From positions 1 through 64,000 of the forward strand of contig JAQWUY010000018.1 in the NCBI GenBank assembly GCA_029250225.1: 64,000 bases of DNA, written 5' to 3'. Source of the DNA: Alphaproteobacteria bacterium (lineage in GTDB: Bacteria > Pseudomonadota > Alphaproteobacteria > JAQWUY01). Below the pieces are notes generated by a model that saw nothing but the letters and a program-made list of their open reading frames with translations, had not been told where the DNA came from and did no database searches. Made by a program: the position numbers and the translations under genes. Within the stretch, counting starts at the first letter, position 1. Each line of letters starts with the position of its first letter. Positions 1 through 64,000 of this stretch are shown here, in pieces.

Positions 1-67
1 TATGATTGAGAGTAAATAAAACCGGCTATAACAACCAAAAGTGATATAGGATTATTTTATTTATTTT
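1..67. repeat. ~66 bp direct repeat, left copy
   Basis: This stretch matches 2370-2435 at about nine bases in ten, in the same orientation, including the shared core AACCAnAAGTGATATAGG and ATTATTTTATTTATTT. The right copy lies just upstream of a small minus-strand secreted-protein gene, so the left copy may be the upstream flank of a similar gene lying left of the window. No inverted ends or transposase were seen. Confidence 0.75.
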
Positions 68-80
68 ACCGATATTGTTA

Positions 81-109
81 TTGACTAGTGTAAAATTATT
101 TCTTATTGT
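81..109 (+). promoter_or_regulatory. Predicted sigma70 promoter for the 87-residue membrane protein
   Basis: TTGACT at 81-86, a 17-base spacer and TATTGT at 104-109. It sits about 35 bases upstream of the ATG at 143, which also has an AAGGAAAG ribosome binding site. Confidence 0.5.
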
Positions 110-142
110 TAGATTTATATTAATTTTTAAGGAAAGTGTATT

Positions 143-406
143 ATGAAATTAAAGAAAGATATTATGATTGTAATTAATATTATATTTGCAATAATATTAA
201 TTATTGTTTTTGAAGAATTAAATAACCATTATCATACTAGAAATGCTTTAAAAAATGCTTGGAATTTAATATTGTTTTCGACGGGGATTTATATGATAAT
301 AAACTTATATTATATAATAAATACTAAAAGTGATAATACAGATAATTTAATAAGTCTGTGGATTAAACTTAAGAAAAAACAAATTAATGACGAGTTAAAG
401 GATTAA
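143..406 (+). CDS. Small two-helix membrane protein of unknown function
   Basis: I do not recognise this 87-residue protein. It shows two hydrophobic helices (about residues 7-23 and 41-60) followed by a Lys/Asp-rich tail that should be cytoplasmic. The ATG is preceded by AAGGAAAG at a good distance and by a plausible promoter at 81-109, which supports a real gene. Its stop overlaps the stop of the converging minus-strand gene by four bases. Base composition is as A+T-rich as the rest of this accessory stretch. It could be an orphan or a fast-evolving accessory protein. Confidence 0.55.
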   Translation: MKLKKDIMIVINIIFAIILIIVFEELNNHYHTRNALKNAWNLILFSTGIYMIINLYYIINTKSDNTDNLISLWIKLKKKQINDELKD

Positions 407-600
407 TTTTTGAAGTATATCCTTTTTATAGAATAGCCTACAAACATTTCACCTAAACAAACAAATCCCCAAACAAATCCTGAACCAAGTGCCCAAAATG
501 TAGCAATAGCAATTAATATAAAAATCGCATTTTTATCTTCTTCATTTGTTTTTGCTATTATAAATCCAATTACTACAAATATTATAAAATAAAAAAACAC
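403..600 (-). CDS. Small two-helix membrane protein downstream of the DUF4917 gene
   Basis: This 65-residue protein begins at GTG (600), chosen because AGGAG lies 9 bases upstream. It has a hydrophobic N-terminal helix (about 2-15), a short charged stretch KTNEEDKN, and a second long hydrophobic segment (about 26-50) rich in Gly, Ala and Trp, then a basic end. It follows the DUF4917 gene on the same strand with a 53-base gap and no visible terminator, so the two are probably cotranscribed. No family is recognised. A membrane partner for the upstream NAD-fold protein is possible but is only an inference. Confidence 0.5.
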   Translation of the reverse strand: MFFYFIIFVVIGFIIAKTNEEDKNAIFILIAIATFWALGSGFVWGFVCLGEMFVGYSIKRIYFKN

Positions 601-653
601 TTTAACTTACTCCTTTTTTTACTTATCTTAATTAAAAAATTATTTTTTTGTTA

Positions 654-1922
654 TTATACCTTTTTATAAGATACAGTTTCATAATCAAACAAAATTATTT
701 CTTTATTTGAAAAATATTTTATAGCTTTATTGTATGTTTTTTGTTTTGCACTTGATGAACTTGATATATATACTGTTTCAACATTACTATCATTTATTTT
801 ATTTAAAATATGAGAATCATTATCATCAAGAGAACTACCAAATATAACTATTTTACCAGTTAAACTAGATAATTTATTAAATCCTCGTCTTAAATATTGA
901 TTTTCATTAATAGCTTGTTCTTTTTCTTGACTCTCACCTTTTAAAACACAAATTATATCACTTTTATCATTGTTAATAATTTCTTCTAGTTTATTATGTA
1001 AAGATTTATTTTGAGAGGCAGTTATTTTTTTAATTATTCCTTTATCTTTATATATATGAAAAGCACCATGTAAGAAAAATAAATTTTGAATCAATTCTCT
1101 TTCAGGATTATATTCAGGAAAAAAACCATCTTCAAATTTTATATCTTTAGGTCTTGTTTTTTTACTTTTCCATAATAAATTACAAGCTTTTTCTAAATCA
1201 TTAATTTTATAAATTTTATTATTGATTTCATTTTTAAAAAAAGATTTTATATTAGATATAAAATCTGTTTTAGTTTGATTTTTTAATGGATATTCTATAC
1301 TAGAATCTTCCGTAAAAATTTTCAATTTTCCAGTTTCGTATGCTTCCTCTATTTTAGAATATATTTCATTTTTATTTGCATTCAAATCTTCCTGTTTAAA
1401 TAAATCTGTTCTTGTAAATGCAAGTGTAGTAGTATCATCTTTTTTAAAATTCATTAATAAAAGATATAAGAGAGGATCATAATTCAATGTAAAATAATTG
1501 GAAAAATTCTTTAATAGAAGATAAACGCCTTGTCTTTCAATATCATATACATTTTTTATGTTTTCTTTTACTATTGAATATGCGGATTTCATAAAATCAT
1601 ATTTTATTTTTTTTTCAAAAAAATTATGATAAAACTTTTCTTCATTATCATTTTTTACATTATTTTTTAAGTAATTTATTAATTTTTCTATATCATAATT
1701 TAATTTTTTTATATTAATTTTTTTATAATCAGTAAATTCTTGAGTCATTCTTTCAAAAATATTTTTATAACTTGTATTAACACAAAGAGAAGAATTAAAT
1801 CCATTCCCAAGCAAAAGATGATTTTCTGTAGTATTTTTAATATCTTCTAACATATCATTATATGATACTATTTTAACTTCATTATTATCATTTTCAACTA
1901 ATTTATTTTTTGCTATGGACAT
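654..1922 (-). CDS. DUF4917 family protein (SIR2-like fold)
   Basis: The 422-residue protein has the landmarks of DUF4917 in order: LLLGNGFN near residue 36 (the glycine-rich nucleotide loop), FTLNYDPLLYLLL near 145, LFFLHGAFHIY near 280, and VIFGSSLDDNDSHI near 360. These correspond to the GAGxS, TxNYD, LHG and GxSxxDxHI positions of SIR2-type NAD-binding proteins. SIR2-like proteins outside the deacetylases often act as NAD-consuming antiphage effectors; that role is inferred here. A second ATG codon at 1922 is 6 bases from GGGAGAG, whereas the one at 1925 is only 3 away, so 1922 is preferred. A promoter lies at 1960-1988. A small membrane protein gene follows. Confidence 0.8.
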   Translation of the reverse strand: MSIAKNKLVENDNNEVKIVSYNDMLEDIKNTTENHLLLGNGFNSSLCVNTSYKNIFERMTQEFTDYKKINIKKLNYDIEKLINYLKNNVKNDNEEKFYHNFFEKKIKYDFMKSAYSIVKENIKNVYDIERQGVYLLLKNFSNYFTLNYDPLLYLLLMNFKKDDTTTLAFTRTDLFKQEDLNANKNEIYSKIEEAYETGKLKIFTEDSSIEYPLKNQTKTDFISNIKSFFKNEINNKIYKINDLEKACNLLWKSKKTRPKDIKFEDGFFPEYNPERELIQNLFFLHGAFHIYKDKGIIKKITASQNKSLHNKLEEIINNDKSDIICVLKGESQEKEQAINENQYLRRGFNKLSSLTGKIVIFGSSLDDNDSHILNKINDSNVETVYISSSSSAKQKTYNKAIKYFSNKEIILFDYETVSYKKV

Positions 1923-1959
1923 CATTCTCTCCCTTTCTATTCAACTAATAGTTGAGAAA

Positions 1960-1988
1960 GTGATAACACAGAAATATAGTATTTGCAA
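1960..1988 (-). promoter_or_regulatory. Predicted promoter of the DUF4917 gene
   Basis: On the minus strand TTGCAA (1988-1983), 17 bases, then TATCAC (1965-1960). The same arrangement, with nearly identical spacer sequence, recurs at 2316-2344 before the small secreted-protein gene. The two genes therefore appear to share a duplicated promoter. Confidence 0.4.
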
Positions 1989-2059
1989 TTATATTTATGA
2001 TTATAATTGTATATAATTAAAAAGCTAGAACTTATAAAAATTTGTCTTATTATTTTATC

Positions 2060-2275
2060 TTAATGCAACAAAGTTCCACTTTTACCTGTATAAGGGTTAA
2101 TATTACCTTTTGTGCTCCAATTATCAGATTTATTATGATTTGGACTGCTTCTATAATGTCCTTTTACATAAGTCCCATTTTTTTTATAATATCCATTTAC
2201 ATAAGTATCAGCAAATGAATAACTAGAAAAACATAATATATTTGTTGTTAATAAAATTAATAATATTTTTTTCAT
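2060..2275 (-). CDS. Small secreted protein of the YxxGYYxxxGTYVxxHYR type
   Basis: The 71-residue protein starts at ATG 2275, giving a classic signal peptide (MKKILLILLTT, hydrophobic core, cleavage after SFA). A longer reading frame upstream of this ATG lacks a signal peptide and is not used. The mature part reads YVNGYYKKNGTYVKGHYRS, then SDNWSTKGNINPYTGKSG. This short Tyr/Gly/Asn-rich repeat-like sequence is found in many bacterial secreted proteins of unknown role. A diverged relative is at 52668-52880. The promoter is at 2316-2344. Confidence 0.65.
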   Translation of the reverse strand: MKKILLILLTTNILCFSSYSFADTYVNGYYKKNGTYVKGHYRSSPNHNKSDNWSTKGNINPYTGKSGTLLH

Positions 2276-2315
2276 TGTTTTCTCTTTCTTTATTTTTCTA
2301 CCAAAGGTAGTAAAA

Positions 2316-2344
2316 TAACTAACACAGTAATATAGTATTTGCAA
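2316..2344 (-). promoter_or_regulatory. Predicted promoter of the small secreted protein
   Basis: On the minus strand TTGCAA (2344-2339), a 17-base spacer, and TAGTTA (2321-2316). The sequence AACACAGnAATATAGTATT is shared with the promoter at 1960-1988. A second TTGCAA lies at 2351-2356. Confidence 0.4.
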
Positions 2345-2369
2345 TAGTATTTGCAATTATATTTGCGGG

Positions 2370-2435
2370 TATAATTGAGAGTAAAGAAAACTAGTTATAA
2401 CAACCAGAAGTGATATAGGATTATTTTATTTATTT
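2370..2435. repeat. ~66 bp direct repeat, right copy
   Basis: Matches 1-67 with about six differences. It lies between the convergent-side end of the 176-residue gene (stop at 2470) and the promoter of the secreted-protein gene. The 2.3 kb between the copies holds the DUF4917 operon and the two small genes, so the copies could mark a duplication or an insertion boundary. Confidence 0.75.
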
Positions 2436-2469
2436 GTTTAAAATCTAGTCAGATTTAGGCATTAATTTT

Positions 2470-3000
2470 TTAGTAATGTTTTTCTATTAGATCGCATGCA
2501 TCCTTGATTGAGTGGTGCATAGAATTTTTTTCTATGTCTACTTCTTGTTCAGTGTTTTGGCAATTAGATTCATCATCTAGTGTAGCTATGCTGTGTTGAT
2601 GGCTACGCGGGATACATTCGAGTATTTTTTGATTTTCGAATATGCTTTCGATTTTGTTAGTTATTTTCGAATCTAATTCTTCTGATTTTTTACAGTCTTT
2701 TAATAATTCTTCATACAGATCTTTTTTAGTTACTTTAATTATTGTAAGAACAACACAGATAAGTGAGTTATTTTCATTATATTTTTTATGTTTAAATGCA
2801 TTTATAACAGTAGGTAATTTTTTCAGAATCTTTGACAATTCTTCCGCATTTATATTTTTTTCAGTTATTAAATTTACGATAGTTTTTTTTATAACATCTT
2901 CATCAATAACATCTTTATCAATATCGAGGTTTTGTTCTTTAAAAAACTTGTTAATGTGGCTTGTTATTTGTGTTTTGTCGTTTTTTGTATCTTTTCCCAT
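2470..3000 (-). CDS. Charged protein of unknown function
   Basis: I do not recognise this 176-residue protein. It is rich in Lys, Glu, Asp and Asn, has no signal peptide or membrane segment, and is probably largely helical in residues 1-120, with a Gln/Asn/His-containing low-complexity tail. The ribosome binding site is weak (AGAAAGATGA), but a good promoter lies at 3045-3073 on the same strand. The opposite-strand reading frame here is a shadow. It could be a degenerate regulator or effector; nothing in the sequence decides. Confidence 0.55.
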   Translation of the reverse strand: MGKDTKNDKTQITSHINKFFKEQNLDIDKDVIDEDVIKKTIVNLITEKNINAEELSKILKKLPTVINAFKHKKYNENNSLICVVLTIIKVTKKDLYEELLKDCKKSEELDSKITNKIESIFENQKILECIPRSHQHSIATLDDESNCQNTEQEVDIEKNSMHHSIKDACDLIEKHY

Positions 3001-3044
3001 TATATCATCTTTCTTTTATTATTAATTCTACTAATGATTGTTAA

Positions 3045-3073
3045 ATCATAGCAAAAACAATATTTTTTTACAA
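3045..3073 (-). promoter_or_regulatory. Predicted promoter of the 176-residue gene
   Basis: On the minus strand TTGTAA (3073-3068), an exact 17-base spacer, and TATGAT (3050-3045), about 45 bases before the ATG at 3000. Confidence 0.5.
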
Positions 3074-3127
3074 TTACATTTATAAATTTTATTAGGTAGA
3101 GATAAAGTTCGATAAGAATAAAAATAA

Positions 3128-3156
3128 TTGAAAAATTTATCTTATTATTTTATATT
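3128..3156 (+). promoter_or_regulatory. Predicted promoter of dcd-murA-DUF2948
   Basis: TTGAAA at 3128-3133, 17 bases, TATATT at 3151-3156, ending 32 bases before the dcd start. No internal promoter is apparent before the next two genes, which are 8 and 1 bases apart. Confidence 0.5.
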
Positions 3157-3188
3157 GATATATCAACAGTAATAAAAAGGAAAAGACT

Positions 3189-3743
3189 ATGTCAATAATG
3201 CCTGATAATTGGATTGAGAAACAAGCAAAACAAAATAAAATGATTGAACCGTTTGTTAATTCTCAGAAACGAGATGGGATAGTTTCATACGGTGTGTCAT
3301 CATATGGTTATGATGCTCGTTGTGCTCCTGAATTCAAAATTTTTACAAATGTAAATAACGGTCTTGTTGACCCCAAGAATTTTTCCGATGATTGTTTCGT
3401 AGAAGTAAACGCGAATGAATGCATAATACCGCCTAATTCATTTGCCCTTGCCCGTACTACTGAATATTTTCGTATTCCAGATGATGTATTAGTTATATGC
3501 TTAGGTAAATCAACATATGCTCGTTGTGGAATAATTGTAAATGTAACCCCACTTGAACCTGGTTGGGAGGGACATGTAACATTAGAATTTTCAAACACAA
3601 CTCCCCTACCAGCAAAAATTTATGCCAATGAGGGTGTATGTCAATTCTTGTTCTTTAAATCAGATCAAAAATGTGACACTACATATGGCGATCGTTCAGG
3701 TAAGTATATGGGGCAAACCGGCGTTACACTGCCGAAAATTTAG
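3189..3743 (+). CDS. dcd: dCTP deaminase
   Basis: Deaminates dCTP to dUTP, feeding dTMP synthesis in the cytoplasm. The 184 residues match the usual family length. Visible family motifs are [13 protein letters not shown] near residue 33, [14 protein letters not shown] near 98, and the active-site stretch [16 protein letters not shown] near 120, followed by a C-terminal [12 protein letters not shown]-like end. The first ATG follows AAAAGGAAAAG. It is the first gene of an apparent dcd-murA-DUF2948 run. Alphaproteobacterial dcd is often found close to murA-type housekeeping genes, so nothing here is unusual. Confidence 0.95.
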
Positions 3744-3751
3744 GTAATTTT

Positions 3752-5017
3752 ATGGAAAAAATCGTAATAAAAGGCAATCGTCCGCTATCTGGTGAAATTG
3801 AAATATCAGGTGCGAAGAATGCTGTTTTGCCTTTAATGGCGGTTTCTCTTTTAACCAATAAAAAACTATTGTTAAAAAATGTTCCTGATTTAGCCGATAT
3901 AAAAACTTTATCCGGTGTTTTACAAGGACACGGAACACAAATAAATAAAATAAATGAAAAAGAATACGGTTTTGACCTAGAACTTACAACTCCTGAAATA
4001 ACATCTACAACCGCATCATACGAACTAGTTCGTACAATGCGCGCCTCTGTGTTGGTACTTGGCCCTTTGTTAGCAAGAACTGGGAAAGCAAAAGTATCTT
4101 TACCTGGTGGGTGTGCAATTGGGGCTAGGCCTGTTGATTTACACATTAAAGCGATGCGAGCATTAGGGGCAAATGTTAAAATCTCACAAGGTTATATTAT
4201 TGCGACTGCTCCAAATGGATTAAAGGGTGGACAATATACATTTCCGGCTGTTTCAGTAGGAGCAACAGAAAATGCAATTATGGCATCTGTGCTTGCCGAT
4301 GGAACAACAACATTAAAAAACTGTGCGAAAGAGCCTGAAATAAATGACTTAATAAAATGTCTTGTTGCAATGGGGGCAAAAATTTCTGGGGTTGGGACAA
4401 GTGTACTTAAAATTAAAGGGGTAACATCACTAGATGGTAATACACACACCGTTATTGCTGATAGAATAGAGGCCGGTTCGTTTGCCTGTATCGCCGGAAT
4501 TATGAAAACCGAGATTACTCTTAAAAATATCGAGCCTGATATATTACAACATCCAATAAGTGTATTAAAAGACATAGGAATTAAAACGACAATAAACCAA
4601 GATTCAATATCTTTTAAAGGGCAAGAAATTAATCCTGTTGATATTGAAACGGCACCATATCCATTATTCCCCACCGACTTACAAGCTCAATTTATGGCGT
4701 TATTATGTGCTTCAAATGGCACAAGTGAAATAGATGAACAAGTATTTGAAAATCGCTTTATGCATATTCCTGAATTGACAAGGTTGGGGGCAAATATTAC
4801 TCTAAAAAATGATAAAGCTGTTATTACAGGAGTGGATAATTTACAAGGGGCGCCTGTAATGGCGACTGATTTAAGGGCTTCTATGAGCCTTGTAATCGCT
4901 GGATTATTTGCAAAAGATACAACAACAATTAATCGTATTTATCATTTAGATAGGGGTTATGCTGGATTAGAGCATAAATTATCAAAAATCGGAGCGGATA
5001 TAAAGCGTATAAAATAA
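3752..5017 (+). CDS. murA: UDP-N-acetylglucosamine 1-carboxyvinyltransferase
   Basis: Catalyses the first committed step of peptidoglycan synthesis, transferring enolpyruvate from PEP to UDP-GlcNAc. The 421 residues match the family. SGAKNAVLPLMAVSLL (19-34) holds the conserved Lys22-Asn23 pair, and PGGCAIGARPVDLH places the catalytic Cys at 121, so the enzyme should be fosfomycin-sensitive by this criterion. The C-terminal DLRASMSLVIAGL and YHLDRGYAGLEHKL blocks are intact. It lies 8 bases after dcd and 1 base before the DUF2948 gene. Confidence 0.97.
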   Translation: MEKIVIKGNRPLSGEIEISGAKNAVLPLMAVSLLTNKKLLLKNVPDLADIKTLSGVLQGHGTQINKINEKEYGFDLELTTPEITSTTASYELVRTMRASVLVLGPLLARTGKAKVSLPGGCAIGARPVDLHIKAMRALGANVKISQGYIIATAPNGLKGGQYTFPAVSVGATENAIMASVLADGTTTLKNCAKEPEINDLIKCLVAMGAKISGVGTSVLKIKGVTSLDGNTHTVIADRIEAGSFACIAGIMKTEITLKNIEPDILQHPISVLKDIGIKTTINQDSISFKGQEINPVDIETAPYPLFPTDLQAQFMALLCASNGTSEIDEQVFENRFMHIPELTRLGANITLKNDKAVITGVDNLQGAPVMATDLRASMSLVIAGLFAKDTTTINRIYHLDRGYAGLEHKLSKIGADIKRIK

Positions 5018-5018
5018 A

Positions 5019-5471
5019 ATGACTGATGATTATAAACAAATATTATTAAAGGCAAAAGATGGGCAAGACCTAGCAGTAATAGCGGGTTTAATACAAGATA
5101 GTATTTTACAGTTAAGCGAGGTTAAATATGATGAAAAAAAGAAAAACCTTGTCTTGATATTAAATCGTTTTTGTTGGGAAGTTAATTCAGAAAATGAAAA
5201 GCCGTATATCAGAACACACAGCATATTAAATTTTCAAAATGTGCTTAACATATCATCAACAAATATTGATATGAAGCAAGATAGAATGTATTCTTTATTA
5301 TCAGCAATACCAAGTAATGATAATGATAATAATGTAAATATATTCCTTAGCTTTGCCGGCGGTGGAATTATTCGTGTAAAAGTAAGTAAAATAAATATTA
5401 CGGTAAAAGATGTTGGCGATTATTGGGAAACGAACAATCGACCCCACCACGAAAACAACGAAGTTGAATAA
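5019..5471 (+). CDS. DUF2948 family protein
   Basis: A 150-residue protein with the hallmarks of DUF2948: LKAKDGQDLAVIAGLIQDSI near the N-terminus, the FCWE motif (about residue 51), then FQNVLNISSTNID. The family has no known function and is confined largely to Alphaproteobacteria, where it commonly follows murA and precedes hisD. Here murA precedes it but hisD does not follow; a minus-strand regulator and a phage-derived cassette do. It begins one base after the murA stop, so translation is probably coupled. Confidence 0.85.
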   Translation: MTDDYKQILLKAKDGQDLAVIAGLIQDSILQLSEVKYDEKKKNLVLILNRFCWEVNSENEKPYIRTHSILNFQNVLNISSTNIDMKQDRMYSLLSAIPSNDNDNNVNIFLSFAGGGIIRVKVSKINITVKDVGDYWETNNRPHHENNEVE

Positions 5472-5483
5472 AAAATTATTTTG

Positions 5484-6113
5484 TTACTGAGATTTCCAAA
5501 GGATACGAGCTATCCATTTTATATTTCTATTTTCTATTTCATAAGTATCATTGCCATCTAGTGATTCTAGTATTATTTTATGAGTCATTAACTTTTTTAA
5601 TAAACAAACAAGGTTATCGTCATTTTTCATTGCAATAACAATTTTATCACCGCGACGAATATTATCACTCAATGTTACTATTAACTCATCACCTTTATTA
5701 TAAAAACCGCTATAATCATTAGAATTAATATTTACTATAAAAGAATCACCGTCTATTTCTGTGCTACTTAGCTGTTTTTCACGAAATTCTTTTTTCATTA
5801 TTCCAGTAGAAGAAATAAATGATTTATTAACTTGTAATTCACTAATTTTAATTTTTGGTAATTCCAATGTACCAACTTTATTATTATTTTTTATTAAATC
5901 AGCAAATTGCCCCATACTCATACCTGTAGTGCTGAGTATCTGAGATATACTTTCAGTTGTGGGCCAGCGACCGCGACCATCTTTACTGATTCTTTTTGAT
6001 TTATTAAATATTGTTGCATCCAACCCTGATTTTTTTGCTAAACCAGATGGTGTCATTCCGTTTATTTGCGCTAGCTTATCAATAGCATTCCATATTTCTT
6101 TGTGTTTTAACAT
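5484..6113 (-). CDS. Helix-turn-helix regulator with S24/LexA-like C-terminal domain
   Basis: The 209-residue protein starts at ATG 6113, 8 bases from AAGGT; an upstream extension has no ribosome binding site. Residues 1-75 are a DNA-binding domain of a conserved alphaproteobacterial family (IWNAIDKLAQINGMTPSGLAKKSGLD, FNKSKR, GRWPTTESI). The C-terminal domain ends ARILWKSQ, close to the usual ARIVWASQ. Aligning on the GD of NKGDELIV puts Asp where family members have the peptidase Ser, while the Lys position (LLKKL) is kept, so self-cleavage is unlikely. The family is chromosomal rather than a phage repressor. It is divergent from the phage-derived cassette and may control it. Confidence 0.85.
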   Translation of the reverse strand: MLKHKEIWNAIDKLAQINGMTPSGLAKKSGLDATIFNKSKRISKDGRGRWPTTESISQILSTTGMSMGQFADLIKNNNKVGTLELPKIKISELQVNKSFISSTGIMKKEFREKQLSSTEIDGDSFIVNINSNDYSGFYNKGDELIVTLSDNIRRGDKIVIAMKNDDNLVCLLKKLMTHKIILESLDGNDTYEIENRNIKWIARILWKSQ

Positions 6114-6265
6114 AAGTATTACCTTAATAATAATAGATAAAATTTTATTTTGTTCATAATTAGATAAACTAACAAAATTCATTTAATTTTTCAATTAAAA
6201 ATAGGAAAATAAGCATAGCTATTTTAGTCTAATAAATGTAATGTATAATAAAAAATCTACATTAT

Positions 6266-6280
6266 GTTCTAACTATGTTC
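6266..6280. promoter_or_regulatory. Alphaproteobacterial LexA-type site GTTC-N7-GTTC
   Basis: GTTC at 6266-6269 and GTTC at 6277-6280 are separated by exactly 7 bases, the alphaproteobacterial SOS box. It lies in the divergent region between the S24-like regulator and the portal cassette, 30 bases upstream of the cassette's -35. A GTTCN7GTTC match is expected about once per window of this composition by my rough estimate, so position rather than sequence makes it interesting. Confidence 0.4.
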
Positions 6281-6310
6281 TTATTCTAAGTATTTAGTCC
6301 TATTTTATTC

Positions 6311-6340
6311 TTGACACAATTACACTTTAAGGTTTATAAA
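6311..6340 (+). promoter_or_regulatory. Predicted promoter of the phage-derived cassette
   Basis: TTGACA (6311-6316), an 18-base spacer and TATAAA (6335-6340): one of the best sigma70-like promoters in the window. It ends about 20 bases before the AAAGGAG ribosome binding site of the first cassette gene. Confidence 0.65.
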
Positions 6341-6376
6341 GGTGACAACAAATAATCAAGAAAGGAGAATCTTAAT

Positions 6377-6718
6377 ATAAAAAATTTAAATACTAATGGG
6401 ACATTTAATAATGTTAAAGAAGCCTTGCACTGGGCAACAAGTATGATGGAGTTATCCCACCAAGGAGCAAAAATAAAATCAGGTCTTGGGTTGTATAATA
6501 GAAAATTTGAACCAATAGATATTCTTATCCCTTTATGGCGTTGTGTTAAATCAGGAAAATTACCGAAAAATACTGAACATATCATAGACAAATATTTCAA
6601 AGTAGGTATTAAGCCATCAGAAGCAAATAATGACTACATAATATGGAAAGAAATAATTGTACAATTAAAACCGATTTTAATTAAAAAAAATATAATAATA
6701 GGAGGAAATAATGAGTAA
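6377..6718 (+). CDS. Phage-cassette protein 1, probable AUA start
   Basis: I do not recognise this protein. The reading frame is open from 6356, but there is no in-frame ATG, GTG or TTG near the strong AAAGGAG at 6361-6367. The best placed codon is ATA at 6377, 9 bases downstream; the first standard start is TTG at 6425, without a ribosome binding site. From 6377 the product is 113 residues. The part encoded between 6377 and 6425 (NIKNLNTNGTFNNVKEAL) reads as normal protein and continues into HWATSMMELSHQG. The C-terminal half is basic and aromatic (WKEIIVQLKPILIKK). Its stop overlaps the next gene by 8 bases, so it belongs to the portal operon. A small accessory phage protein is the most likely identity. 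Confidence 0.6.
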   Translation: MKNLNTNGTFNNVKEALHWATSMMELSHQGAKIKSGLGLYNRKFEPIDILIPLWRCVKSGKLPKNTEHIIDKYFKVGIKPSEANNDYIIWKEIIVQLKPILIKKNIIIGGNNE

Positions 6719-7106
6719 TAATAAAAAATTAGTGAAAAATACAAAAGATAGTTCTTGTGATGCGTTGGTAATGTTTTGTGATTCATCACTAAGGTTTTTA
6801 AATTTTTTAAAACCGAAGTATAGACACTGTTTTGTAGCAATAAAATCGGAAAATGACTGGATTATTTACGAACCTTTATTAAATCGCACGGAAATTACAA
6901 TTTTAAGAAATAGCAAAGCTCTTGAAGTGCGTCGTTTATTTGAATCAATGGGTTGTAAAGTAGTAAGCACAAATTTAAATAGAAGTTATGTTGTAAAATT
7001 CTCGATGTTTTCACCATTCACTTGTGTAAAGGCGGTTGGTAAAGTTCTAGGAGTTAGTACAAAAGGAATAATCACACCATATCAATTATATAAAAAGTTA
7101 ATTTAG
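6711..7106 (+). CDS. Phage-cassette protein 2, putative permuted papain-like fold
   Basis: A 131-residue protein with AGGAGG 5 bases before its ATG. Two conserved-looking blocks stand out: KPKYRHCFVAIKSENDWIIY (about 43-62) and FSPFTCVKAVGKVLGVSTKG (about 101-120), ending TPYQLYKKLI. A His followed by a beta strand, then a Cys at the start of a helix near the C-terminus, resembles circularly permuted NlpC/P60-like (YiiX/LRAT-type) amidases. That comparison is by eye and unproven. It sits between protein 1 (8-base overlap) and the portal gene (11-base gap). A cell-wall-acting or connector-associated role would fit. Confidence 0.6.
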   Translation: MSNNKKLVKNTKDSSCDALVMFCDSSLRFLNFLKPKYRHCFVAIKSENDWIIYEPLLNRTEITILRNSKALEVRRLFESMGCKVVSTNLNRSYVVKFSMFSPFTCVKAVGKVLGVSTKGIITPYQLYKKLI

Positions 7107-7117
7107 ATAGGAGTAAT

Positions 7118-8587
7118 ATGTTGAATTCTAGTTATAAAAATGAAATACGAGATACTTTAAAAGATTATGAGAAAGCCAAAAGCAAGCATGCAAATTGGGT
7201 TGAATTATGGCGTGAATGTTATAATTTTACAAATCCAAATATTAGCAAAAAAAATAAATTTCCAATATATGATGCAACTGCACCGGATGCTGTTGACGAA
7301 CTAGCAGGCGTATTAATAAATGAGCTTTATCCATATACTAGTGATTGGGTTGAAATAAAAGATATTAACACCAAGGAATTACAACACGATGATATATCTA
7401 ACCAAGTAAGAAAAAACATTATGGAAGCGATAAGAACATCGAACTTCCAAGTTGAAATACATCAAATTATTATGGATTTAATAGTTGCCGGTACTGGGGT
7501 TATGTTAATTGAACAAGGTGATTTAAACAGTGATAATAAAATAAAATTTAATGCTCTAGACATACAAAATATTATTTTATCTGAAAAATCGCACGGACAA
7601 GTTGACGCGTTATATATTAATAAAACATTTTCATTTGATGAATTAATAACCAAGTATCCTAATGCCAAGGCATTTATTTCTTGTGAAAAAGAAAATTCAT
7701 ACAATGTAATAGAAACAATAAAACAAACAAATGGCAAATGGCAACTTGTCACTATTTTATTAAATGATAAAAAAAACCAAATCATAATGAAAACGGAGTA
7801 TGAAAACTCGCCTTTTGTGGTATTTCGCTGGCAAAAACAATCAGGAGAAGTTTATGGTCGTTCGCCAGTAATGAAGTCTTTACCTGATATAAAAACTGTT
7901 AATAAAATTGCAGAACTTACATTAAAAAATGCATCTATTAGTGTAACAGGTATATGGCAAGCAGATGATGATGGAGTATTAAACCCGAATAATATTCGTT
8001 TAGTTCCGGGGGCTATTATACCAAAAGCTGTTGGTTCAAATGGATTACAGCCATTAAAAAGCCCAGGTGAATTTAATTTATCAAATATGTTAATCGAACC
8101 ATTACAACAAAGAATTCGTAAAAGTCTATTGGCGGGTGTATTTACAACTAGCACACTAAGAACAGCGACCGAAGTTGCCGAACAAGCAATGCGTGGTAGA
8201 CAAATATTAAATTCTGTTTTCGAAAGAATAACGCAAGAAGCTATGATACCGATGATAAAAAGAATTGCAAATATATTAGTTAAGCAAGGAACTATTATAA
8301 ACCCAAAGCAACACAACTTATATATTGATGCAATATCCCCTAACGAAAGATTTAATAAACAACAAAAAGTTATGGTCGTAAAACAAGTTATTAAAGAATT
8401 AAAGCAACTAGACATAGATATATCAAATGTATTTGATGTAAAAGAAACATTGTTATGGTTATCAAGACAAATGGAATTACCGGATTCTATATTAATAAAT
8501 AACAATGATTTTATGCTAGAAAATTTAAACGATATCAATAATTTTGTTAGTAATCCACAGCAGGAATTATTAAATGAGCCATTGTAA
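7118..8587 (+). CDS. Podovirus-type portal / head-to-tail connecting protein
   Basis: The 489-residue protein resembles T7-like and BPP-1-like head-to-tail connecting proteins (portal ring through which DNA enters the capsid). The N-terminal WVELWRECYNFTNP, then IYDATAPDAVDELAGVLINEL (split helix block), FVVFRWQKQSGEVYGRSPV near residue 230, and TATEVAEQAMRGRQI near 350 followed by IKRIANILVKQG are in family order. Length is close to T7 gp8. AGGAG lies 4 bases before the ATG. The frame is intact over its full length, which argues for selection. No capsid, scaffold, terminase, tail or integrase gene lies nearby, which is unusual for a functional prophage. Confidence 0.88.
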   Translation: MLNSSYKNEIRDTLKDYEKAKSKHANWVELWRECYNFTNPNISKKNKFPIYDATAPDAVDELAGVLINELYPYTSDWVEIKDINTKELQHDDISNQVRKNIMEAIRTSNFQVEIHQIIMDLIVAGTGVMLIEQGDLNSDNKIKFNALDIQNIILSEKSHGQVDALYINKTFSFDELITKYPNAKAFISCEKENSYNVIETIKQTNGKWQLVTILLNDKKNQIIMKTEYENSPFVVFRWQKQSGEVYGRSPVMKSLPDIKTVNKIAELTLKNASISVTGIWQADDDGVLNPNNIRLVPGAIIPKAVGSNGLQPLKSPGEFNLSNMLIEPLQQRIRKSLLAGVFTTSTLRTATEVAEQAMRGRQILNSVFERITQEAMIPMIKRIANILVKQGTIINPKQHNLYIDAISPNERFNKQQKVMVVKQVIKELKQLDIDISNVFDVKETLLWLSRQMELPDSILINNNDFMLENLNDINNFVSNPQQELLNEPL

Positions 8588-8810
8588 ACTACCTTGGGGA
8601 AATGATAAAACACCTGAATATGATGATATAGAAAAAGCATTATTTAAAATATTTACATCAAAAGACGGTAAAATATTATGGCAATATCTTAAACACACTA
8701 TAATTGAAAATAATTCACAAGAAACAGATCCTATAAAAATACATATGAATAATGGTAAAAAAATATTAGTTATGCATTTAAGAAATTTAGCACAACGACA
8801 AGTGGGATAA
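8574..8810 (+). CDS. Bbp19-like phage protein
   Basis: A 78-residue protein overlapping the end of the portal gene by 14 bases. EYDDIEKALFKIFTSKDGKI, followed by WQYLKHTIIE and later KKILVMHLRNLAQRQ, matches the pattern of the short Bbp19-like proteins that accompany portal genes in BPP-1-like podoviruses (a residue-loss helix, DGxxxLxxL, and a C-terminal helix). Function is unknown. It closes the cassette: a strong hairpin terminator begins 7 bases after the stop. Confidence 0.75.
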   Translation: MSHCKLPWGNDKTPEYDDIEKALFKIFTSKDGKILWQYLKHTIIENNSQETDPIKIHMNNGKKILVMHLRNLAQRQVG

Positions 8811-8816
8811 ATAAAA

Positions 8817-8855
8817 GAAAAATGCGAGTATACAATTAGTATATTCGCATTTTTC
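8817..8855. terminator. Bidirectional terminator between the portal cassette and asd
   Basis: A 17-base-pair inverted repeat (GAAAAATGCGA... / ...TCGCATTTTTC) with a 5-base loop at 8834-8838 and one G-U pair. The A- and T-rich outer parts of the arms supply U tracts on both strands, so it can end both the plus-strand cassette and the converging asd gene. Confidence 0.9.
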
Positions 8856-8877
8856 TTTGTAAGAGATAATTATTAAT

Positions 8878-9888
8878 TTAAATAATATCCATTTCAATCA
8901 TTTTTTCAGCTATTTGTATCGTATTAAGTGCTGCGCCTTTTCTTACATTATCTGACACACACCAAAATGTAATAGAATTTTCTTTGCTTGTATCGTTTCG
9001 CAAGCGAGAAATATAAACATCATCATTTCCAGTAGATTCAAATTGTGTAACATAACCACCATTTTCGCGATTATCAACTAATGTCAAACCTTCCGCATTT
9101 TTAAAGGCTTTTCTTGCTATGTCTTCGTTCATTTTATCTTCGAATTCAACAGTTATAGCTTCGGCGTGTCCTGTAAATACCGGAACACGAACCGCGGTTG
9201 CAGAAACTTCTATATTCGCATCAAGTATTTTTTTAGTTTCAACACGCATTTTCCATTCTTCTTTTGTATAACCATCGTCCATAAAAACATCTATGTGCGG
9301 GATACAGTTAAATGCAATTTGTTTTGTAAATACTTTTGGATTAACCGCATCATTTTTATAAATCCCAGCAGTTTGATTAAATAATTCATCCATCGCATCT
9401 TTACCACCGCCACTTGTTGCTTGGTAAGTAGAAACAACAACTCGTTTAATTTTAGCGACATCGTGTAACGGTTTTAAAGCAACTAACATTTGGATAGTTG
9501 AACAATTAGGATTAGCAACTATACCCTTTTTAATATTTTTTAAATCTTGCGGGTTAACTTCCGGTACAACCAATGGCACATCGTCATCCATACGCCACAC
9601 AGAAGTATTATCAATAACTATTGCCCCAGCCTTAGCTGCAATTGGCGAATATTCTTTTGATATAGCACCACCCGGTGAGGATAGAACGATATCTACTTCT
9701 GAAAAATCAAAAGTTGCCAAATCTTGACATACAAGTTGTGTATCTTTGTATTCTATTTTCTTGCCAGCTGAACGCGCAGAAGCTAGTGGAATAATCTCAG
9801 AAACAGGGAAATTTCTTTCTTCTAGTAACAACAGTAATTCGCGACCCACATTACCTGTTGCACCTGCAACAGCAATTTTATACGACAT
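8878..9888 (-). CDS. asd: Aspartate-semialdehyde dehydrogenase
   Basis: Reduces aspartyl phosphate to the semialdehyde, the branch point to lysine/diaminopimelate, threonine and methionine. The 336-residue protein starts at ATG 9888 with GGAG 7 bases upstream; a TTG two codons earlier is less well placed. The N-terminal GATGNVGREL Rossmann loop (9-18), catalytic Cys129 in NPNCST, the central HIDVF stretch and the C-terminal RKGAALNTIQIAE block are all present. It is monocistronic, bounded by the 8817 terminator. Together with lysA it indicates cell-wall diaminopimelate synthesis. Confidence 0.96.
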   Translation of the reverse strand: MSYKIAVAGATGNVGRELLLLLEERNFPVSEIIPLASARSAGKKIEYKDTQLVCQDLATFDFSEVDIVLSSPGGAISKEYSPIAAKAGAIVIDNTSVWRMDDDVPLVVPEVNPQDLKNIKKGIVANPNCSTIQMLVALKPLHDVAKIKRVVVSTYQATSGGGKDAMDELFNQTAGIYKNDAVNPKVFTKQIAFNCIPHIDVFMDDGYTKEEWKMRVETKKILDANIEVSATAVRVPVFTGHAEAITVEFEDKMNEDIARKAFKNAEGLTLVDNRENGGYVTQFESTGNDDVYISRLRNDTSKENSITFWCVSDNVRKGAALNTIQIAEKMIEMDII

Positions 9889-10027
9889 AATCAATCTCCA
9901 TATACTTTTATTTTTAATGTATTTTTCGAGTATTTATTCTTTAACCCTTAATAAACACATAGATATAATAATAACCTAGATAAAGAGTACAAATCAATAA
10001 TATTTTATTTAATATTTTTTAACTATT

Positions 10028-10792
10028 TTAATTCCAATATTTAGACAACCATTTACAAGGTTTAGATGATTTAAATATATTTTTTTTATACCCTTTTATA
10101 GCTTGATTAGGCAAAGGATGGCCGTGGAAAACTAGTATTCGCATATCATCAGGTTTTTTAGGTGTTAAAAATAAATTTAACGGGAATAAATAACAACAAT
10201 TCCTTTTGAAAGAACAAATCCATTGTGGCTTCCAAAATACAGTTTCATTTCTTAATACCCAAGAAACATACTGTTGTTCAATGCGAAAATTGTTTAATGC
10301 CCACTGAGTATTTTTTGAAAAATGCTCGAAGACTTTACTATGTTGTTTAGGATTAAACCTAAACACAGATGTATTTCCAACACGGCCATCACGCCATAAC
10401 ATAACTTTTGAACGTCGTTTTTCTAGCCAATCCTGAATAACAACAAATTTTCCTTTTTGATATTCAAATAAATCGTCTAATTTACCGGTAATAACAACAT
10501 CAAGATCAAGAAATATTACATCACCATCTAAATCAGCAATATCTGGCTTAAATAATCCTACTTTTCGCCAAGTTTCCCCACCTTTAATAGAATCAAATTT
10601 ATTTTCATCAAAACCAGTATCAGGCAAAGGATATATTTCAACCCTTTTATCAATTCCCTTTTTATTATCTGTTAAACAGACAAAGCGAAAATCTGCATCC
10701 ATATTATTATCGACACCGTTAAATAATCGGTTAACATATTCGCAACCGTATTTTTTGCCCCATTTAATACATAAAAATGTTGGTTTTGTCAT
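10028..10792 (-). CDS. Putative glycosyltransferase, GT-A type
   Basis: A 254-residue cytoplasmic protein. The N-terminus reads TFLCIKWGKKYGCEYVNRLF, a beta strand and loop typical of nucleotide-sugar binding; GDVIFLDLDVVITGKLDDLF (about 89-108) contains the DxD metal motif of GT-A enzymes; a later FHGHPLPNQA element follows a region rich in Trp and aromatic residues. It resembles small glycosyltransferases of surface polysaccharide synthesis in Alphaproteobacteria. The donor and acceptor cannot be read from sequence. It stands alone between infC and asd. Confidence 0.75.
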   Translation of the reverse strand: MTKPTFLCIKWGKKYGCEYVNRLFNGVDNNMDADFRFVCLTDNKKGIDKRVEIYPLPDTGFDENKFDSIKGGETWRKVGLFKPDIADLDGDVIFLDLDVVITGKLDDLFEYQKGKFVVIQDWLEKRRSKVMLWRDGRVGNTSVFRFNPKQHSKVFEHFSKNTQWALNNFRIEQQYVSWVLRNETVFWKPQWICSFKRNCCYLFPLNLFLTPKKPDDMRILVFHGHPLPNQAIKGYKKNIFKSSKPCKWLSKYWN

Positions 10793-10872
10793 CTTCTTTA
10801 TCTTTATAATATATTTTCACCGTGTTCATCTTGTAATGACTTTACTATTAAATATTTATTAATAGAATATTT

Positions 10873-11415
10873 TTATTTATTTTCAGAATTATTATCAGGC
10901 GACAACATCATCGTTGCTTGCCTGCCTTCCATATTTGGTTTGCTATCAACCTTTCCAATTCCTTCAATACCTGCTTTTACTCGGTTCATAATTTCCATTC
11001 CAAGTTCTTGGTGTGCCATTTCACGACCACGGAAACGAAGAGTTATCTTTACTTTATTACCTTGTTCCAAGAATTTACGGACATTACGCATTTTAATATT
11101 GAAATCATTCTCGTCTGTATTAGGACGGAATTTTACTTCTTTAATCTCAATAACTTTTTGTTTTTTCTTTGCTTCTGATGCTTTTTTTTGTTGTTCGTAT
11201 CGGTATTTTCCGTAATCAATAATTTTTGCAACAGGTGGTTTTGCATTTGGCGAAATTTCAACTAAATCCAAACCAACATTATGTGCTCTTTTTAATGCAT
11301 CAGATGTATTGACAACACCGACATTTTCGCCATTTTCATCTATTAAACGAACTTCATTGGCTCTAATACTCTCATTTACTTTAGTAGTATCTTTTTTATT
11401 AGGTTTATTATTTAT
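10873..11415 (-). CDS. infC: Translation initiation factor IF-3, AUA start
   Basis: Binds the 30S subunit, prevents 50S joining and proofreads initiation codons. The frame continues upstream of the first standard start codon (TTG 11271) through recognisable IF-3 sequence ([21 protein letters not shown]). The only codon well placed to AGGAG (11423-11427 on the minus strand) is ATA at 11415, 7 bases away, giving 180 residues, the usual length. infC is known to start at AUU in E. coli, allowing autoregulation by IF-3. Here AUA would do the same. It follows thrS by 22 bases; rpmI and rplT do not follow. Confidence 0.93.
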
Positions 11416-11437
11416 GACTATTCTCCTTTATATAAAG

Positions 11438-13366
11438 TTAACCCATATCAGGCGCTTTTGCCTGATCAATTAAATTAGATATTGCAATATCTAAATCTAA
11501 TACTTCTTGTTTATCAGTCCCAAGTCTGCGAATTGCTACTGTATTTTGTTCAGCTTCGCGATTACCAAGAATAAATTGTACTGGAACCTTTTTCAAACTA
11601 TGCTCACGAACTTTGTAATTAATTTTTTCACTACGAATATCCGTTTCAACTCTTATGCCCTTGGCTTTTAATTTTTTAGCAACTTGATTAGCATATTCAC
11701 TTGCACTATCAGTAATCGTAGCAACTACAACTTGAACAGGTGCAATCCACAATGGAAACTTTCCACCGTAATTTTCTACTAAAATGCCAATAAATCTTTC
11801 AAAAGAACCCAATATAGCACGATGTAACATTACTGGTCTATGCGAAGAGTTATCTTCACCAGTATAGCTAGCATCTAATCTTTCCGGAAGAACAAAATCA
11901 ACCTGTAATGTTCCACATTGCCAATCACGACCTATTGCATCAGTTAATACAAACTCTAACTTAGGGCCATAAAAAGCACCCTCACCTGAATTAAGAGTCC
12001 ATTCAAGTCCGGATTTTTCAGTTGCATCTTTCAATGCTAATTCAGCTTTATCCCAAGTTTTATCATCACCAGCTCGTAGCTCTGGTCGATCCGAAAACTT
12101 AACTTTTACATCTGCAAAACCTAGATCTTTATATACATTTTTTAACATTTCACAGAAAAGTTTAGTTTCAGATACTATTTGGTTTTCCATACAGAATATA
12201 TGTGCATCATCTTGTGTAAATGCACGAACACGCATAATACCGTGTAATGCACCCGATGGTTCATTTCTATGACAACAGCCGAATTCTGCCATTCTAAGGG
12301 GTAAATTTTTATATGAAATCTGCCCTTTTTTAAATATTTCAACGTGGCAAGGACAATTCATCGGTTTAATAGCAAGAGTTTTTTCATCACTATCTTCCAT
12401 AGTAAACATTGCTTCACGGAATTTTTCCCAATGCCCAGACTTTTCCCACAAACTACGATCAAGTATTTGTGGAGTTCTAACTTCTTTATAACCATATTTA
12501 ACTTGCTGACGACGGATATAGTCCTCCAATGCTCGGTATATTGACCAACCATTTGGATGCCAAAATACATTACCTACTGCTTCTTCTTGAATATGGAATA
12601 AATCCATTTCCTTACCAAGTCTTCTGTGATCTCGTTTTTCGGCTTCTTCTAGTCTTTGTAGGTATGTTTTAAGTTCTTTCTTGTCACGCCAAGCTGTGCC
12701 ATAAATTCGTTGTAATTGTGGATTTTTTGCATCACCTCGCCAGTATGCACCCGCAACCTTCATTAATTTAAAACCATTACCTACAACACCTGTTGATGGG
12801 CTGTGAATACCACGGCATAAATCCAACCATTCACCTTGTGTATAAACAGATATTTCTTCGTTATCTGGTAATGTTAATATATGTTCTGCTTTAAATTTTT
12901 CACCTTTATTTGAAAAGTGTTTATGGGCATCATCACGCTTCCAAACTTGCCTTACAAAAGGCTCGTCTTTTTTAATAATTTCTGCCATTTTAGCTTCTAT
13001 TTTTTCGAAATCATTAATAGAAAATTTTTCTTCTGTATCTGGGCGATAAAAATCATAATAAAAACCATCAGCAATACTAGGGCCAAATGTTATTTGTGTA
13101 TTTGGATATAGTTCTTGAACTGCTTGTGCTAATATATGAGCGCAGTCGTGACGGATAATTTCTAGTGCCTCATCGCTTTGTCTTGTTATTATTGAAATAT
13201 TTGCATCTTGTTTAACAATAAATGATAAATCTTTTTGTTCGCCATCAACTGTCATTGCAATTGAAGATTTTAATAATCCAGAGCCGATGCTTTTTGCGAT
13301 TTCAGTACCTGATACAGGGTTGTCATATTGTCTGATCGAACCGTCAGGTAAAGTAATAGAAATCAT
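11438..13366 (-). CDS. thrS: Threonyl-tRNA synthetase
   Basis: Charges tRNA-Thr. The 642 residues carry, in order, an N-terminal TGS domain (1-62), the second-additional editing domain with [16 protein letters not shown], the class II core including [11 protein letters not shown] (zinc Cys), [17 protein letters not shown] (motif 2), and a C-terminal anticodon-binding domain (from about 540). Length matches the E. coli enzyme (642). It precedes infC with a 22-base gap, the common thrS-infC order. Confidence 0.97.
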
Positions 13367-13447
13367 AGTTTTTTAGTATCCTTTGTTTAAATATTTTTTT
13401 ATGTATTGCTAGATAATAACGAAAATAGTAGTTTTTTCAAGTATTTT

Positions 13448-14287
13448 TTAACTTTTTGATTGTAATATTGCCTGTAAGCCTATTTTATATGTCGGGTATT
13501 TTAATTTAACGCCTAATTCTTTTTTAATCTTGTTATTTGATACACGGCGTTTGTCTAAATAAAAAGACCTTGCCATTTCCGACATTTCCGCCTGTTCAAA
13601 AGGTATTACAGGTATCATTTTAATATTTTGTAATTCACAAGCATAAGATAACACGGCAACATTATCACAAGGTAAATCATCACACACATTGTAGATATTT
13701 CCGAAATTAGGATTTTTCATAGACGCAACGACAGTCTGAGCAATATCATATATATGAATTCGGGAAAATATTTGTCCGTCTTTTTTTATAGCTCTTGCTT
13801 TTGGTGATTGAACAATATCTAGGGCTGAACGACCAGCTCCGTAAATACCAGGCAAGCGAAAAATATGAGTTTGTTTTACATTATCAAGCCATAATTTTTC
13901 TACGGCAACTCTTTGTTTTCCACGAATTCCAGATGGATTGAGAGGACTAGTTTCATCAACCATTTCACCGTTTGTATTTCCATAAACACCGGTTGTAGAC
14001 ATATAACCAAACCATTTTAAAGTCTTTAAAGATTTGATTTGTTCAATAAACTGATCGTAAATAAAATCACTCATACCATTGGTTGGAACTGTATTTAAAA
14101 TATGAGTAATTCCTGTTAAATCAACATTGTTAATATCGACAATATCAAAACCAGTTTCAGTTGAAAGTTTTTTCGCTTTTTCAGCACTGCGAACACAACC
14201 TGAAACCTCAAACCCTGATAGTTTTGCGTGCTTTAAAATTTCAAGGCCTGAAAAACCAACACCAAAACAAAAAAGTTTTTTAATCAT
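13448..14287 (-). CDS. NAD(P)-dependent epimerase/SDR-like oxidoreductase
   Basis: A 279-residue extended SDR. The N-terminal strand-loop FCFGVGFSG lies where the Rossmann GxGxxG motif is expected; YMSTTGVYG (about 115) and FRLPGIYGAGRSALD (about 162) are typical of NAD-dependent epimerase-like proteins such as YeeZ. A conventional YxxxK pair is not obvious. It overlaps the upstream GST gene by 8 bases, so they are cotranscribed and translationally coupled. Substrate unknown. Confidence 0.75.
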   Translation of the reverse strand: MIKKLFCFGVGFSGLEILKHAKLSGFEVSGCVRSAEKAKKLSTETGFDIVDINNVDLTGITHILNTVPTNGMSDFIYDQFIEQIKSLKTLKWFGYMSTTGVYGNTNGEMVDETSPLNPSGIRGKQRVAVEKLWLDNVKQTHIFRLPGIYGAGRSALDIVQSPKARAIKKDGQIFSRIHIYDIAQTVVASMKNPNFGNIYNVCDDLPCDNVAVLSYACELQNIKMIPVIPFEQAEMSEMARSFYLDKRRVSNNKIKKELGVKLKYPTYKIGLQAILQSKS

Positions 14288-15005
14288 TTTGGAAATCCAG
14301 ATTTTTATAATGTTTTGATGGTTTCATAAAAGATATATAATCTTCTAGTATAGATTTAAAACTAGGGCGGGATTTAACCCTGCAATACCAATCTGCAATA
14401 TTCTTGTAATCTATCCAATTTATTTCACCTAAATAATCCAGTACAGAGATACAAGATGCCGCCGCAAAATCGCCAACACCAAGAGCAGAGCAATTTAAAA
14501 CATTTTCTCTGTTTTCGTGTAAATAATTTTTTGAACCATCAGGAAGAAATTCAATCAACATAGTATCTAGGTATCTTAGATGATTACGCATATTTACTCG
14601 TCCAATTTGGATTTTTTGCGAATTAGAAGGTTTACCTTGTAAATATTTAAATACTCGTTCTTCCACAATATATCTATTAACTTCTGTTTCGAAATTATAC
14701 ATAAACCATTCAACTAAGCGACGATTTTCAGCTTTTTGTGCATATGTTTCGCCATAAAGTTTTTTGCCTAATATTTCTTCTTCTAAGTATTCTGATATGG
14801 GAATAGCACCACAGATAACTACATCTTGTAATTCTAGTACAGGGACGGTGCCAGAATGATTTAAAACACGAAAATCATTAGATTTTTCCCAGAATTTTTC
14901 TTGTTTTAAATTAAAATCAATACCCTTTTCAGCAAAAAGCAGACGAACGAACCTGCTAGGTGCATTTAGTGAAGTATGATGAATAAGATAATTATTAAAA
15001 GCCAT
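14280..15005 (-). CDS. Glutathione S-transferase family protein
   Basis: A 241-residue protein with an N-terminal thioredoxin-like domain: SRFVRLLFAEKGIDF, then NHSGTVPVLELQDVVICGA (the cis-Pro and glutathione-binding loop) and a conserved IPISEYLEE helix. The C-terminal half is helical (RRLVEWFMYNFETEVNRYI, LGVGDFAAASCISVLDYLG). The catalytic Ser/Cys/Tyr is likely near residues 10-16 but cannot be assigned. It is followed immediately by the SDR gene (8-base overlap), suggesting a shared detoxification or redox task. Confidence 0.85.
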   Translation of the reverse strand: MAFNNYLIHHTSLNAPSRFVRLLFAEKGIDFNLKQEKFWEKSNDFRVLNHSGTVPVLELQDVVICGAIPISEYLEEEILGKKLYGETYAQKAENRRLVEWFMYNFETEVNRYIVEERVFKYLQGKPSNSQKIQIGRVNMRNHLRYLDTMLIEFLPDGSKNYLHENRENVLNCSALGVGDFAAASCISVLDYLGEINWIDYKNIADWYCRVKSRPSFKSILEDYISFMKPSKHYKNLDFQND

Positions 15006-15054
15006 AATTGTAATATGATAAAAATTAGTAATTTATGCAATAAAAAAATATTAA

Positions 15055-15843
15055 TTATACCAATCCTGTAATCATATATAATACGAGTATTAAACTAATA
15101 GCACACCAAAAAATAGTTAATAATTCATCATCAATTTTATATGCAAGCTTAACACCAAATGGTGCCATTAGAGTTGAAATTGGAATAATTCCTATCAATA
15201 CCAACCAATTTATAAAACCGATATTATAAACACTATTAATATCCATTTTAAGCCCTGTATAAATATATACTATTACAGCTGGAACAGATACGAATATCCC
15301 TAAAACAGCGGAGGTTCCAATAGCTTTTTTAAGCCCCATACCGTGCAGATTAAGTGCCATTACATTATTACCGCCACCGATTCCTATACACGCAGACAAC
15401 CAACCAAAAACAGCTGGGAATATTAAACCAAATCGATTCATATTTTCTCGTTCAAATAATATCTTGCTAGGGTTAAATAATTTATAGAAACACAACACAG
15501 CCATAACAATTATATAAATCAAACGAATAACATAATCATCAACACCAGTTGTCCAAAGCGCACCGAATGTTGCACCAATCATATTTAATGGAGCCCAAAA
15601 TTTTAAAACAGAAAAGTCTACTCCACCGTGTTTAAAATGACTCACACTTGATGATACAGAAGTAAAAACAACACATGCCAAAGAAGTAGCAACAGAAATA
15701 TGTAAAACATATTGCTCAACACCAAACATAGGTAGCACAAATATAAGCATTGGAACCAATACAGCTCCACCACCTAAGCCAAACATTCCAGAAAATATCC
15801 CTGATAATATTGAACACAATATAAAAATTAATATTTCGATCAT
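15055..15843 (-). CDS. TauE/SafE family anion exporter
   Basis: A 262-residue inner-membrane protein with about eight hydrophobic helices. The duplicated glycine-rich signature of the TauE/SafE (DUF81) family is visible: SGIFSGMFGLGGGAVLVPML near 15-34 and LSACIGIGGGNNVMALNL near 150. Known relatives move sulfite, sulfonates or related organic anions out of the cell. It begins 9 bases after the histidine kinase gene on the same strand, so it is a probable target or partner of that two-component system. Confidence 0.88.
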   Translation of the reverse strand: MIEILIFILCSILSGIFSGMFGLGGGAVLVPMLIFVLPMFGVEQYVLHISVATSLACVVFTSVSSSVSHFKHGGVDFSVLKFWAPLNMIGATFGALWTTGVDDYVIRLIYIIVMAVLCFYKLFNPSKILFERENMNRFGLIFPAVFGWLSACIGIGGGNNVMALNLHGMGLKKAIGTSAVLGIFVSVPAVIVYIYTGLKMDINSVYNIGFINWLVLIGIIPISTLMAPFGVKLAYKIDDELLTIFWCAISLILVLYMITGLV

Positions 15844-15852
15844 TATAATATT

Positions 15853-17172
15853 TTATTTTATTGGTAGTATGAATGTAAATATTGTTTTTTCATTTTCAGT
15901 TTTAAGATTAATACTTCCGCCGAATTTTTCAACAACTGATTTACTAAATGGAATACCTATACCTGTTGATCCTTTCTTGTTTTTATCATTTTTAAAAAGA
16001 TTATATATATCTTGATTATTAGATATTTCAATCTTTTTGTCATTAGATATAATTATGTGCATTTCATTCTTAAAAATAACATTTTTAATATTTATAACAC
16101 TATTTTGTTTACTTTCAATAGCGTTTCTAACAACATTCGCAATTGCTCCTTGTAACAACATACTATCAACTTTAACATAACAATCAACTAAATCGATTTC
16201 AATTTTTGGTTTAAACTTTTCTGCTACTGTTTTCCATAAATGAGAGGATTCATATACTATATCAACTATATTATACTTTTTAACATTGATTTTCCCAACC
16301 GATAAATTACGAATCTCTTTTATATACTTATTAGATTTATCAGATGCTTTTTTTATGCTCTCAACTATTTTTTTTTGTTTTTTATTCAACCCCTTAAATG
16401 ATAATAACATTTGTGCATAACCAGATATTACTCCGATAATATTTTTAATTTCATGTGCTATTACCTGTGCTGTTAATTCTGTTAGGAAGGCTCGTTCAAC
16501 ACTACTAAATTTTGCTAGCTTTAAATTACTTTTCCTTAAATCTTCACTCAAAATATATCGATCATAAAAATTTCGTCTTAGCATAACGTTAAAATTATAA
16601 GAAACAAATATTATAAATAATAAGACAAATAAGTATATTGATAATTCTTTTATATGTTCAAAAAAGTTCAGTTTATGTATTTCACAATCTGCAAAAAACA
16701 ATACATTTTGTAAAACCATCGCAATCAGAAAAAATATAAATGGTATTAATAAAAACACGCCGAGGGTAATAGCATATACAGTCAATATGTATATACTTGT
16801 TTCAAAGGAAAAACTATTTTCTGTGTATTCCATTAATATATGATTGTAATATAGCGGTATTATACAAAACATTAACAAAAAAAATATAATGCCAGCCATA
16901 TATTTAGATTTGTCTCTTTTATGTAAAAAATAAATACAATAAAAGGCAGAGAAAACAGTAATAAATCTTAATGAATACAACCAAAAAGTATTTTCAAAAC
17001 CAATAAAATAAAAATCATATAATGTCATGAAAAAGTAAAATGCTATTGAAATTGAAAACATAATAGTTAATCGCCATTTATAATTAGACATTGTATAATA
17101 GCAATATTTATCTTCAGTTTTAAATGCTTTGAATCTACCTGTAATAATGTTTATTTCACCAGTACAGTTCAT
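15853..17172 (-). CDS. Membrane sensor histidine kinase
   Basis: A 439-residue protein with about six membrane helices in residues 33-195 and no visible PAS or HAMP domain. The HisKA H box is AHEIKNIIGVISGYAQML, phospho-acceptor His240; the HATPase end is KKGSTGIGIPFSKSVVEKFGG (G boxes) with an N box at NVVRNAIES. It starts two bases after the response-regulator stop, so the pair is coupled. Because there is no obvious soluble sensor domain, the stimulus is probably sensed within the membrane. The TauE permease follows. Confidence 0.9.
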   Translation of the reverse strand: MNCTGEINIITGRFKAFKTEDKYCYYTMSNYKWRLTIMFSISIAFYFFMTLYDFYFIGFENTFWLYSLRFITVFSAFYCIYFLHKRDKSKYMAGIIFFLLMFCIIPLYYNHILMEYTENSFSFETSIYILTVYAITLGVFLLIPFIFFLIAMVLQNVLFFADCEIHKLNFFEHIKELSIYLFVLLFIIFVSYNFNVMLRRNFYDRYILSEDLRKSNLKLAKFSSVERAFLTELTAQVIAHEIKNIIGVISGYAQMLLSFKGLNKKQKKIVESIKKASDKSNKYIKEIRNLSVGKINVKKYNIVDIVYESSHLWKTVAEKFKPKIEIDLVDCYVKVDSMLLQGAIANVVRNAIESKQNSVINIKNVIFKNEMHIIISNDKKIEISNNQDIYNLFKNDKNKKGSTGIGIPFSKSVVEKFGGSINLKTENEKTIFTFILPIK

Positions 17173-17173
17173 T

Positions 17174-17779
17174 TTATATTTTATCCGATATGCGAACTAA
17201 ATCAGTCAATGACTTGGCTTGTAATTTAGCCATTATATGTGATCTATGAACTTCAACTGTTCTGTATGATATATCTAATCTTAATCCAATTTCTTTGTTA
17301 CTTAAACCCAAAGCCAATAATTTTAAAATATTTTTTTCCTGAGGGGTTAATTTTTCTATGTTATTTAACATATCAGCTAGACGATCTCTATTTTCTCGTT
17401 CTAATTCATTAACACTTAAACATTCCATTACAGCAGAATATAGTTTTTCGTTACTAAACGGCTTTTCAAATATTGTAATGCCACCAGCTTTTATAGATTT
17501 TACAGCCATAGGAACACTACCTTTGCCCGTAACAAAAATAACAGGTAATAAACTATCTATCTTTTTAATTTTTTTAGTTAATTCATCACCATTCATAAAA
17601 GGCATTTTATAATCTGTTATTACACAACCAATTTTTTTTGGAACTACTGCTTCTAAAGCTTCAACAGGATCTGTAAAAGACTTACAAGATAAACCTTTTG
17701 AAGTAAGAAACATTTCTAACATCTGACAAAAATCTTTTTCGTCATCTATTAAAAATACATCAAATATATTTTCTTTCAT
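17174..17779 (-). CDS. FixJ-like response regulator (REC-LuxR)
   Basis: A 201-residue regulator starting at ATG 17779, 8 bases after GTGGAG; a longer frame upstream lacks a ribosome binding site. The receiver domain has Asp12-Asp13, phospho-acceptor Asp56 in VITDYKMPF, and the Thr and Lys switch residues (FVTGKGS, FEKPF). The C-terminal LuxR-type HTH reads LTPQEKNILKLLALGLSNKE and YRTVEVHRSHIM. Domain order and length match FixJ. The partner kinase is the next gene. Promoter at 17799-17828. Confidence 0.92.
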   Translation of the reverse strand: MKENIFDVFLIDDEKDFCQMLEMFLTSKGLSCKSFTDPVEALEAVVPKKIGCVITDYKMPFMNGDELTKKIKKIDSLLPVIFVTGKGSVPMAVKSIKAGGITIFEKPFSNEKLYSAVMECLSVNELERENRDRLADMLNNIEKLTPQEKNILKLLALGLSNKEIGLRLDISYRTVEVHRSHIMAKLQAKSLTDLVRISDKI

Positions 17780-17798
17780 AATTAAGACTCCACAACCA

Positions 17799-17828
17799 AT
17801 AATAGCAATAAAAATATAGTAATAACAA
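17799..17828 (-). promoter_or_regulatory. Predicted promoter of the two-component operon
   Basis: On the minus strand TTGTTA (17828-17823), an 18-base spacer, TATTAT (17804-17799). A second TATAAT lies about 90 bases further upstream, next to the small inverted repeat ATATGATTTCATAT. Confidence 0.35.
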
Positions 17829-17978
17829 GTTTTTTTATACAAAAATATTTATTTTATGTGGTTTTATATGAAATCATATGCCCCTATTATAACATAAGGC
17901 ATTGTATAATAACTATTTATTGATGTTTCGTGTTCTTAAATAATCTAGATATTTTTTAAATTTTATTAAAATAAATCT

Positions 17979-19076
17979 TTACACATTAAACCTAAAGTGG
18001 AATATGTCGCCATCTTTTATTATATAGGTCTTGCCTTCTTGTCGCATCTTGCCTAGTTCTTTTGCTTTTGTTTCAGAACCACAAACAATATAATCATCAT
18101 AAGATATGGTTTCTGCACAAATAAATCCTCGTTCAAAATCACCGTGGATTACCCCTGCACCATTTGGAGCAGTCGATCCTTGCTTCACATCCCAAGCTCT
18201 GGCTTCTTGTGGCCCAGCAGTAAAGAAAGTTATTCTGTTAAGTAATTTAAATCCTGCTTTTATAACGCGTTTTAAACCTGTTTCTTGTAATCCTAGCTCT
18301 GATAAAAATTCTACTTTTTCTTCATCATCTAGTTGTGCAACTTCTTCTTCTATACCTGCGGAAATAATTACACATTGTGCATTTTCTGCTTTTGCTTTTT
18401 CTTGCACTAATTTACTTAGTGAATTACCAGAACTAGCAGATTCTTCTTCTACATTACAAACATATAACAATGGTTTACCTGTAAGCAAGCATAGAGATTT
18501 AAATATTTTTTGCTCTTCTTCGCAAATATCTGTATTTCGTGCAGGTTGTCCAGAATTTAATGTAGCAAGCGCTTTTTTTATAACATCAAATTCTTTTGCT
18601 AGTGCTTTATCCCCACCTTTTAATCTTTTTTCCATATTGCTAATGCGTTTTTCTAGGTTTTCCATATCAACAATCATTAATTCTGTCTCGATTATTTCTG
18701 CATCACGAATAGGATCAATTGAACCTTCGACATGAGTAATATCAGAATTTTCAAAGCACCTTAAAACATGTGCTATTGCATCTGTTTCACGAATATTAGC
18801 TAAAAACTGATTTCCTAGGCCTTCACCTTTTGAAGCACCTTTTACTAAACCGGCAATATCAACAAACTCTAATTGGTTTGCAATTACTTTTTGTGAATTA
18901 TTCAATTCAGCTAGCTTATTCAATCTTTCATCGGGAACACCAACACGGCCGGTATTAGGTTCAATTGTACAAAATGGGTAGTTCGCACTTTCAGCAGATT
19001 GTGTTTGTGTTAATGCATTAAATAATGTTGATTTTCCAACATTAGGCAAGCCAACTATTCCAATATTAAAACCCAT
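17979..19076 (-). CDS. ychF: Redox-regulated ATPase/GTPase YchF
   Basis: An Obg-family P-loop NTPase that prefers ATP and associates with ribosomes. GLPNVGKST (9-17) is the P loop; DIAGLVKGASKGEGLG (about 73-88) is the G3 region; NVEE near 206 replaces the usual NKxD specificity motif, as in YchF/OLA1 proteins. The C-terminal TGS domain (about 280-365) ends with IIKDGDIFHFRFNV. Full family length. It follows pth in the conserved prs-rplY-pth-ychF order. Confidence 0.95.
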   Translation of the reverse strand: MGFNIGIVGLPNVGKSTLFNALTQTQSAESANYPFCTIEPNTGRVGVPDERLNKLAELNNSQKVIANQLEFVDIAGLVKGASKGEGLGNQFLANIRETDAIAHVLRCFENSDITHVEGSIDPIRDAEIIETELMIVDMENLEKRISNMEKRLKGGDKALAKEFDVIKKALATLNSGQPARNTDICEEEQKIFKSLCLLTGKPLLYVCNVEEESASSGNSLSKLVQEKAKAENAQCVIISAGIEEEVAQLDDEEKVEFLSELGLQETGLKRVIKAGFKLLNRITFFTAGPQEARAWDVKQGSTAPNGAGVIHGDFERGFICAETISYDDYIVCGSETKAKELGKMRQEGKTYIIKDGDIFHFRFNV

Positions 19077-19086
19077 TTTAAACTCC

Positions 19087-19659
19087 TTAGTCTATATTTG
19101 TATTTAGAGAAATCTTATTCATAAATTCATTTTGATTTTTTTGTATTAGTAATTCAATATGGGTTGCAATTTGTTCGTTAACAGAATCAATAATTATTCT
19201 TTCATCAGTATTAAATTTTGATAAAACATAACCACTTACTTTATCCTTGTCACCTGGATGAGATATACCGACTCTAACTTTTATATATTCTTTGCCAATG
19301 TTTGAATCAATACTTTTTAAACCATTATGTCCACCATTTCCACCACCTAATTTTACCCTTACTTTTCCAGTAGATAAATCAAGTTCATCATAAATAACAA
19401 TTACATTTTGTAATGGAATTTTGTAAAAATTTACGAACTTAGCAATAGAAATTCCCGATTTATTCATAAATGTTTGTGGTTTAACAGCTATTACTTTTTC
19501 ACCAGCAATATTTCCAGTGGCAACAAAAGCATCATATTTTTTATTATAGCTAGAAAAATTATGGCGTTCGACAATATTGTCCAACGCCATAAATCCAACA
19601 TTATGGCGTGTATCAACATATTCATTACCTGGATTACCCAGACCTACTAATAAAAACAT
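19087..19659 (-). CDS. pth: Peptidyl-tRNA hydrolase
   Basis: Cleaves peptidyl-tRNA released prematurely from ribosomes. ATG 19659 gives the classical start MFLLVGLGNPG; the GTG three codons earlier is less likely. Catalytic His19 lies in TRHNVGF, with the conserved Asn9, and DELDLSTGKVR plus GGGNGGHNGLKS (substrate loop) near 90-110. The 190 residues match the family. It sits 10 bases before ychF and 36 after rplY. Confidence 0.95.
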   Translation of the reverse strand: MFLLVGLGNPGNEYVDTRHNVGFMALDNIVERHNFSSYNKKYDAFVATGNIAGEKVIAVKPQTFMNKSGISIAKFVNFYKIPLQNVIVIYDELDLSTGKVRVKLGGGNGGHNGLKSIDSNIGKEYIKVRVGISHPGDKDKVSGYVLSKFNTDERIIIDSVNEQIATHIELLIQKNQNEFMNKISLNTNID

Positions 19660-19695
19660 AATACCCACACCAATTATAATATTTAAATTATAAAA

Positions 19696-20367
19696 TTATT
19701 CAGAATCTTTCTCTGATTCTTGTTTTGCTTCTTGTTCTGCTTCTTGTTCTTTACGAGCTTCTTCATTTTCATCTACCACTTCACCATCTACGTCATCAGC
19801 AGATACACCACGAGGTGATTTTAATGAAGCTAGTACAAAGTCACGATCTGTAATTGTTGGTGATAAACCTTCTTGTAATTTAATATTTGACATACGAACA
19901 ATACCGCCGAAACGAATTTTTGATACATCAATAGTTAATTTCTCAGGTATTAGGTTAGCTATCGCCAATAATTCAACTTCACGACGAACTATTTGCAGAT
20001 TACCACCCATACGAACAGCTTCGTTCTTTTCTATTCCAACATATTCAACAGGAACTGATACAGTTACTTTTGTTTTTTCTTCAACACGCATTAAATCAAT
20101 ATGCTGCACGCTATCTTTTACGACATGCATTTGAACATCTCTTGGTAAAACTTTTTCTTGTTTACCATCAATTTCTATATCATATACAGTGTTAAAAAAT
20201 ACACCTGTTGCTAACTCTTTCATTACATCTCTTGGATCAATTGATATAATAGTAGGTTCTTGCTTAGCACCGTACACTACACCTGGAACTTTTTGTTCAA
20301 GGCGAATTGCACGAGCTGCACCCTTACCTGCTCGTTCTCTTTTAGTAACTTTTAAAGTTTTTGACAT
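19696..20367 (-). CDS. rplY: 50S ribosomal protein bL25 (CTC form)
   Basis: Binds 5S rRNA in the large subunit. The 223-residue form has the L25 domain (1-95, with RERAGKGAARAIRLEQKVPG and VYGAKQEPTI), a TL5/CTC C-terminal beta domain (about 95-185), and an acidic Glu/Ala/Lys tail (ending EAEQEAKQESEKDSE). Start follows AAAGGAAA. The 127 bases upstream hold competing hairpins (20407-20455). In E. coli, L25 represses its own translation; a similar role for this leader is inferred. Confidence 0.95.
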   Translation of the reverse strand: MSKTLKVTKRERAGKGAARAIRLEQKVPGVVYGAKQEPTIISIDPRDVMKELATGVFFNTVYDIEIDGKQEKVLPRDVQMHVVKDSVQHIDLMRVEEKTKVTVSVPVEYVGIEKNEAVRMGGNLQIVRREVELLAIANLIPEKLTIDVSKIRFGGIVRMSNIKLQEGLSPTITDRDFVLASLKSPRGVSADDVDGEVVDENEEARKEQEAEQEAKQESEKDSE

Positions 20368-20406
20368 TTTAATTTCCTTTCGTCAATATTACTTTTATCT
20401 TGTTTA

Positions 20407-20455
20407 CACGCACCTCCAGGGTGGTTGCGTGGCTTGTTTAATAATACAAGCAACC
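20407..20455 (-). promoter_or_regulatory. Mutually exclusive hairpins in the rplY leader
   Basis: On the minus strand, arms GGTTG-CTTG pair with CAAG-(5-base bulge)-CAACC across 20455-20423. A second stem CACGCA...TGCGTG with inner CC/GG occupies 20431-20407. Both use the segment around 20423-20431, so only one can form. The region is far more G+C-rich than its surroundings, and neither hairpin is followed by a U tract, so this looks like a regulatory leader rather than a plain terminator. Confidence 0.5.
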
Positions 20456-20494
20456 AAATTAATACGACAAAAAGCAAAAATTTGCAAGTATTTT

Positions 20495-21436
20495 CTATTT
20501 TACATTAAACAATTCTGAAATTGAACGATTTTCTTTAATTCGCGTCATCGCTTCTGCTAATAACGGGGCAATGCTTACATGACGGATTTTTTTATTATTT
20601 CTAGCTTTTTCAGTCATTTGAATAGAATCAGTTGAAACAACTTCTTTTAACACACTATCACTTATTCTTTCCATAGCAGGACCAGAAAATACACCGTGTG
20701 ATACATATGCACTGACTGAAACAGCACCGTTTTCTATTAATGCCTTGGCTGCACCGCACAATGTACCTGCACTATCTGCCATATCATCAACCAATATACA
20801 TTGCTTACCTTTTACATCACCAATGACATTCATTACCTTAGAGACATTTGCCTTAGGACGGCGTTTATCAATAATTGCCAAATCTGCATTTAAATGTTTT
20901 GCAAATGCACGAGCACGAGCAACACCACCAATATCAGGTGATACTAAACATAATGGTAAAGAAGTATCTAAATTAGATTTAATATCTTTTATAAGAATAG
21001 GAATAGCAAATAAATTATCGGTTGGAACTTCAAAGAATCCTTGAATTTGATTTGCGTGTAAATCAATAGTAAGAACTCGATCAACACCTGCTGTTTCTAG
21101 CATTCTTGCAACTAATTTTGCTGTGATAGGAGTTCTAGGGCCACTTTTTCGATCTTGGCGAGCATACCCATAATAAGGAATAACAGCTGTGATTTGTTTA
21201 GCTGAACCACGACGGCAAGCATCTATTGTCACTAGTAATTCCATTAAGTTATCGTTTGTTGGAAAAGATGTAGGTTGGATTATAAAGCAATCTTCGCCAC
21301 GAACATTTTCAAGTATCTCTACCCAAACTTCTTGATCTGAGAATTTTTTTATCTCTGCTTTACATAAATCAGTGTTTAAATATTTAGCAACTGATTTTGA
21401 AAGTTCTAAATTACCATTACAAGAAATTATTTTCAT
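20495..21436 (-). CDS. prs: Ribose-phosphate pyrophosphokinase
   Basis: Makes PRPP from ribose 5-phosphate and ATP for nucleotide, histidine and tryptophan synthesis. The 313 residues match class I enzymes. Visible motifs: DQEVWVEILENVRGEDCFI, DACRRGSAKQITAVIPYYGYARQDRK split across 70-100 (ATP binding), DLHANQIQGFF (about 130), and CILVDDMADSAGTLCGAAKAL (PRPP loop, about 212-232). It is the first gene of the prs-rplY-pth-ychF run, separated from rplY by the structured leader. Confidence 0.97.
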   Translation of the reverse strand: MKIISCNGNLELSKSVAKYLNTDLCKAEIKKFSDQEVWVEILENVRGEDCFIIQPTSFPTNDNLMELLVTIDACRRGSAKQITAVIPYYGYARQDRKSGPRTPITAKLVARMLETAGVDRVLTIDLHANQIQGFFEVPTDNLFAIPILIKDIKSNLDTSLPLCLVSPDIGGVARARAFAKHLNADLAIIDKRRPKANVSKVMNVIGDVKGKQCILVDDMADSAGTLCGAAKALIENGAVSVSAYVSHGVFSGPAMERISDSVLKEVVSTDSIQMTEKARNNKKIRHVSIAPLLAEAMTRIKENRSISELFNVK

Positions 21437-21639
21437 TATACCCTCTTAAAAACAAAATTAATCAAATTATTAGTGTTTTCTATAATTATATACGATTTAA
21501 GTCAATGTTTTTTTATATTAATCAATATAATAACTTTAACATAAATTTAAAAAAATAAAAATCATAGATAATTGACCAATTAATTAAATTATAATACTAT
21601 TTGCTAATTAATCAATCTAAATTTTAGGATACCTTAATT

Positions 21640-22608
21640 ATGTTTCAATCATTTTTTCTAAATCGTAAATGGTTTTTATGGTCTATAATTGGATCTATAT
21701 TTTTAATTAGTTCAACTTGGGGAAAAGTGCAAATTGATGTAATAATAAACAAGTGGTTTGGGTCATTTTATAATTTATTACAAAAAGCTTTAACAAAACC
21801 TAATTCAGTCACAATTAATGAATATTTTGAACAAATTATGATATTTGTAAAATATGCTGGGATATATGTTATTGTCGTTATTGTAGTAGAGTTTTTCACT
21901 AGGCATTATGTGTTTAGATGGCGTCAAGCAATGAATGAGTATTATACAAAAAATTGGTTTAAATTACGCCACATTGAAGGAGCGGCACAAAGATTACAAG
22001 AAGATACTATGCGTTTTGCTCGTATAGTAGAAACTCTGGGAATAGAATTTATTCGTTCTATCCTTACATTACTAGCATTTATTCCATTGTTATTTGAATT
22101 AGGTAAAAATATTACTAAATATCCATTTTTTGGCGAAGTAACAAATGGGTTAGTTTATCTAGCCATTATATCCGCCCTTGTAGGGACAGTTTTCTTAGCA
22201 ATAATCGGGATAAAACTACCAATGTTAGAATTTCATAATCAACGCGTAGAGGCGGCTTTTCGTAAAGAATTAGTTTACGGAGAAGACAATGAAAGTCGTG
22301 CAGAAGCATTAAAGTTATCTCAACTATTTAGTGATGTAAGAAAGAATTATTTCAAATTATATTTTCATTATTTATATTTTGATTTAGCAAAATGGTCATA
22401 TTTACAATTTTCTGCGATGATTCCATATATTGCACTTGCACCAACAGTTATAGCAGGAACAATAACATTTGGTATTATGCAACAAATTGTAAGAGCCTTT
22501 AGTCGTGTTGAGGCATCTTTCCAATTATTAGTTTATTCGTGGTCAACAATTATTGAATTAATGTCAATTTATAAACGCCTTAAGTCATTTGAAAATCAAA
22601 TGAAGTAA
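21640..22608 (+). CDS. SbmA/BacA-like peptide transporter
   Basis: A 322-residue inner-membrane protein matching the SbmA/BacA family: FFLNRKWFLWSIIGSIFL at the N-terminus, FTRHYVFRWRQAMNEYYTKNW near residue 90 (a family signature), QRLQEDTMRFARIVE near 122 and FRKELVYGEDN near 208. Relatives import antimicrobial peptides and support chronic host infection in rhizobia and Brucella. The protein is shorter than E. coli SbmA (406 residues), with the C-terminus ending soon after the last helix. It is divergent from prs and converges on an outer-membrane protein gene. Confidence 0.85.
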   Translation: MFQSFFLNRKWFLWSIIGSIFLISSTWGKVQIDVIINKWFGSFYNLLQKALTKPNSVTINEYFEQIMIFVKYAGIYVIVVIVVEFFTRHYVFRWRQAMNEYYTKNWFKLRHIEGAAQRLQEDTMRFARIVETLGIEFIRSILTLLAFIPLLFELGKNITKYPFFGEVTNGLVYLAIISALVGTVFLAIIGIKLPMLEFHNQRVEAAFRKELVYGEDNESRAEALKLSQLFSDVRKNYFKLYFHYLYFDLAKWSYLQFSAMIPYIALAPTVIAGTITFGIMQQIVRAFSRVEASFQLLVYSWSTIIELMSIYKRLKSFENQMK

Positions 22609-22616
22609 TAAAAAAA

Positions 22617-22646
22617 TTGCAACACCTAAAATAATAGGTGTTGCAA
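22617..22646 (-). terminator. Intrinsic terminator of the outer-membrane protein gene
   Basis: A perfect 12-base-pair stem (TTGCAACACCTA / TAGGTGTTGCAA) with a 6-base loop. On the minus strand it is followed by TTTTTTTA, so it ends the minus-strand gene at 22670. On the plus strand no T run follows, so it would be weak for the transporter gene. Confidence 0.92.
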
Positions 22647-22669
22647 TAAATTAATACAAAAATAATAAA

Positions 22670-23842
22670 TTAGAATGTATAACCAAGTCCTAAATAAACA
22701 GTCCTAGTTACTGATTTACCATTCTTATAATATTTCCAAGATAAATCTAGATTTGTATTTTCAACTAACGGAAGATTATAACCTATTCTATAAGACATTG
22801 CACGACGCTTAGCCGGATTATCTGAAGTTAATAAAGTATTACCTGTTCCACTAAGACCATACATAATATCTGTTCCTTTAGTATCAACAGAAGTAGCATT
22901 TAAAGATAACATACCTTTAGCAATTTTTTTCTGTGCAGTTAAAGAAAGTTCAAGTGATTTTTCTTTGGCCGACTTTATGCTAAATATTGATGATAATGAT
23001 ACATCGCTATTATTTAAAGTAACATCGTCCATTTTTTTATTATTAATTGTATACTTAGCCATCGGTATAAAATCAATTCCACTCGCACTTAACTTAGTAC
23101 CAACAAAAGCAGTATATGAAGTTATTGTAGCACCTTTATTACCTTTGAAAGTTTTACCTGCACGAGTATAATCAGAATCGCCACCAAAAGAAGAACTGTT
23201 TTCTTTACCATAAAGTGCTGATGTTATTGTTAAATCTAATGTAGCTGCTTGTTTAACAAGACCACCAAGATGGCTTACCGCACTACCAATTGCATTTGTT
23301 CCTGAAATACCACTATCTAAAAGGCCAAAATATTTTTTAGCTAGTGACTCAGAAGAACTTACTCTATAACCTTCTATACCTGATTCATTTACTTTACTCT
23401 TAGCCGTAGAAACAGATACTCCTCCTGCTCCGATATTGGTGGTAGTATTGACATATTTCATATTAACATCTTGACTAGTGCGACCATAAGCAACTGCACC
23501 ACCCCAAAATCCCCAACTAGGCTCAACTTTAACATATTTTAACGATAAAATGTCTGCTTTTTCTTGGCCTTTTAACTCGCCGATAGCTAGTTTACTCATG
23601 CGCTCTTCATTACGACGAATATAACCCATACTAAGTTCACCGCCACCAATATTTGTTATAACACCGTTTACAGAGTAATAATTAGTTTTTCTTGTTTGAT
23701 ATTTATCATTCTTTACAGTTTCAACTTGATAACCAAGATCAATTTTTTTGTTTAAAGATTGATGATCGTTAAAACCTTCATCATGGGCGAAAGAAGCCAA
23801 TGGTAATAACAAGCCAGATGTTATTAATACTAATTTTTTCAT
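22670..23842 (-). CDS. Beta-barrel outer-membrane protein, unknown family
   Basis: A 390-residue protein starting at ATG 23842, 8 bases after a perfect AGGAGGT; the upstream in-frame codons belong to the leader. It has a signal peptide (MKKLVLITSGLLLPLASFA). The mature part has alternating polar/hydrophobic strands throughout and ends LGLGYTF, a C-terminal Phe as needed for BAM-dependent insertion. Paired strands such as LSMGYIRRNEER and YRIGYNLPLVENTNLDLSWKYYKNG suggest about 14-16 strands. I do not recognise a substrate-specific family. A decayed copy of its leader lies at 24007-24088. Confidence 0.8.
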   Translation of the reverse strand: MKKLVLITSGLLLPLASFAHDEGFNDHQSLNKKIDLGYQVETVKNDKYQTRKTNYYSVNGVITNIGGGELSMGYIRRNEERMSKLAIGELKGQEKADILSLKYVKVEPSWGFWGGAVAYGRTSQDVNMKYVNTTTNIGAGGVSVSTAKSKVNESGIEGYRVSSSESLAKKYFGLLDSGISGTNAIGSAVSHLGGLVKQAATLDLTITSALYGKENSSSFGGDSDYTRAGKTFKGNKGATITSYTAFVGTKLSASGIDFIPMAKYTINNKKMDDVTLNNSDVSLSSIFSIKSAKEKSLELSLTAQKKIAKGMLSLNATSVDTKGTDIMYGLSGTGNTLLTSDNPAKRRAMSYRIGYNLPLVENTNLDLSWKYYKNGKSVTRTVYLGLGYTF

Positions 23843-24006
23843 TTTTTTTAAACCTCCTAAAGTTTTTTTAATCAAATGATTTTATTATATATCGTGGAAA
23901 AAGTTAAAAATTATTTATAATTCTATATGCATTTATATAATGCTTTTTTATTAAGCAAAATATTTAATTGTTTTTATATATTTTTTAGAATTACACAATA
24001 GATTAA

Positions 24007-24088
24007 AATAACAAACAAAATCCAGATTTCATTAATAATACTAAATTTTTTATTTTTTTTAAATCCCCTATATTTTTTTAATTTTCAT
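24007..24088 (-). pseudogene. Decayed duplicate of the outer-membrane protein gene's leader and first codons
   Basis: The 353 bases between the outer-membrane protein start and lysA hold no gene. Within them, 24007-24088 aligns with 23805-23878 (gene start, ribosome binding site and leader) nearly base for base with small indels. The start codon is lost (CAT to TAT on the plus strand) and the ribosome binding site decayed (CCTCCT to CCCCTA). The body of the duplicate is gone. Confidence 0.75.
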
Positions 24089-24195
24089 ATGTATACAATA
24101 CGATAAAAAATAAACATATTAAATACACAATAAAATCTTATACCATAATTTATTTTATAGAGCAACATACTTACTTATTCTAAGTAACTAAAAAA

Positions 24196-25452
24196 TTAAA
24201 TAACCGGAGGTATTATATCGCGGGAAATTATCTCATCAATGTTTTGCCTTTTTCGTATTAAATAAGATTTATTTCCAACTACTAAGACTTCCGCTGGATT
24301 AACTCGACTATTATAATTATTAGCCATTGTCATACCATAAGCACCTGCCGATAAAACAGCAAAATAATCACCTTTACTCATCTTAGCGATTTTACGATTT
24401 TTACATAAATAATCCCCGCTTTCACAAACCGGCCCTACTAAGTCGGCATTAATATATTCATTAATTTCATTTAGAGGTAGTATATGATGATATGAATTAT
24501 ATAATGTGGGACGTACTAAATCATTCATACCTACATCACATAAAATAAATGTTTTTAAATCATTTGATTTAATATTTTCAACTTTGCCAATTAAGGCACC
24601 AGCATTACCAACTAACCAGCGACCAGGTTCAAAATGTAAATCCAAATTCAAATGCCCGACTGTATCAAATACCATTTTTGCATATTCATTAACATCCGGT
24701 GCGCTATCACTAGTTTTATAACAAATTCCTAGTCCTCCGCCCAAATCAAGTCGTTTCAAATTAATATTATTCTTAATTAATTTTTCTGCAAGCTCGGCAA
24801 CTTTCTTATACGAAGCAACAAACGGTTCTGCTGACATTAATTGTGAACCGATATGAATAGATATTCCCTGCGGATCAATATTTTTCATAGTAATCATTTT
24901 ATCATACAATGAAATAGCTAAATCAATATCAATTCCAAATTTATCAGTCTTTTTACCTGTTGATATTTTATCGTGCGTACCAGCATCAACATTTGGGTTT
25001 ATCCTTAGAGCAACAGGAGCAACTTTTCCAAGTTTTTTTGCCACATTGTTTAATTGATAAATTTCGGCTTCGGATTCGATATTGATTTGTAATATGCCAA
25101 CATTTAAAGCATCAGATAATTCATCATCAGTTTTTGCAACACCAGAGAATATTATTTTTTTAGCATCAACACCCGCACTTAATGCACGATTTAATTCACC
25201 ACCTGATACAATATCCATACCGCAACCAACAACAGCTAGTGATTTTAAAATAGCTTGGTTAGAATTTGCCTTCATTGCATAATGAACAGTACATTTATTA
25301 TCAAATGCTTTCATAAATTGATTATAGTTATCAATAATATGATCATTATTATAAACATAAAGTGGAGTAGAGTATTGTTTTACCAATTCTTCTAACTGAA
25401 TATCATTAGTCGTTAGCTTTCCATCTTTATAATTAAATACAGTTGTCGGCAT
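24196..25452 (-). CDS. lysA: Diaminopimelate decarboxylase
   Basis: Converts meso-diaminopimelate to lysine with PLP. The 418 residues follow the alanine-racemase-like fold group IV pattern: PLP lysine Lys61 in HYAMKANSN, ISIHIGSQL (about 200), LDLGGGLGICY (glycine-rich phosphate loop), and FEPGRWLVGNAGAL. The C-terminal VGPVCESGDYLC carries the conserved Cys/Glu of the active site from the partner subunit. A small lipoprotein gene precedes it by 6 bases. Confidence 0.97.
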   Translation of the reverse strand: MPTTVFNYKDGKLTTNDIQLEELVKQYSTPLYVYNNDHIIDNYNQFMKAFDNKCTVHYAMKANSNQAILKSLAVVGCGMDIVSGGELNRALSAGVDAKKIIFSGVAKTDDELSDALNVGILQINIESEAEIYQLNNVAKKLGKVAPVALRINPNVDAGTHDKISTGKKTDKFGIDIDLAISLYDKMITMKNIDPQGISIHIGSQLMSAEPFVASYKKVAELAEKLIKNNINLKRLDLGGGLGICYKTSDSAPDVNEYAKMVFDTVGHLNLDLHFEPGRWLVGNAGALIGKVENIKSNDLKTFILCDVGMNDLVRPTLYNSYHHILPLNEINEYINADLVGPVCESGDYLCKNRKIAKMSKGDYFAVLSAGAYGMTMANNYNSRVNPAEVLVVGNKSYLIRKRQNIDEIISRDIIPPVI

Positions 25453-25458
25453 TATTTG

Positions 25459-25647
25459 TTATTCCTTGCATTCATCAGCATTATTTGTTTTATCTAAACA
25501 AGTATTAATTTGTTTTGCATATATATCTTCACCGTCCATTTTAGCGACTTTACCGCAACCTGAAATCAATATTGCAACACAAAAAATTAATATGAGCTGT
25601 TGTAAAACAAAAAACATTTTTTGACAAGTCGATATTTTATTTATCAT
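25459..25647 (-). CDS. Small lipoprotein upstream of lysA
   Basis: A 62-residue protein starting at ATG 25647, downstream of AAGGGGAAG. The signal peptide ends in a lipobox LISGC, giving mature Cys-Gly-Lys. The short mature part is hydrophilic with two further Cys residues. Its position directly before lysA matches that of LptM-type lipoproteins in many proteobacteria, but the CGxKGPLYLP signature is missing, so the identity is uncertain. Confidence 0.65.
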   Translation of the reverse strand: MINKISTCQKMFFVLQQLILIFCVAILISGCGKVAKMDGEDIYAKQINTCLDKTNNADECKE

Positions 25648-25724
25648 CAAAACGCTTCCCCTTTCAAATAATTTTTTAAGTAATAATATTGTATCGTCAA
25701 ATGAAATTAAATTAAATATAATTT

Positions 25725-26615
25725 TTACAATTTAAATTTTAAATAAATTAATGATAAAAAATTATGCTTAATTTTTCCTGTAATAATTAATCCAGACATT
25801 AATATCATTGATATTCCTAACCAAGTTGTAAAATCAGGAATAATTCCTACTAAGAAATAATCAATTAATAATGCAGATACAATTTCAATGTACTGCAAAG
25901 GTGCTAGCTGTTGTGATGTATTATATTTATGAGATATTTGCACCAAAGCATAAAATATACCGCCCAATAAACCTAGCGGAATAATATTTTTTACAAAATC
26001 AAAGTCTGTCGGTATTGAAATTTCCCCAACTGTAAATTTTATTAACATAAGATAAAAAATAACACTAAATGATGCACTAAATAATTGTGTTTCATATGGA
26101 TTAACTTTTTTGTATTTATGACTAATAATTAACATTGCTGAAAAACTTACCGCACCAATTAATGAATATAATGCCCCTACATTAAAATCATCACTAGCAG
26201 GACGAACAATAATTAATGTTCCTATCAAACCAAAAATACATGCAATAATGTTATTTTTTGATATTGGTTGTTTTAAAATAACAGCACTAGATATAATTGT
26301 AAGCAAAGGTGCTGTAAATAATATGGATAAAGCAATTGATATAGATGTATATTTCAAAGATTCGTAAAACCCAATCGTTAAACCAATCCAAGATACCGCC
26401 ATTATCATTTTTGGAATTAAATCTCGTGTGAATGTAATCAGCATAGGTAGTTTCATATACAACATAATCAAAATAATTAATAATGTTTGAATAAAAAATC
26501 TACCTAGGCCAATTTCATATAAATCATAACTATGTTTTAACAGAATTTGTGCAAAATAATCACAAAATGGTAGTCCAATCATAGATGTTAAAAAATATAA
26601 ATAACCTTTATTCAT
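25725..26615 (-). CDS. DMT superfamily (EamA) transporter
   Basis: A 296-residue inner-membrane protein with ten hydrophobic helices arranged as two EamA repeats. ILFTAPLLTIISSAVILKQPI followed by GLIGTLIIVRP (N-terminal repeat) and LAPLQYIEIVSALLIDYFL (second repeat) are typical. It lies 41 bases after putA on the same strand and could be cotranscribed with it. Substrate unknown: amino acids and metabolites are typical of the family. Confidence 0.88.
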   Translation of the reverse strand: MNKGYLYFLTSMIGLPFCDYFAQILLKHSYDLYEIGLGRFFIQTLLIILIMLYMKLPMLITFTRDLIPKMIMAVSWIGLTIGFYESLKYTSISIALSILFTAPLLTIISSAVILKQPISKNNIIACIFGLIGTLIIVRPASDDFNVGALYSLIGAVSFSAMLIISHKYKKVNPYETQLFSASFSVIFYLMLIKFTVGEISIPTDFDFVKNIIPLGLLGGIFYALVQISHKYNTSQQLAPLQYIEIVSALLIDYFLVGIIPDFTTWLGISMILMSGLIITGKIKHNFLSLIYLKFKL

Positions 26616-26656
26616 TATTCTTTAACTTTCTTGATTTTACATTTAAGTGCGTATTT

Positions 26657-29600
26657 TTACACTTCTGCCATTAATGATGCGTTACCGCCTGATGCCGTTG
26701 TATCAATAGACACAGTTTTTTCTTCACAAAACTTCAATAGATAGTGCGGGCCACCTGCTTTAAATCCAGTTCCTGATTTACCAGTTCCACCAAATGGTTG
26801 TTGTCCAACCATCGCACCAATTTGATTTCTGTTGACATAAGCATTACCAACTTTCATCTTGCCAACAACATAATCAACAGTACTATCGATTCGGCTATGG
26901 ATACCAAATGTTAATCCGTAACCTGTTCCGTTAATTTCATCAATTACATCGTCTAGTTTTTCTTTTTTCCAACGAACAATATGTAATATTGGGCCAAACA
27001 CTTCTCGCTCTAAGACATTAACATTAGGTATTTCATACATTGCAGGGGCAAAGAAAGTACCATCTTTACACTCATCAGGCAATTCAGCTTGTCCAACTTT
27101 TTTGTATTTTTTATCCATTTTAGTTTGGTGTTTTTTCAATACTTCCAATGATTTTTCATCAATTACAGGACCAACATCAGTTGCCGGATTCATTGGGTCA
27201 CCAATTGATAATTCATCCATTGCACCAGATATCATTTTAATCAAGTTGTCAGCAACTTCATCTTGTACATACAATAAACGAGTTGCAGAACATCTTTGTC
27301 CCGCTGATTGGAATGCACCATTTACGATATCTTTTGTTGCTTGTTCCAATAATGCAGATGAGTCAACAATCATAGCATTTTGTCCACCAGTTTCAGCAAT
27401 AAATGGAATTATTCCATCTGTACGCTTAGCTAATGTCATATTTATATGTTGAGCTGTTTCTGTTGAACCTGTGAAAGACACACCAGCTATTTCAGTTCGC
27501 TCTAATAATGTATCACCTATCATTCTACCTTCACCAATTAACAATGCAATAGCATCTTTTGGCAATCCTGCTTCTAACAATACTTTAATTGTTTCATAAG
27601 CAATTAATGAAGTAGTCTCAGCAGGTTTAGCAATAACTGTGTTACCTACTGATAAGGCACCTGCAATTTGACCTAAGAATATTGCAAATGGGAAATTCCA
27701 AGGAGATATACATAAGAACACACCACGACCTGATAATTGATATGTATTTGATTCACCGGTTGGACCTGGTAATTCTCTTTGTTTTAATAATTGTTGTGAT
27801 TGTTTTGAATAATATCTTAGGAAGTCGACACCTTCACGAACTTCAGCGATACAATCATTCAATGTTTTTCCTGCTTCTAAAGATAATATTTTTATGAAAT
27901 CAGCCATTCTTTTTTCAAATATATCTGCTGATTTTTCAAGAATCTTTGATCGCTTAGCACAATCCATATTATCCCATTTTTCGAATCCAGATGAAACTGA
28001 TTCTAAGGCATCTAAACACTGTTTTTTATTTATAAAATGTGATTTTGCAATTTTATTTTTAGTATTTTGTGGACTTACAATATTGAGAGTCTTACTGCTT
28101 ACATTTTTACCATTAATAATACTATAAGCATCTTTACCTAAGTTATATTTATCCATGTCTTTTATTAATTTTTTAACTTCTTTAATATTAGTCATATCAA
28201 TTCCTTTTGAATTATCTCGCCATAAATCTTCTTCGTTTGGCAAATTGTTTATATCTTTTGCATATTGCACTTTTGGGTGTTTAGTGAATTTATTTTTCTT
28301 CGCTAACGCCATTGGTGATTTCACCATATCCTTGATTGGAATATCGTCATCAAATATGTTCTTTACAAATGAACTATTTGCACCGTTTTCTAGTAATCTA
28401 CGAACTAGATAAGGTAATAAGTCTCTGTGTACACCAACAGGTGCATAGATTCTTGTTGGTATATCGTATGCACCTTCTGTGATTAAGTGATACATATAAT
28501 CACCCATACCATGTAATTTTTGGAATTCATATTTTACATCTGGATATGATTTAGCAATTTCTATAACTGTTGCAACTGACAATGCATTATGCGTTGCAAA
28601 ACAAGAATATATATTTTCGTTATATTCAAATAATTTCTTTGAACAAGCTACATATGACACATCTGAGTGTTCTTTGCGAGTAAACACAGGGAAATCATCA
28701 AGACCCATTTCGTGTGCGATTTTTATCTCTGTATCCCAATATGCACCTTTTACTAATCGTACCATAATTTTACGATTATTTTTAACACACATATCATTTA
28801 AATCATCAATTACAAATGACGCTCGTTTACCATAAGTTTGAACAACAAATCCTAAGCCATCCCAATCAGCTAAATCTTTGTGAGATAATAATTCTTTGAT
28901 AATTTCTAGAGAAATTTCTGTTCTATCCATTTCTTCTGCATCGATAAATAAACTAATATTATTTTTCTTAGCTAGTTTACAAAGCTCAATCATTTTTGGA
29001 ACTATTTCTTGCATAACGCGTTCGTATTCAAATAATTCATATCTAGGGTGGATAGCAGATATTTTTACAGATATTCCTGCTCTATCGTGAACGGTTCTAC
29101 CTTTTGTTTTACTGCCTATTGTTTTAATAGCATCTAAATAATCTTTATAATATCTAATACTATCATCTTGTGTAACGGCACCTTCACCTAACATATCGTA
29201 AGAATATCGGTATCCCTTTTTTTCAAGTTTAATAGAATTTTTAAGAGCTTCGTCAATTGATTGGCCAAGAACAAATTCTTTACCCAATATTTTCATCATT
29301 TGACCTATAGTATTACGAATAACAGGTAAAGAAGTATTTTTTATTAAATTAGATAAAACACTAGTCCAACCATCTTCATCAAGTTTTAATATTTTACCGG
29401 TTAGAACTAGTCCATAAGTAGAAGCATTTACAAACCATTTTTCACCCTTACCTATATGGGACTGAAAATCACCGCTTTGTAATTTATCTTTAATTAGTTT
29501 ATTAGCTGTAAAGTTATCAGGAACTCTTAATAAGCTTTCAGCCAAGCACATTAAAATTATACCTTCTTTATCAGATAATGCATATTCTTGCATCAACGAC

Positions 29601-29800
29601 TGAACCACTGAAAGTGCAGATTTACTTTTACGAACATTAGAAATTAAATCAAGACTGATTTTTTCAATAGATTTTTCTTGAGACTTACTAAATGAAGCTA
29701 TTTTATATAATTCAGAAACAATTTTTTCTTCTGAAATTGTCTGATACTCACGCATTTTTCGACGAATTTTATTATCAGTAATTTTTTCTATATCTAACAT
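26657..29800 (-). CDS. putA: Bifunctional proline dehydrogenase / L-glutamate gamma-semialdehyde dehydrogenase
   Basis: Oxidises proline to glutamate in two steps. The 1047 residues carry an N-terminal arm, the FAD-dependent PRODH barrel (about 180-470; DYLDAIKTIGSK, FIDAEEMDRTEIS, VRLVKGAYWDTEIK), and an aldehyde dehydrogenase domain (from about 560; ISPWNFPFAIFLGQ, catalytic Cys837 in GQRCSAT, FIAETGGQNAM). There is no ribbon-helix-helix domain at the N-terminus, so it is a non-autoregulating type A-like PutA. A permease gene follows, and a palindromic site lies upstream. Confidence 0.97.
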   Translation of the reverse strand: MLDIEKITDNKIRRKMREYQTISEEKIVSELYKIASFSKSQEKSIEKISLDLISNVRKSKSALSVVQSLMQEYALSDKEGIILMCLAESLLRVPDNFTANKLIKDKLQSGDFQSHIGKGEKWFVNASTYGLVLTGKILKLDEDGWTSVLSNLIKNTSLPVIRNTIGQMMKILGKEFVLGQSIDEALKNSIKLEKKGYRYSYDMLGEGAVTQDDSIRYYKDYLDAIKTIGSKTKGRTVHDRAGISVKISAIHPRYELFEYERVMQEIVPKMIELCKLAKKNNISLFIDAEEMDRTEISLEIIKELLSHKDLADWDGLGFVVQTYGKRASFVIDDLNDMCVKNNRKIMVRLVKGAYWDTEIKIAHEMGLDDFPVFTRKEHSDVSYVACSKKLFEYNENIYSCFATHNALSVATVIEIAKSYPDVKYEFQKLHGMGDYMYHLITEGAYDIPTRIYAPVGVHRDLLPYLVRRLLENGANSSFVKNIFDDDIPIKDMVKSPMALAKKNKFTKHPKVQYAKDINNLPNEEDLWRDNSKGIDMTNIKEVKKLIKDMDKYNLGKDAYSIINGKNVSSKTLNIVSPQNTKNKIAKSHFINKKQCLDALESVSSGFEKWDNMDCAKRSKILEKSADIFEKRMADFIKILSLEAGKTLNDCIAEVREGVDFLRYYSKQSQQLLKQRELPGPTGESNTYQLSGRGVFLCISPWNFPFAIFLGQIAGALSVGNTVIAKPAETTSLIAYETIKVLLEAGLPKDAIALLIGEGRMIGDTLLERTEIAGVSFTGSTETAQHINMTLAKRTDGIIPFIAETGGQNAMIVDSSALLEQATKDIVNGAFQSAGQRCSATRLLYVQDEVADNLIKMISGAMDELSIGDPMNPATDVGPVIDEKSLEVLKKHQTKMDKKYKKVGQAELPDECKDGTFFAPAMYEIPNVNVLEREVFGPILHIVRWKKEKLDDVIDEINGTGYGLTFGIHSRIDSTVDYVVGKMKVGNAYVNRNQIGAMVGQQPFGGTGKSGTGFKAGGPHYLLKFCEEKTVSIDTTASGGNASLMAEV

Positions 29801-29914
29801 AATCCACTTTCCTATTATCTAACAAATAAAATTTTAATTTAAAAAAGCTATATAGCACTAATATACCAATATTACAAATTAATTTATTTCTTATTTTATA
29901 AATATTAAAAATTT

Positions 29915-29942
29915 TGTTATATTTATAACACAATATATAACA
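29915..29942. promoter_or_regulatory. Candidate operator between putA and the aminopeptidase
   Basis: TGTTATA-TT-TATAACA (29915-29930) is a perfect 16-base palindrome, and a third half-site TATAACA lies at 29936-29942. It sits in the 185-base divergent region. PutA here lacks its own DNA-binding domain, so a separate regulator would be needed. The sequence is AT-rich, so chance is possible. Confidence 0.3.
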
Positions 29943-29985
29943 AGTATATACAAATTAATCAATAAATACAAGGGATAGCATATCT

Positions 29986-31962
29986 ATGAAATCACTACTA
30001 GATAAGTCTTTAATAAAAAAAAATGGGAATATTCAAAAGATTATTGACGGTGTTATTTGTGCACCAAAACCACAATCTTTATCACAACAATATTTATGGC
30101 AATCTCTAATCAATGAAAAAATTGATAATAAAACAGCTAAAAAATTAAATGACGAACTAGATATTTTAAGAAAAAAATATGATTGTGGACTAATCGATGG
30201 TCCTGTACCATCATCACGCAAAGAATTAGTTTTAAAAGAATTAGATAACCTAAAAATTGATGCCTATATTGTTACAATAACTGATGAATTCCAAAGCGAA
30301 TATATGCCTGATACAGCCCGCAGATTATATTGGTTAACTGGTTTTTCAGGTTCAGCAGGATTTGCTGTGATTGGTAAAACAAAATCTGCTATTTTTTCAG
30401 ACGGAAGATATACCGTTCAAATGGCCGAACAAGTAGATACTAATGATTACGAATTATGTCATTCAGTTAAAGACCCTTTGGAAAAATGGGTTAACTCATC
30501 ATATCAAAAAGGAAGTCGTATTGGATTTAATTCAACGACTATGTCCGATAAAAAAGCTAGGTTGATAAAAGACAAGCTAAAAAATATTGGTGTTGAGTTA
30601 GTACCAATTAACAAAGACCCTATTGATACTGTATGGAAAAATAAACCTGAACGCCCAATTTCACCTATTCAAAAACACCCAATTAAATATGCTGGTGCTT
30701 CAACAAATGAAAAATATAAAAAATTAAAAAATATCCTAAAAAACAATAATGCTGATATAGCTATTTCTTGCCTGCCTGATTGTTTATGTTGGTTGTTCAA
30801 TATTCGCGCCGGAGATGTACCATCTACGCCTTTTGTACAAGGTTATATGGCTATCACAAATGATGAAATACATTTATTTATAGATTTGTTAAAGCTTCCT
30901 AGTGATTTAAAATTGCCTGCCAAAATTCATTGTTTTGATAATTTTTATGAATTCTTAAATACATTATCAGGTAAAACAGTATTATTAGATTCAGAAACTG
31001 CACCGTATAAAGCGGGGCAAATCCTAAGAGAGGTCGGAGCAATTATCATAGATAAGATTGATATTTGTTTAATTCCAAAATCCTGTAAAAACGAAGTTGA
31101 AATTGCCGGTGCTAGACAAGCCCATATCGTTGATGGTGTTGCAATGGTTAAATTTTTATACTGGATAGATAAAAATGTTAAAAGCGGAAAATTAACTGAA
31201 TTATCTTGTGCTAAAAAATTAAACGAGATTCGCTTTGAGCATACTGATATGCGTGATTTATCATTTTATCCAATATCTGCATTTGGTTCTAATGGGGCAA
31301 TATGTCATTATCGTGTAACAGAAAAAACTTCCAAGCCAATAACAATGAATGATTTATACTTGATTGATTCAGGCGGACAGTATGAATATGGTACAACTGA
31401 CATTACGCGAACAATTGCAATTGGTAAAATTAATAGTGAACAGCGTGATAGATTTACTCGTGTTTTAAAAGGTTTAATTGCATTACATAAAATTAAATTT
31501 CCAGATGGTAGTTCAGGTATGAATCTAGATATTATAGCAAGACAATTTTTATATGAAGGTGGTTTTAATTTTGAACACGGTACGGGTCACGGTGTTGGTA
31601 GTTATTTATCTGTTCACGAAGGGCCTGCTCAAATTTCAACGCGATCTAATTCGGTGCATTTAAAATCTGGAATGATATTTTCAAACGAGCCGGGGTATTA
31701 TAAAAATGGCGAATATGGAATAAGAATTGAAAACTTATTTGTTGTTACCCAACCTGATACATCTTGTGAAACACCTATGATGGGGTTTGAAAATCTTACT
31801 TGGTGTCCTATTGATAAAAAAGCTATTGATGTTTCAATGTTACAGGTTGAAGAACGAAAATGGTTAAATGATTATCATAAAACTACATTTGAAAAATTAT
31901 CGCCACATATTGATGATGTTGATATTTTAAATTGGTTGAAAAATGCAACACAAGAAATTTAA
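29986..31962 (+). CDS. pepP: M24 family aminopeptidase P (Xaa-Pro aminopeptidase)
   Basis: Removes N-terminal residues preceding proline. The 658 residues comprise an unusual N-terminal extension of about 70 residues, a creatinase-N domain (YWLTGFSGSAGFAVIGK), a middle domain, and the M24 pita-bread domain with metal ligands in IDSGGQYEYGTTDITRT, EHGTGHGVGSYLSVHEG, FSNEPGYY and GIRIENLF. ATG 29986 follows AAGGGA. It ends in a 4-base convergent overlap with ydcF. Divergent from putA, a combination that would suit proline-peptide use. Confidence 0.92.
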   Translation: MKSLLDKSLIKKNGNIQKIIDGVICAPKPQSLSQQYLWQSLINEKIDNKTAKKLNDELDILRKKYDCGLIDGPVPSSRKELVLKELDNLKIDAYIVTITDEFQSEYMPDTARRLYWLTGFSGSAGFAVIGKTKSAIFSDGRYTVQMAEQVDTNDYELCHSVKDPLEKWVNSSYQKGSRIGFNSTTMSDKKARLIKDKLKNIGVELVPINKDPIDTVWKNKPERPISPIQKHPIKYAGASTNEKYKKLKNILKNNNADIAISCLPDCLCWLFNIRAGDVPSTPFVQGYMAITNDEIHLFIDLLKLPSDLKLPAKIHCFDNFYEFLNTLSGKTVLLDSETAPYKAGQILREVGAIIIDKIDICLIPKSCKNEVEIAGARQAHIVDGVAMVKFLYWIDKNVKSGKLTELSCAKKLNEIRFEHTDMRDLSFYPISAFGSNGAICHYRVTEKTSKPITMNDLYLIDSGGQYEYGTTDITRTIAIGKINSEQRDRFTRVLKGLIALHKIKFPDGSSGMNLDIIARQFLYEGGFNFEHGTGHGVGSYLSVHEGPAQISTRSNSVHLKSGMIFSNEPGYYKNGEYGIRIENLFVVTQPDTSCETPMMGFENLTWCPIDKKAIDVSMLQVEERKWLNDYHKTTFEKLSPHIDDVDILNWLKNATQEI

Positions 31963-32549
31963 TAAGATAATAAACTTAAAATACTAATTCTTAAAATAAC
32001 TAATAAAGTTTTTAAATATTCAAATGTTAAAACAAATAATGTGCCTGGATATGAATACCAACTTTTAATTTTAATATTATTGTTGTTAACTGGGTATGGT
32101 ATTATCTTAATATTTGGCAATCTATGCCTAACCTCGTACATTGAACGGGGCATATGAAATTTGCTAGTTATCAAATAAATTGATTTATAATTATTTTTTT
32201 TAATAAAATTAGCAACCTCTATAGCATTATCGAAAGTTGTTTTAGCTTGATATCCTAATATTATATTAGAATCATCATATTTGTTAAATGAGTTATTTTT
32301 TACAAAATTTAACAATTTTTTAATAGCCACTGATTTATGAACACCTGATATAAACAATTTTTCTACTTTTTTATCATTAAGTATTTCAATACCTTTTTCA
32401 ATTCTTCCTGACCCACCGGTTAAAACAACAGCAACATCAGCGGAAATTAATTTAGGTTGTTCATACTTATTTATCGTATCAACAAAACCAGCTAGTCCAA
32501 AAAGAAAAGCAACTAATAATATTAGACAAAAATAAAATAATTTACGCAT
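31959..32549 (-). CDS. YdcF (DUF218) family protein
   Basis: A 196-residue protein with one N-terminal membrane helix (about 3-22). The DUF218 core is seen in VAVVLTGGSGRIEKGIEIL, a KLFISGVH block, and STFDNAIEVANF-like and LITSKFHMPRSMYEVR motifs. The family is thought to act in envelope biogenesis, with an SAM- or nucleotide-binding-like pocket. It follows ftsX with a 9-base gap in the alphaproteobacterial ftsE-ftsX-ydcF order. Confidence 0.85.
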   Translation of the reverse strand: MRKLFYFCLILLVAFLFGLAGFVDTINKYEQPKLISADVAVVLTGGSGRIEKGIEILNDKKVEKLFISGVHKSVAIKKLLNFVKNNSFNKYDDSNIILGYQAKTTFDNAIEVANFIKKNNYKSIYLITSKFHMPRSMYEVRHRLPNIKIIPYPVNNNNIKIKSWYSYPGTLFVLTFEYLKTLLVILRISILSLLSY

Positions 32550-32558
32550 ATAACAACA

Positions 32559-33434
32559 TTAAAATTCGATATTAAAAAATCTTTTTATTAAAGTTAATTT
32601 TACCGTAATTATACTAACTAAAAAGCTTAATATAACTACAACAGGAATTACTCCAAAAATTAACAACCAATCATAAAAATGAAGTTCAAAATCAAAATTG
32701 TTAAAATATAAAATTGAATTTATTGATAACAACGCAACAAAAAATCCACACAATGATGATTTAATTACAACACTCAATGCATAGGAAACAAACTCCTTGG
32801 CAATAAAACTATCCATAGCACCCATTAACATTAACATATTTAATGTTTTTACATTCATCAACATTAATGCCCTTGTAAGGGTAACGGAAATAATCATACA
32901 ACTAATTATGATTAATAAAACTATTGTATAAACTAGGCCATTGATTGTGTTAACTATTGAATTAACTCTATCACGCCAATCAGAAAAATCATCAACAATA
33001 ATACTATCTGATATTTGTCCTAGTTGTGCTTTCAAAGAAACCGTATCAATTTGCAAATCATCAATTAATTTTACATCAATTATTCTTGGTATTGGAAATT
33101 CTACATTCCTAAGCCCACCGCCAAACCAAGGCAATAACATTTCAATTACTTCATCATTAGGTATTAAATTAACATCTTGTACACCATAATGCTGATTTAG
33201 AATTGTTATAGTCCTAGAAATTATATCATCATTTTGTTCACTATCTAAATTAGCATCTGGAATAATCTGAACTGTCATAGAGTTATTGATCCCGTCTGTC
33301 CATTTACTACCTATTTCATCAACGATATGTGCCACTGAAATAAATAAAACAGATAAAAAGACCATAAACCCGATTAATAAGGGTATAAATTTTGAAAAAC
33401 TATTATTTTCTAGTTTAATTACAGAGCTTGACAT
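32559..33434 (-). CDS. ftsX: Cell division protein FtsX
   Basis: Inner-membrane partner of FtsE, which couples ATP hydrolysis to peptidoglycan hydrolase activation at the septum. The 291 residues show one N-terminal helix (about 15-38), a periplasmic domain, and three C-terminal helices (about 168-190, 213-240, 255-285), the expected topology. MNVKTLNMLMLMGAMDSFIA lies in the coupling region between helices 2 and 3. It follows ftsE by 19 bases. Confidence 0.9.
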   Translation of the reverse strand: MSSSVIKLENNSFSKFIPLLIGFMVFLSVLFISVAHIVDEIGSKWTDGINNSMTVQIIPDANLDSEQNDDIISRTITILNQHYGVQDVNLIPNDEVIEMLLPWFGGGLRNVEFPIPRIIDVKLIDDLQIDTVSLKAQLGQISDSIIVDDFSDWRDRVNSIVNTINGLVYTIVLLIIISCMIISVTLTRALMLMNVKTLNMLMLMGAMDSFIAKEFVSYALSVVIKSSLCGFFVALLSINSILYFNNFDFELHFYDWLLIFGVIPVVVILSFLVSIITVKLTLIKRFFNIEF

Positions 33435-33453
33435 TTTAAACCTATTAACATTT

Positions 33454-34134
33454 TTATTTTTCTAAAAACACACTATTATTTTCTATTACTAATTTAGGGT
33501 AATTTTTAGATTTAACTAAATTTTCATTGTGTGTTGCCATAATTATTGTTGTGCCCCTTTTATGTAACTGTTCGAACAATGAAAAAATTTTTTTTGCTGA
33601 TACTTCATCAACTGAACCTGTCGGTTCATCAGCTAATATAATCTTTGGATTGGTAATAACAGAACGCGCAATAGATAACCTTTGTTGTTGTCCACCCGAT
33701 AATATATCAGGATAAGAATCTATGTATTGTTTCAAACCAACCCATTTAACAATTTGTGTGACTTTGCGAACAATTGTTTCTTCACTATCACCTTTTATTC
33801 TAAGAGGTAATGCCAAATTATCAAAAACATTCAAATGTTTTAATAACTTATAATCTTGAAAAACGACTGAAATATTTTGACGGATAAGAGCAATTTCATT
33901 CCTAGAATATGAATCAACATCTTTGTCAAACATAAATAAATTACCATCTGTAATACGGTTACCAATGTACATTAATTTTAACAAACTTGTTTTACCCGCA
34001 CCTGATTTACCAGTAAGAAAATAAAAGCCACCCTGTTTTATATCTATGTTCACATTGTTTAATATAGAATTTGAAATTCCGTAACCAAACTTAACATTAT
34101 GAAATCTAATTATTGATTTTTCTAAAATAGTCAT
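33454..34134 (-). CDS. ftsE: Cell division ATP-binding protein FtsE
   Basis: An ABC ATPase of 226 residues. Walker A is GKSGAGKT (42-49), Q loop VVFQDYKLL, signature LSGGQQQRLSIAR, Walker B IILADEPTGSVDE, and the H loop TIIMATHN. First gene of ftsE-ftsX-ydcF, divergent from the MJ0042 zinc-ribbon gene, a common alphaproteobacterial arrangement. Confidence 0.95.
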   Translation of the reverse strand: MTILEKSIIRFHNVKFGYGISNSILNNVNIDIKQGGFYFLTGKSGAGKTSLLKLMYIGNRITDGNLFMFDKDVDSYSRNEIALIRQNISVVFQDYKLLKHLNVFDNLALPLRIKGDSEETIVRKVTQIVKWVGLKQYIDSYPDILSGGQQQRLSIARSVITNPKIILADEPTGSVDEVSAKKIFSLFEQLHKRGTTIIMATHNENLVKSKNYPKLVIENNSVFLEK

Positions 34135-34200
34135 TTAACAAATATAAATAATTATGCTATAAATAACAAGACTACATTTAAATATTTTTTTGGATATAAT

Positions 34201-34812
34201 ATGCTCAAAATAACTTGCCCGTCTTGTCAAACAAAATACCAAGATAGTGAAAAATCAATTGCTATGGGTGATAGTGTTAAATGTTGTGTTTGTACTTATA
34301 ACTGGATAATATCGGCTAGAAATTCAGTTTATAATGAAATTGATGACATTTTAAATTTTACTAAACCAAATAATACAAAACAAAAGAAACAATCTTTTTC
34401 AAATATCAGTTTTATGATATCGTCAGTAGTCTTATTATTTTCAGTTATTATATTAGCAAAAGATAGCATAGCAAAAACTTTTCCAGCGACACAAGATATT
34501 TATTACAATTTAGGTTTAATGAATCATCAAAAAATTAATGATAATGTTTTATTAATTTTAACCAGTAATAATCAAAAAAAATCTGCAAAAAACTCTATGG
34601 TTTTAAAAGGAATAATTCATAACAAACTAAATAATACCTTAAAGAAACCAACAATATTAGTAGAATTATTAAACAACAAAGGTAATTTAATTGAAAATCA
34701 CCACATCAAACTCGATTTAGATTTGGCTATAAATCAATCAGAAGTATTTCGTATAGTAATACAAAACCCAACCCTAGGTACTGCATCTATTAAACTAAAA
34801 TATATTAAATAA
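34201..34812 (+). CDS. MJ0042 zinc-ribbon protein with DUF3426-like C-terminus
   Basis: A 203-residue protein. The N-terminal zinc ribbon reads ITCPSCQTKYQ...VKCCVC (about residues 3-31), with paired CxxC motifs. One membrane helix follows (about 70-88), and the C-terminal periplasmic domain resembles DUF3426 (LKGIIHNKL, then VELLNNKGNLI). These proteins sit divergently from ftsE in many Alphaproteobacteria; their role is unknown, possibly tied to division. The ATG starts right after ATAAT, without a strong ribosome binding site. Confidence 0.85.
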   Translation: MLKITCPSCQTKYQDSEKSIAMGDSVKCCVCTYNWIISARNSVYNEIDDILNFTKPNNTKQKKQSFSNISFMISSVVLLFSVIILAKDSIAKTFPATQDIYYNLGLMNHQKINDNVLLILTSNNQKKSAKNSMVLKGIIHNKLNNTLKKPTILVELLNNKGNLIENHHIKLDLDLAINQSEVFRIVIQNPTLGTASIKLKYIK

Positions 34813-34897
34813 AAAATATTATCTATCTTGATTTTATTAATTATTTAATGTTAAATATACTCTCAAATAACAGTATTTAAAATTGATTGAGGATAAT

Positions 34898-35644
34898 ATG
34901 GCAGGTCATTCCAAATGGGCAAATATTCAACACCGAAAAGGTGCCCAAGATAAAAAAAGAGCTGGTTTATTCGCTAAACTTGCAAAAGAAATATATGTAG
35001 CAGCAAAAATGGGTGGAGGCGATATTGACTCAAATCCCAGATTAAGATTAGCCGTAACAACTGCCCGCGGGCAATCAATGCCTAAGGACAATATTGAAAG
35101 AGCAATCAAAAAAGGTACCGGTGAGGGTAACGAAGGTGCAAACTTTGAAGAAATTCGTTATGAAGGATATGGAAACGATGGAATAGCTGTAATAGTTGAA
35201 ACTATGACTGATAATCGTAACCGCACTGCATCAGAAATTCGTTCTACATTTACAAAATATGGTGGTAATCTCGGGGAAACTGGTTCCGTTTCATTTAGTT
35301 TTAATCAATTAGGGGAAATAACACTAGATAGTTCAGTTGCAGACGAAGAAACAATGCTCGAAGCAATAATGGAAGCCGGCGCAACAGATATGGAACAAGA
35401 AGGTGATGTATATATTATATATTGCGAAATGACTGAATTACACAATGTTTCAACTGCTTTAAATAATAAATTTGGTGAAATCAAATCAGCAAAAATAATT
35501 TGGCAACCAACAAATACCGTTGAACTTGATCTGGAACAAGCAAAAAAAGTTATTAAGCTTGTTGATGTCCTAGAATGCCTAGACGATGTGCAATCTGTAT
35601 ATACAAATATGGATGTGTCAGATGAAATTGCAGAGCAATTATAA
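34898..35644 (+). CDS. yebC: YebC/PmpR family protein
   Basis: A 248-residue protein starting at ATG 34898 after TTGAGGA; an upstream TTG is rejected. It begins with the invariant [20 protein letters not shown], and [32 protein letters not shown] and the acidic [12 protein letters not shown] blocks follow. Members act as transcription or translation regulators; recent work on the family points to relief of ribosome stalling. It is followed by folD after 18 bases; ruvC, its usual neighbour, is absent. Confidence 0.95.
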
Positions 35645-35662
35645 TAAGAATAAGGAGAGTTT

Positions 35663-36568
35663 ATGAGTAAAATTATTGATGGTAAAGCATTAGCAAAAAG
35701 CCTAAGGCAAGATATTAAAAGTGCTGTAAATGAAATAAAATCAGAATATAATTATACCCCCGCTCTGGCCGTAGTATTGGTGGGTGAAAACCCTGCCTCA
35801 AAAGTATATGTCAATTCAAAAGCAAAGCAGACTGTTGAATGTGGTATGGAATCTTTTGAATTTAAATTACCGGCTGACACTAGTGAACAAGATGTTCTTG
35901 CAAAAGTAGAAGAATTGAATAATGACCCGAAAGTTCACGGTATCTTAGTTCAATTACCATTGCCAAAACATATTAATGAAGAAAAAATAATAAATGCAAT
36001 CGCTGTGGAAAAAGATGTAGATGGTTTCCAAATTATTAACTCTGGACAACTAGCAACAGGAACAGGAAGCCCATTAATAGCGTGTACTCCATATGGGTGT
36101 CTGATGATGTTACAAGATAAATACGGCAAAGATTTATCAGGTTTAAATGCGGTTGTAATTGGTCGTTCAAATATTGTTGGAAAACCAATGGCACAATTAT
36201 TGCTTGATGCAAATGCAACTATTACAATTGTGCATTCAAGAACAAAAAACATAGAAGAAATAACAAAACAAGCCGACATAGTAGTTGCAGCAGTAGGTAG
36301 ACCAGAAATGGTAAAAGCTAGCTGGATTAAACAAGGTGCTACAATAATCGATGTTGGTATTAACCGTATCGAAGTAGACGGAAAAGGTAAACTTGTCGGT
36401 GATGTTGATTTCGCTGATGTAGAGCCTGTGGCAGGAGCAATCACACCTGTACCAGGTGGAGTTGGGCCGATGACTATTGCTGTGTTATTACATAATTCAA
36501 TAGTTGCATCTTGTCGTCAAAACAACAAGCCTGTTCCTAAGATACTAGATAGATACAACAGATTTTAA
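35663..36568 (+). CDS. folD: Bifunctional methylenetetrahydrofolate dehydrogenase / cyclohydrolase
   Basis: Interconverts 5,10-methylene- and 10-formyl-tetrahydrofolate. The 301 residues carry [21 protein letters not shown] (with the Tyr-Lys catalytic pair), [16 protein letters not shown], and the NADP site [16 protein letters not shown] and [13 protein letters not shown]. Ribosome binding site AAGGAGA. Pairs with yebC in the same direction. Confidence 0.97.
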
Positions 36569-36597
36569 TATCTCGAAATTAATAATATTGATATATT

Positions 36598-38892
36598 TTA
36601 CCAAGTATATTTTATACCTGACCAAATAGTACGGCCTTGTGAATTACTTGAATCAATAGAAAAATTATCATCTTGTTTTTTATTAAACACATTTATCACA
36701 TCAAGTGTTAATGCTAAGCCCTTAGCATCCTTTGGACTATAAATCAAATGTAAATCAAGATTTATATCACTATCAAATTTAGTTTTCTTATACTCATATG
36801 TTGGGCCAGTAAAATTACCACAAGCCGACTCATTACTACCACAATTAAATGATTTTTTTGTATAACCATCATAACTAGATCTATAATGTATTGTATTACC
36901 AAATATTAAATTATACTTAGGAATATAAAAGTTTATATTCGCAGAACCACGAATTGGGCGAGAGTGATTTAATGCAGGCATATCATTAGTATTTATTAAT
37001 TTACCATCAAAAATAATCTTTTTCCTAAAAATTTCTGGAATTATTTTATTCGATAACGAGTTATAATTTCTCGTAGATTTAGAATGAGATGTTTCCACAT
37101 TCCAAGACATCAAAATTCCTTCTGAAACGATAATTGGTTTTAATCCATTCGCTTTGAAACTAAGAGTATGGCCTTTTGATTTACCTTTGTTATTTACTAC
37201 ATATCTACCATTTGCACCTTTTGTTTTTGCAAATTGTTTTTTACCGTGTCTATATACACCTTGTAATGTAAATTCAACATTACCAATAGATTTTGTCATA
37301 CCAAGATTCAATTCATCAGAATAAGGTGTTTCCAACTTTTTAAAATCAGTAAGAGAAGAACTTACACCTGTTAACCATCTAATAGGTTTTATTCTTGCAT
37401 ATCGAGTATTAGCAGAAATATTATCATTTAATACATAAGATAAAATGTTCGATGAATAATAACGATTTACACCACCGAATATACGAGTTGTATTATCATA
37501 TGTATATACACTAGATAATCTAGGAGCGATATTATTATTCTTTAATAATGATGTACGATCAAACCTTAAACCAACAGTAGTTTCAAGTTTACCCATAGTC
37601 ATTTTATCTTGAACATAAGCAGATAAAGCATTATCCTTTACATTAATTTTCTTAGCTTTATAAACAGTTTTATTAGTCAAAAATTGTTCTCTTACAATAC
37701 AAGACGGATCATTAGGTACACAACGACCTTTCCAAAAAGCAGAAGATTCTGAATATTTTGCATTATTTTTATCAATTTTATATAAATTAGTAGATCTTCT
37801 TGACCTCTTTAATTTAGCCATTTTAGCATTAAATCTTTTTGATTTTTTCATTCTAATAGCAGATCTTATGGTTTTAATATTAATATAAGTGTTTTCTGAA
37901 ATATAATACAATGATGTATCTTTATCACGATTAAACTGGGCATCAGCAATATCTAGACCCCAACCGAACGATAATTCGTGTTTAATACCTTTCTTATTGA
38001 AAGAAGGAGCTGAGTAATCTTGTTTTAAAGTAATAGTTTGCTTCTTGGTATTCCACGCACCATAACCACCTTCATTAGAATATGCACCTGAACCCCAGTT
38101 TTTAGAACCGTGTTTCTGCCAAGCGAAATAATTATCGGCATCATATTTTACTTTTTTATTACTTGATGAAAAACCAATTTTCGTAGTTACTGCATAATCT
38201 TTTACTTTATGTTTTAATTCACCATAAATATGATATTCACCGCCTTTAACAGTATAATCACTATTTTTAATTTTTTCCTTTAACATTCTTGCAGTATTTG
38301 TTGAATACTTAGCTGTTAATTTAAATTCTCGGCCTTTATCTGTTTTATAAATACCTTTCGTAATATAATTATTAGAAATTTTATTTTGATGTCTTTTTCC
38401 GATTATATCGTTATCATATTCAGCTGTTGACTCTTTATGATTAATTACACCTAAAAATGAATATTTACGATTTACCGGTTTATTATACGATGCCGTAACA
38501 TCTTTTTTAAATGTTTTAGATGATACATAAACGTTTGTTTTAAGCGTTTTTTTAGTATATAAAGGGTCAACTTTAAGTTTTTGATCTTTATCTACCGTAT
38601 AAATACTTTTTGATATATAATTATTATCAACCATATTTTGGTTTTTATTGATAATTATATTTTTATCATATTTTTTCTGTGATTTTTCTTTTTTGGTGAA
38701 ACTTCCAGAATCAGAAGAATCATTTTTTAAAAGTTCAGGAATTTTAACATCTTGTTGAGAAAATACATGTTTATCCTTATCCGTAATTTGACTATAATTA
38801 CGAATTTGGGTACTTTCCGATTGAATTGATGCCATTACCGGTAAGATAGAACCTGTTAATACTATCATCGATAATAAATATTTATTGAACAT
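36598..38892 (-). CDS. TonB-dependent-receptor-like outer-membrane barrel lacking a plug
   Basis: A 764-residue protein with a signal peptide (MFNKYLLSMIVLTGSILPVMA). The C-terminal half reads as a TonB-dependent receptor barrel: LSAYVQDKMTMGKLETTVGL, RFDRTSLLKNNNIAPRLSSV, later ALTLDVINVFNKKQDD and the terminal GIKYTW. A Cys pair (CVPNDPSC) marks a long surface loop. I see no plug-domain motifs or TonB box between the signal peptide and the barrel. Residues 69-119 and 153-203 are an internal duplication (YDxxII...NNYI.K.IY..DK). Ligand unknown; promoter and repeated leader lie upstream. Confidence 0.75.
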   Translation of the reverse strand: MFNKYLLSMIVLTGSILPVMASIQSESTQIRNYSQITDKDKHVFSQQDVKIPELLKNDSSDSGSFTKKEKSQKKYDKNIIINKNQNMVDNNYISKSIYTVDKDQKLKVDPLYTKKTLKTNVYVSSKTFKKDVTASYNKPVNRKYSFLGVINHKESTAEYDNDIIGKRHQNKISNNYITKGIYKTDKGREFKLTAKYSTNTARMLKEKIKNSDYTVKGGEYHIYGELKHKVKDYAVTTKIGFSSSNKKVKYDADNYFAWQKHGSKNWGSGAYSNEGGYGAWNTKKQTITLKQDYSAPSFNKKGIKHELSFGWGLDIADAQFNRDKDTSLYYISENTYINIKTIRSAIRMKKSKRFNAKMAKLKRSRRSTNLYKIDKNNAKYSESSAFWKGRCVPNDPSCIVREQFLTNKTVYKAKKINVKDNALSAYVQDKMTMGKLETTVGLRFDRTSLLKNNNIAPRLSSVYTYDNTTRIFGGVNRYYSSNILSYVLNDNISANTRYARIKPIRWLTGVSSSLTDFKKLETPYSDELNLGMTKSIGNVEFTLQGVYRHGKKQFAKTKGANGRYVVNNKGKSKGHTLSFKANGLKPIIVSEGILMSWNVETSHSKSTRNYNSLSNKIIPEIFRKKIIFDGKLINTNDMPALNHSRPIRGSANINFYIPKYNLIFGNTIHYRSSYDGYTKKSFNCGSNESACGNFTGPTYEYKKTKFDSDINLDLHLIYSPKDAKGLALTLDVINVFNKKQDDNFSIDSSNSQGRTIWSGIKYTW

Positions 38893-38894
38893 AA

Positions 38895-39240
38895 AAACTC
38901 AACACTCCTAAATAATAACTTTAAATAAATACTAAAATAATAATTCTGTTTTTTTGTGATTTAACTTATATCTATTCTTAAAACAGAATTTGTTAATATT
39001 ATCGTTAGTACAAAATGTTTATTAAAAAATAAACCCTAATGCTTCCAAGCAATAACTTTAAATAAATACTAAATTACTAATTCTGCTTTTTTAAAAATTT
39101 TTTATTTTTTTATTGTCTATTAAAACAGAACAGCTAATACTAAATGTTTATAAAAATAAACTCTAATGCTCCTAAGCAACAATCTTAATAAATACTAAAA
39201 CAATGCTTTCAAAAAACAACTTTAAATAAATACTAAAACT
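38895..39240 (-). repeat. Tandem decayed copies of the receptor's leader and first codons
   Basis: This lies in the 559 bases without a gene before aroC. The real leader (38895-38935) contains CTCCTAA, AATAACTTTAAATAAATACT. The latter recurs at 39051-39070, in shortened form at 39179-39196, and again at 39217-39236. Copies B (38982-39086) and C (39122-39200) also retain sequence matching the first codons of the gene (GTTAATACTATC, AAATATTTATTGAACAT), with the start codon mutated. Each copy holds an inverted repeat AATTCTGTTTT / AAAACAGAATT or its relic. All copies fall inside the predicted 5' untranslated region. Confidence 0.8.
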
Positions 39241-39247
39241 TACCTAT

Positions 39248-39276
39248 ATAATAACCTTTAATAGTAATTATGTCAA
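39248..39276 (-). promoter_or_regulatory. Predicted promoter of the receptor-like gene
   Basis: On the minus strand TTGACA (39276-39271), exactly 17 bases, TATTAT (39253-39248). It is the best match upstream of this gene and gives a leader of about 350 bases that contains every decayed copy described at 38895-39240. Confidence 0.7.
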
Positions 39277-39285
39277 GGAAACCCT

Positions 39286-39306
39286 AGCTTTTCCGCGGAT
39301 TAAGCT
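39286..39306. promoter_or_regulatory. G+C-rich palindrome upstream of the receptor promoter
   Basis: AGCTTT-TCCGCGGA-TTAAGCT: the inner 8 bases are a perfect palindrome and the AGCTT arms continue it with a one-base offset. CCGCGG is rare in this A+T-rich sequence. It lies 9 bases upstream of the -35, a position suited to an activator or repressor. It does not match known Fur, RirA or Irr sites. The remaining bases to aroC (39307-39451) show nothing else I can support. Confidence 0.4.
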
Positions 39307-39451
39307 ATGTAAAAACACTTATAAATTCAACGAAAAATGAGTAAATACATATTTTAATAAGTATTAACCATTAAGTATTGATTATTAGTTGTTTATTTGG
39401 TGTAATTTTTGAAATAATGGGAAATTTAAATATTTTAAATATATTAAGAAA

Positions 39452-40528
39452 TTATTTGTTATTCAACCCACGATTGCGTAATAAATGGTCAGCTAGAACT
39501 ATAGCCATCATTGCCTCTCCGACTGGAACGGCACGAATACCAACGCAAGGATCGTGGCGACCTTTTGTACTAATTGTAGTTTCTTTACCGGTTTTGGTTA
39601 TTGATTTTTTAGGAGTTAATATTGAACTAGTTGGTTTTACTGCAAATCTTACTACTATGTCTTGTCCTGTTGAAATTCCGCCTAATATTCCACCTGCATT
39701 ATTTGATGTAAATACCTTGCCAGTACGAATTTCATCGGCATTTTGTTCACCTGTTAAAAAAGCACTTTCAAAGCCTGCACCAATTTCAACACCCTTTACC
39801 GCATTAATTGACATAAAAGCTTTTGCTAAATCAGCATCTAGTTTATCGTATACCGGCTCCCCTAAGCCAGCAGGAATGCCACTTGCGTGTATTTCTATGA
39901 CTGCACCAACAGATGAGCCATTTTTACGAACATCTTTTAAATACTTATCCCATTCAACAGCTGTTTTTTTTGATGGGCAAAAAAAGTCATTTTTTTCAAC
40001 TTCATCCCAAGACCATTTATCATCGATTAGAGCAATTTCACCCATTTGAACCATTGCTCCACGAATTTTTACATTTGAATCTAAAAATGTTTTTAATATT
40101 TTATTAGCAATGGCACCAACAGCAACACGACAAGCAGTTTCCCTTGCCGAAGAACGCCCACCGCCTCTTGGATCGCGAATTCCATATTTTTCCATATATG
40201 TAAAATCAGCGTGTCCTGGACGAAATGTTTTTTCAATTTCTGAATAATCTTTTGATCTTTGGTCTTTGTTTTCAATTATCATTGATAAAGGCGTGCCAGT
40301 AGTTTTTCCTTGGTAAACACCAGACATTATTTTTACAATATCATCTTCTTTGCGTTGTGTTGTATGTTTTGAATTACCTGGTTTGCGTTTATCAAGAAAT
40401 GGTTGAATATCATCTTCGGATAATTTTATAAGGCTAGGAACACCATCAACAACAACCCCGATGGCTAGACCATGTGATTCACCCCAAGATGTAAACCTGA
40501 ATAAATCACCAAAAGAATTTCCCGCCAT
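39452..40528 (-). CDS. aroC: Chorismate synthase
   Basis: Final step of the shikimate pathway, with reduced FMN. The 358 residues begin [20 protein letters not shown] and include [27 protein letters not shown]-type N-terminal sequence, [11 protein letters not shown], the [25 protein letters not shown]-type FMN-binding stretch (about 103-127), and [20 protein letters not shown]. It follows fabI by 27 bases on the same strand. Confidence 0.97.
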
Positions 40529-40555
40529 AACCTGTTAGTCCTTTAAAAATATAAT

Positions 40556-41389
40556 TTATTTTTTATCAGCTATGGTTTGTAATACTTTTGCTAGTTCGCC
40601 GGCATTGTCCAATTTGGGCATACCAACCATATTATAACCACCATCAACATAATGTAATTCACCGCTAACACCACTTGATAAATCACTTAATAGGTAAAGA
40701 GCAGATTTACCAATATCCCAAATATCCATATTACGACCTAGTGGAGCGCCTAATTCATTCCACCTTAACATTGTACGGAAATCACCGATGCCGGATGCAG
40801 CAAGTGTTCTAATTGGGCCTGCTGATAGTGAATTAACACGAATACCTTTATCGCCCATATCAACAGCTAAATAACGAACCGAAGCTTCCAACGCAGCTTT
40901 TGCAACACCCATTACATTATAATTTGGAACATATTTTTCTGAACCCAGATATGAAAGAGTAACAGCAGAACCGCCTTCGTTCATCATTTTATAAGCACGA
41001 TTACAAACAGCGGTAAAACTAAAACAAGAAATATCCATAGTAGTAAGGAAATTATCACGAGTTGTGTTTAAGTACTTGCCTTGTAATTCTTCTTTATTTG
41101 AAAATCCAATTGCGTGAACAAGGAAATCAATATTACCCATTTCGGATTCAATCGCATCAAACGCCTTGTCTATACTTTCTTGGTTTGTCACATCACATTC
41201 TTGTATTGTTTTAACACAACCTAACTCATCAACTAATGGTTTAATTCGTTTCAACAAAGCATCACCTTGATATGTAAGAGCAATTTGTGCGCCCTGTTCA
41301 GCAAGAGTTTTTGCAATTCCCCACGCAATAGATTTATCATTCGCTAAACCCATAACTACACCGCGCTTACCATTCATTAATCCAGTCAT
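40556..41389 (-). CDS. fabI: Enoyl-[acyl-carrier-protein] reductase (NADH)
   Basis: Last reduction of fatty acid elongation. The 277-residue protein starts at ATG 41389 with AGGAG 6 bases upstream; the longer frame has no ribosome binding site. The N-terminal GKRGVVMGLANDKSIAWGIA cofactor loop, HAIGFSNKEEL, and the Tyr-(6)-Lys active site in YVPNYNVMGVAKAALE are present. The sequence is typical of FabI, so triclosan-type inhibitors would be expected to bind. Probably cotranscribed with aroC. Confidence 0.96.
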   Translation of the reverse strand: MTGLMNGKRGVVMGLANDKSIAWGIAKTLAEQGAQIALTYQGDALLKRIKPLVDELGCVKTIQECDVTNQESIDKAFDAIESEMGNIDFLVHAIGFSNKEELQGKYLNTTRDNFLTTMDISCFSFTAVCNRAYKMMNEGGSAVTLSYLGSEKYVPNYNVMGVAKAALEASVRYLAVDMGDKGIRVNSLSAGPIRTLAASGIGDFRTMLRWNELGAPLGRNMDIWDIGKSALYLLSDLSSGVSGELHYVDGGYNMVGMPKLDNAGELAKVLQTIADKK

Positions 41390-41511
41390 TATTATGCTCC
41401 TATTATTTTGTATAGACTTAATCGTTAATATAAACAAAATAGACAAAAAAATCTATGCTAATTTTTAATTTTTATGTTACAATAAATCATCGTCATACAA
41501 AGAGGTAAAAG

Positions 41512-41802
41512 ATGGTTTTAATATTTTCATTATTATTTTGGTTAATTGATTTATACACATATATAATATTTGCTTCTGTTATCATTTCTTGGTTACTAGC
41601 ATTTGGTATTTTAAAAATGAGCAATAATATTATTTACAGAATTGTGATGGTTATCACAGGTTTAACGCAACCTATATTTGATGTTGTTAGGGCAGTTGTT
41701 CCAAGTTTGTTTGGTTTAGATTTTTCTCCGGTTATTATATTATTGGCATTACAAGGAATAAAAATTGCTCTTATACAACTAGCTATAAGTATGATGTATT
41801 AA
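41512..41802 (+). CDS. YggT family membrane protein
   Basis: A 96-residue inner-membrane protein with helices at about 3-35 and 62-92. The family signature is visible in IIFASVIISWLL-type sequence and in MSNNIIYRIVMVITGLTQPI (RFITDPIL-like). YggT proteins are linked to osmotic tolerance and to cell division or cofactor assembly, but the mechanism is unknown. GAGG precedes the ATG. The next gene begins 47 bases later. Confidence 0.88.
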   Translation: MVLIFSLLFWLIDLYTYIIFASVIISWLLAFGILKMSNNIIYRIVMVITGLTQPIFDVVRAVVPSLFGLDFSPVIILLALQGIKIALIQLAISMMY

Positions 41803-41849
41803 ATAAAAAATCATAAATTCACATAATAAAAAATAAATAAAGGGGGAAT

Positions 41850-42710
41850 ATGGATAATCGTGATGGTTACATTTGGGTAAATGGGGAAATGGTAAACTGG
41901 CGCGATGCAAAGGTGCATCCTCTAACGCACGGTTTACATTATGCATCTTCTGTTTTCGAAGGCGAGCGAGCATACAACGGTAAAATATTTAAATCAAAAG
42001 AACACTCTCAACGATTACTTGATAGTGCAAAAATACTTGATTTTGATATACCTTATTCTATTGATGAACTAGAAAAAGCAAAATACGAAGTAATGAAGGC
42101 TAATAATTTAAAAAATTGCTACATTCGTCCATTTGCGTTCTTAGGCTGTGAAATGGGTCTGCAAGGCACAGGAGTTCCTGTAAATACAGTTATAAGTGCT
42201 TGGGAATGGGGTGCTTATTTCGGTGGAGATAAAATGAAAGGTCTAAACTTCAATATTGCAGAATATCGTCGCCCTGACCCTAAAACTGCACCAAGCAAGG
42301 CCAAAGCTGCGGGTCTATATATGATTTGCACAATATCTAAGAACAAGGCCACATCCGAAGGATATGATGATTCATTAATGCTTGATTATCGTGGTTACAT
42401 ATCAGAAGCAACCGCTGCAAATATATTCTTTTTTATGAAAGATGGAAAATTACATACACCAAAACCTGATTGTTTCCTTAATGGTATTACAAGACAAACT
42501 GTAATTCAACTAGCAAAAAAGGTCGGCATAGATGTAGTAGAACGCCACATTGAATTAGATGAATTAAAAAATGTTGTTGAGTGTTTCGTAACAGGAACAG
42601 CAGCCGAGGTAATGCCGGTAAGACAAATTGACAATAAATATAAATTCACACCAGGAAAATTATGTGAAAAAATGATTAATGAATATGATAAAGCGGTTGG
42701 GAAAATATAA
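41850..42710 (+). CDS. ilvE: Branched-chain amino acid aminotransferase
   Basis: Class IV PLP transaminase, final step of leucine, isoleucine and valine synthesis. 286 residues. HPLTHGLHYASSVFEGERAY (about 24-43) is the conserved N-terminal block; SKAKAAGLYMICTISKNKA carries the PLP-lysine (KAxGxY) region; DSLMLDYRGYISEATAANIF is the phosphate cup motif; ITRQTVIQLAKKVGIDVVER follows. The stop overlaps the next small gene's ATG (TAATG). Confidence 0.94.
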   Translation: MDNRDGYIWVNGEMVNWRDAKVHPLTHGLHYASSVFEGERAYNGKIFKSKEHSQRLLDSAKILDFDIPYSIDELEKAKYEVMKANNLKNCYIRPFAFLGCEMGLQGTGVPVNTVISAWEWGAYFGGDKMKGLNFNIAEYRRPDPKTAPSKAKAAGLYMICTISKNKATSEGYDDSLMLDYRGYISEATAANIFFFMKDGKLHTPKPDCFLNGITRQTVIQLAKKVGIDVVERHIELDELKNVVECFVTGTAAEVMPVRQIDNKYKFTPGKLCEKMINEYDKAVGKI

Positions 42711-42880
42711 TGGTAGCCAAAGCAATAGTCCTTATTTTTATAATATTAATAATAATTTTAGCATTTAAAAAATTAGTAGAACCAAAAACAAATTCACATA
42801 AAAAAGATGATGATATTGTTGATCTAGAAAAAGATAAAGACGGTAAATATTCAGCAAAAGACAAAAAAAATAAGAAATAA
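42710..42880 (+). CDS. Small membrane-anchored protein after ilvE
   Basis: A 56-residue protein whose ATG overlaps the ilvE stop by one base (TAATG), so translation is probably coupled. It has one N-terminal membrane helix (residues 4-19, IVLIFIILIIILAF-like) and a charged Lys/Asp tail (KKDDDIVDLEKDKDGKYSAK) expected in the cytoplasm. No family is recognised. The coupling and clean stop support a real gene. Confidence 0.6.
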   Translation: MVAKAIVLIFIILIIILAFKKLVEPKTNSHKKDDDIVDLEKDKDGKYSAKDKKNKK

Positions 42881-42891
42881 CTATTATACGA

Positions 42892-43611
42892 TTAATATTT
42901 AGTAGTATATAATTTTAAAGTATCTTCGTGTTTTTTGTAATCAGGCATAACAAGTGCGACAGCATCCCAAAATGGTTTTTGATGGTGTGGGTGTTTTTGA
43001 TGGCATAATTCGTGAACTATAACATAATCAATGCAATCAAGAGGCGTTTTAATAAGGGCAATATTTAAATTCATATTACCATTATTTGACATTGATCCCC
43101 AACGGGTTTTCATTTGTTTAATAACCAATTGTGTTTTTTCACTTGCACCATCAACCTTTGGTATCCAGTAATTCATTCTTTCGAAAAATACCTTCCTAGC
43201 TTGTTTTCTATAAAATGATTTAATTGATAGCTCCATATCTATTTCATTTTTACCTAATACATAAAACATATTGTCTTCTATGATAACATCTGTGCTTTGT
43301 TCATTTTTTCGTATTATGTTGTAACTATCACCTAAATATTTTACTAATCCTTTTTTTCTTAAATTATTTCCCGAATTTAAGTTACGATTTTTTTGTAAAT
43401 CTATCTTGTTCATTATCCAAACAATATTATCATCAGCAATCTTTTTTAGAGTTTTTTTAAGAGCATATTTTGTACTATATATTGTTATGTCACAATCTTG
43501 ACTAATAGATATAGAAATATTTTTTCTAGTCGTTCTTTTAACAATACAATCATATGTATTATCATTATGTTGTATCGTAATAATCTCTGATTGTTGTGTA
43601 TTTTTAAACAT
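42892..43611 (-). CDS. YgjP-like (DUF45) metallopeptidase
   Basis: A 239-residue protein with the SprT/DUF45 zinc site HELCHQKHPHHQKPFW (two His of HExxH and a third His after the loop). The preceding KTRWGSMSNNGNMNLNIAL block is also a family hallmark, and the N-terminal half has the IRRTTRKNISISIS-like beta domain. Biological role unclear; related proteins act on DNA-bound or cytosolic substrates. Confidence 0.88.
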   Translation of the reverse strand: MFKNTQQSEIITIQHNDNTYDCIVKRTTRKNISISISQDCDITIYSTKYALKKTLKKIADDNIVWIMNKIDLQKNRNLNSGNNLRKKGLVKYLGDSYNIIRKNEQSTDVIIEDNMFYVLGKNEIDMELSIKSFYRKQARKVFFERMNYWIPKVDGASEKTQLVIKQMKTRWGSMSNNGNMNLNIALIKTPLDCIDYVIVHELCHQKHPHHQKPFWDAVALVMPDYKKHEDTLKLYTTKY

Positions 43612-43693
43612 AAAAGGATAATACCATATTATATAAAGTAAAAAACCAATAAAACCGAGCTTTTATTCATTATTTTTTTTGATTGCTTTAATT

Positions 43694-44185
43694 TCAAGCT
43701 TTTGAACCAACGAATTCATCAATCATATATACACCTTGACCTTGTGTACCGATAATTTTTATTTTACCAACTATCTCTACTGCCAAAGCTTCTTCTTCTC
43801 TTTGTTCATCAATGAACCATTGCAAGAATGAAAAAGTTGTTAGATCTTTTTGTTCCCAAACTTCGTGTGTAATTTTATGAATTGAATCGGTAACATCTTT
43901 CTCTTCTTTATAAACAATGTCAAATAATTCTTTCACATCTTTATAATTTGTTTTAGGAGAAGGAATTTCACCAAGTTTTGGTTGCCTAGAACGCTCTAAA
44001 ATATAGTCAAATATTTTACGCATATGTTCTTTTTCTTCTTCTGCGTGTTTATAAAGAAATTTTGCACAACCAGTTAGATCCTGATCTTCCGCCCAAGCAC
44101 CCATTTGTAAATAAGTATTTGAAGCTTGAAATTCACGGTTCATTTGTTTGTTTAATAGATCATATACTTTTTTATCTAATCTCAT
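43694..44185 (-). CDS. ftnA: Ferritin
   Basis: Iron-storage protein of 163 residues, forming 24-subunit shells with a ferroxidase centre. The conserved ligands are Glu in MNREFQASNTYLQMGAW, the HAEEEKEHMRKIF helix (Glu and His), Glu94-type in the EEKDVTDSIHK helix, and FLQWFIDEQREEE. This is the only gene where I noted a TGA stop. A near-perfect palindrome lies 24 bases upstream. Confidence 0.95.
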   Translation of the reverse strand: MRLDKKVYDLLNKQMNREFQASNTYLQMGAWAEDQDLTGCAKFLYKHAEEEKEHMRKIFDYILERSRQPKLGEIPSPKTNYKDVKELFDIVYKEEKDVTDSIHKITHEVWEQKDLTTFSFLQWFIDEQREEEALAVEIVGKIKIIGTQGQGVYMIDEFVGSKA

Positions 44186-44208
44186 TCTTATTACCCCCTT
44201 ATATTCGA

Positions 44209-44228
44209 TATACTATAATTACAGTATA
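44209..44228. promoter_or_regulatory. Candidate operator of the ferritin gene
   Basis: TATACT-A-TAATTA-C-AGTATA: a 20-base palindrome with one mismatched pair, beginning 24 bases before the ferritin ATG. It overlaps likely -10 sequences on the minus strand, a position suited to a repressor. Known Irr/ICE and Fur consensus sites do not match. An A+T-rich background makes chance palindromes more likely. Confidence 0.35.
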
Positions 44229-44320
44229 ACATTAAAAAGATAATATTGCCGTTAAAAAAATTACTGTAAAAACAATTACTTATGATAAAAAAGAACTAAT
44301 ATTAGATGATTTAAGAGATT

Positions 44321-45127
44321 TTAATAAGAATTTAGTAACTGAAATATATCATCTTGTAATTCATTATTAGAAGCAATAATCCATTTTGATTGTTGTTCGT
44401 TTCCTTCACACTTGTAAGTGCGATTTTTTTCGTCAAACACAAATCCGCCAGCTTCACGAATCATCAAAATTCCACCTTCAATATCCCAAGGATTAAGTCC
44501 ATATTCGAAGAATCCCTCGTAACGACCTGATGCCACATATGCTAAATCTAGGGTTGCCGCACCAAATCTGCGTACACCGGCAGTTTTTGCCATTACACGA
44601 GATAATCTTTTTAAATATTCTTCGTGTTTATTTTCATTAATGCCTAGGAAAGGAATTCCAGTCGCTAATACGGATTCTGATAATTTTTTTCTTGCTGAAA
44701 CTCTTAGTCTTTGATTATTTAAGTATGCTCCGCTACCTTTTTCTGCATAAAACAATTCATCTTTTATTGGATCGTATGTAACACATAATTGAGTTTCACC
44801 CATATACTGATATGAGATATGAATTGCCCAATGTGGTAATCCGTGCAAGAAATTTGTTGTGCCATCTAACGGATCAACTACAAATCGGTGTGGACTATCA
44901 ATATTATTAGAACCGCTTTCTTCGCCTAAAAAAGCATAGTCAGGGCGTGCATACATTAAATCATTTTTTATTATTTCTTCACTGCGTTTATCGGAAATTG
45001 AAACAAAATCAGCAGGCCCTTTTTTTGAAACCTGTAATTGATTAACTTCTGAAAAATCTCTTAGCAATGACTTTCCCGCCTTAATAGCAGTTTTTTGCAT
45101 AATAGATAGGGTTGGATTAATACTCAT
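44321..45127 (-). CDS. suhB: Inositol-1-monophosphatase family protein
   Basis: A Mg2+-dependent phosphatase of 268 residues. FLGEESG (about 70), DPLDGTTNFLHGLPHWAIHI (about 86-105) and NPWDIEGGILMIREAGG (about 210) are the three metal-binding motifs. E. coli SuhB also works in rRNA transcription antitermination. Its ATG overlaps the efp stop by one base (TAATG), so translation follows efp. Confidence 0.93.
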   Translation of the reverse strand: MSINPTLSIMQKTAIKAGKSLLRDFSEVNQLQVSKKGPADFVSISDKRSEEIIKNDLMYARPDYAFLGEESGSNNIDSPHRFVVDPLDGTTNFLHGLPHWAIHISYQYMGETQLCVTYDPIKDELFYAEKGSGAYLNNQRLRVSARKKLSESVLATGIPFLGINENKHEEYLKRLSRVMAKTAGVRRFGAATLDLAYVASGRYEGFFEYGLNPWDIEGGILMIREAGGFVFDEKNRTYKCEGNEQQSKWIIASNNELQDDIFQLLNSY

Positions 45128-45696
45128 TAGTCTTTTGCTCTTTCCATATATTCACCAGTTGTAGTATTTACAATAACCTTTGTTCCTGCTTCAATATGTG
45201 GAGGAACTAAAATAGAAACTCCATTTTCCAACTTAGCTGGTTTATATGATGAAGATGCTGTTTGTCCTTTTACAACTGCATCTGCTTCAACTATTTCCAT
45301 TGTAACTCTTTCAGGGATTTTAACACCTATAACTTCGTCTTCGTAAAATTCAATTTCAACTTCCATACCATCTTGCAAATATACAACAGTTTCTTCCCCT
45401 ACTACATCTGTGCTAAGAGGAATTTGTTCGAAGTTTTCTGAATTCATAAAGGTATGTTCATCAGCATCAGAAAATAAAAATGTGTGTGATATTTGTTCAA
45501 GACGAACTTTTTCAACTTTTTCATCAGAACGAAATCTTTCATTTAATTTTTGTCCTGTACGAATTTCTTTTAATTCTGCCTGTGCAAAAGCACCGCCTTT
45601 ACCTGGTTTTACATGTTGTACTTTTACTGCACGATATAAACCACCGTTATATTCAATTAATGTACCGGGTGTTATTTCATTACCATTAATTTTCAT
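45127..45696 (-). CDS. efp: Elongation factor P
   Basis: Relieves ribosome stalling at polyproline stretches. 189 residues; the domain I loop HVKPGKGGAFAQ places the modifiable Lys at 33 or near it, and the C-terminal GEYMERAKD end is typical. No epmA-type modifying gene is in the window. Part of the minus-strand run hflK-hflC-ThiE-like-efp-suhB. Confidence 0.96.
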   Translation of the reverse strand: MKINGNEITPGTLIEYNGGLYRAVKVQHVKPGKGGAFAQAELKEIRTGQKLNERFRSDEKVEKVRLEQISHTFLFSDADEHTFMNSENFEQIPLSTDVVGEETVVYLQDGMEVEIEFYEDEVIGVKIPERVTMEIVEADAVVKGQTASSSYKPAKLENGVSILVPPHIEAGTKVIVNTTTGEYMERAKD

Positions 45697-45744
45697 AGTT
45701 ATTCCTCAAAAATATTTTTTATAGTAATTGGCTTTATACATTTT

Positions 45745-46191
45745 TTAATCATCAGTTGCAAGCATAATAAAATCAGCATTTGTTTGTTTATTAACAGCAC
45801 AATTTAATACAACTGGCAATTCGATCATTTCAACCCACCAATCGATTAATTCATTATCTCTATCATCGAAAACTATAAAATCTGCACCTGCATCACCATA
45901 ATTTAATCCATCGTGCTTAGATGAAGCGCAATTAACCCCAATTGAAAAATTAGGATATTTGTTGCGAATTTCTTTAAATTTCTTTAATGATATTTTTTCG
46001 CTAAAATATATCCCATCAATATCATAATCTTTAACTTGTGAAATATCATCAGCAATTAAAACTGCTGTGTCTGTATTATGACATTTTTCAATATGATGTT
46101 TTAAAATGTTATAATTACTACAAATAACCGCTGGTACATTTTTTGTATCCAGCGGTTTTTCATCATTTATATAATATATAGTTTCTACCAT
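45745..46191 (-). CDS. ThiE/TenI-like protein, reduced
   Basis: A 148-residue protein that resembles the second half of thiamine-phosphate synthase-like barrels: DGIYFSEK, SIGVNCASSKHDGLNYGDAGADFIVF and WWVEMIELPVVLNC, ending with ADFIMLATDD. It is about 60 residues shorter than active ThiE, and the pyrophosphate loop is not evident, so catalysis is doubtful. Similar proteins sit next to efp in other Alphaproteobacteria. It follows hflC by 3 bases. Confidence 0.65.
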   Translation of the reverse strand: MVETIYYINDEKPLDTKNVPAVICSNYNILKHHIEKCHNTDTAVLIADDISQVKDYDIDGIYFSEKISLKKFKEIRNKYPNFSIGVNCASSKHDGLNYGDAGADFIVFDDRDNELIDWWVEMIELPVVLNCAVNKQTNADFIMLATDD

Positions 46192-46194
46192 ACA

Positions 46195-47055
46195 CTACTT
46201 ACTTCTTTTTAAGTATTTAAAGAACTCATTATCTGGGCTAATTACGATAGTTGTTTCTCCTTTACCGATTAAACCTTTGCGTAAATTTTGCATAGATTTA
46301 TAAAATTCAAAAAATCTAACATCTTTACCATAGGCCTTAGCTAATACCCCATTTTTTTCAGCATCACCCTCACCTCGTAATATTTCAGCTCTGCGTTCAG
46401 CATCTGCAAGTATTACAGTGGTGTCAAAATCAGCTTTTGCACGGATTTTTTGTGCCATTTCGCTACCTTCGGCACGAGCTTCACGCGCTTCTCTTTCACG
46501 CTCAGTACGCATTCTATCATAAACAGACTGAGCCGTAGTACTTGGTAAATTAGTTCGACCAATTCTTACATCAATTACTTTAATACCTAATGAAATAGCC
46601 TGAACTTTAATTTCATTAGCAATTTTTGCCATTGAATCAGAGCGTTTATCAGATAATAATTCAGCCAAAGATACATTTGCAATAACACGACGCACACCTG
46701 CATTTAATGATTTACCAAATACATCTCGTAAATTTTGTTCGCGTTTAACCCTTTGATAAAATTTCAAAGGATCAACAATTTGATATCTAGCAAAGGCATC
46801 AATATTAATTCTTTTTTTATCTTTTAACAAAACTTCAAATTCTGGTGGGTCAAGATCAAGTGTTCGGTTATCATACCTAACAACATTTTGAATAAATGGT
46901 AACTTCAAATTAAGTCCTGCTTCTTTAATAACACGCTTAGGGTCACCAAATTGTAAAATAATAGCTTGTTCAGTCTGATTAACTGTAAAAAATACATTGT
47001 ACCCTAAGAACAACAATGCCAATAATACACCTGGAATATAGGATAATTTATTCAT
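46195..47055 (-). CDS. hflC: Protease modulator HflC
   Basis: Stomatin/prohibitin-like partner of HflK that regulates FtsH. 286 residues from ATG 47055, two bases after the hflK stop region and behind AAGGGC; an upstream in-frame extension overlaps hflK and is unnecessary. One membrane helix (about 5-24), then the band-7 domain with FDPERVIKEAGLNLKLPF-like sequence, and a coiled C-terminal helix (ERAEAREARAEGSEMAQKIRA-like). Confidence 0.93.
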   Translation of the reverse strand: MNKLSYIPGVLLALLFLGYNVFFTVNQTEQAIILQFGDPKRVIKEAGLNLKLPFIQNVVRYDNRTLDLDPPEFEVLLKDKKRINIDAFARYQIVDPLKFYQRVKREQNLRDVFGKSLNAGVRRVIANVSLAELLSDKRSDSMAKIANEIKVQAISLGIKVIDVRIGRTNLPSTTAQSVYDRMRTEREREAREARAEGSEMAQKIRAKADFDTTVILADAERRAEILRGEGDAEKNGVLAKAYGKDVRFFEFYKSMQNLRKGLIGKGETTIVISPDNEFFKYLKRSK

Positions 47056-47056
47056 T

Positions 47057-48103
47057 TTATTGCCCTTTCTTTCGATTTGCATCTGGTAATTTTATATAAG
47101 GTAATACACCTGATGCATTTTTATCTAGGATTACTTTATTTGTTTCGCCGTAAATTTCAGCTAGTGTATCAAGATAAATTCTTTTTTTAATTACACTAGG
47201 AGATTTTCTATATTCTTTATAAACTTTTAAAAATCTTTCAGCTTCACCTTTTGATTCTTGAATAGCTTTTTCTTTAAAACCTTCTGCATCACGAACAACA
47301 GTTTCCGCTTTACCTCTTGCTTCTGGTACAACAGTATTTGCATATGCCTCAGCCTCGTTTCGTAAACGGTCACGGTCTTGTCTTGCCCTTTGTACATCAT
47401 TAAATGCATCAATAACTTCCAAAGGTGGATCAGATTTTTGTAATTCAACTTGCTCAATATCAATACCAGCTCCGTATGAATCTAGTATTTCTTGTAATAG
47501 TATTTTTGTGCGAGTTTCAATATCTTCACGCCCGATAGTTACTGCATTGTCAAAACTAGTTTGCCCTACAACTTCACGCATTGCTGATTCAGCCGCAATT
47601 TTAACTGTTTGTTCAGGATCGCGGATATTAAATAAATATTTTATAGTATCTTTAATTCGCCAAAATACTGTGAAATCTGTATCAACTATATTTTGATCAC
47701 TTGTTAGTATTAAACTTTCAGGAGGTACATCAACAATATTATTTACATCAATTTCATTACCGCCAAAACGCTGTTCTCTTGGACGATAACCAATATCAAC
47801 ACGACGGACTTTTTGCACATAAGGAACAATTGTTCTGCCGATTGGGTAAGGGTAATTATATTGTAATCCTGGTTGTGTTACATCATTTAATTTACCAAAC
47901 ACTAATTCAACACCTTCTTGTCCAGGATTAACGCGGTACAAACCAGTAGCCAGCCATATTACAGCTAGTATTCCAAAACCAAATAAAATCTTTCTGTTAT
48001 CTAACTCAAAATTATTAAAATCTATTTCTATATTTTGCTTTTTTCGGTTATTGGGCTGTTTTGGTGTTTCATTTCCACCCCAACCGCTATTAAAGTTACT
48101 CAT
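47057..48103 (-). CDS. hflK: FtsH protease regulator HflK
   Basis: 348 residues. An N-terminal Asn/Gly/Pro-rich region (SNFNSGWGGNETPKQPNNRK), one membrane helix (about 38-58), then the band-7 domain (NPGQEGVELVFGKLNDVTQP, LTSDQNIVDTDFTVFWRIKD) and the coiled helix region rich in Glu and Arg. HflKC forms a large cage around FtsH in the inner membrane. hflC follows immediately; degP, a frequent neighbour, is absent. Confidence 0.94.
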   Translation of the reverse strand: MSNFNSGWGGNETPKQPNNRKKQNIEIDFNNFELDNRKILFGFGILAVIWLATGLYRVNPGQEGVELVFGKLNDVTQPGLQYNYPYPIGRTIVPYVQKVRRVDIGYRPREQRFGGNEIDVNNIVDVPPESLILTSDQNIVDTDFTVFWRIKDTIKYLFNIRDPEQTVKIAAESAMREVVGQTSFDNAVTIGREDIETRTKILLQEILDSYGAGIDIEQVELQKSDPPLEVIDAFNDVQRARQDRDRLRNEAEAYANTVVPEARGKAETVVRDAEGFKEKAIQESKGEAERFLKVYKEYRKSPSVIKKRIYLDTLAEIYGETNKVILDKNASGVLPYIKLPDANRKKGQ

Positions 48104-48224
48104 TTTTAATTCCTATTATTAAGATTTTATAAACATTTACAATATAATCTATTATATTTATCGAGTCAAAGAATATTACCATTGTGACTAACCGAATAAA
48201 CTGACTTTAATTATTTGAATTTTT

Positions 48225-48668
48225 TTAATCTATAAGACGAAGAACTGGTTTTTTACCCATTATTAAATAAGCTTTGTCACCTTTACGAAAACTGCCATCT
48301 TTTATAACAACTGTTATCAATGAACCATCTGATTTTTCTAGAACATATTCGTTAGCTTTTATTTTTGAGCCTTCTTTTTCAATAGAATCACCAACCATTC
48401 CACCAAGAATTGCACCACCAATTGTTAAAATTGTTTTTTCAGCTTCGCTATCAGTTATACTACTACCAGCAAGACCACCAATTGCAGCACCCGCACCAAC
48501 ACCAATAACTCCATCATCTCTTGAAACAGTCACTTCACGGCGTGAAATTACTTTCACTTTAATTGTTTGGTGTGTTGAATAAGACGAAGAAGACAAATAG
48601 TCAGAGTTATGGTTATCCATACAAGCAGTTAAAAATCCCAGCATAGTAAGTACAATAAGTTTTTTCAT
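48225..48668 (-). CDS. Glycine-zipper outer-membrane lipoprotein (SlyB/Pcp-like)
   Basis: A 147-residue lipoprotein: signal peptide with lipobox LTAC, a Ser/Tyr-rich spacer, then a glycine-zipper 2TM domain (GVGAGAAIGGLAGSS and TIGGAILGGMVGDSI, about 58-105) and a C-terminal beta segment. The family stabilises the outer membrane under stress in Enterobacteria. It has its own small upstream region and no obvious operon partner. Confidence 0.85.
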   Translation of the reverse strand: MKKLIVLTMLGFLTACMDNHNSDYLSSSSYSTHQTIKVKVISRREVTVSRDDGVIGVGAGAAIGGLAGSSITDSEAEKTILTIGGAILGGMVGDSIEKEGSKIKANEYVLEKSDGSLITVVIKDGSFRKGDKAYLIMGKKPVLRLID

Positions 48669-48755
48669 AAAAAATCCCCTTTCAAAAATTATATTTTTTA
48701 ATAGTTAAGATATATAATATAATAATATAAACATTTCCACTAAAAAAAATACAAC

Positions 48756-49751
48756 TTAGACTTTCATCATCTTAATGCAAGTATCTAGCATTCGCATTGA
48801 AAAACCCCATTCATTATCATACCAAGCACATATACGAACAGAGTTTCCATTCATTACCATAGTTTGAGTAGAATCAAAGATTGAACTATTTGGATTATGA
48901 TTGAAATCAACAGAAACCAATTCTTCGGTTTCATATCCCAATACACCTTTTAATTCACCTTTTGATGCATCTTCCATCGCCGAATTAATTTCGGCAACAG
49001 TTGTTGATTTATTCAAATCAACTTTTAAATCAACACAACTTACATTAGGTGTTGGTACTCGCATTGCGACACCATCTAGTTTACCTTCTAGTTGTGGTAA
49101 TACCAACGATATTGCCCTAGCTGCGCCAGTTGAAGTGGGAACTATTGACAAACCGGCAGCTCTTGCACGACGATTATCTTTGTGTGAAGCATCAAGAGTG
49201 TTTTGGTCACCTGTATATGCGTGAATTGTTGTCATAAATCCGCTTTTAATGCCGAATTTTTCATCTAGTACTTTTGCAACAGGTGCAAGACAATTAGTAG
49301 TACAAGATGCATTTGATACGATAACATCATCAGATGTTAATGTATCGTGGTTTACACCATAAACAATAGTTTTGTCACCTGGTTTAGGTGCAGAAACAAG
49401 AACTTTTTTAGCACCTGCATTCAGGAAAACTTTAACATCATCATTAGTTTTATAAACACCCGTACATTCCATTACAACATCGACATCTGATAAATCAAAG
49501 TTTGATGGATTTCTATCTGCTAGCAATTTAATTTTACCTGTGCCAACATCAATCCAATCATCGCCATATTTTACATCACCGCTTGCAATACCGTGAATAG
49601 AGTCATATTTGTATAAATAATAAGCACTTTCTACACCGCGAGGATGATTAATTGCAACCACTTCAATATCTTTACGACCAGTTTCAACAACCGCACGCAT
49701 TACCAAGCGACCAATTCGTCCAAAACCATTTATCATTACCTTTACTGTCAT
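48756..49751 (-). CDS. gap: Glyceraldehyde-3-phosphate dehydrogenase, type I
   Basis: 331 residues. The Rossmann start INGFGRIGRLVMRA (7-20), catalytic Cys150 in SNASCTTNC, TIHAYTGDQNTLD, and the C-terminal WYDNEWGFSMRM are all as expected. An oddity: the residue where NAD-specific enzymes carry Asp (VAIND) is His36 here (VVAINHP), so coenzyme use may be relaxed toward NADP. Immediately downstream of tkt on the same strand but behind the tkt terminator. Confidence 0.95.
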   Translation of the reverse strand: MTVKVMINGFGRIGRLVMRAVVETGRKDIEVVAINHPRGVESAYYLYKYDSIHGIASGDVKYGDDWIDVGTGKIKLLADRNPSNFDLSDVDVVMECTGVYKTNDDVKVFLNAGAKKVLVSAPKPGDKTIVYGVNHDTLTSDDVIVSNASCTTNCLAPVAKVLDEKFGIKSGFMTTIHAYTGDQNTLDASHKDNRRARAAGLSIVPTSTGAARAISLVLPQLEGKLDGVAMRVPTPNVSCVDLKVDLNKSTTVAEINSAMEDASKGELKGVLGYETEELVSVDFNHNPNSSIFDSTQTMVMNGNSVRICAWYDNEWGFSMRMLDTCIKMMKV

Positions 49752-49795
49752 TTTAACCTCTTTATAATTTATATAATATTTATAATCTAGAAAAA

Positions 49796-49820
49796 GCCCT
49801 AGTAAAATAAATACTAGGGC
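49796..49820 (-). terminator. Terminator of tkt
   Basis: GCCCTAGTA / TACTAGGGC, a perfect 9-base-pair stem with a 7-base loop; on the minus strand it is followed by TTTTTC. It lies between tkt and gap, so gap probably has its own promoter in 49752-49795. Confidence 0.9.
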
Positions 49821-49828
49821 AATAAAAG

Positions 49829-51796
49829 TTATATTCTTTGCTTAATTTGTGAAACTAAGTTATCAACTGTTATGCCAAAATGTTTATATAATTCATCGGC
49901 AGGTGCAGATGCACCAAATGAGTCCATACCAACAAAACCATCTTCTCGTCTTAGGACACAATCCCAACCCATTTTTAATCCTGCCTCGATACCAACCCTT
50001 GGAGCCGTACCAATAACAGACATTTTATAATCTTCATCTTGTTTAATAAACAATTCCATACAAGGCATCGAAACAACGGCAACTTTTATTCCTTGTTTAA
50101 TAAGTTCAGATTGTGCATTTAAAGCAATTTCTACTTCTGAACCAGTGGCAATTATTGTACCGTCTCTTTCTCCGTCACAATCAGATAATACATAAGCACC
50201 TTTTGCTGATAAATTATTATCAGTGTGTTTTGTACGAACTGTTGGCAATCCTTGCCTTGATAAGGCTAGTATAGATGGAGTATTTTTGTGTTGTAATGCT
50301 AATGCCCAAACCTCAGCTGTCTCAACTAAATCAGCAGGACGGAAGTTTAATAAGTTAGGAATTGCTCGCAAGCTAGCAAGGTGTTCTACCGGTTGATGTG
50401 TTGGACCATCTTCGCCCAATCCTATTGAATCATGTGTCATTACATAAATTGAACGAATACCCATCAAAGCAGACAAACGAATTGCAGGACGACAATAATC
50501 AGCAAACACCATAAATGTTCCACCATAAGGCACAAAACCACCGTGCAATGCAATACCATTCATCACTGCACCCATACCGTGTTCACGAATTCCATAATGT
50601 ATATACGAACCGCCATAATTATTAGCTTGAATTACATCCATATCATTAGTTTTTGTTAAATTAGAACCACTTAAATCAGCTGAACCACCTATTAATTGTG
50701 GTATTTCTTTGTATAGTTCTTCCAATACAATTTGGCTTGCTTTTCGTGTCGCAATTTTATTCTGATCACTTGATGCATTTTGCTTTATCTTGTTAATTGC
50801 AGTTAAAAATTCCTTGCCTAAATCAGGGTTTAAACATTTATGAAAATCAGATTTTTTATCTGAACTTTCTAGGCGTTTTTCCCACTCTATTCTTGCATCT
50901 TGGCCTGATTTTCCAACACTACGCCAAGCATTTAAAACATCATCAGGAATTACAAAAGGTTCCCAATCGCAACCTAATTCTTGCTTAGCTTTTGCTATTT
51001 CATCATTACCCAAAGGAGCACCGTGGCAACTAGCTGTACCCGACTTATTAGGTGAACCTTTACCGATAACTGTTTTACAAGCTATCATAACAGGTTTATC
51101 TGAGTCCTGAGCCTGATTTAATGCATTTTCAATATCATCAAAATTATGTCCATCACAAGAAATTACTTTCCAACCAGCAGATTCAAATCTTAATTTTTGA
51201 TTCTCAGAACTTGCTAGTGAAATTTTACCATCGATAGAGATATCGTTATCATCCCAAAGAACAATTAAGTTAGATAACTTCCAATGTCCAGCCATTGTTA
51301 TTGCTTCTTGTGATATACCTTCCATTAAACAACCATCGCCGGCTATTACATATGTTTTATGGTTTACTAAATTATCGCCGAATCTTGCATTTAGCATTCT
51401 TTCAGCTAAGGCAAATCCAACAGAGTTAGTAATCCCCTGTCCCAGTGGGCCTGTTGTTGTTTCAATGCCTTTCATATGACCATATTCGGGATGACCAGCG
51501 GTTTTAGCATTAAGTTGTCGGAAATCTTTTATATCTTCTATGCTACAATCATCATTACCTGTTAAATAAGACAAACTATATAGTAACATTGAGCCGTGAC
51601 CTGCGGATAAAATAAATCGATCTCTGTCGGCCCAATCTAGGCATTGAGAATCATATTTTAAAAATTTAGTAAATAATACAGTTGCGACATCGGCCATTCC
51701 CATTGGCATTCCAGGGTGACCTGAATTTGCTTTTTGTACAGCGTCCATAGATAAGCAACGAATTGCATTTGACATATTTTTTAATGTTGTAATCAT
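49829..51796 (-). CDS. tkt: Transketolase
   Basis: Thiamine-diphosphate enzyme of the pentose phosphate pathway, 655 residues. SGHPGMPMGMADV, HGSMLLYSL, GPLGQGITNSVGFALAERML, the ThDP motif GDGCLMEGISQEA followed by NDISIDG, and the Pyr-domain HDSIGLGEDGPTHQPVEHL (about 460) are all intact. Divergent from the coiled-coil-zapA pair; gap follows after a terminator. Confidence 0.97.
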   Translation of the reverse strand: MITTLKNMSNAIRCLSMDAVQKANSGHPGMPMGMADVATVLFTKFLKYDSQCLDWADRDRFILSAGHGSMLLYSLSYLTGNDDCSIEDIKDFRQLNAKTAGHPEYGHMKGIETTTGPLGQGITNSVGFALAERMLNARFGDNLVNHKTYVIAGDGCLMEGISQEAITMAGHWKLSNLIVLWDDNDISIDGKISLASSENQKLRFESAGWKVISCDGHNFDDIENALNQAQDSDKPVMIACKTVIGKGSPNKSGTASCHGAPLGNDEIAKAKQELGCDWEPFVIPDDVLNAWRSVGKSGQDARIEWEKRLESSDKKSDFHKCLNPDLGKEFLTAINKIKQNASSDQNKIATRKASQIVLEELYKEIPQLIGGSADLSGSNLTKTNDMDVIQANNYGGSYIHYGIREHGMGAVMNGIALHGGFVPYGGTFMVFADYCRPAIRLSALMGIRSIYVMTHDSIGLGEDGPTHQPVEHLASLRAIPNLLNFRPADLVETAEVWALALQHKNTPSILALSRQGLPTVRTKHTDNNLSAKGAYVLSDCDGERDGTIIATGSEVEIALNAQSELIKQGIKVAVVSMPCMELFIKQDEDYKMSVIGTAPRVGIEAGLKMGWDCVLRREDGFVGMDSFGASAPADELYKHFGITVDNLVSQIKQRI

Positions 51797-51962
51797 TAGG
51801 TATTTTCCTTAAACTATTCAAGTAACTATTTTTTACAATAATATATTATTTTTATCATAATTTTACAAGATAAAACCCTTAACTTGACGAAATAAAAATA
51901 AAATACTAAATTATATAATAGGATATATAAATAACTGTTATAATTTATACAAATGAGAAAAT

Positions 51963-52142
51963 ATGAAAAAAATTGATGAAATATTCGATAGAATAAAACA
52001 AGCAACAATTGATATTAACAATGGATTTGAAAAAATATCAGAAACAATACAATATCAAGATGATGAAAAAATTGACAATGTAAAGTCGGAAATTGATTCT
52101 ATTATTAAAGAGCTTGAACAAGTTATCCAGAAAGAACAATAA
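51963..52142 (+). CDS. Small coiled-coil protein upstream of zapA
   Basis: A 59-residue, all-helical, heptad-like protein (MKKIDEIFDRIKQATIDINN, KSEIDSIIKELEQVIQKEQ). Its TAA ends directly before the zapA ATG. In many Alphaproteobacteria a short coiled-coil gene (DUF4164-like) sits in this position; that assignment is by context and general sequence character. Likely cotranscribed with zapA. Confidence 0.65.
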   Translation: MKKIDEIFDRIKQATIDINNGFEKISETIQYQDDEKIDNVKSEIDSIIKELEQVIQKEQ

Positions 52143-52439
52143 ATGACAAAAATACAAATCAATGTTTTAAATCGCGAATACACAATACAATGTCAAGACG
52201 GGGAAGAACAGAAAGTTCAAGAGCTAGCAGAAAAATTAAATTCGCAGATGAATGAATTACAACAGAAAATTCCTAATGTATCGGACATTAATCTATTTGT
52301 AATAAATTCCCTTATCAATCTTGATAATAAAAAAATTGATATAAATTCAGAAAACAATCTCGATAACAATACGATTGAAAAATTCGAAAATATGGCAATC
52401 GAACTAGAAACCCTTGCACAAAAAATAAAAAACATTTAA
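52143..52439 (+). CDS. zapA: Cell division protein ZapA
   Basis: A 98-residue protein that bundles FtsZ filaments at the division ring. The N-terminal IQINVLNREYTIQCQDGEEQ and VQELAEKLNSQMNELQQKIP match ZapA, followed by a coiled-coil helix. It begins directly after the upstream gene's stop. The 6S RNA candidate follows, as in other proteobacteria where zapA and ssrS are neighbours. Confidence 0.9.
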   Translation: MTKIQINVLNREYTIQCQDGEEQKVQELAEKLNSQMNELQQKIPNVSDINLFVINSLINLDNKKIDINSENNLDNNTIEKFENMAIELETLAQKIKNI

Positions 52440-52444
52440 TATGC

Positions 52445-52600
52445 CCGAGAACTACCCTGTTCGTCAGAATATTTGTTCTGGGGGCTATAATCTTTCTTAG
52501 GGAGTTGTCCCTGTTTAAACTATTAGTTTAATTAAATAACACCCACCTGTACACACAGGCTCACAAGAAATATATTCAACGGCAGGGTGGTGGTTGTATC
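52445..52600 (+). ncRNA. ssrS: 6S RNA candidate
   Basis: A 156-base region with ACTACCCTG (52451-52459) pairing exactly with CAGGGTGGT (52583-52591), a closing stem typical of 6S RNA, followed by GTTCGTCAG, a familiar 5' motif. Inside lie hairpins AGGGAGTTGTCCCT (52499-52512) and CCTGT-ACAC-ACAGG. The genomic position directly after zapA is the usual ssrS location. The region is G+C-richer than its surroundings, has no open frame, and the ends are approximate. 6S RNA binds RNA polymerase holoenzyme in stationary phase. Confidence 0.75.
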
Positions 52601-52617
52601 AAATAAATATAATTTAG

Positions 52618-52646
52618 TTGACAAAATCAATCATTAAAACTACCAT
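52618..52646 (+). promoter_or_regulatory. Predicted promoter of the decayed secreted-protein gene
   Basis: TTGACA (52618-52623), 17 bases, TACCAT (52641-52646), 21 bases before the ATG at 52668. It follows directly after the 6S RNA candidate. Confidence 0.4.
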
Positions 52647-52667
52647 AGATTGTAAAAAGGATTTAAT

Positions 52668-52880
52668 ATGAAAAAAATATTATTAATTTTACCGGCAATA
52701 GGTATAATACTCTTTGCAAATTATTCTTTCGCGGATAACTGGGTTTTTAGGTATTACAGAAACAATGGATCTTGTATACACAGACATCATAAAAATATAG
52801 ATAGTATATACAAGATGCAAGGACTAAAACATAAGTGTCAGTATGGTAATTTTTATTGTAATAGTAAAAGCTTCAAATAG
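52668..52880 (+). pseudogene. Decayed paralogue of the YxxGYY secreted protein
   Basis: The first 25 codons still give a clean signal peptide (MKKILLILPAIGIILF, then SFAD), with AAAAAGGA before the ATG. The mature part VFRYYRNNGSCIHRHHKN parallels VNGYYKKNGTYVKGHYRS of the protein at 2060-2275, with the conserved Gly, Thr, Tyr and Val replaced. The C-terminal MQGLKHKCQYGNFYC appears to be a degraded form of the GNxNPYTGxYGN ending. A stop at 52880 closes the frame. It may still be expressed, but reads as a gene in decay. Confidence 0.6.
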
Positions 52881-52902
52881 TAATTAGAATTAATAAAAGA
52901 TT

Positions 52903-53715
52903 TTAATCGTACTGATATTTAAATTTATCTAAATATTCACGAAAACTATCAGCATGTTTATTTGCATATAATCCATCAATTATTACTGTTTGAGTACTAG
53001 CATCATCACGACCATAATATGCTCGGTTTAAATTATCATCTGGTCTAATTGATGAACTTTCTAGTGTTGCACCTATGAATGCACCTTTTGAAATCGCGAA
53101 CATTTTTATATCATTACCAAGGTTTGATGTAGCGGAATAACCTATTGCTTCACCTTGTTCACCAGCGGCACCTTTCACAGATGCGCCTACCTGAAATTTG
53201 TCAGATATTAATGCACCTAATCCTTTACCATTCATAACTAACATTGTAACTTTTGATGAATCAGCGCCAATTTGCAAACCTAAAGAAGCTTGGTTATATG
53301 TATAAAAAGCAGGATAAGACCACTTACCATTTTTTGCTCGTGCTAGCATCACACCAGTTCCACCACTTACACCAACAAGTAAACCTGCATTAATTACAGA
53401 GGGAAATATTAATACAGCTCTTGCTTTACCTAAATCTTTTTTAATTTCAGAATAATTTTTTTGTGATTCAAAATCTTGTAAAGTATAGAAAGATTCCATT
53501 AATAATCTTTCAGCATTACGACGATTTTTTGCCATATCAGAACCGCTAGGATTAGCTATTTGATATTCAGCTTTTTTAACATTAGCACTTTTATTTGTAT
53601 TAGGGTTTGAGATTGATTCAAGTTCTATAACTTCTATGTCATCGTTGGCAATAACGACATTAGAAATTAACAAAGAAAAAACAACTAATAAATAACTGAC
53701 AATTTTTTTAATCAT
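52903..53715 (-). CDS. SYLF/Ysc84 domain lipid-binding protein
   Basis: A 270-residue exported protein with a signal peptide (1-23) and a linker of about 50 residues. The SYLF domain runs from about 65 to 265: ERLLMESFYTLQDF, KARAVLIFPSVINAGLLVGV, YPAFYTYNQASLGLQIGADS, and FAISKGAFIGATLESSSIRP. Eukaryotic SYLF proteins bind phosphoinositides; bacterial members probably act at the outer membrane. No operon partner. Confidence 0.9.
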   Translation of the reverse strand: MIKKIVSYLLVVFSLLISNVVIANDDIEVIELESISNPNTNKSANVKKAEYQIANPSGSDMAKNRRNAERLLMESFYTLQDFESQKNYSEIKKDLGKARAVLIFPSVINAGLLVGVSGGTGVMLARAKNGKWSYPAFYTYNQASLGLQIGADSSKVTMLVMNGKGLGALISDKFQVGASVKGAAGEQGEAIGYSATSNLGNDIKMFAISKGAFIGATLESSSIRPDDNLNRAYYGRDDASTQTVIIDGLYANKHADSFREYLDKFKYQYD

Positions 53716-53782
53716 ATTTTGTAACCCTTAACATTAAAATACTTAGATTACATTATATTCTTTTTATTATAAATAATCAATA

Positions 53783-55030
53783 TTATAAATCGGTATATTT
53801 TTTTAATAGAGAAGGTATATTAGTTCCAACCATACCCCTTGCGTGTTGCATAAAAAACTTCTTTGCTGGAATGATTTTATTTAATATGCCCATTCCTGCA
53901 ACTCTTAGTGTGCGGATAATACCGATATCATTAGAGAATAATTTTACTAATCCATCACAGATTAAAACCAATGATGCATTATCAAAATATCGATATTGTT
54001 CATAGTGTTTTAATGTTTCAATACTACCGATATCACGGCCAGCCTTTTTTGCTTTTACAATACATTCTGTTAAACTAGCAATATCCCTTATTCCCATATT
54101 AAATCCTTGCCCTGCAATTGGGTGCATTGAATGGGCTGAATCACCAACAAGTGCCAAACGATGTTTGATATAACCTGTTGTGTGATGAGCGGTTAATGGG
54201 TATGAATAAACTTTATTATCTGTGACAGAAATATCACCTAACCAATCACCAAATCTTTGTTTTAGGTGTTCTTTAAAATCATTATTATTCATTTTTAAAA
54301 CTTGTTTTGCTATTTCGTCTTGTTCAGACCAAATTACGCTCATTTTATTACCTTGCATAGGTAGTACACCGAAAGGCCCACCTGGGAAAAACAATTCCAA
54401 TGCAACGCCATTATGATTATCCTTAGTATCAACAGTACAAACAATAGCTGTTTGTTTATAATCCCAATTAATAGTTTTAAATTTTTCTTTTTCACGAATT
54501 TTTGAAAACTTGCCATCACAAGCAAGTAATAATTTACCTGAAATTGTTTTACCGTTTATTTCAACAATAACTTCATCATCGTTTATTTCATAATCAAGAA
54601 CTTGTGAATCTTCGATATAATCTATGTTATCTAGTTCGCAAAGTCGTTCATATTGGCACCTTCGCAAAGTATTATTTTCAAAAATATATCCCAAGGCTTC
54701 ACCATTGACCAAATTATTATCATAATGCATTGAGTAAGCAGACATACCTTTAACAACATCGCCATCTTGAATATGAATATCAAGCATAGGTGAAGCGTAT
54801 TTTTCGACTTTTTCCCAAACACCGGTATGTTTTAAAAGATTAGATGATGCTGAGGCAATAGCACAAGTTCGCCCATCAAATTCATCGTTTAATATATTAT
54901 TGATTTTGCTTCGATCTATAACACAAACAGAAATACCATAACTGCCAAGTGAAACAGCCATTTGAAGTCCGGAAAGACTACCGCCGATAATTATAACATC
55001 ATAGGAACATAATTTATTATTTTTAATCAT
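53783..55030 (-). CDS. FAD-dependent UbiH/UbiF/Coq6-type hydroxylase
   Basis: A 415-residue aromatic-ring hydroxylase of ubiquinone synthesis. The N-terminal FAD site is IIGGSLSGLQMAVSLGSYGI; GKLLLACDGKFSKIRE (about 163-178) is the second FAD motif; RLALVGDSAHSMHPIAGQGF (about 280-299) is the third and diagnostic of UbiH/UbiF proteins. The exact ring position it hydroxylates cannot be deduced. Divergent from ftsK with a 51-base spacer. Confidence 0.9.
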   Translation of the reverse strand: MIKNNKLCSYDVIIIGGSLSGLQMAVSLGSYGISVCVIDRSKINNILNDEFDGRTCAIASASSNLLKHTGVWEKVEKYASPMLDIHIQDGDVVKGMSAYSMHYDNNLVNGEALGYIFENNTLRRCQYERLCELDNIDYIEDSQVLDYEINDDEVIVEINGKTISGKLLLACDGKFSKIREKEKFKTINWDYKQTAIVCTVDTKDNHNGVALELFFPGGPFGVLPMQGNKMSVIWSEQDEIAKQVLKMNNNDFKEHLKQRFGDWLGDISVTDNKVYSYPLTAHHTTGYIKHRLALVGDSAHSMHPIAGQGFNMGIRDIASLTECIVKAKKAGRDIGSIETLKHYEQYRYFDNASLVLICDGLVKLFSNDIGIIRTLRVAGMGILNKIIPAKKFFMQHARGMVGTNIPSLLKKYTDL

Positions 55031-55081
55031 TGCAATATTCTATAATATTTTTTGATAATTTAAAACTTTTTTGTTATATTA

Positions 55082-57370
55082 ATGATTATGAATATTATAC
55101 CTGAAAATATAAAAACTTTTTTTAAATATATATGTGTAACTTTGTGCGGTATTTCACTTGTCGTTTTCGGAGTAAGTGCAATGGTATCTATACTTTCGTA
55201 TTCATCATCTGATATATCAATAAACACATCTTCAAATATTAACAGCAACTTTTTTCAATACTTTGGTTCATACACTGCTGATTTTGTATTACAATTCTTT
55301 GGTCTTGCTGGATTATTTGTATTATTTTCAATTATAGCTTGGGGTTATAAATTAACAAGGTTTAAGATTTTATATAACTTTCGTATAAGACTATTTATGC
55401 TTGCATTATTTGTATTAATGTTTAGTACAGGATTATCATCTTTTAATGTTATGCTTACACATAATACGACAATCCAAGGAATGATTGGTACATTAATTGG
55501 AAATACAACAATTTTACATTTTCCAAATCAACAAATTTACATAGGTATTGCTCTAATACTATTGTCTATTCCATTATTTATGTACGCTGTTGCAATTGAA
55601 ATGACCGAATGGAAGCAAGGTTTTAAACAATCACAAAAAGGAATATATAGTTTTATAAAATTTAATAAAAAAGTATACGATTTTACAAACAATAAAATTC
55701 GTTCAAATAAACAACAAAACCTATTAGATTTACCAGATGAATCAATAGATAACGATAACTTTATTCAACAAGAAACAGAAAAAAAATTATCTAAACAACA
55801 AAAAATAAGTCGTAAACGATTAAGAGCAAAAGCAAACACAAGAAAATCAAAACCATCAACAGATAAATTTGAATTACCTAGCACAGATTTATTAATCCCT
55901 GCTCAAAAAAAATCAAGCCCTATAAACATAGAAGAACAAAGAATAGCATCTGAACAACTCGAAAGAATACTTTCAGAATTTGGTATAAAAGGTGATATTG
56001 TGGGTGTTCGTAACGGCCCTATTGTAACAACATTCGAACTAGAACCGGCACCTGGTGTGCGTTCAAATCGTATAATTAGTTTAACAGATGACATAGCAAG
56101 AACTATGGGAGCAAAATCTGTGAGAATAGCAACAATACCTGGTAAAACAGTAATAGGTATTGAAATGCCAAATTCAAATCGTGAAATAGTTAATTATCGT
56201 CAAATTCTTGAATCTAAAAAATTCAAAAATTCTAGTATGAAATTACCTATTGTTATAGGTAAGTCTATTGAAGGTGAGCCGACCGTTACAGACTTAGCGG
56301 GTATGCCACACTTATTAATTGCTGGTACAACCGGTTCTGGTAAGTCAGTTGGATTAAATGCAATGATATTATCGTTATTATTTAAATATAATCCTGATGA
56401 ATTAAAAATGATAATGATTGACCCAAAAATGCTAGAATTTGCAATGTACGAAGATATTCCGCATCTTATTTCACCTGTTGTTATAGACCCTAAAAAGGCT
56501 ATTGTTGCATTAAAATGGGCTGTTCAGGAAATGAACCAAAGATATGCATTAATGGCAAAAATGAATGTCCGAAATATTGAAGGATATAATCAAAAAGTTG
56601 AAACAATATTAAAAACGGGTGAAGTAATTACCGACACAATTCAAAATGGTTTTAATGAACAAGGACAACCAATTTTTGAAGAGAGACAAAGAGAAGTTAA
56701 AAAATATCCATACCTAGTAATAATTGTTGATGAAATGGCTGATTTAATGTTAGTTGCAGGCAAAGAGATAGAGGGTTCAATACAATCCTTAGCACAAAAA
56801 GCAAGGGCTGCTGGCATACATTTAATTATGGCAACTCAAAGGCCAAGTGTTGATGTTATTACAGGAATAATAAAAGCTAACTTTCCAACAAGAATTTCAT
56901 ATATGGTGACATCAAAAATTGATAGTCGAACTATTTTAAACGAAGGTGGTGCAGAACAATTATTAGGACAAGGTGATTTACTATATCTGGGTAGTGGAAT
57001 GAGACCAACTAGACATCACGCACCATTTGTCCAAGACGCCGAAGTACAATCAATATGTGATTGGTTAAGAGCCCAAACAAAACCTGAATATATTAATGCA
57101 GTTACCGAAGATGCTGAATTAACACAAGAATTAGAAATGGCAACAAATAGAAATAAATATAAATCAGCACAAAATGATGAAATGTTTGATGAAGCCGTAG
57201 CATTAGTAGCAAAAGACCAAAAAGCATCAACAAGTAGGTTGCAACGCTCACTGGGGATTGGATATAATCGCGCTGCCAAAATAATAGATCAAATGGAAGA
57301 ACAAGGTATGATTTCTCCTGCGACAAAAACTGGTAAACGCGAAGTATTAATGCCCAAAACTAACTATTAA
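55082..57370 (+). CDS. ftsK: DNA translocase FtsK
   Basis: Septal chromosome pump, 762 residues. Four membrane helices lie in residues 17-170, then a basic linker with RKRLRAKANTRKSKPS-like sequence, the alpha/beta motor domain with Walker A GTTGSGKS (415-422), IDPKMLEFAMYEDIPHL, Walker B VIIVDEMADLM, RISYMVTSKIDSRTILNEGG-type sequence, and the DNA-reading gamma winged helix at the C-terminus (STSRLQRSLGIGYNRAAKII). The linker is short compared with E. coli. Followed by rsmD after 17 bases. Confidence 0.97.
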   Translation: MIMNIIPENIKTFFKYICVTLCGISLVVFGVSAMVSILSYSSSDISINTSSNINSNFFQYFGSYTADFVLQFFGLAGLFVLFSIIAWGYKLTRFKILYNFRIRLFMLALFVLMFSTGLSSFNVMLTHNTTIQGMIGTLIGNTTILHFPNQQIYIGIALILLSIPLFMYAVAIEMTEWKQGFKQSQKGIYSFIKFNKKVYDFTNNKIRSNKQQNLLDLPDESIDNDNFIQQETEKKLSKQQKISRKRLRAKANTRKSKPSTDKFELPSTDLLIPAQKKSSPINIEEQRIASEQLERILSEFGIKGDIVGVRNGPIVTTFELEPAPGVRSNRIISLTDDIARTMGAKSVRIATIPGKTVIGIEMPNSNREIVNYRQILESKKFKNSSMKLPIVIGKSIEGEPTVTDLAGMPHLLIAGTTGSGKSVGLNAMILSLLFKYNPDELKMIMIDPKMLEFAMYEDIPHLISPVVIDPKKAIVALKWAVQEMNQRYALMAKMNVRNIEGYNQKVETILKTGEVITDTIQNGFNEQGQPIFEERQREVKKYPYLVIIVDEMADLMLVAGKEIEGSIQSLAQKARAAGIHLIMATQRPSVDVITGIIKANFPTRISYMVTSKIDSRTILNEGGAEQLLGQGDLLYLGSGMRPTRHHAPFVQDAEVQSICDWLRAQTKPEYINAVTEDAELTQELEMATNRNKYKSAQNDEMFDEAVALVAKDQKASTSRLQRSLGIGYNRAAKIIDQMEEQGMISPATKTGKREVLMPKTNY

Positions 57371-57387
57371 TAAGAGTAATTGTTAAT

Positions 57388-57933
57388 ATGCAGATTATAT
57401 CAGGAAAAAAACGAGGATTAAAATTATATCCACTTAGTGGAAAAAATACTCGTCCCACAATGACAAGAACAAAAAAAGACATAATGAATATAATAATGAA
57501 TTCACAACTAAGAAATTATTTAGTTGGTAAAAATGTTGCAGATTTGTTTGCTGGAACTGGTAATATTGGCCTTGAAATGATTTCATTAGGTGCAAAACAA
57601 TGTACATTTTTTGAAAATGATAAACAGGCAATAAAAACATTAAAACAAAATATTAAAAAAACAGGTTTTGAAAATACCTTAATAATGAATGACGCAACAA
57701 ATATAGCCAAAAATCAAAAATTTGATTTAATTTATATGGATGCACCATATAACTTAGGATTAACTGAAAAATCAATAGATTCATTAATTAAAAATAAGAT
57801 ACTCAACACAAATACATTATTAATTATTCAAGTAGCAAAAGAGGAAGAAATTCCAAATATAGAAAATTTTGTAATTATAAAAGAAAAAATTATGGGTGGA
57901 GGAAGAGTAGCATTCTTAACGCATAAATCTTAA
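57388..57933 (+). CDS. rsmD: 16S rRNA (guanine(966)-N2)-methyltransferase
   Basis: A 181-residue Rossmann methyltransferase. It starts IISGKKRGLKLYPL, then RPTMTRTKKDIMNII, the SAM loop DLFAGTGNIGLEMISLGA (about 52-69), and MDAPYN (about 126, a DPPY variant). It overlaps the convergent MFS gene by 18 bases at its 3' end. Expected to act on 30S particles. Confidence 0.92.
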   Translation: MQIISGKKRGLKLYPLSGKNTRPTMTRTKKDIMNIIMNSQLRNYLVGKNVADLFAGTGNIGLEMISLGAKQCTFFENDKQAIKTLKQNIKKTGFENTLIMNDATNIAKNQKFDLIYMDAPYNLGLTEKSIDSLIKNKILNTNTLLIIQVAKEEEIPNIENFVIIKEKIMGGGRVAFLTHKS

Positions 57934-59037
57934 TATATAATACGGAACTAACAAAATCACAAACCCTGTAACATATGCTAATTTATCCCAATATGTAAAC
58001 ATTAAAAATGATGCAAGCGCAGGCCCTGCTATTCTTGATAGATTTTGAATTGATTGTAATAAACCAGCAACAGAACCTCTTAACTTATTAGGTGCAAGAC
58101 CCATAGAATAACTTTGCAACGCAGGCATATATAAAGCCATAGCAATACTAACAAATATCATAGGAATATAAAATCCTAATAGTTCGATTTTAATTAAAGA
58201 TGAAAGCCCGAATAATAAAAATATAATAGCAAAGCGAATTGTATGAACTGCACCTATTTTTCCAATAACCTTACTAGAAATTCCACCTTGAACTAAAACA
58301 TTAAACAAGCCGGCAAACACTAATACGATACCAACATCGCGAGCCGTGGCTTGAAATACTTTGTATATATATATTGCGAATGAACCTTCTATCATTGTGA
58401 ATACCACACCTATAATACCAGCAATAATAATTACTGGGCGAAATTTTTTGATATGAAGTAATTCACGAAATGAAGGATTTATATTTCTTTCGTACTTATC
58501 TGAATCATTAATAGAAAACACAATTACAAATATTGATAACAATGAAATTAAAAATGAACCAAAGCAAGCTAAAACATAAGCATCTTGTTGTACCAATAAT
58601 GCACCAATAGCAGGGCCAGCTATAAATCCAAAACCAAATGATGCACCTAGTAAGCCGTAAGCTTTAGGTCGAGAATTTTCATCATAAATATCGGCAACCC
58701 AAGCAAATGCGGCTATACTGAAACCAGACATAATCCCAGCAAAAGCTCTTGATATAAATATCTCCCAAACTGTGCTAGCAACAGCCAGCCAAGCATAAGC
58801 AATTGTTATGCCAAGAATAGAGAAAAACATCACGAATTTTCGCCCTTTTTTATCAACAATTTTACCCCATATAAAACTAGATAAAAACGCAAATAAAGAA
58901 AAAGTTGAAAATATTAACGGTGCTGATTGTTCAGATGCACCCATCGATAACACATAATGTGTTATAACAGGTATTAGTATTCCAATACTTGTGCCTTGCA
59001 TAAATGTTGCTATACATACTGGAGTTATTCTTTTCAT
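57916..59037 (-). CDS. MFS transporter, TetA-like (DHA1)
   Basis: A 373-residue inner-membrane protein with about 12 helices. The DHA1 motif A lies in FIWGKIVDKKGRKFVMFFSI (about 57-76), and motif C in GPAIGALLVQ (about 140). TetA-like drug/H+ antiporters have this layout, but the substrate is unknown. The 3' end overlaps rsmD by 18 bases. Confidence 0.88.
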   Translation of the reverse strand: MKRITPVCIATFMQGTSIGILIPVITHYVLSMGASEQSAPLIFSTFSLFAFLSSFIWGKIVDKKGRKFVMFFSILGITIAYAWLAVASTVWEIFISRAFAGIMSGFSIAAFAWVADIYDENSRPKAYGLLGASFGFGFIAGPAIGALLVQQDAYVLACFGSFLISLLSIFVIVFSINDSDKYERNINPSFRELLHIKKFRPVIIIAGIIGVVFTMIEGSFAIYIYKVFQATARDVGIVLVFAGLFNVLVQGGISSKVIGKIGAVHTIRFAIIFLLFGLSSLIKIELLGFYIPMIFVSIAMALYMPALQSYSMGLAPNKLRGSVAGLLQSIQNLSRIAGPALASFLMFTYWDKLAYVTGFVILLVPYYILRFMR

Positions 59038-59183
59038 TACTGAAATATATATTTTTTTTTATTAATTGTCATTAATAAAATATATAATATTCTAATATTA
59101 TTTAGTTTGTCTATTGTTTTTATAAAGAAAATAATGCATCATAATTTATATAAATAAAAATAAATTGTAATAATGGTATTGTG

Positions 59184-60083
59184 ATGTCTGTACACGAAAA
59201 AAATAATGTATTGGGGTTTTTTGTAAATATTTGCTCTATGTTAATGTTTGTAATAACTGACATATTAATTAAATATCTAACACAATTTATGCCAACTTTT
59301 GAAATAATATTCTATCGTTGTTTGTGCGGAATACCATTCTTTCTTGTTTATATTTACTCTATAAAAGGGTTTAAAACACTAGAAATAGTTAATGTTAAAT
59401 TACAATTTACTAGGACAATACTTGGTCTATTAGGTATGTTCGGCTTTGTAAGTGCATATAAATATATGCCTCTTGCTGAAGCAGCTTCAATTTTATATAC
59501 TAGCCCAATTATACTAACAATATTATCTATTATATTTTTCAATGAAAAAATTCGTATCCACCGAACAATTGCCCTTTTAATGGGTGTGGTAGGATCATTG
59601 TTAATTATAAGACCTGGTGTTAATTTTCAAATATATTCTTTGTATGCTTTGTTCGGAGCAGTTAACTGGGCATTTGTAATAATAACAATGCGCACATTAA
59701 CTAAAACCGACCACCCAAATTCAATTACCTTTTACTTTTCACTAGCCGGTGTATTAGTCGGCGGTAGTATTAGTTTGTTTAATGGAATGACACCAATTTT
59801 TGATATGCAAACTGTTTTCTTACTTATCTTAATGGGAGTTGCTGGAATACTAGCACAACTATTTATGGTTATAGCTGTTGAAATGTGTGACACATCACTT
59901 TTCGCATCATCAAAATATATTAATTTAGTTTTAACATCGATCGGTGCATATGTAATATTTAATGAAGTTTTATCTAATCAATCATTACTAGGTATGTTAT
60001 TAATTATTACAGGTGGCTTATATATGGTATGGCGTGAACATGTACTAAACAAACCTAAAAGAATAAAGGTTGTTAGATACTAA
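59184..60083 (+). CDS. DMT superfamily (EamA) transporter
   Basis: A 299-residue inner-membrane protein with ten helices in two EamA repeats. LAEAASILYTSPIILTILSI followed by FFNEKIRIHRTIALLMGVVG marks repeat one; the second repeat has CDTSLFASSKYINLVLTSIG and FNEVLSNQSLLGMLLII. ATG 59184 is preferred over GTG 59181. Its stop overlaps the stop of the M23 peptidase gene by four bases. Substrate unknown. Confidence 0.88.
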   Translation: MSVHEKNNVLGFFVNICSMLMFVITDILIKYLTQFMPTFEIIFYRCLCGIPFFLVYIYSIKGFKTLEIVNVKLQFTRTILGLLGMFGFVSAYKYMPLAEAASILYTSPIILTILSIIFFNEKIRIHRTIALLMGVVGSLLIIRPGVNFQIYSLYALFGAVNWAFVIITMRTLTKTDHPNSITFYFSLAGVLVGGSISLFNGMTPIFDMQTVFLLILMGVAGILAQLFMVIAVEMCDTSLFASSKYINLVLTSIGAYVIFNEVLSNQSLLGMLLIITGGLYMVWREHVLNKPKRIKVVRY

Positions 60084-61702
60084 ATATTTTTCGGCAACAT
60101 TGGTTTAATAAATTTCTTAAATCTTTCCATTTCTTTGCCTTTTAATCTTTCCCCAGAAGAAAGATTTATTTTTCTCGGGTCAACAGCATAACCATTTTTA
60201 TGAATTTCATAATGCAAGTGATTGCCGGTTGAACGACCTGTCGAACCAACATAACCAATTACTTTACCCTGACTTACTCTTTTTCCCGTTCTAATGCCTT
60301 TTGCAATACCGCTCATATGTGCATAAACCGTTTTATATGAACCGTTGTGACGAATTCTGATATAGATTCCAAAGCTTCCTTTTCTGCCTGCATATTCAAC
60401 AATACCATCACCCGCAGCAAAAATTGGCGTCCCCTTAGGTGCCGCAAAATCTGTGCCTTTGTGTAATTTTGTATATCCTAGTACAGGGTGTCTGCGACGA
60501 CCGAAAGTAGATGATAATCTAGCCCCCTCAATAGGTGTTTTCATTAATGCTTTGCGCCCAGACTTACCACTTTCATCGAAATAATCTGTTACGCCATTAG
60601 ATTTTTTGAAGCGATAGTAGCGTTTAGTTACCCCTTGTACAGATAATTCTGCGTAACGAATATTACCTGTTCGTATCGTTTTACCTTGTTTATTTTTAAA
60701 TTCAGAAAATCCAATATCAAACTTATCACCTTTACGAATATCCCTTTGAAAATCAATATCAAAACTGAAAAGATTGATGAATTGGCTAATAGCAATATGG
60801 CCTACACCTTGTTTTTTCATTGCTTGATACAGCGAAGAGTTAATAATCGAAGATGCTTGTTTTTTATTTTCCACTAAAGGTTTTTTATATTCTATTACAT
60901 CGTATTTTTTTATTTTCTGATTCCAAATTGCGATTACAGAATACTCATCACTAACAAATAAATCTATTTTTGCAATTCTTATGTCATTACCCTTAAAGTG
61001 TCCACCTTGTAGATAAAAATCTATTTTCTGTCCAATGAAAATATTTCTAATGTTAAAGGATTTTTTAAGATTGCGAATTAATAAAACATTTCTATCGTCC
61101 ATTTTTATATTGAACTTTTTTAGAATGCTTCCGAAAGTATCGCCCCTAGCAACTATTGTAGATATTTTATAAATATTTCCGAGCGTTATATTTTCATAAT
61201 AAATATCAGAACTAGTTGGAATTATAGGTGATGATATACTGCCGTCTTGCTCCACTCCGATACTATTTAATGGTAAAATATAATCAGGTATAGATCTATT
61301 AAAATTAATTATGATAATTAATAACAAACCAAAAACAACAAGAACAGAACCAAAAACACGGCTTTCTTTCATCGGTGAGTTTAAATATCTATGCAAACAA
61401 TCAAGTAAAAATTTATTTTTTAATGTGAAGCAACTAATAAAGTTATTTTTCTTAAAATTAGACTTTTCTTTTATTTTAAATTTATTAATAAAGGATTTTA
61501 TTTTATTAAAGATTGTCTTGTGATTTATTTTTTTAAGTATAAATTTATAGGGTATTCGATTTAATACTTTTTTCGGTTTATTTTCTTTTATGTTTTGACG
61601 GAAAATAGAATCAGGAATAATTTTTTCTTCGTCAAAATCTTTTTCAGAAAAATTATTATTAACCTTTTTTTTAGAATTATTTTTATTATTTTTACCAAAC
61701 AT
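60080..61702 (-). CDS. M23 family metallopeptidase (LytM)
   Basis: A 540-residue envelope peptidase. Residues 1-115 are a long Lys/Asn-rich cytoplasmic stretch, then one membrane helix (SVLVVFGLLLIIIINF, about 120-137), a periplasmic Csd3/OapA-like region, and the LytM domain (about 400-520): HKGTDFAAPKGTPIFAAGDG with the first zinc ligands, VYAHMSG and NHLHYEIHKNG with the others. It should cut peptidoglycan cross-links. The full zinc set argues for an active enzyme rather than an activator. Confidence 0.92.
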   Translation of the reverse strand: MFGKNNKNNSKKKVNNNFSEKDFDEEKIIPDSIFRQNIKENKPKKVLNRIPYKFILKKINHKTIFNKIKSFINKFKIKEKSNFKKNNFISCFTLKNKFLLDCLHRYLNSPMKESRVFGSVLVVFGLLLIIIINFNRSIPDYILPLNSIGVEQDGSISSPIIPTSSDIYYENITLGNIYKISTIVARGDTFGSILKKFNIKMDDRNVLLIRNLKKSFNIRNIFIGQKIDFYLQGGHFKGNDIRIAKIDLFVSDEYSVIAIWNQKIKKYDVIEYKKPLVENKKQASSIINSSLYQAMKKQGVGHIAISQFINLFSFDIDFQRDIRKGDKFDIGFSEFKNKQGKTIRTGNIRYAELSVQGVTKRYYRFKKSNGVTDYFDESGKSGRKALMKTPIEGARLSSTFGRRRHPVLGYTKLHKGTDFAAPKGTPIFAAGDGIVEYAGRKGSFGIYIRIRHNGSYKTVYAHMSGIAKGIRTGKRVSQGKVIGYVGSTGRSTGNHLHYEIHKNGYAVDPRKINLSSGERLKGKEMERFKKFIKPMLPKNI

Positions 61703-61715
61703 TTTATTAAAACAT

Positions 61716-63476
61716 CTATTCTATTTCATCAATAAAGCTTATTATAACACTTAAACCTTTTTCCCAAAAGTCAATTTTTGTTGCATCAAGATTAAACATA
61801 GCTAACAGCTCTTTATGTCTTAGTGAACCACCACTAGATAACATTTGCAAATACTTTTCTTCAAAATCTTCAAATCCATCTTGATATAATGAAAATATTG
61901 AATTAACCATACAATCACCAAATGCATAAGCATAAACATAAAAAGGACTATGAATAAAGTGTGGGATATATGCCCAAAAATCTTTGTACCAATCTTCATA
62001 ATTAAATGCATCGCCCAGAGATTCTTTTGTTACCTTCATCCAATATTCACCTAATTGTTCAGGACTTAATTCACCGTTTTTACGATTAGTATGCACTAAT
62101 TTTTCAAATTCAAAAAAAGCAACCTGACGAACCACGGTATTAATCATATCTTCTATTTTATTAGCAATTAGAATACGGCGTGTCTTAGCATCTTGGCAAT
62201 TATCTAGAATCTTACGAAATGTTAACATTTCACCAAACACAGATGCCGTTTCTGCCAAAGTTAACGGAGTTTGTGATTTAAGAAATCCCTGAGATGAAGC
62301 TAAAACTTGATGGCAACCGTGACCTAACTCGTGAGCAAGAGTCATAATGTCGCGATTTGTTCCTTGGTAATTTAACATTAAATATGGGTGAGCCGATGGC
62401 ACACAAGGATGAGCAAAAGCACCCGAACGCTTACCTTTGCGAACTCCTACATCTATCCATTCATTATCAAAAAACTTCTTGGCAACTGAATGTAATTTTG
62501 GTGAAAAATCATTATATGCATCTAATACTAACTCTACTGCATCATTATATGATGTTTTAGTATCATAACTTTCAGGTAAAGGTGCGTTTCTATCCCATAG
62601 GTTTAATTTTTCAACACCCATCCATTTTGCTTTTAATTTATAGTATCTGTGCGATATGTTTTTATAGTTATTTTTTACTGAATTAATTAATGCATCAACA
62701 ACTTCGTCTTCTACTAAATTGTCAATGTTTCTTGCCGATACTGGTGTTTTATAATTTCGTAATCGGTCTGATATTTCTTTGTCTTTGGCTAGGGTATTTG
62801 TAATTAATGCAAATGTTTTAATATTTTTATTTAATACTCGTCCAAATTCTAGTGTTGCTGTTTTTCTTTGACTTTTATTACCATTAGTCATCAAATCCAA
62901 AATTTCACTTTCATTTAAAGATTTTCCATCAACTTTAAATTCTAGTTCTGCCATTGTTTGTCCGAACAAACGACGCCAAGCTGAACTTCCAGATGCTGAC
63001 TTTTCAAGTAAAACTTGTTCTACTTCATCACTTAGTTGGTGGGAGCGAGATACTCTTAAATCATTTATTACTGATTGGTAAAATTTTAAATCATTACTCT
63101 GTTTAAATTTATTCTCTAATTCATCATCTTCTATTTTATTAATTTCCAAGCCAAAAAATAATATATTTGATGATAACAATGTAATTTTTTCATTCATATT
63201 TTGGTAAAAAGAACTAATTTTAGTATCTAAGACATTTACCGCACTTAACAATCCTGCATATGACATAATTTTAGCAATAGATTCAGATATTTTTTCGTAT
63301 TGCTTGATAGCTTGATACAATTCATCACCGCTACATTGTGATATTTTACCTTTATATTTTTTGGCAAAATCTAGTGTTTCTTTATCAAGATCTTTTAAGT
63401 CTTTGTCGAGTTGTTTATCGTCTATGCTGTTATATAAATCAGATAAGTTCCATTGTGGTAAATTGTCAACAGTCAT
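61716..63476 (-). CDS. pepF: M3 family oligoendopeptidase F
   Basis: A 586-residue cytoplasmic zinc peptidase that degrades short peptides. The zinc site is HELGH at 382-386 with the downstream Glu in LAETASVFGEM. The helical N-terminal half (WNLSDLYNSIDD, KIMSYAGLLSAVN) is typical of PepF. It starts at ATG 63476 and stands 13 bases upstream of the M23 gene on the same strand, so they may be cotranscribed. Confidence 0.95.
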   Translation of the reverse strand: MTVDNLPQWNLSDLYNSIDDKQLDKDLKDLDKETLDFAKKYKGKISQCSGDELYQAIKQYEKISESIAKIMSYAGLLSAVNVLDTKISSFYQNMNEKITLLSSNILFFGLEINKIEDDELENKFKQSNDLKFYQSVINDLRVSRSHQLSDEVEQVLLEKSASGSSAWRRLFGQTMAELEFKVDGKSLNESEILDLMTNGNKSQRKTATLEFGRVLNKNIKTFALITNTLAKDKEISDRLRNYKTPVSARNIDNLVEDEVVDALINSVKNNYKNISHRYYKLKAKWMGVEKLNLWDRNAPLPESYDTKTSYNDAVELVLDAYNDFSPKLHSVAKKFFDNEWIDVGVRKGKRSGAFAHPCVPSAHPYLMLNYQGTNRDIMTLAHELGHGCHQVLASSQGFLKSQTPLTLAETASVFGEMLTFRKILDNCQDAKTRRILIANKIEDMINTVVRQVAFFEFEKLVHTNRKNGELSPEQLGEYWMKVTKESLGDAFNYEDWYKDFWAYIPHFIHSPFYVYAYAFGDCMVNSIFSLYQDGFEDFEEKYLQMLSSGGSLRHKELLAMFNLDATKIDFWEKGLSVIISFIDEIE

Positions 63477-63631
63477 AGATTTCCTTTATTAATTTATTGA
63501 ATTTAAAAATTAAACTTTACAATATAAGATTTTAAAATTATTATACAGAAAAATTGATTTTTTACAAATAAAAAGGCTAAAATATCAATAATTTAATTAA
63601 ATATAATCAATAATTGTAAAGGTTATAAAAA

Positions 63632-64000
63632 ATGAAAAAAATTATATTTTTAATATTTACTATAATTTCTTTTGCAGGAGGGCAAACAGCAATGAGCAAC
63701 GATAAATTAGAAAACACATTATATCTTGATTTAAAAGATGGACGCGTAGTAATTGAAATGGAACCAAAATTCGCACCAAAGCACACCGCAAGGATAAAAG
63801 AATTAGTTCGTCAAGGTTTCTATGATGGTATTGTATTCCACAGAGTAATTGACGGTTTTATGGCACAAACAGGTGACCCAACAGGAACAGGTATGGGCGG
63901 TAGTGGTAAAAACCTAGATGCAGAATTTAATGAATTACCGCACACTCGCGGGGCTGTATCAATGGCAAGAGCCCAAGACCCAAACAGTGCAGATAGTCAA
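63632..64000 (+). CDS. Cyclophilin-type peptidyl-prolyl isomerase, cut by window end
   Basis: The visible 123 residues start MKKIIFLIFTIISFAGGQ, a signal-like hydrophobic segment, followed by the cyclophilin core: LYLDLKDGRVVIEMEPKFAP, FYDGIVFHRVIDGFMAQTGD (active site) and AVSMARAQDPNSADSQ. AAAGG precedes the first ATG. An internal AGGAGG (63677-63682) 9 bases before ATG 63692 could start a cytoplasmic form without the signal. Whether the gene ends normally is not visible. Confidence 0.9.
   Translation, partial: MKKIIFLIFTIISFAGGQTAMSNDKLENTLYLDLKDGRVVIEMEPKFAPKHTARIKELVRQGFYDGIVFHRVIDGFMAQTGDPTGTGMGGSGKNLDAEFNELPHTRGAVSMARAQDPNSADSQ

Follow-up and report, generated by a model that had tools for sequence, protein, structure and literature searches.

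A phage portal operon in a reduced alphaproteobacterial genome, probably part of a dispersed, podovirus-derived gene transfer agent

The portal operon and its signals

The window analysed here is a 64,000-nucleotide stretch of contig JAQWUY010000018.1 from an Alphaproteobacteria bacterium. It carries a compact operon built around a phage portal gene. The unit comprises the following genes and signals.

5484 to 6182, minus strand: S24-type repressor gene, divergent from the operon (Pfam Peptidase_S24, PF00717, E 4e-06)
6266 to 6280, plus strand: LexA box GTTCTAACTATGTTC, an exact GTTC-N7-GTTC (sequence match)
6311 to 6340, plus strand: sigma-70-type promoter, with TTGACA at 6311-6316 and TATAAA at 6335-6340 (read from the sequence)
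6377 to 6718, plus strand, start probable: small1, a conserved helical protein with no function assigned (profile homologues in 140 of 172 related loci)
6711 to 7106, plus strand: small2, 131 aa, no function assigned (profile homologues in 159 of the 172 loci)
7118 to 8587, plus strand: portal, or head-to-tail connector, 489 aa (Pfam Head-tail_con, PF12236, E 4.6e-72; PHROG 332, E 2.5e-72)
8574 to 8810, plus strand: Bbp19-like protein, 78 aa (profile homologues directly 3´ of the portal in 144 of the 172 loci)
8814 to 8858, both directions: bidirectional intrinsic terminator with a 20-bp perfect stem (-25.6 kcal/mol) and A and T flanks

The four plus-strand open reading frames overlap or sit 11 bp apart. 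The initial annotation had described a four-gene portal cassette with a full-length portal protein, a promoter, an SOS-type site and a bidirectional terminator, and each of these elements was recovered. The extent of the cassette was revised at its 5´ end. The listed reading frame of small1 (6425 to 6718) has TTG 6425 as its first listed start, which is probably too late because homologous sequence reaches beyond it; translation probably begins upstream, likely at an ATA at 6377 located behind an AAGGAG motif. The divergent S24 gene had been left outside the cassette and is part of the portal unit. Profile search located its homologues in 100 of the 172 related loci, and their orientation relative to small1 is divergent in almost every case. 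The first ATG of this reading frame lies at 6182, and the starts of its relatives fall near MLKHKEIW, at about 6113.

The portal is full length, covers nearly the whole PF12236 model and is present in a single copy in the genome. In contrast to the portal, small1, small2 and the Bbp19-like protein have no Pfam or PHROG match of their own, and their homologues were found with profiles built from relatives. AlphaFold predicts the structures of small1 and small2 with pLDDT values of 89 and 90, respectively, and neither predicted structure has a PDB match at E<0.001. Three residues of small2 (His39, Cys40 and Cys105) are invariant in the alignment of its homologues. A reading of this protein as a permuted papain-like hydrolase, of which the His and Cys residues were the sole basis, was dropped.

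GTTC-N7-GTTC is the alphaproteobacterial LexA box (PMC3323433). The readable genome contains 15 exact copies, and others of them precede lexA, recA and ruvC (named by sequence recognition), which indicates that a standard SOS regulon is present. The box is conserved at this position in relatives. An exact copy is found in 40 of the 79 orthologous S24-small1 intergenic regions, whereas shuffling predicts 0.5, and 14 out of 790 windows chosen at random contain one. The LexA box also precedes the capsid gene in two genomes with dispersed particle genes (G378 and G300).

The remaining particle genes and a common operator

The window showed no gene for a terminase, capsid, tail or lysis protein, and the initial annotation had likewise noted none near the cassette. 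Such genes exist elsewhere in the same genome (G000; 1,197,446 bases in 48 contigs, 100% complete, G+C 31%), which was searched with the proteins of related loci. The podoviral terminase and capsid, for which a genome-wide search had been proposed, were both found, on contig C38. All contigs shorter than 3 kb, as well as 72 kb of contig C32, are masked as N and lie outside the readable genome, and absences from it are therefore provisional. The particle genes outside the window are located as follows.

C11, 61286 to 62056, minus strand: scaffold, the sole particle gene on this contig (PF05396, E 2.8e-08)
C38, 30812 to 37769, minus strand: capsid, 85-aa protein, tail tubes A and B, 110-aa protein, fibre, 97-aa protein and large terminase
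C38, 26917 to 28158, plus strand: lysis group of a spanin-like protein, an endolysin (cell-wall hydrolase, PF07486) and a holin (GTA_holin_3TM, PF11351, E 2.1e-09)

The scaffold gene has cobalamin-type genes on one side and a YeiH-like gene on the other side. The capsid belongs to PF19821 (Phage_capsid_2, E 3.7e-77), the tail tubes to PHROG 394 and 376, the fibre to PHROG 1640 and the large terminase to PHROG 38 (E 5.1e-78). A 2.7-kb gap with three host genes separates the terminase from the lysis group, and the particle genes therefore occupy three remote places and form four transcription units. All of them are open, intact and single copy. Each family profile matched one reading frame in the readable genome; the S24 profile also matches LexA. 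The Walker (ATPase) and nuclease residues of the terminase are intact and fall in invariant alignment columns. The G+C content of all particle loci (27-30%) is close to that of the genome. No small terminase subunit was identified in G000, and no match to the HK97 capsid (PF05065) was observed in its readable part.

The scaffold, capsid and lysis operons share an 18-base promoter/operator element, ATAAGAATANNATCCTAT, which lies upstream of each operon between the TTGACA of the -35 region and the -10 box. The readable genome contains three exact matches, one per operon, and none with one mismatch. Matches with two mismatches are at chance level (4 seen, 4.3 expected). As these very sites had supplied the motif, a separate pairwise control was carried out. 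Only 23 of 47,278 pairs of upstream regions share an 18-mer at ≤1 mismatch, and two of these 23 fall among the three pairs formed by the scaffold, capsid and lysis operons. The portal operon has no exact copy of the element. Its promoter contains two half-sites, which are not significant alone, as 7% of intergenic regions have as many. A common operator was also sought in other dispersed genomes, where the best matches did not exceed those of shuffled controls, and the operator claim is thus confined to G000. The S24 protein is, we infer, the natural candidate for binding this element.

Distribution, inheritance and phage relatives

At least 56 of the 385 alphaproteobacterial genomes sampled carry both a capsid and a portal of this type; the terminase was included in this survey of the class. 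Named hosts include Thalassospira, Magnetospirillum, Azospirillum (loci L191 and L200), Micavibrio, Ferrovibrio and CAG:239. The gene set of these relatives usually forms one 12-19 kb block, in the order S24 (divergent), small1, small2, portal, Bbp19-like protein, scaffold, capsid, 85-aa protein, tail tubes, fibre, terminase and lysis genes; in a gut-type group, the terminase and lysis genes precede the portal. IMG/VR files many such blocks as viral contigs. A search of PLSDB returned only distant matches, in plasmids of Acinetobacter, Klebsiella, Bordetella and Pseudomonas.

Portal and capsid lie on one contig in 41 genomes, within 20 kb of each other in 35 and 70 kb to 1.6 Mb apart in six. 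Several of these six are chromosomes assembled as one contig. The maps of the dispersed genomes show a recurring split of an S24-to-scaffold block from a capsid-to-lysis block, mostly between scaffold and capsid, which argues against an assembly artefact in a single genome as the source of the dispersal.

The genome set contains no relatives from the order of G000 itself, and the results on vertical inheritance and dN/dS refer to other lineages. In family f90, 28 of 43 genomes have a single portal. A genus, apart from a few exceptions, has the portal either in all of its genomes or in none (11/11 in g272, 4/4 in g90 and 0/10 in g290). Each genus is monophyletic in the f90 portal tree, and the eight label changes for nine genera are the minimum. 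In family f105, in which 12 of 14 genomes have the portal, the proposed test of selection gave dN/dS values of 0.04-0.35, with 0.04-0.07 for close pairs and the upper values for pairs further apart, whose dS is about 1 or higher. Broken copies also occur in some relatives, and the portal of one genome (G051) is in two pieces.

The initial annotation had held that a recent prophage found adjacent to these genes in other strains would speak against domestication. The genes are indeed contiguous in many relatives, but no replication or integration module was detected with them. One example (L197) is a contiguous 11.6-kb block between host genes, in which no replication or integration gene was seen. 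Host genes make up most of the unlabelled neighbours that recur across many loci, and a group of relatives has the block at a conserved location. Taken with the genus-wise inheritance, these features agree more with domestication than with a recent prophage.

Pelagibacter podoviruses are the closest phages; one of them, Hodr (EXVC031P), shares 43% identity in the capsid and 32% in the portal. Hodr and HTVC010P have homologous portal and capsid proteins, and Hodr is also alike in the order of portal, capsid and following small genes. However, both are phages with complete 34-kb genomes, whereas the system in the window has an added S24 repressor and LexA box and no replication genes seen with it. 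Chromosomal capsids, including that of G000, form one clade apart from the sequenced phages, with Hodr as its sister. In the terminase tree, from which the Hodr terminase is absent (it was not picked up by the profile), G000 joins the gut-type group. The G000 portal sits on a long branch near phages Hodr and MEP301, a placement that is weakly supported and prone to long-branch attraction, and the capsid and terminase trees were therefore used for placement. MT838907, an unverified contig of 5,084 bases from human faeces that is recorded as a 'bacteriophage', falls within the chromosomal clade and may be packaged bacterial DNA or contamination.

A candidate gene transfer agent

A near-complete set of particle genes is scattered over three places and yet shares a control signal, which points to a probable gene transfer agent (GTA) of an apparently undescribed kind. 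A GTA is a domesticated virus particle by which fragments of host DNA pass from cell to cell. Judged from the genes alone, the cassette is likely the portal and regulator operon of a dispersed, podovirus-derived GTA. A dispersed GTA-like system was one of several options in the initial annotation, and it is well supported by the remaining particle genes and by the operator shared among three operons. Caudoviricete-type particle genes with a packaging motor and a lysis group are present, the small terminase subunit aside. Chromosomal fixation and vertical inheritance are observed in relatives (f90), and four operons at three places make up no self-excising unit. The single contiguous, excisable genome of a temperate podophage is not seen in G000, and portal and capsid are remote in at least six other genomes. 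The combination of an S24 repressor with LexA control counts against the GTA reading, as it is also typical of ordinary prophages.

In the proposed mechanism, DNA damage would inactivate LexA, and the S24 repressor would probably be inactivated as well. The portal operon would then be expressed together with the scaffold, capsid-tail-terminase and spanin-endolysin-holin operons. Heads would be built on the portal from scaffold and capsid, and the terminase would fill them with host chromosomal DNA, a cargo that is proposed because there is no phage genome to excise. The heads would then receive tail tubes and fibre. The holin, endolysin and spanin would lyse the cell and release the particles, which would deliver their DNA to kin having ComEC and DprA. 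Genes for both of these recipient-side proteins are present in G000.

A dispersed, podovirus-derived GTA fits the evidence better than a prophage, a remnant, a satellite or a killing particle. An ancient prophage that was rearranged, and whose scattered remains are now decaying, would account for the phage homologues of all main genes, the nearest of which are in Pelagibacter podoviruses, and for the split or partial genes of some relatives. This account is unlikely. The G000 genes at all three places are open and single copy, the terminase has retained its catalytic residues and three operons keep one operator, while the relatives show purifying selection together with genus-wise inheritance.

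We regard a PBSX-like, phage-derived killing particle as quite unlikely. Such a particle, with heads and lysis, would poison competitors and pass no DNA on. It would need the same parts, and SOS control fits it; a killing role has also been raised for the podovirus-like FpGTA (PMC12946183). Nevertheless, the packaging motor has been retained in full, although a headless tail weapon could do without one, and no gene for immunity or for a toxin was noticed among the operons.

The stand-alone portal ring, the decoy and the satellite, which the initial annotation had also offered, assumed a lone portal, and the portal does not stand alone. A satellite or helper-dependent element that packages itself upon infection by another phage would fit the small contiguous 12-19 kb blocks without replication genes in relatives, but it is very improbable: the G000 genes at three places are not packageable as one unit, a group of relatives shares a conserved location, and a helper is unneeded because the set itself includes capsid, portal, terminase, tail and lysis genes. 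Equally improbable is the recruitment of the portal operon alone for a cellular task (DNA passage or decoy) with the other phage genes coincidental, since, although this operon is physically separate with its own promoter and terminator, the separation of portal and capsid recurs in genomes that keep all parts and the other G000 operons are under common control.

The dispersed, podovirus-derived GTA can be compared with known systems. RcGTA has an HK97-type capsid and a long tail. The RcGTA type (Rhodogtaviriformidae, to which CcGTA is related) is similar in its vertically inherited, phage-derived particle genes at several loci in Alphaproteobacteria, and the G000 holin belongs to the GTA_holin_3TM family. 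In contrast, the G000 parts are of podovirus type (Head-tail_con portal, Phage_capsid_2 capsid, tail tubes A and B), and the PF19821 capsid found in place of PF05065 sets G000 outside Rhodogtaviriformidae. CcGTA is switched by GafYZ and RogA (PMC13236601), whereas the G000 system is probably switched by LexA and the S24 repressor. BaGTA of Bartonella (Bartogtaviriformidae) has an HK97-type capsid, a terminase close by and a run-off replication origin; G000, in whose readable part no HK97-type capsid was found, also falls outside this family. Genes in more than one locus, as in G000, are a feature of both BaGTA and BhGTA/VSH-1 of Brachyspira, which were compared by description only. The putative terminase of BhGTA lies outside its cluster (PMC9662315). 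FpGTA of Faecalibacterium, a Gram-positive gut bacterium, was reported in 2026 as the first podovirus-like GTA element and comprises two operons separated by about 125 kb, of which the second includes fibre and lysis genes (PMC12946183). It differs from the present family in its Gram-positive host and its operons of 10.5 and 5.5 kb, and is likened by description only.

No alphaproteobacterial podovirus-like GTA was found in the open-access literature searched, a scope outside which most subscription papers lie, and an SOS-controlled, podovirus-derived GTA is apparently undescribed in this class. We lean towards the broader view that Alphaproteobacteria have a further, independently domesticated GTA type. 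This type would be podovirus-derived, ancient (about one in seven sampled species, in many families) and controlled by LexA and S24. In reduced genomes such as G000 it would be broken into remote operons with a common operator, and in one genus its terminase would even be split into two polypeptides.

Known GTAs represent few independent domestications, and an SOS-linked alphaproteobacterial family of podovirus type would add a route of gene exchange. The groups concerned include cultured Thalassospira, Magnetospirillum and Azospirillum as well as gut lineages, in which the blocks now count as small prophages. Retention in a reduced genome of 1.2 Mb would suggest a particle that is worth its cost even under genome reduction. 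How frequently viruses turn into dispersed, co-regulated host organs becomes testable by comparison.

Particles induced by mitomycin in Azospirillum lipoferum 4B and Azospirillum sp. B510 contain about 10 kb of host DNA, and were tentatively credited by the authors to RcGTA-like genes inside larger prophages (PMC3899980). These particles are similarly SOS-inducible, and the genus carries the present gene family. The 10-kb particles may be products of the system described here.

Terminase variants in related loci

In three related loci (L336 in genome G067, L337 in G187 and L338 in G359) the large terminase gene is divided in two, one half carrying the ATPase and the other the nuclease. The break point lies at approximately residue 205-212, and between the halves lie oppositely oriented dnaB, helix-turn-helix regulator and 224-226 aa genes. 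This layout is identical in all three species, which belong to a single genus and have 0.9-Mb genomes. If the two halves function jointly, they would form a split packaging motor.

L336, 5800-6648 and 9975-10577: terminase halves (example)

In a separate lineage, represented by locus L339 (G281), the terminase ORF comprises the ATPase half only and overlaps the portal gene; the nuclease half was not found in this lineage.

L339, 7240-7866: ATPase-half terminase ORF

Directly ahead of the large terminase, the gut-type elements encode a 103-aa protein that has no Pfam match and is a candidate small terminase subunit. Its gene occurs in 34 loci in all, L197 and related ones, and no counterpart was recognised in the window's genome (G000).

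L197, 6956-7267: gene of the 103-aa protein

Portal genes elsewhere

G051 (loci L330 and L331) carries two portal gene pieces with approximately 17 kb between them, and its capsid block lies 70 kb away. This portal copy is probably interrupted and decaying. A 5-kb contig from human faeces (Mexico) labelled 'bacteriophage' (MT838907.1; L340) bears a portal and a capsid of the chromosomal family, nearest to those of gut-type Alphaproteobacteria.

Other features of the window and its genome

A DUF4917 protein gene is located close to the contig start. A further exact LexA box, which is intergenic, lies at C11:79366 in G000, 76 bp ahead of an uncharacterised ORF.

Window, 654-1925 (-): DUF4917 protein (PF16263, E 4.6e-19)
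C11, 78133-79290: uncharacterised 385-aa ORF
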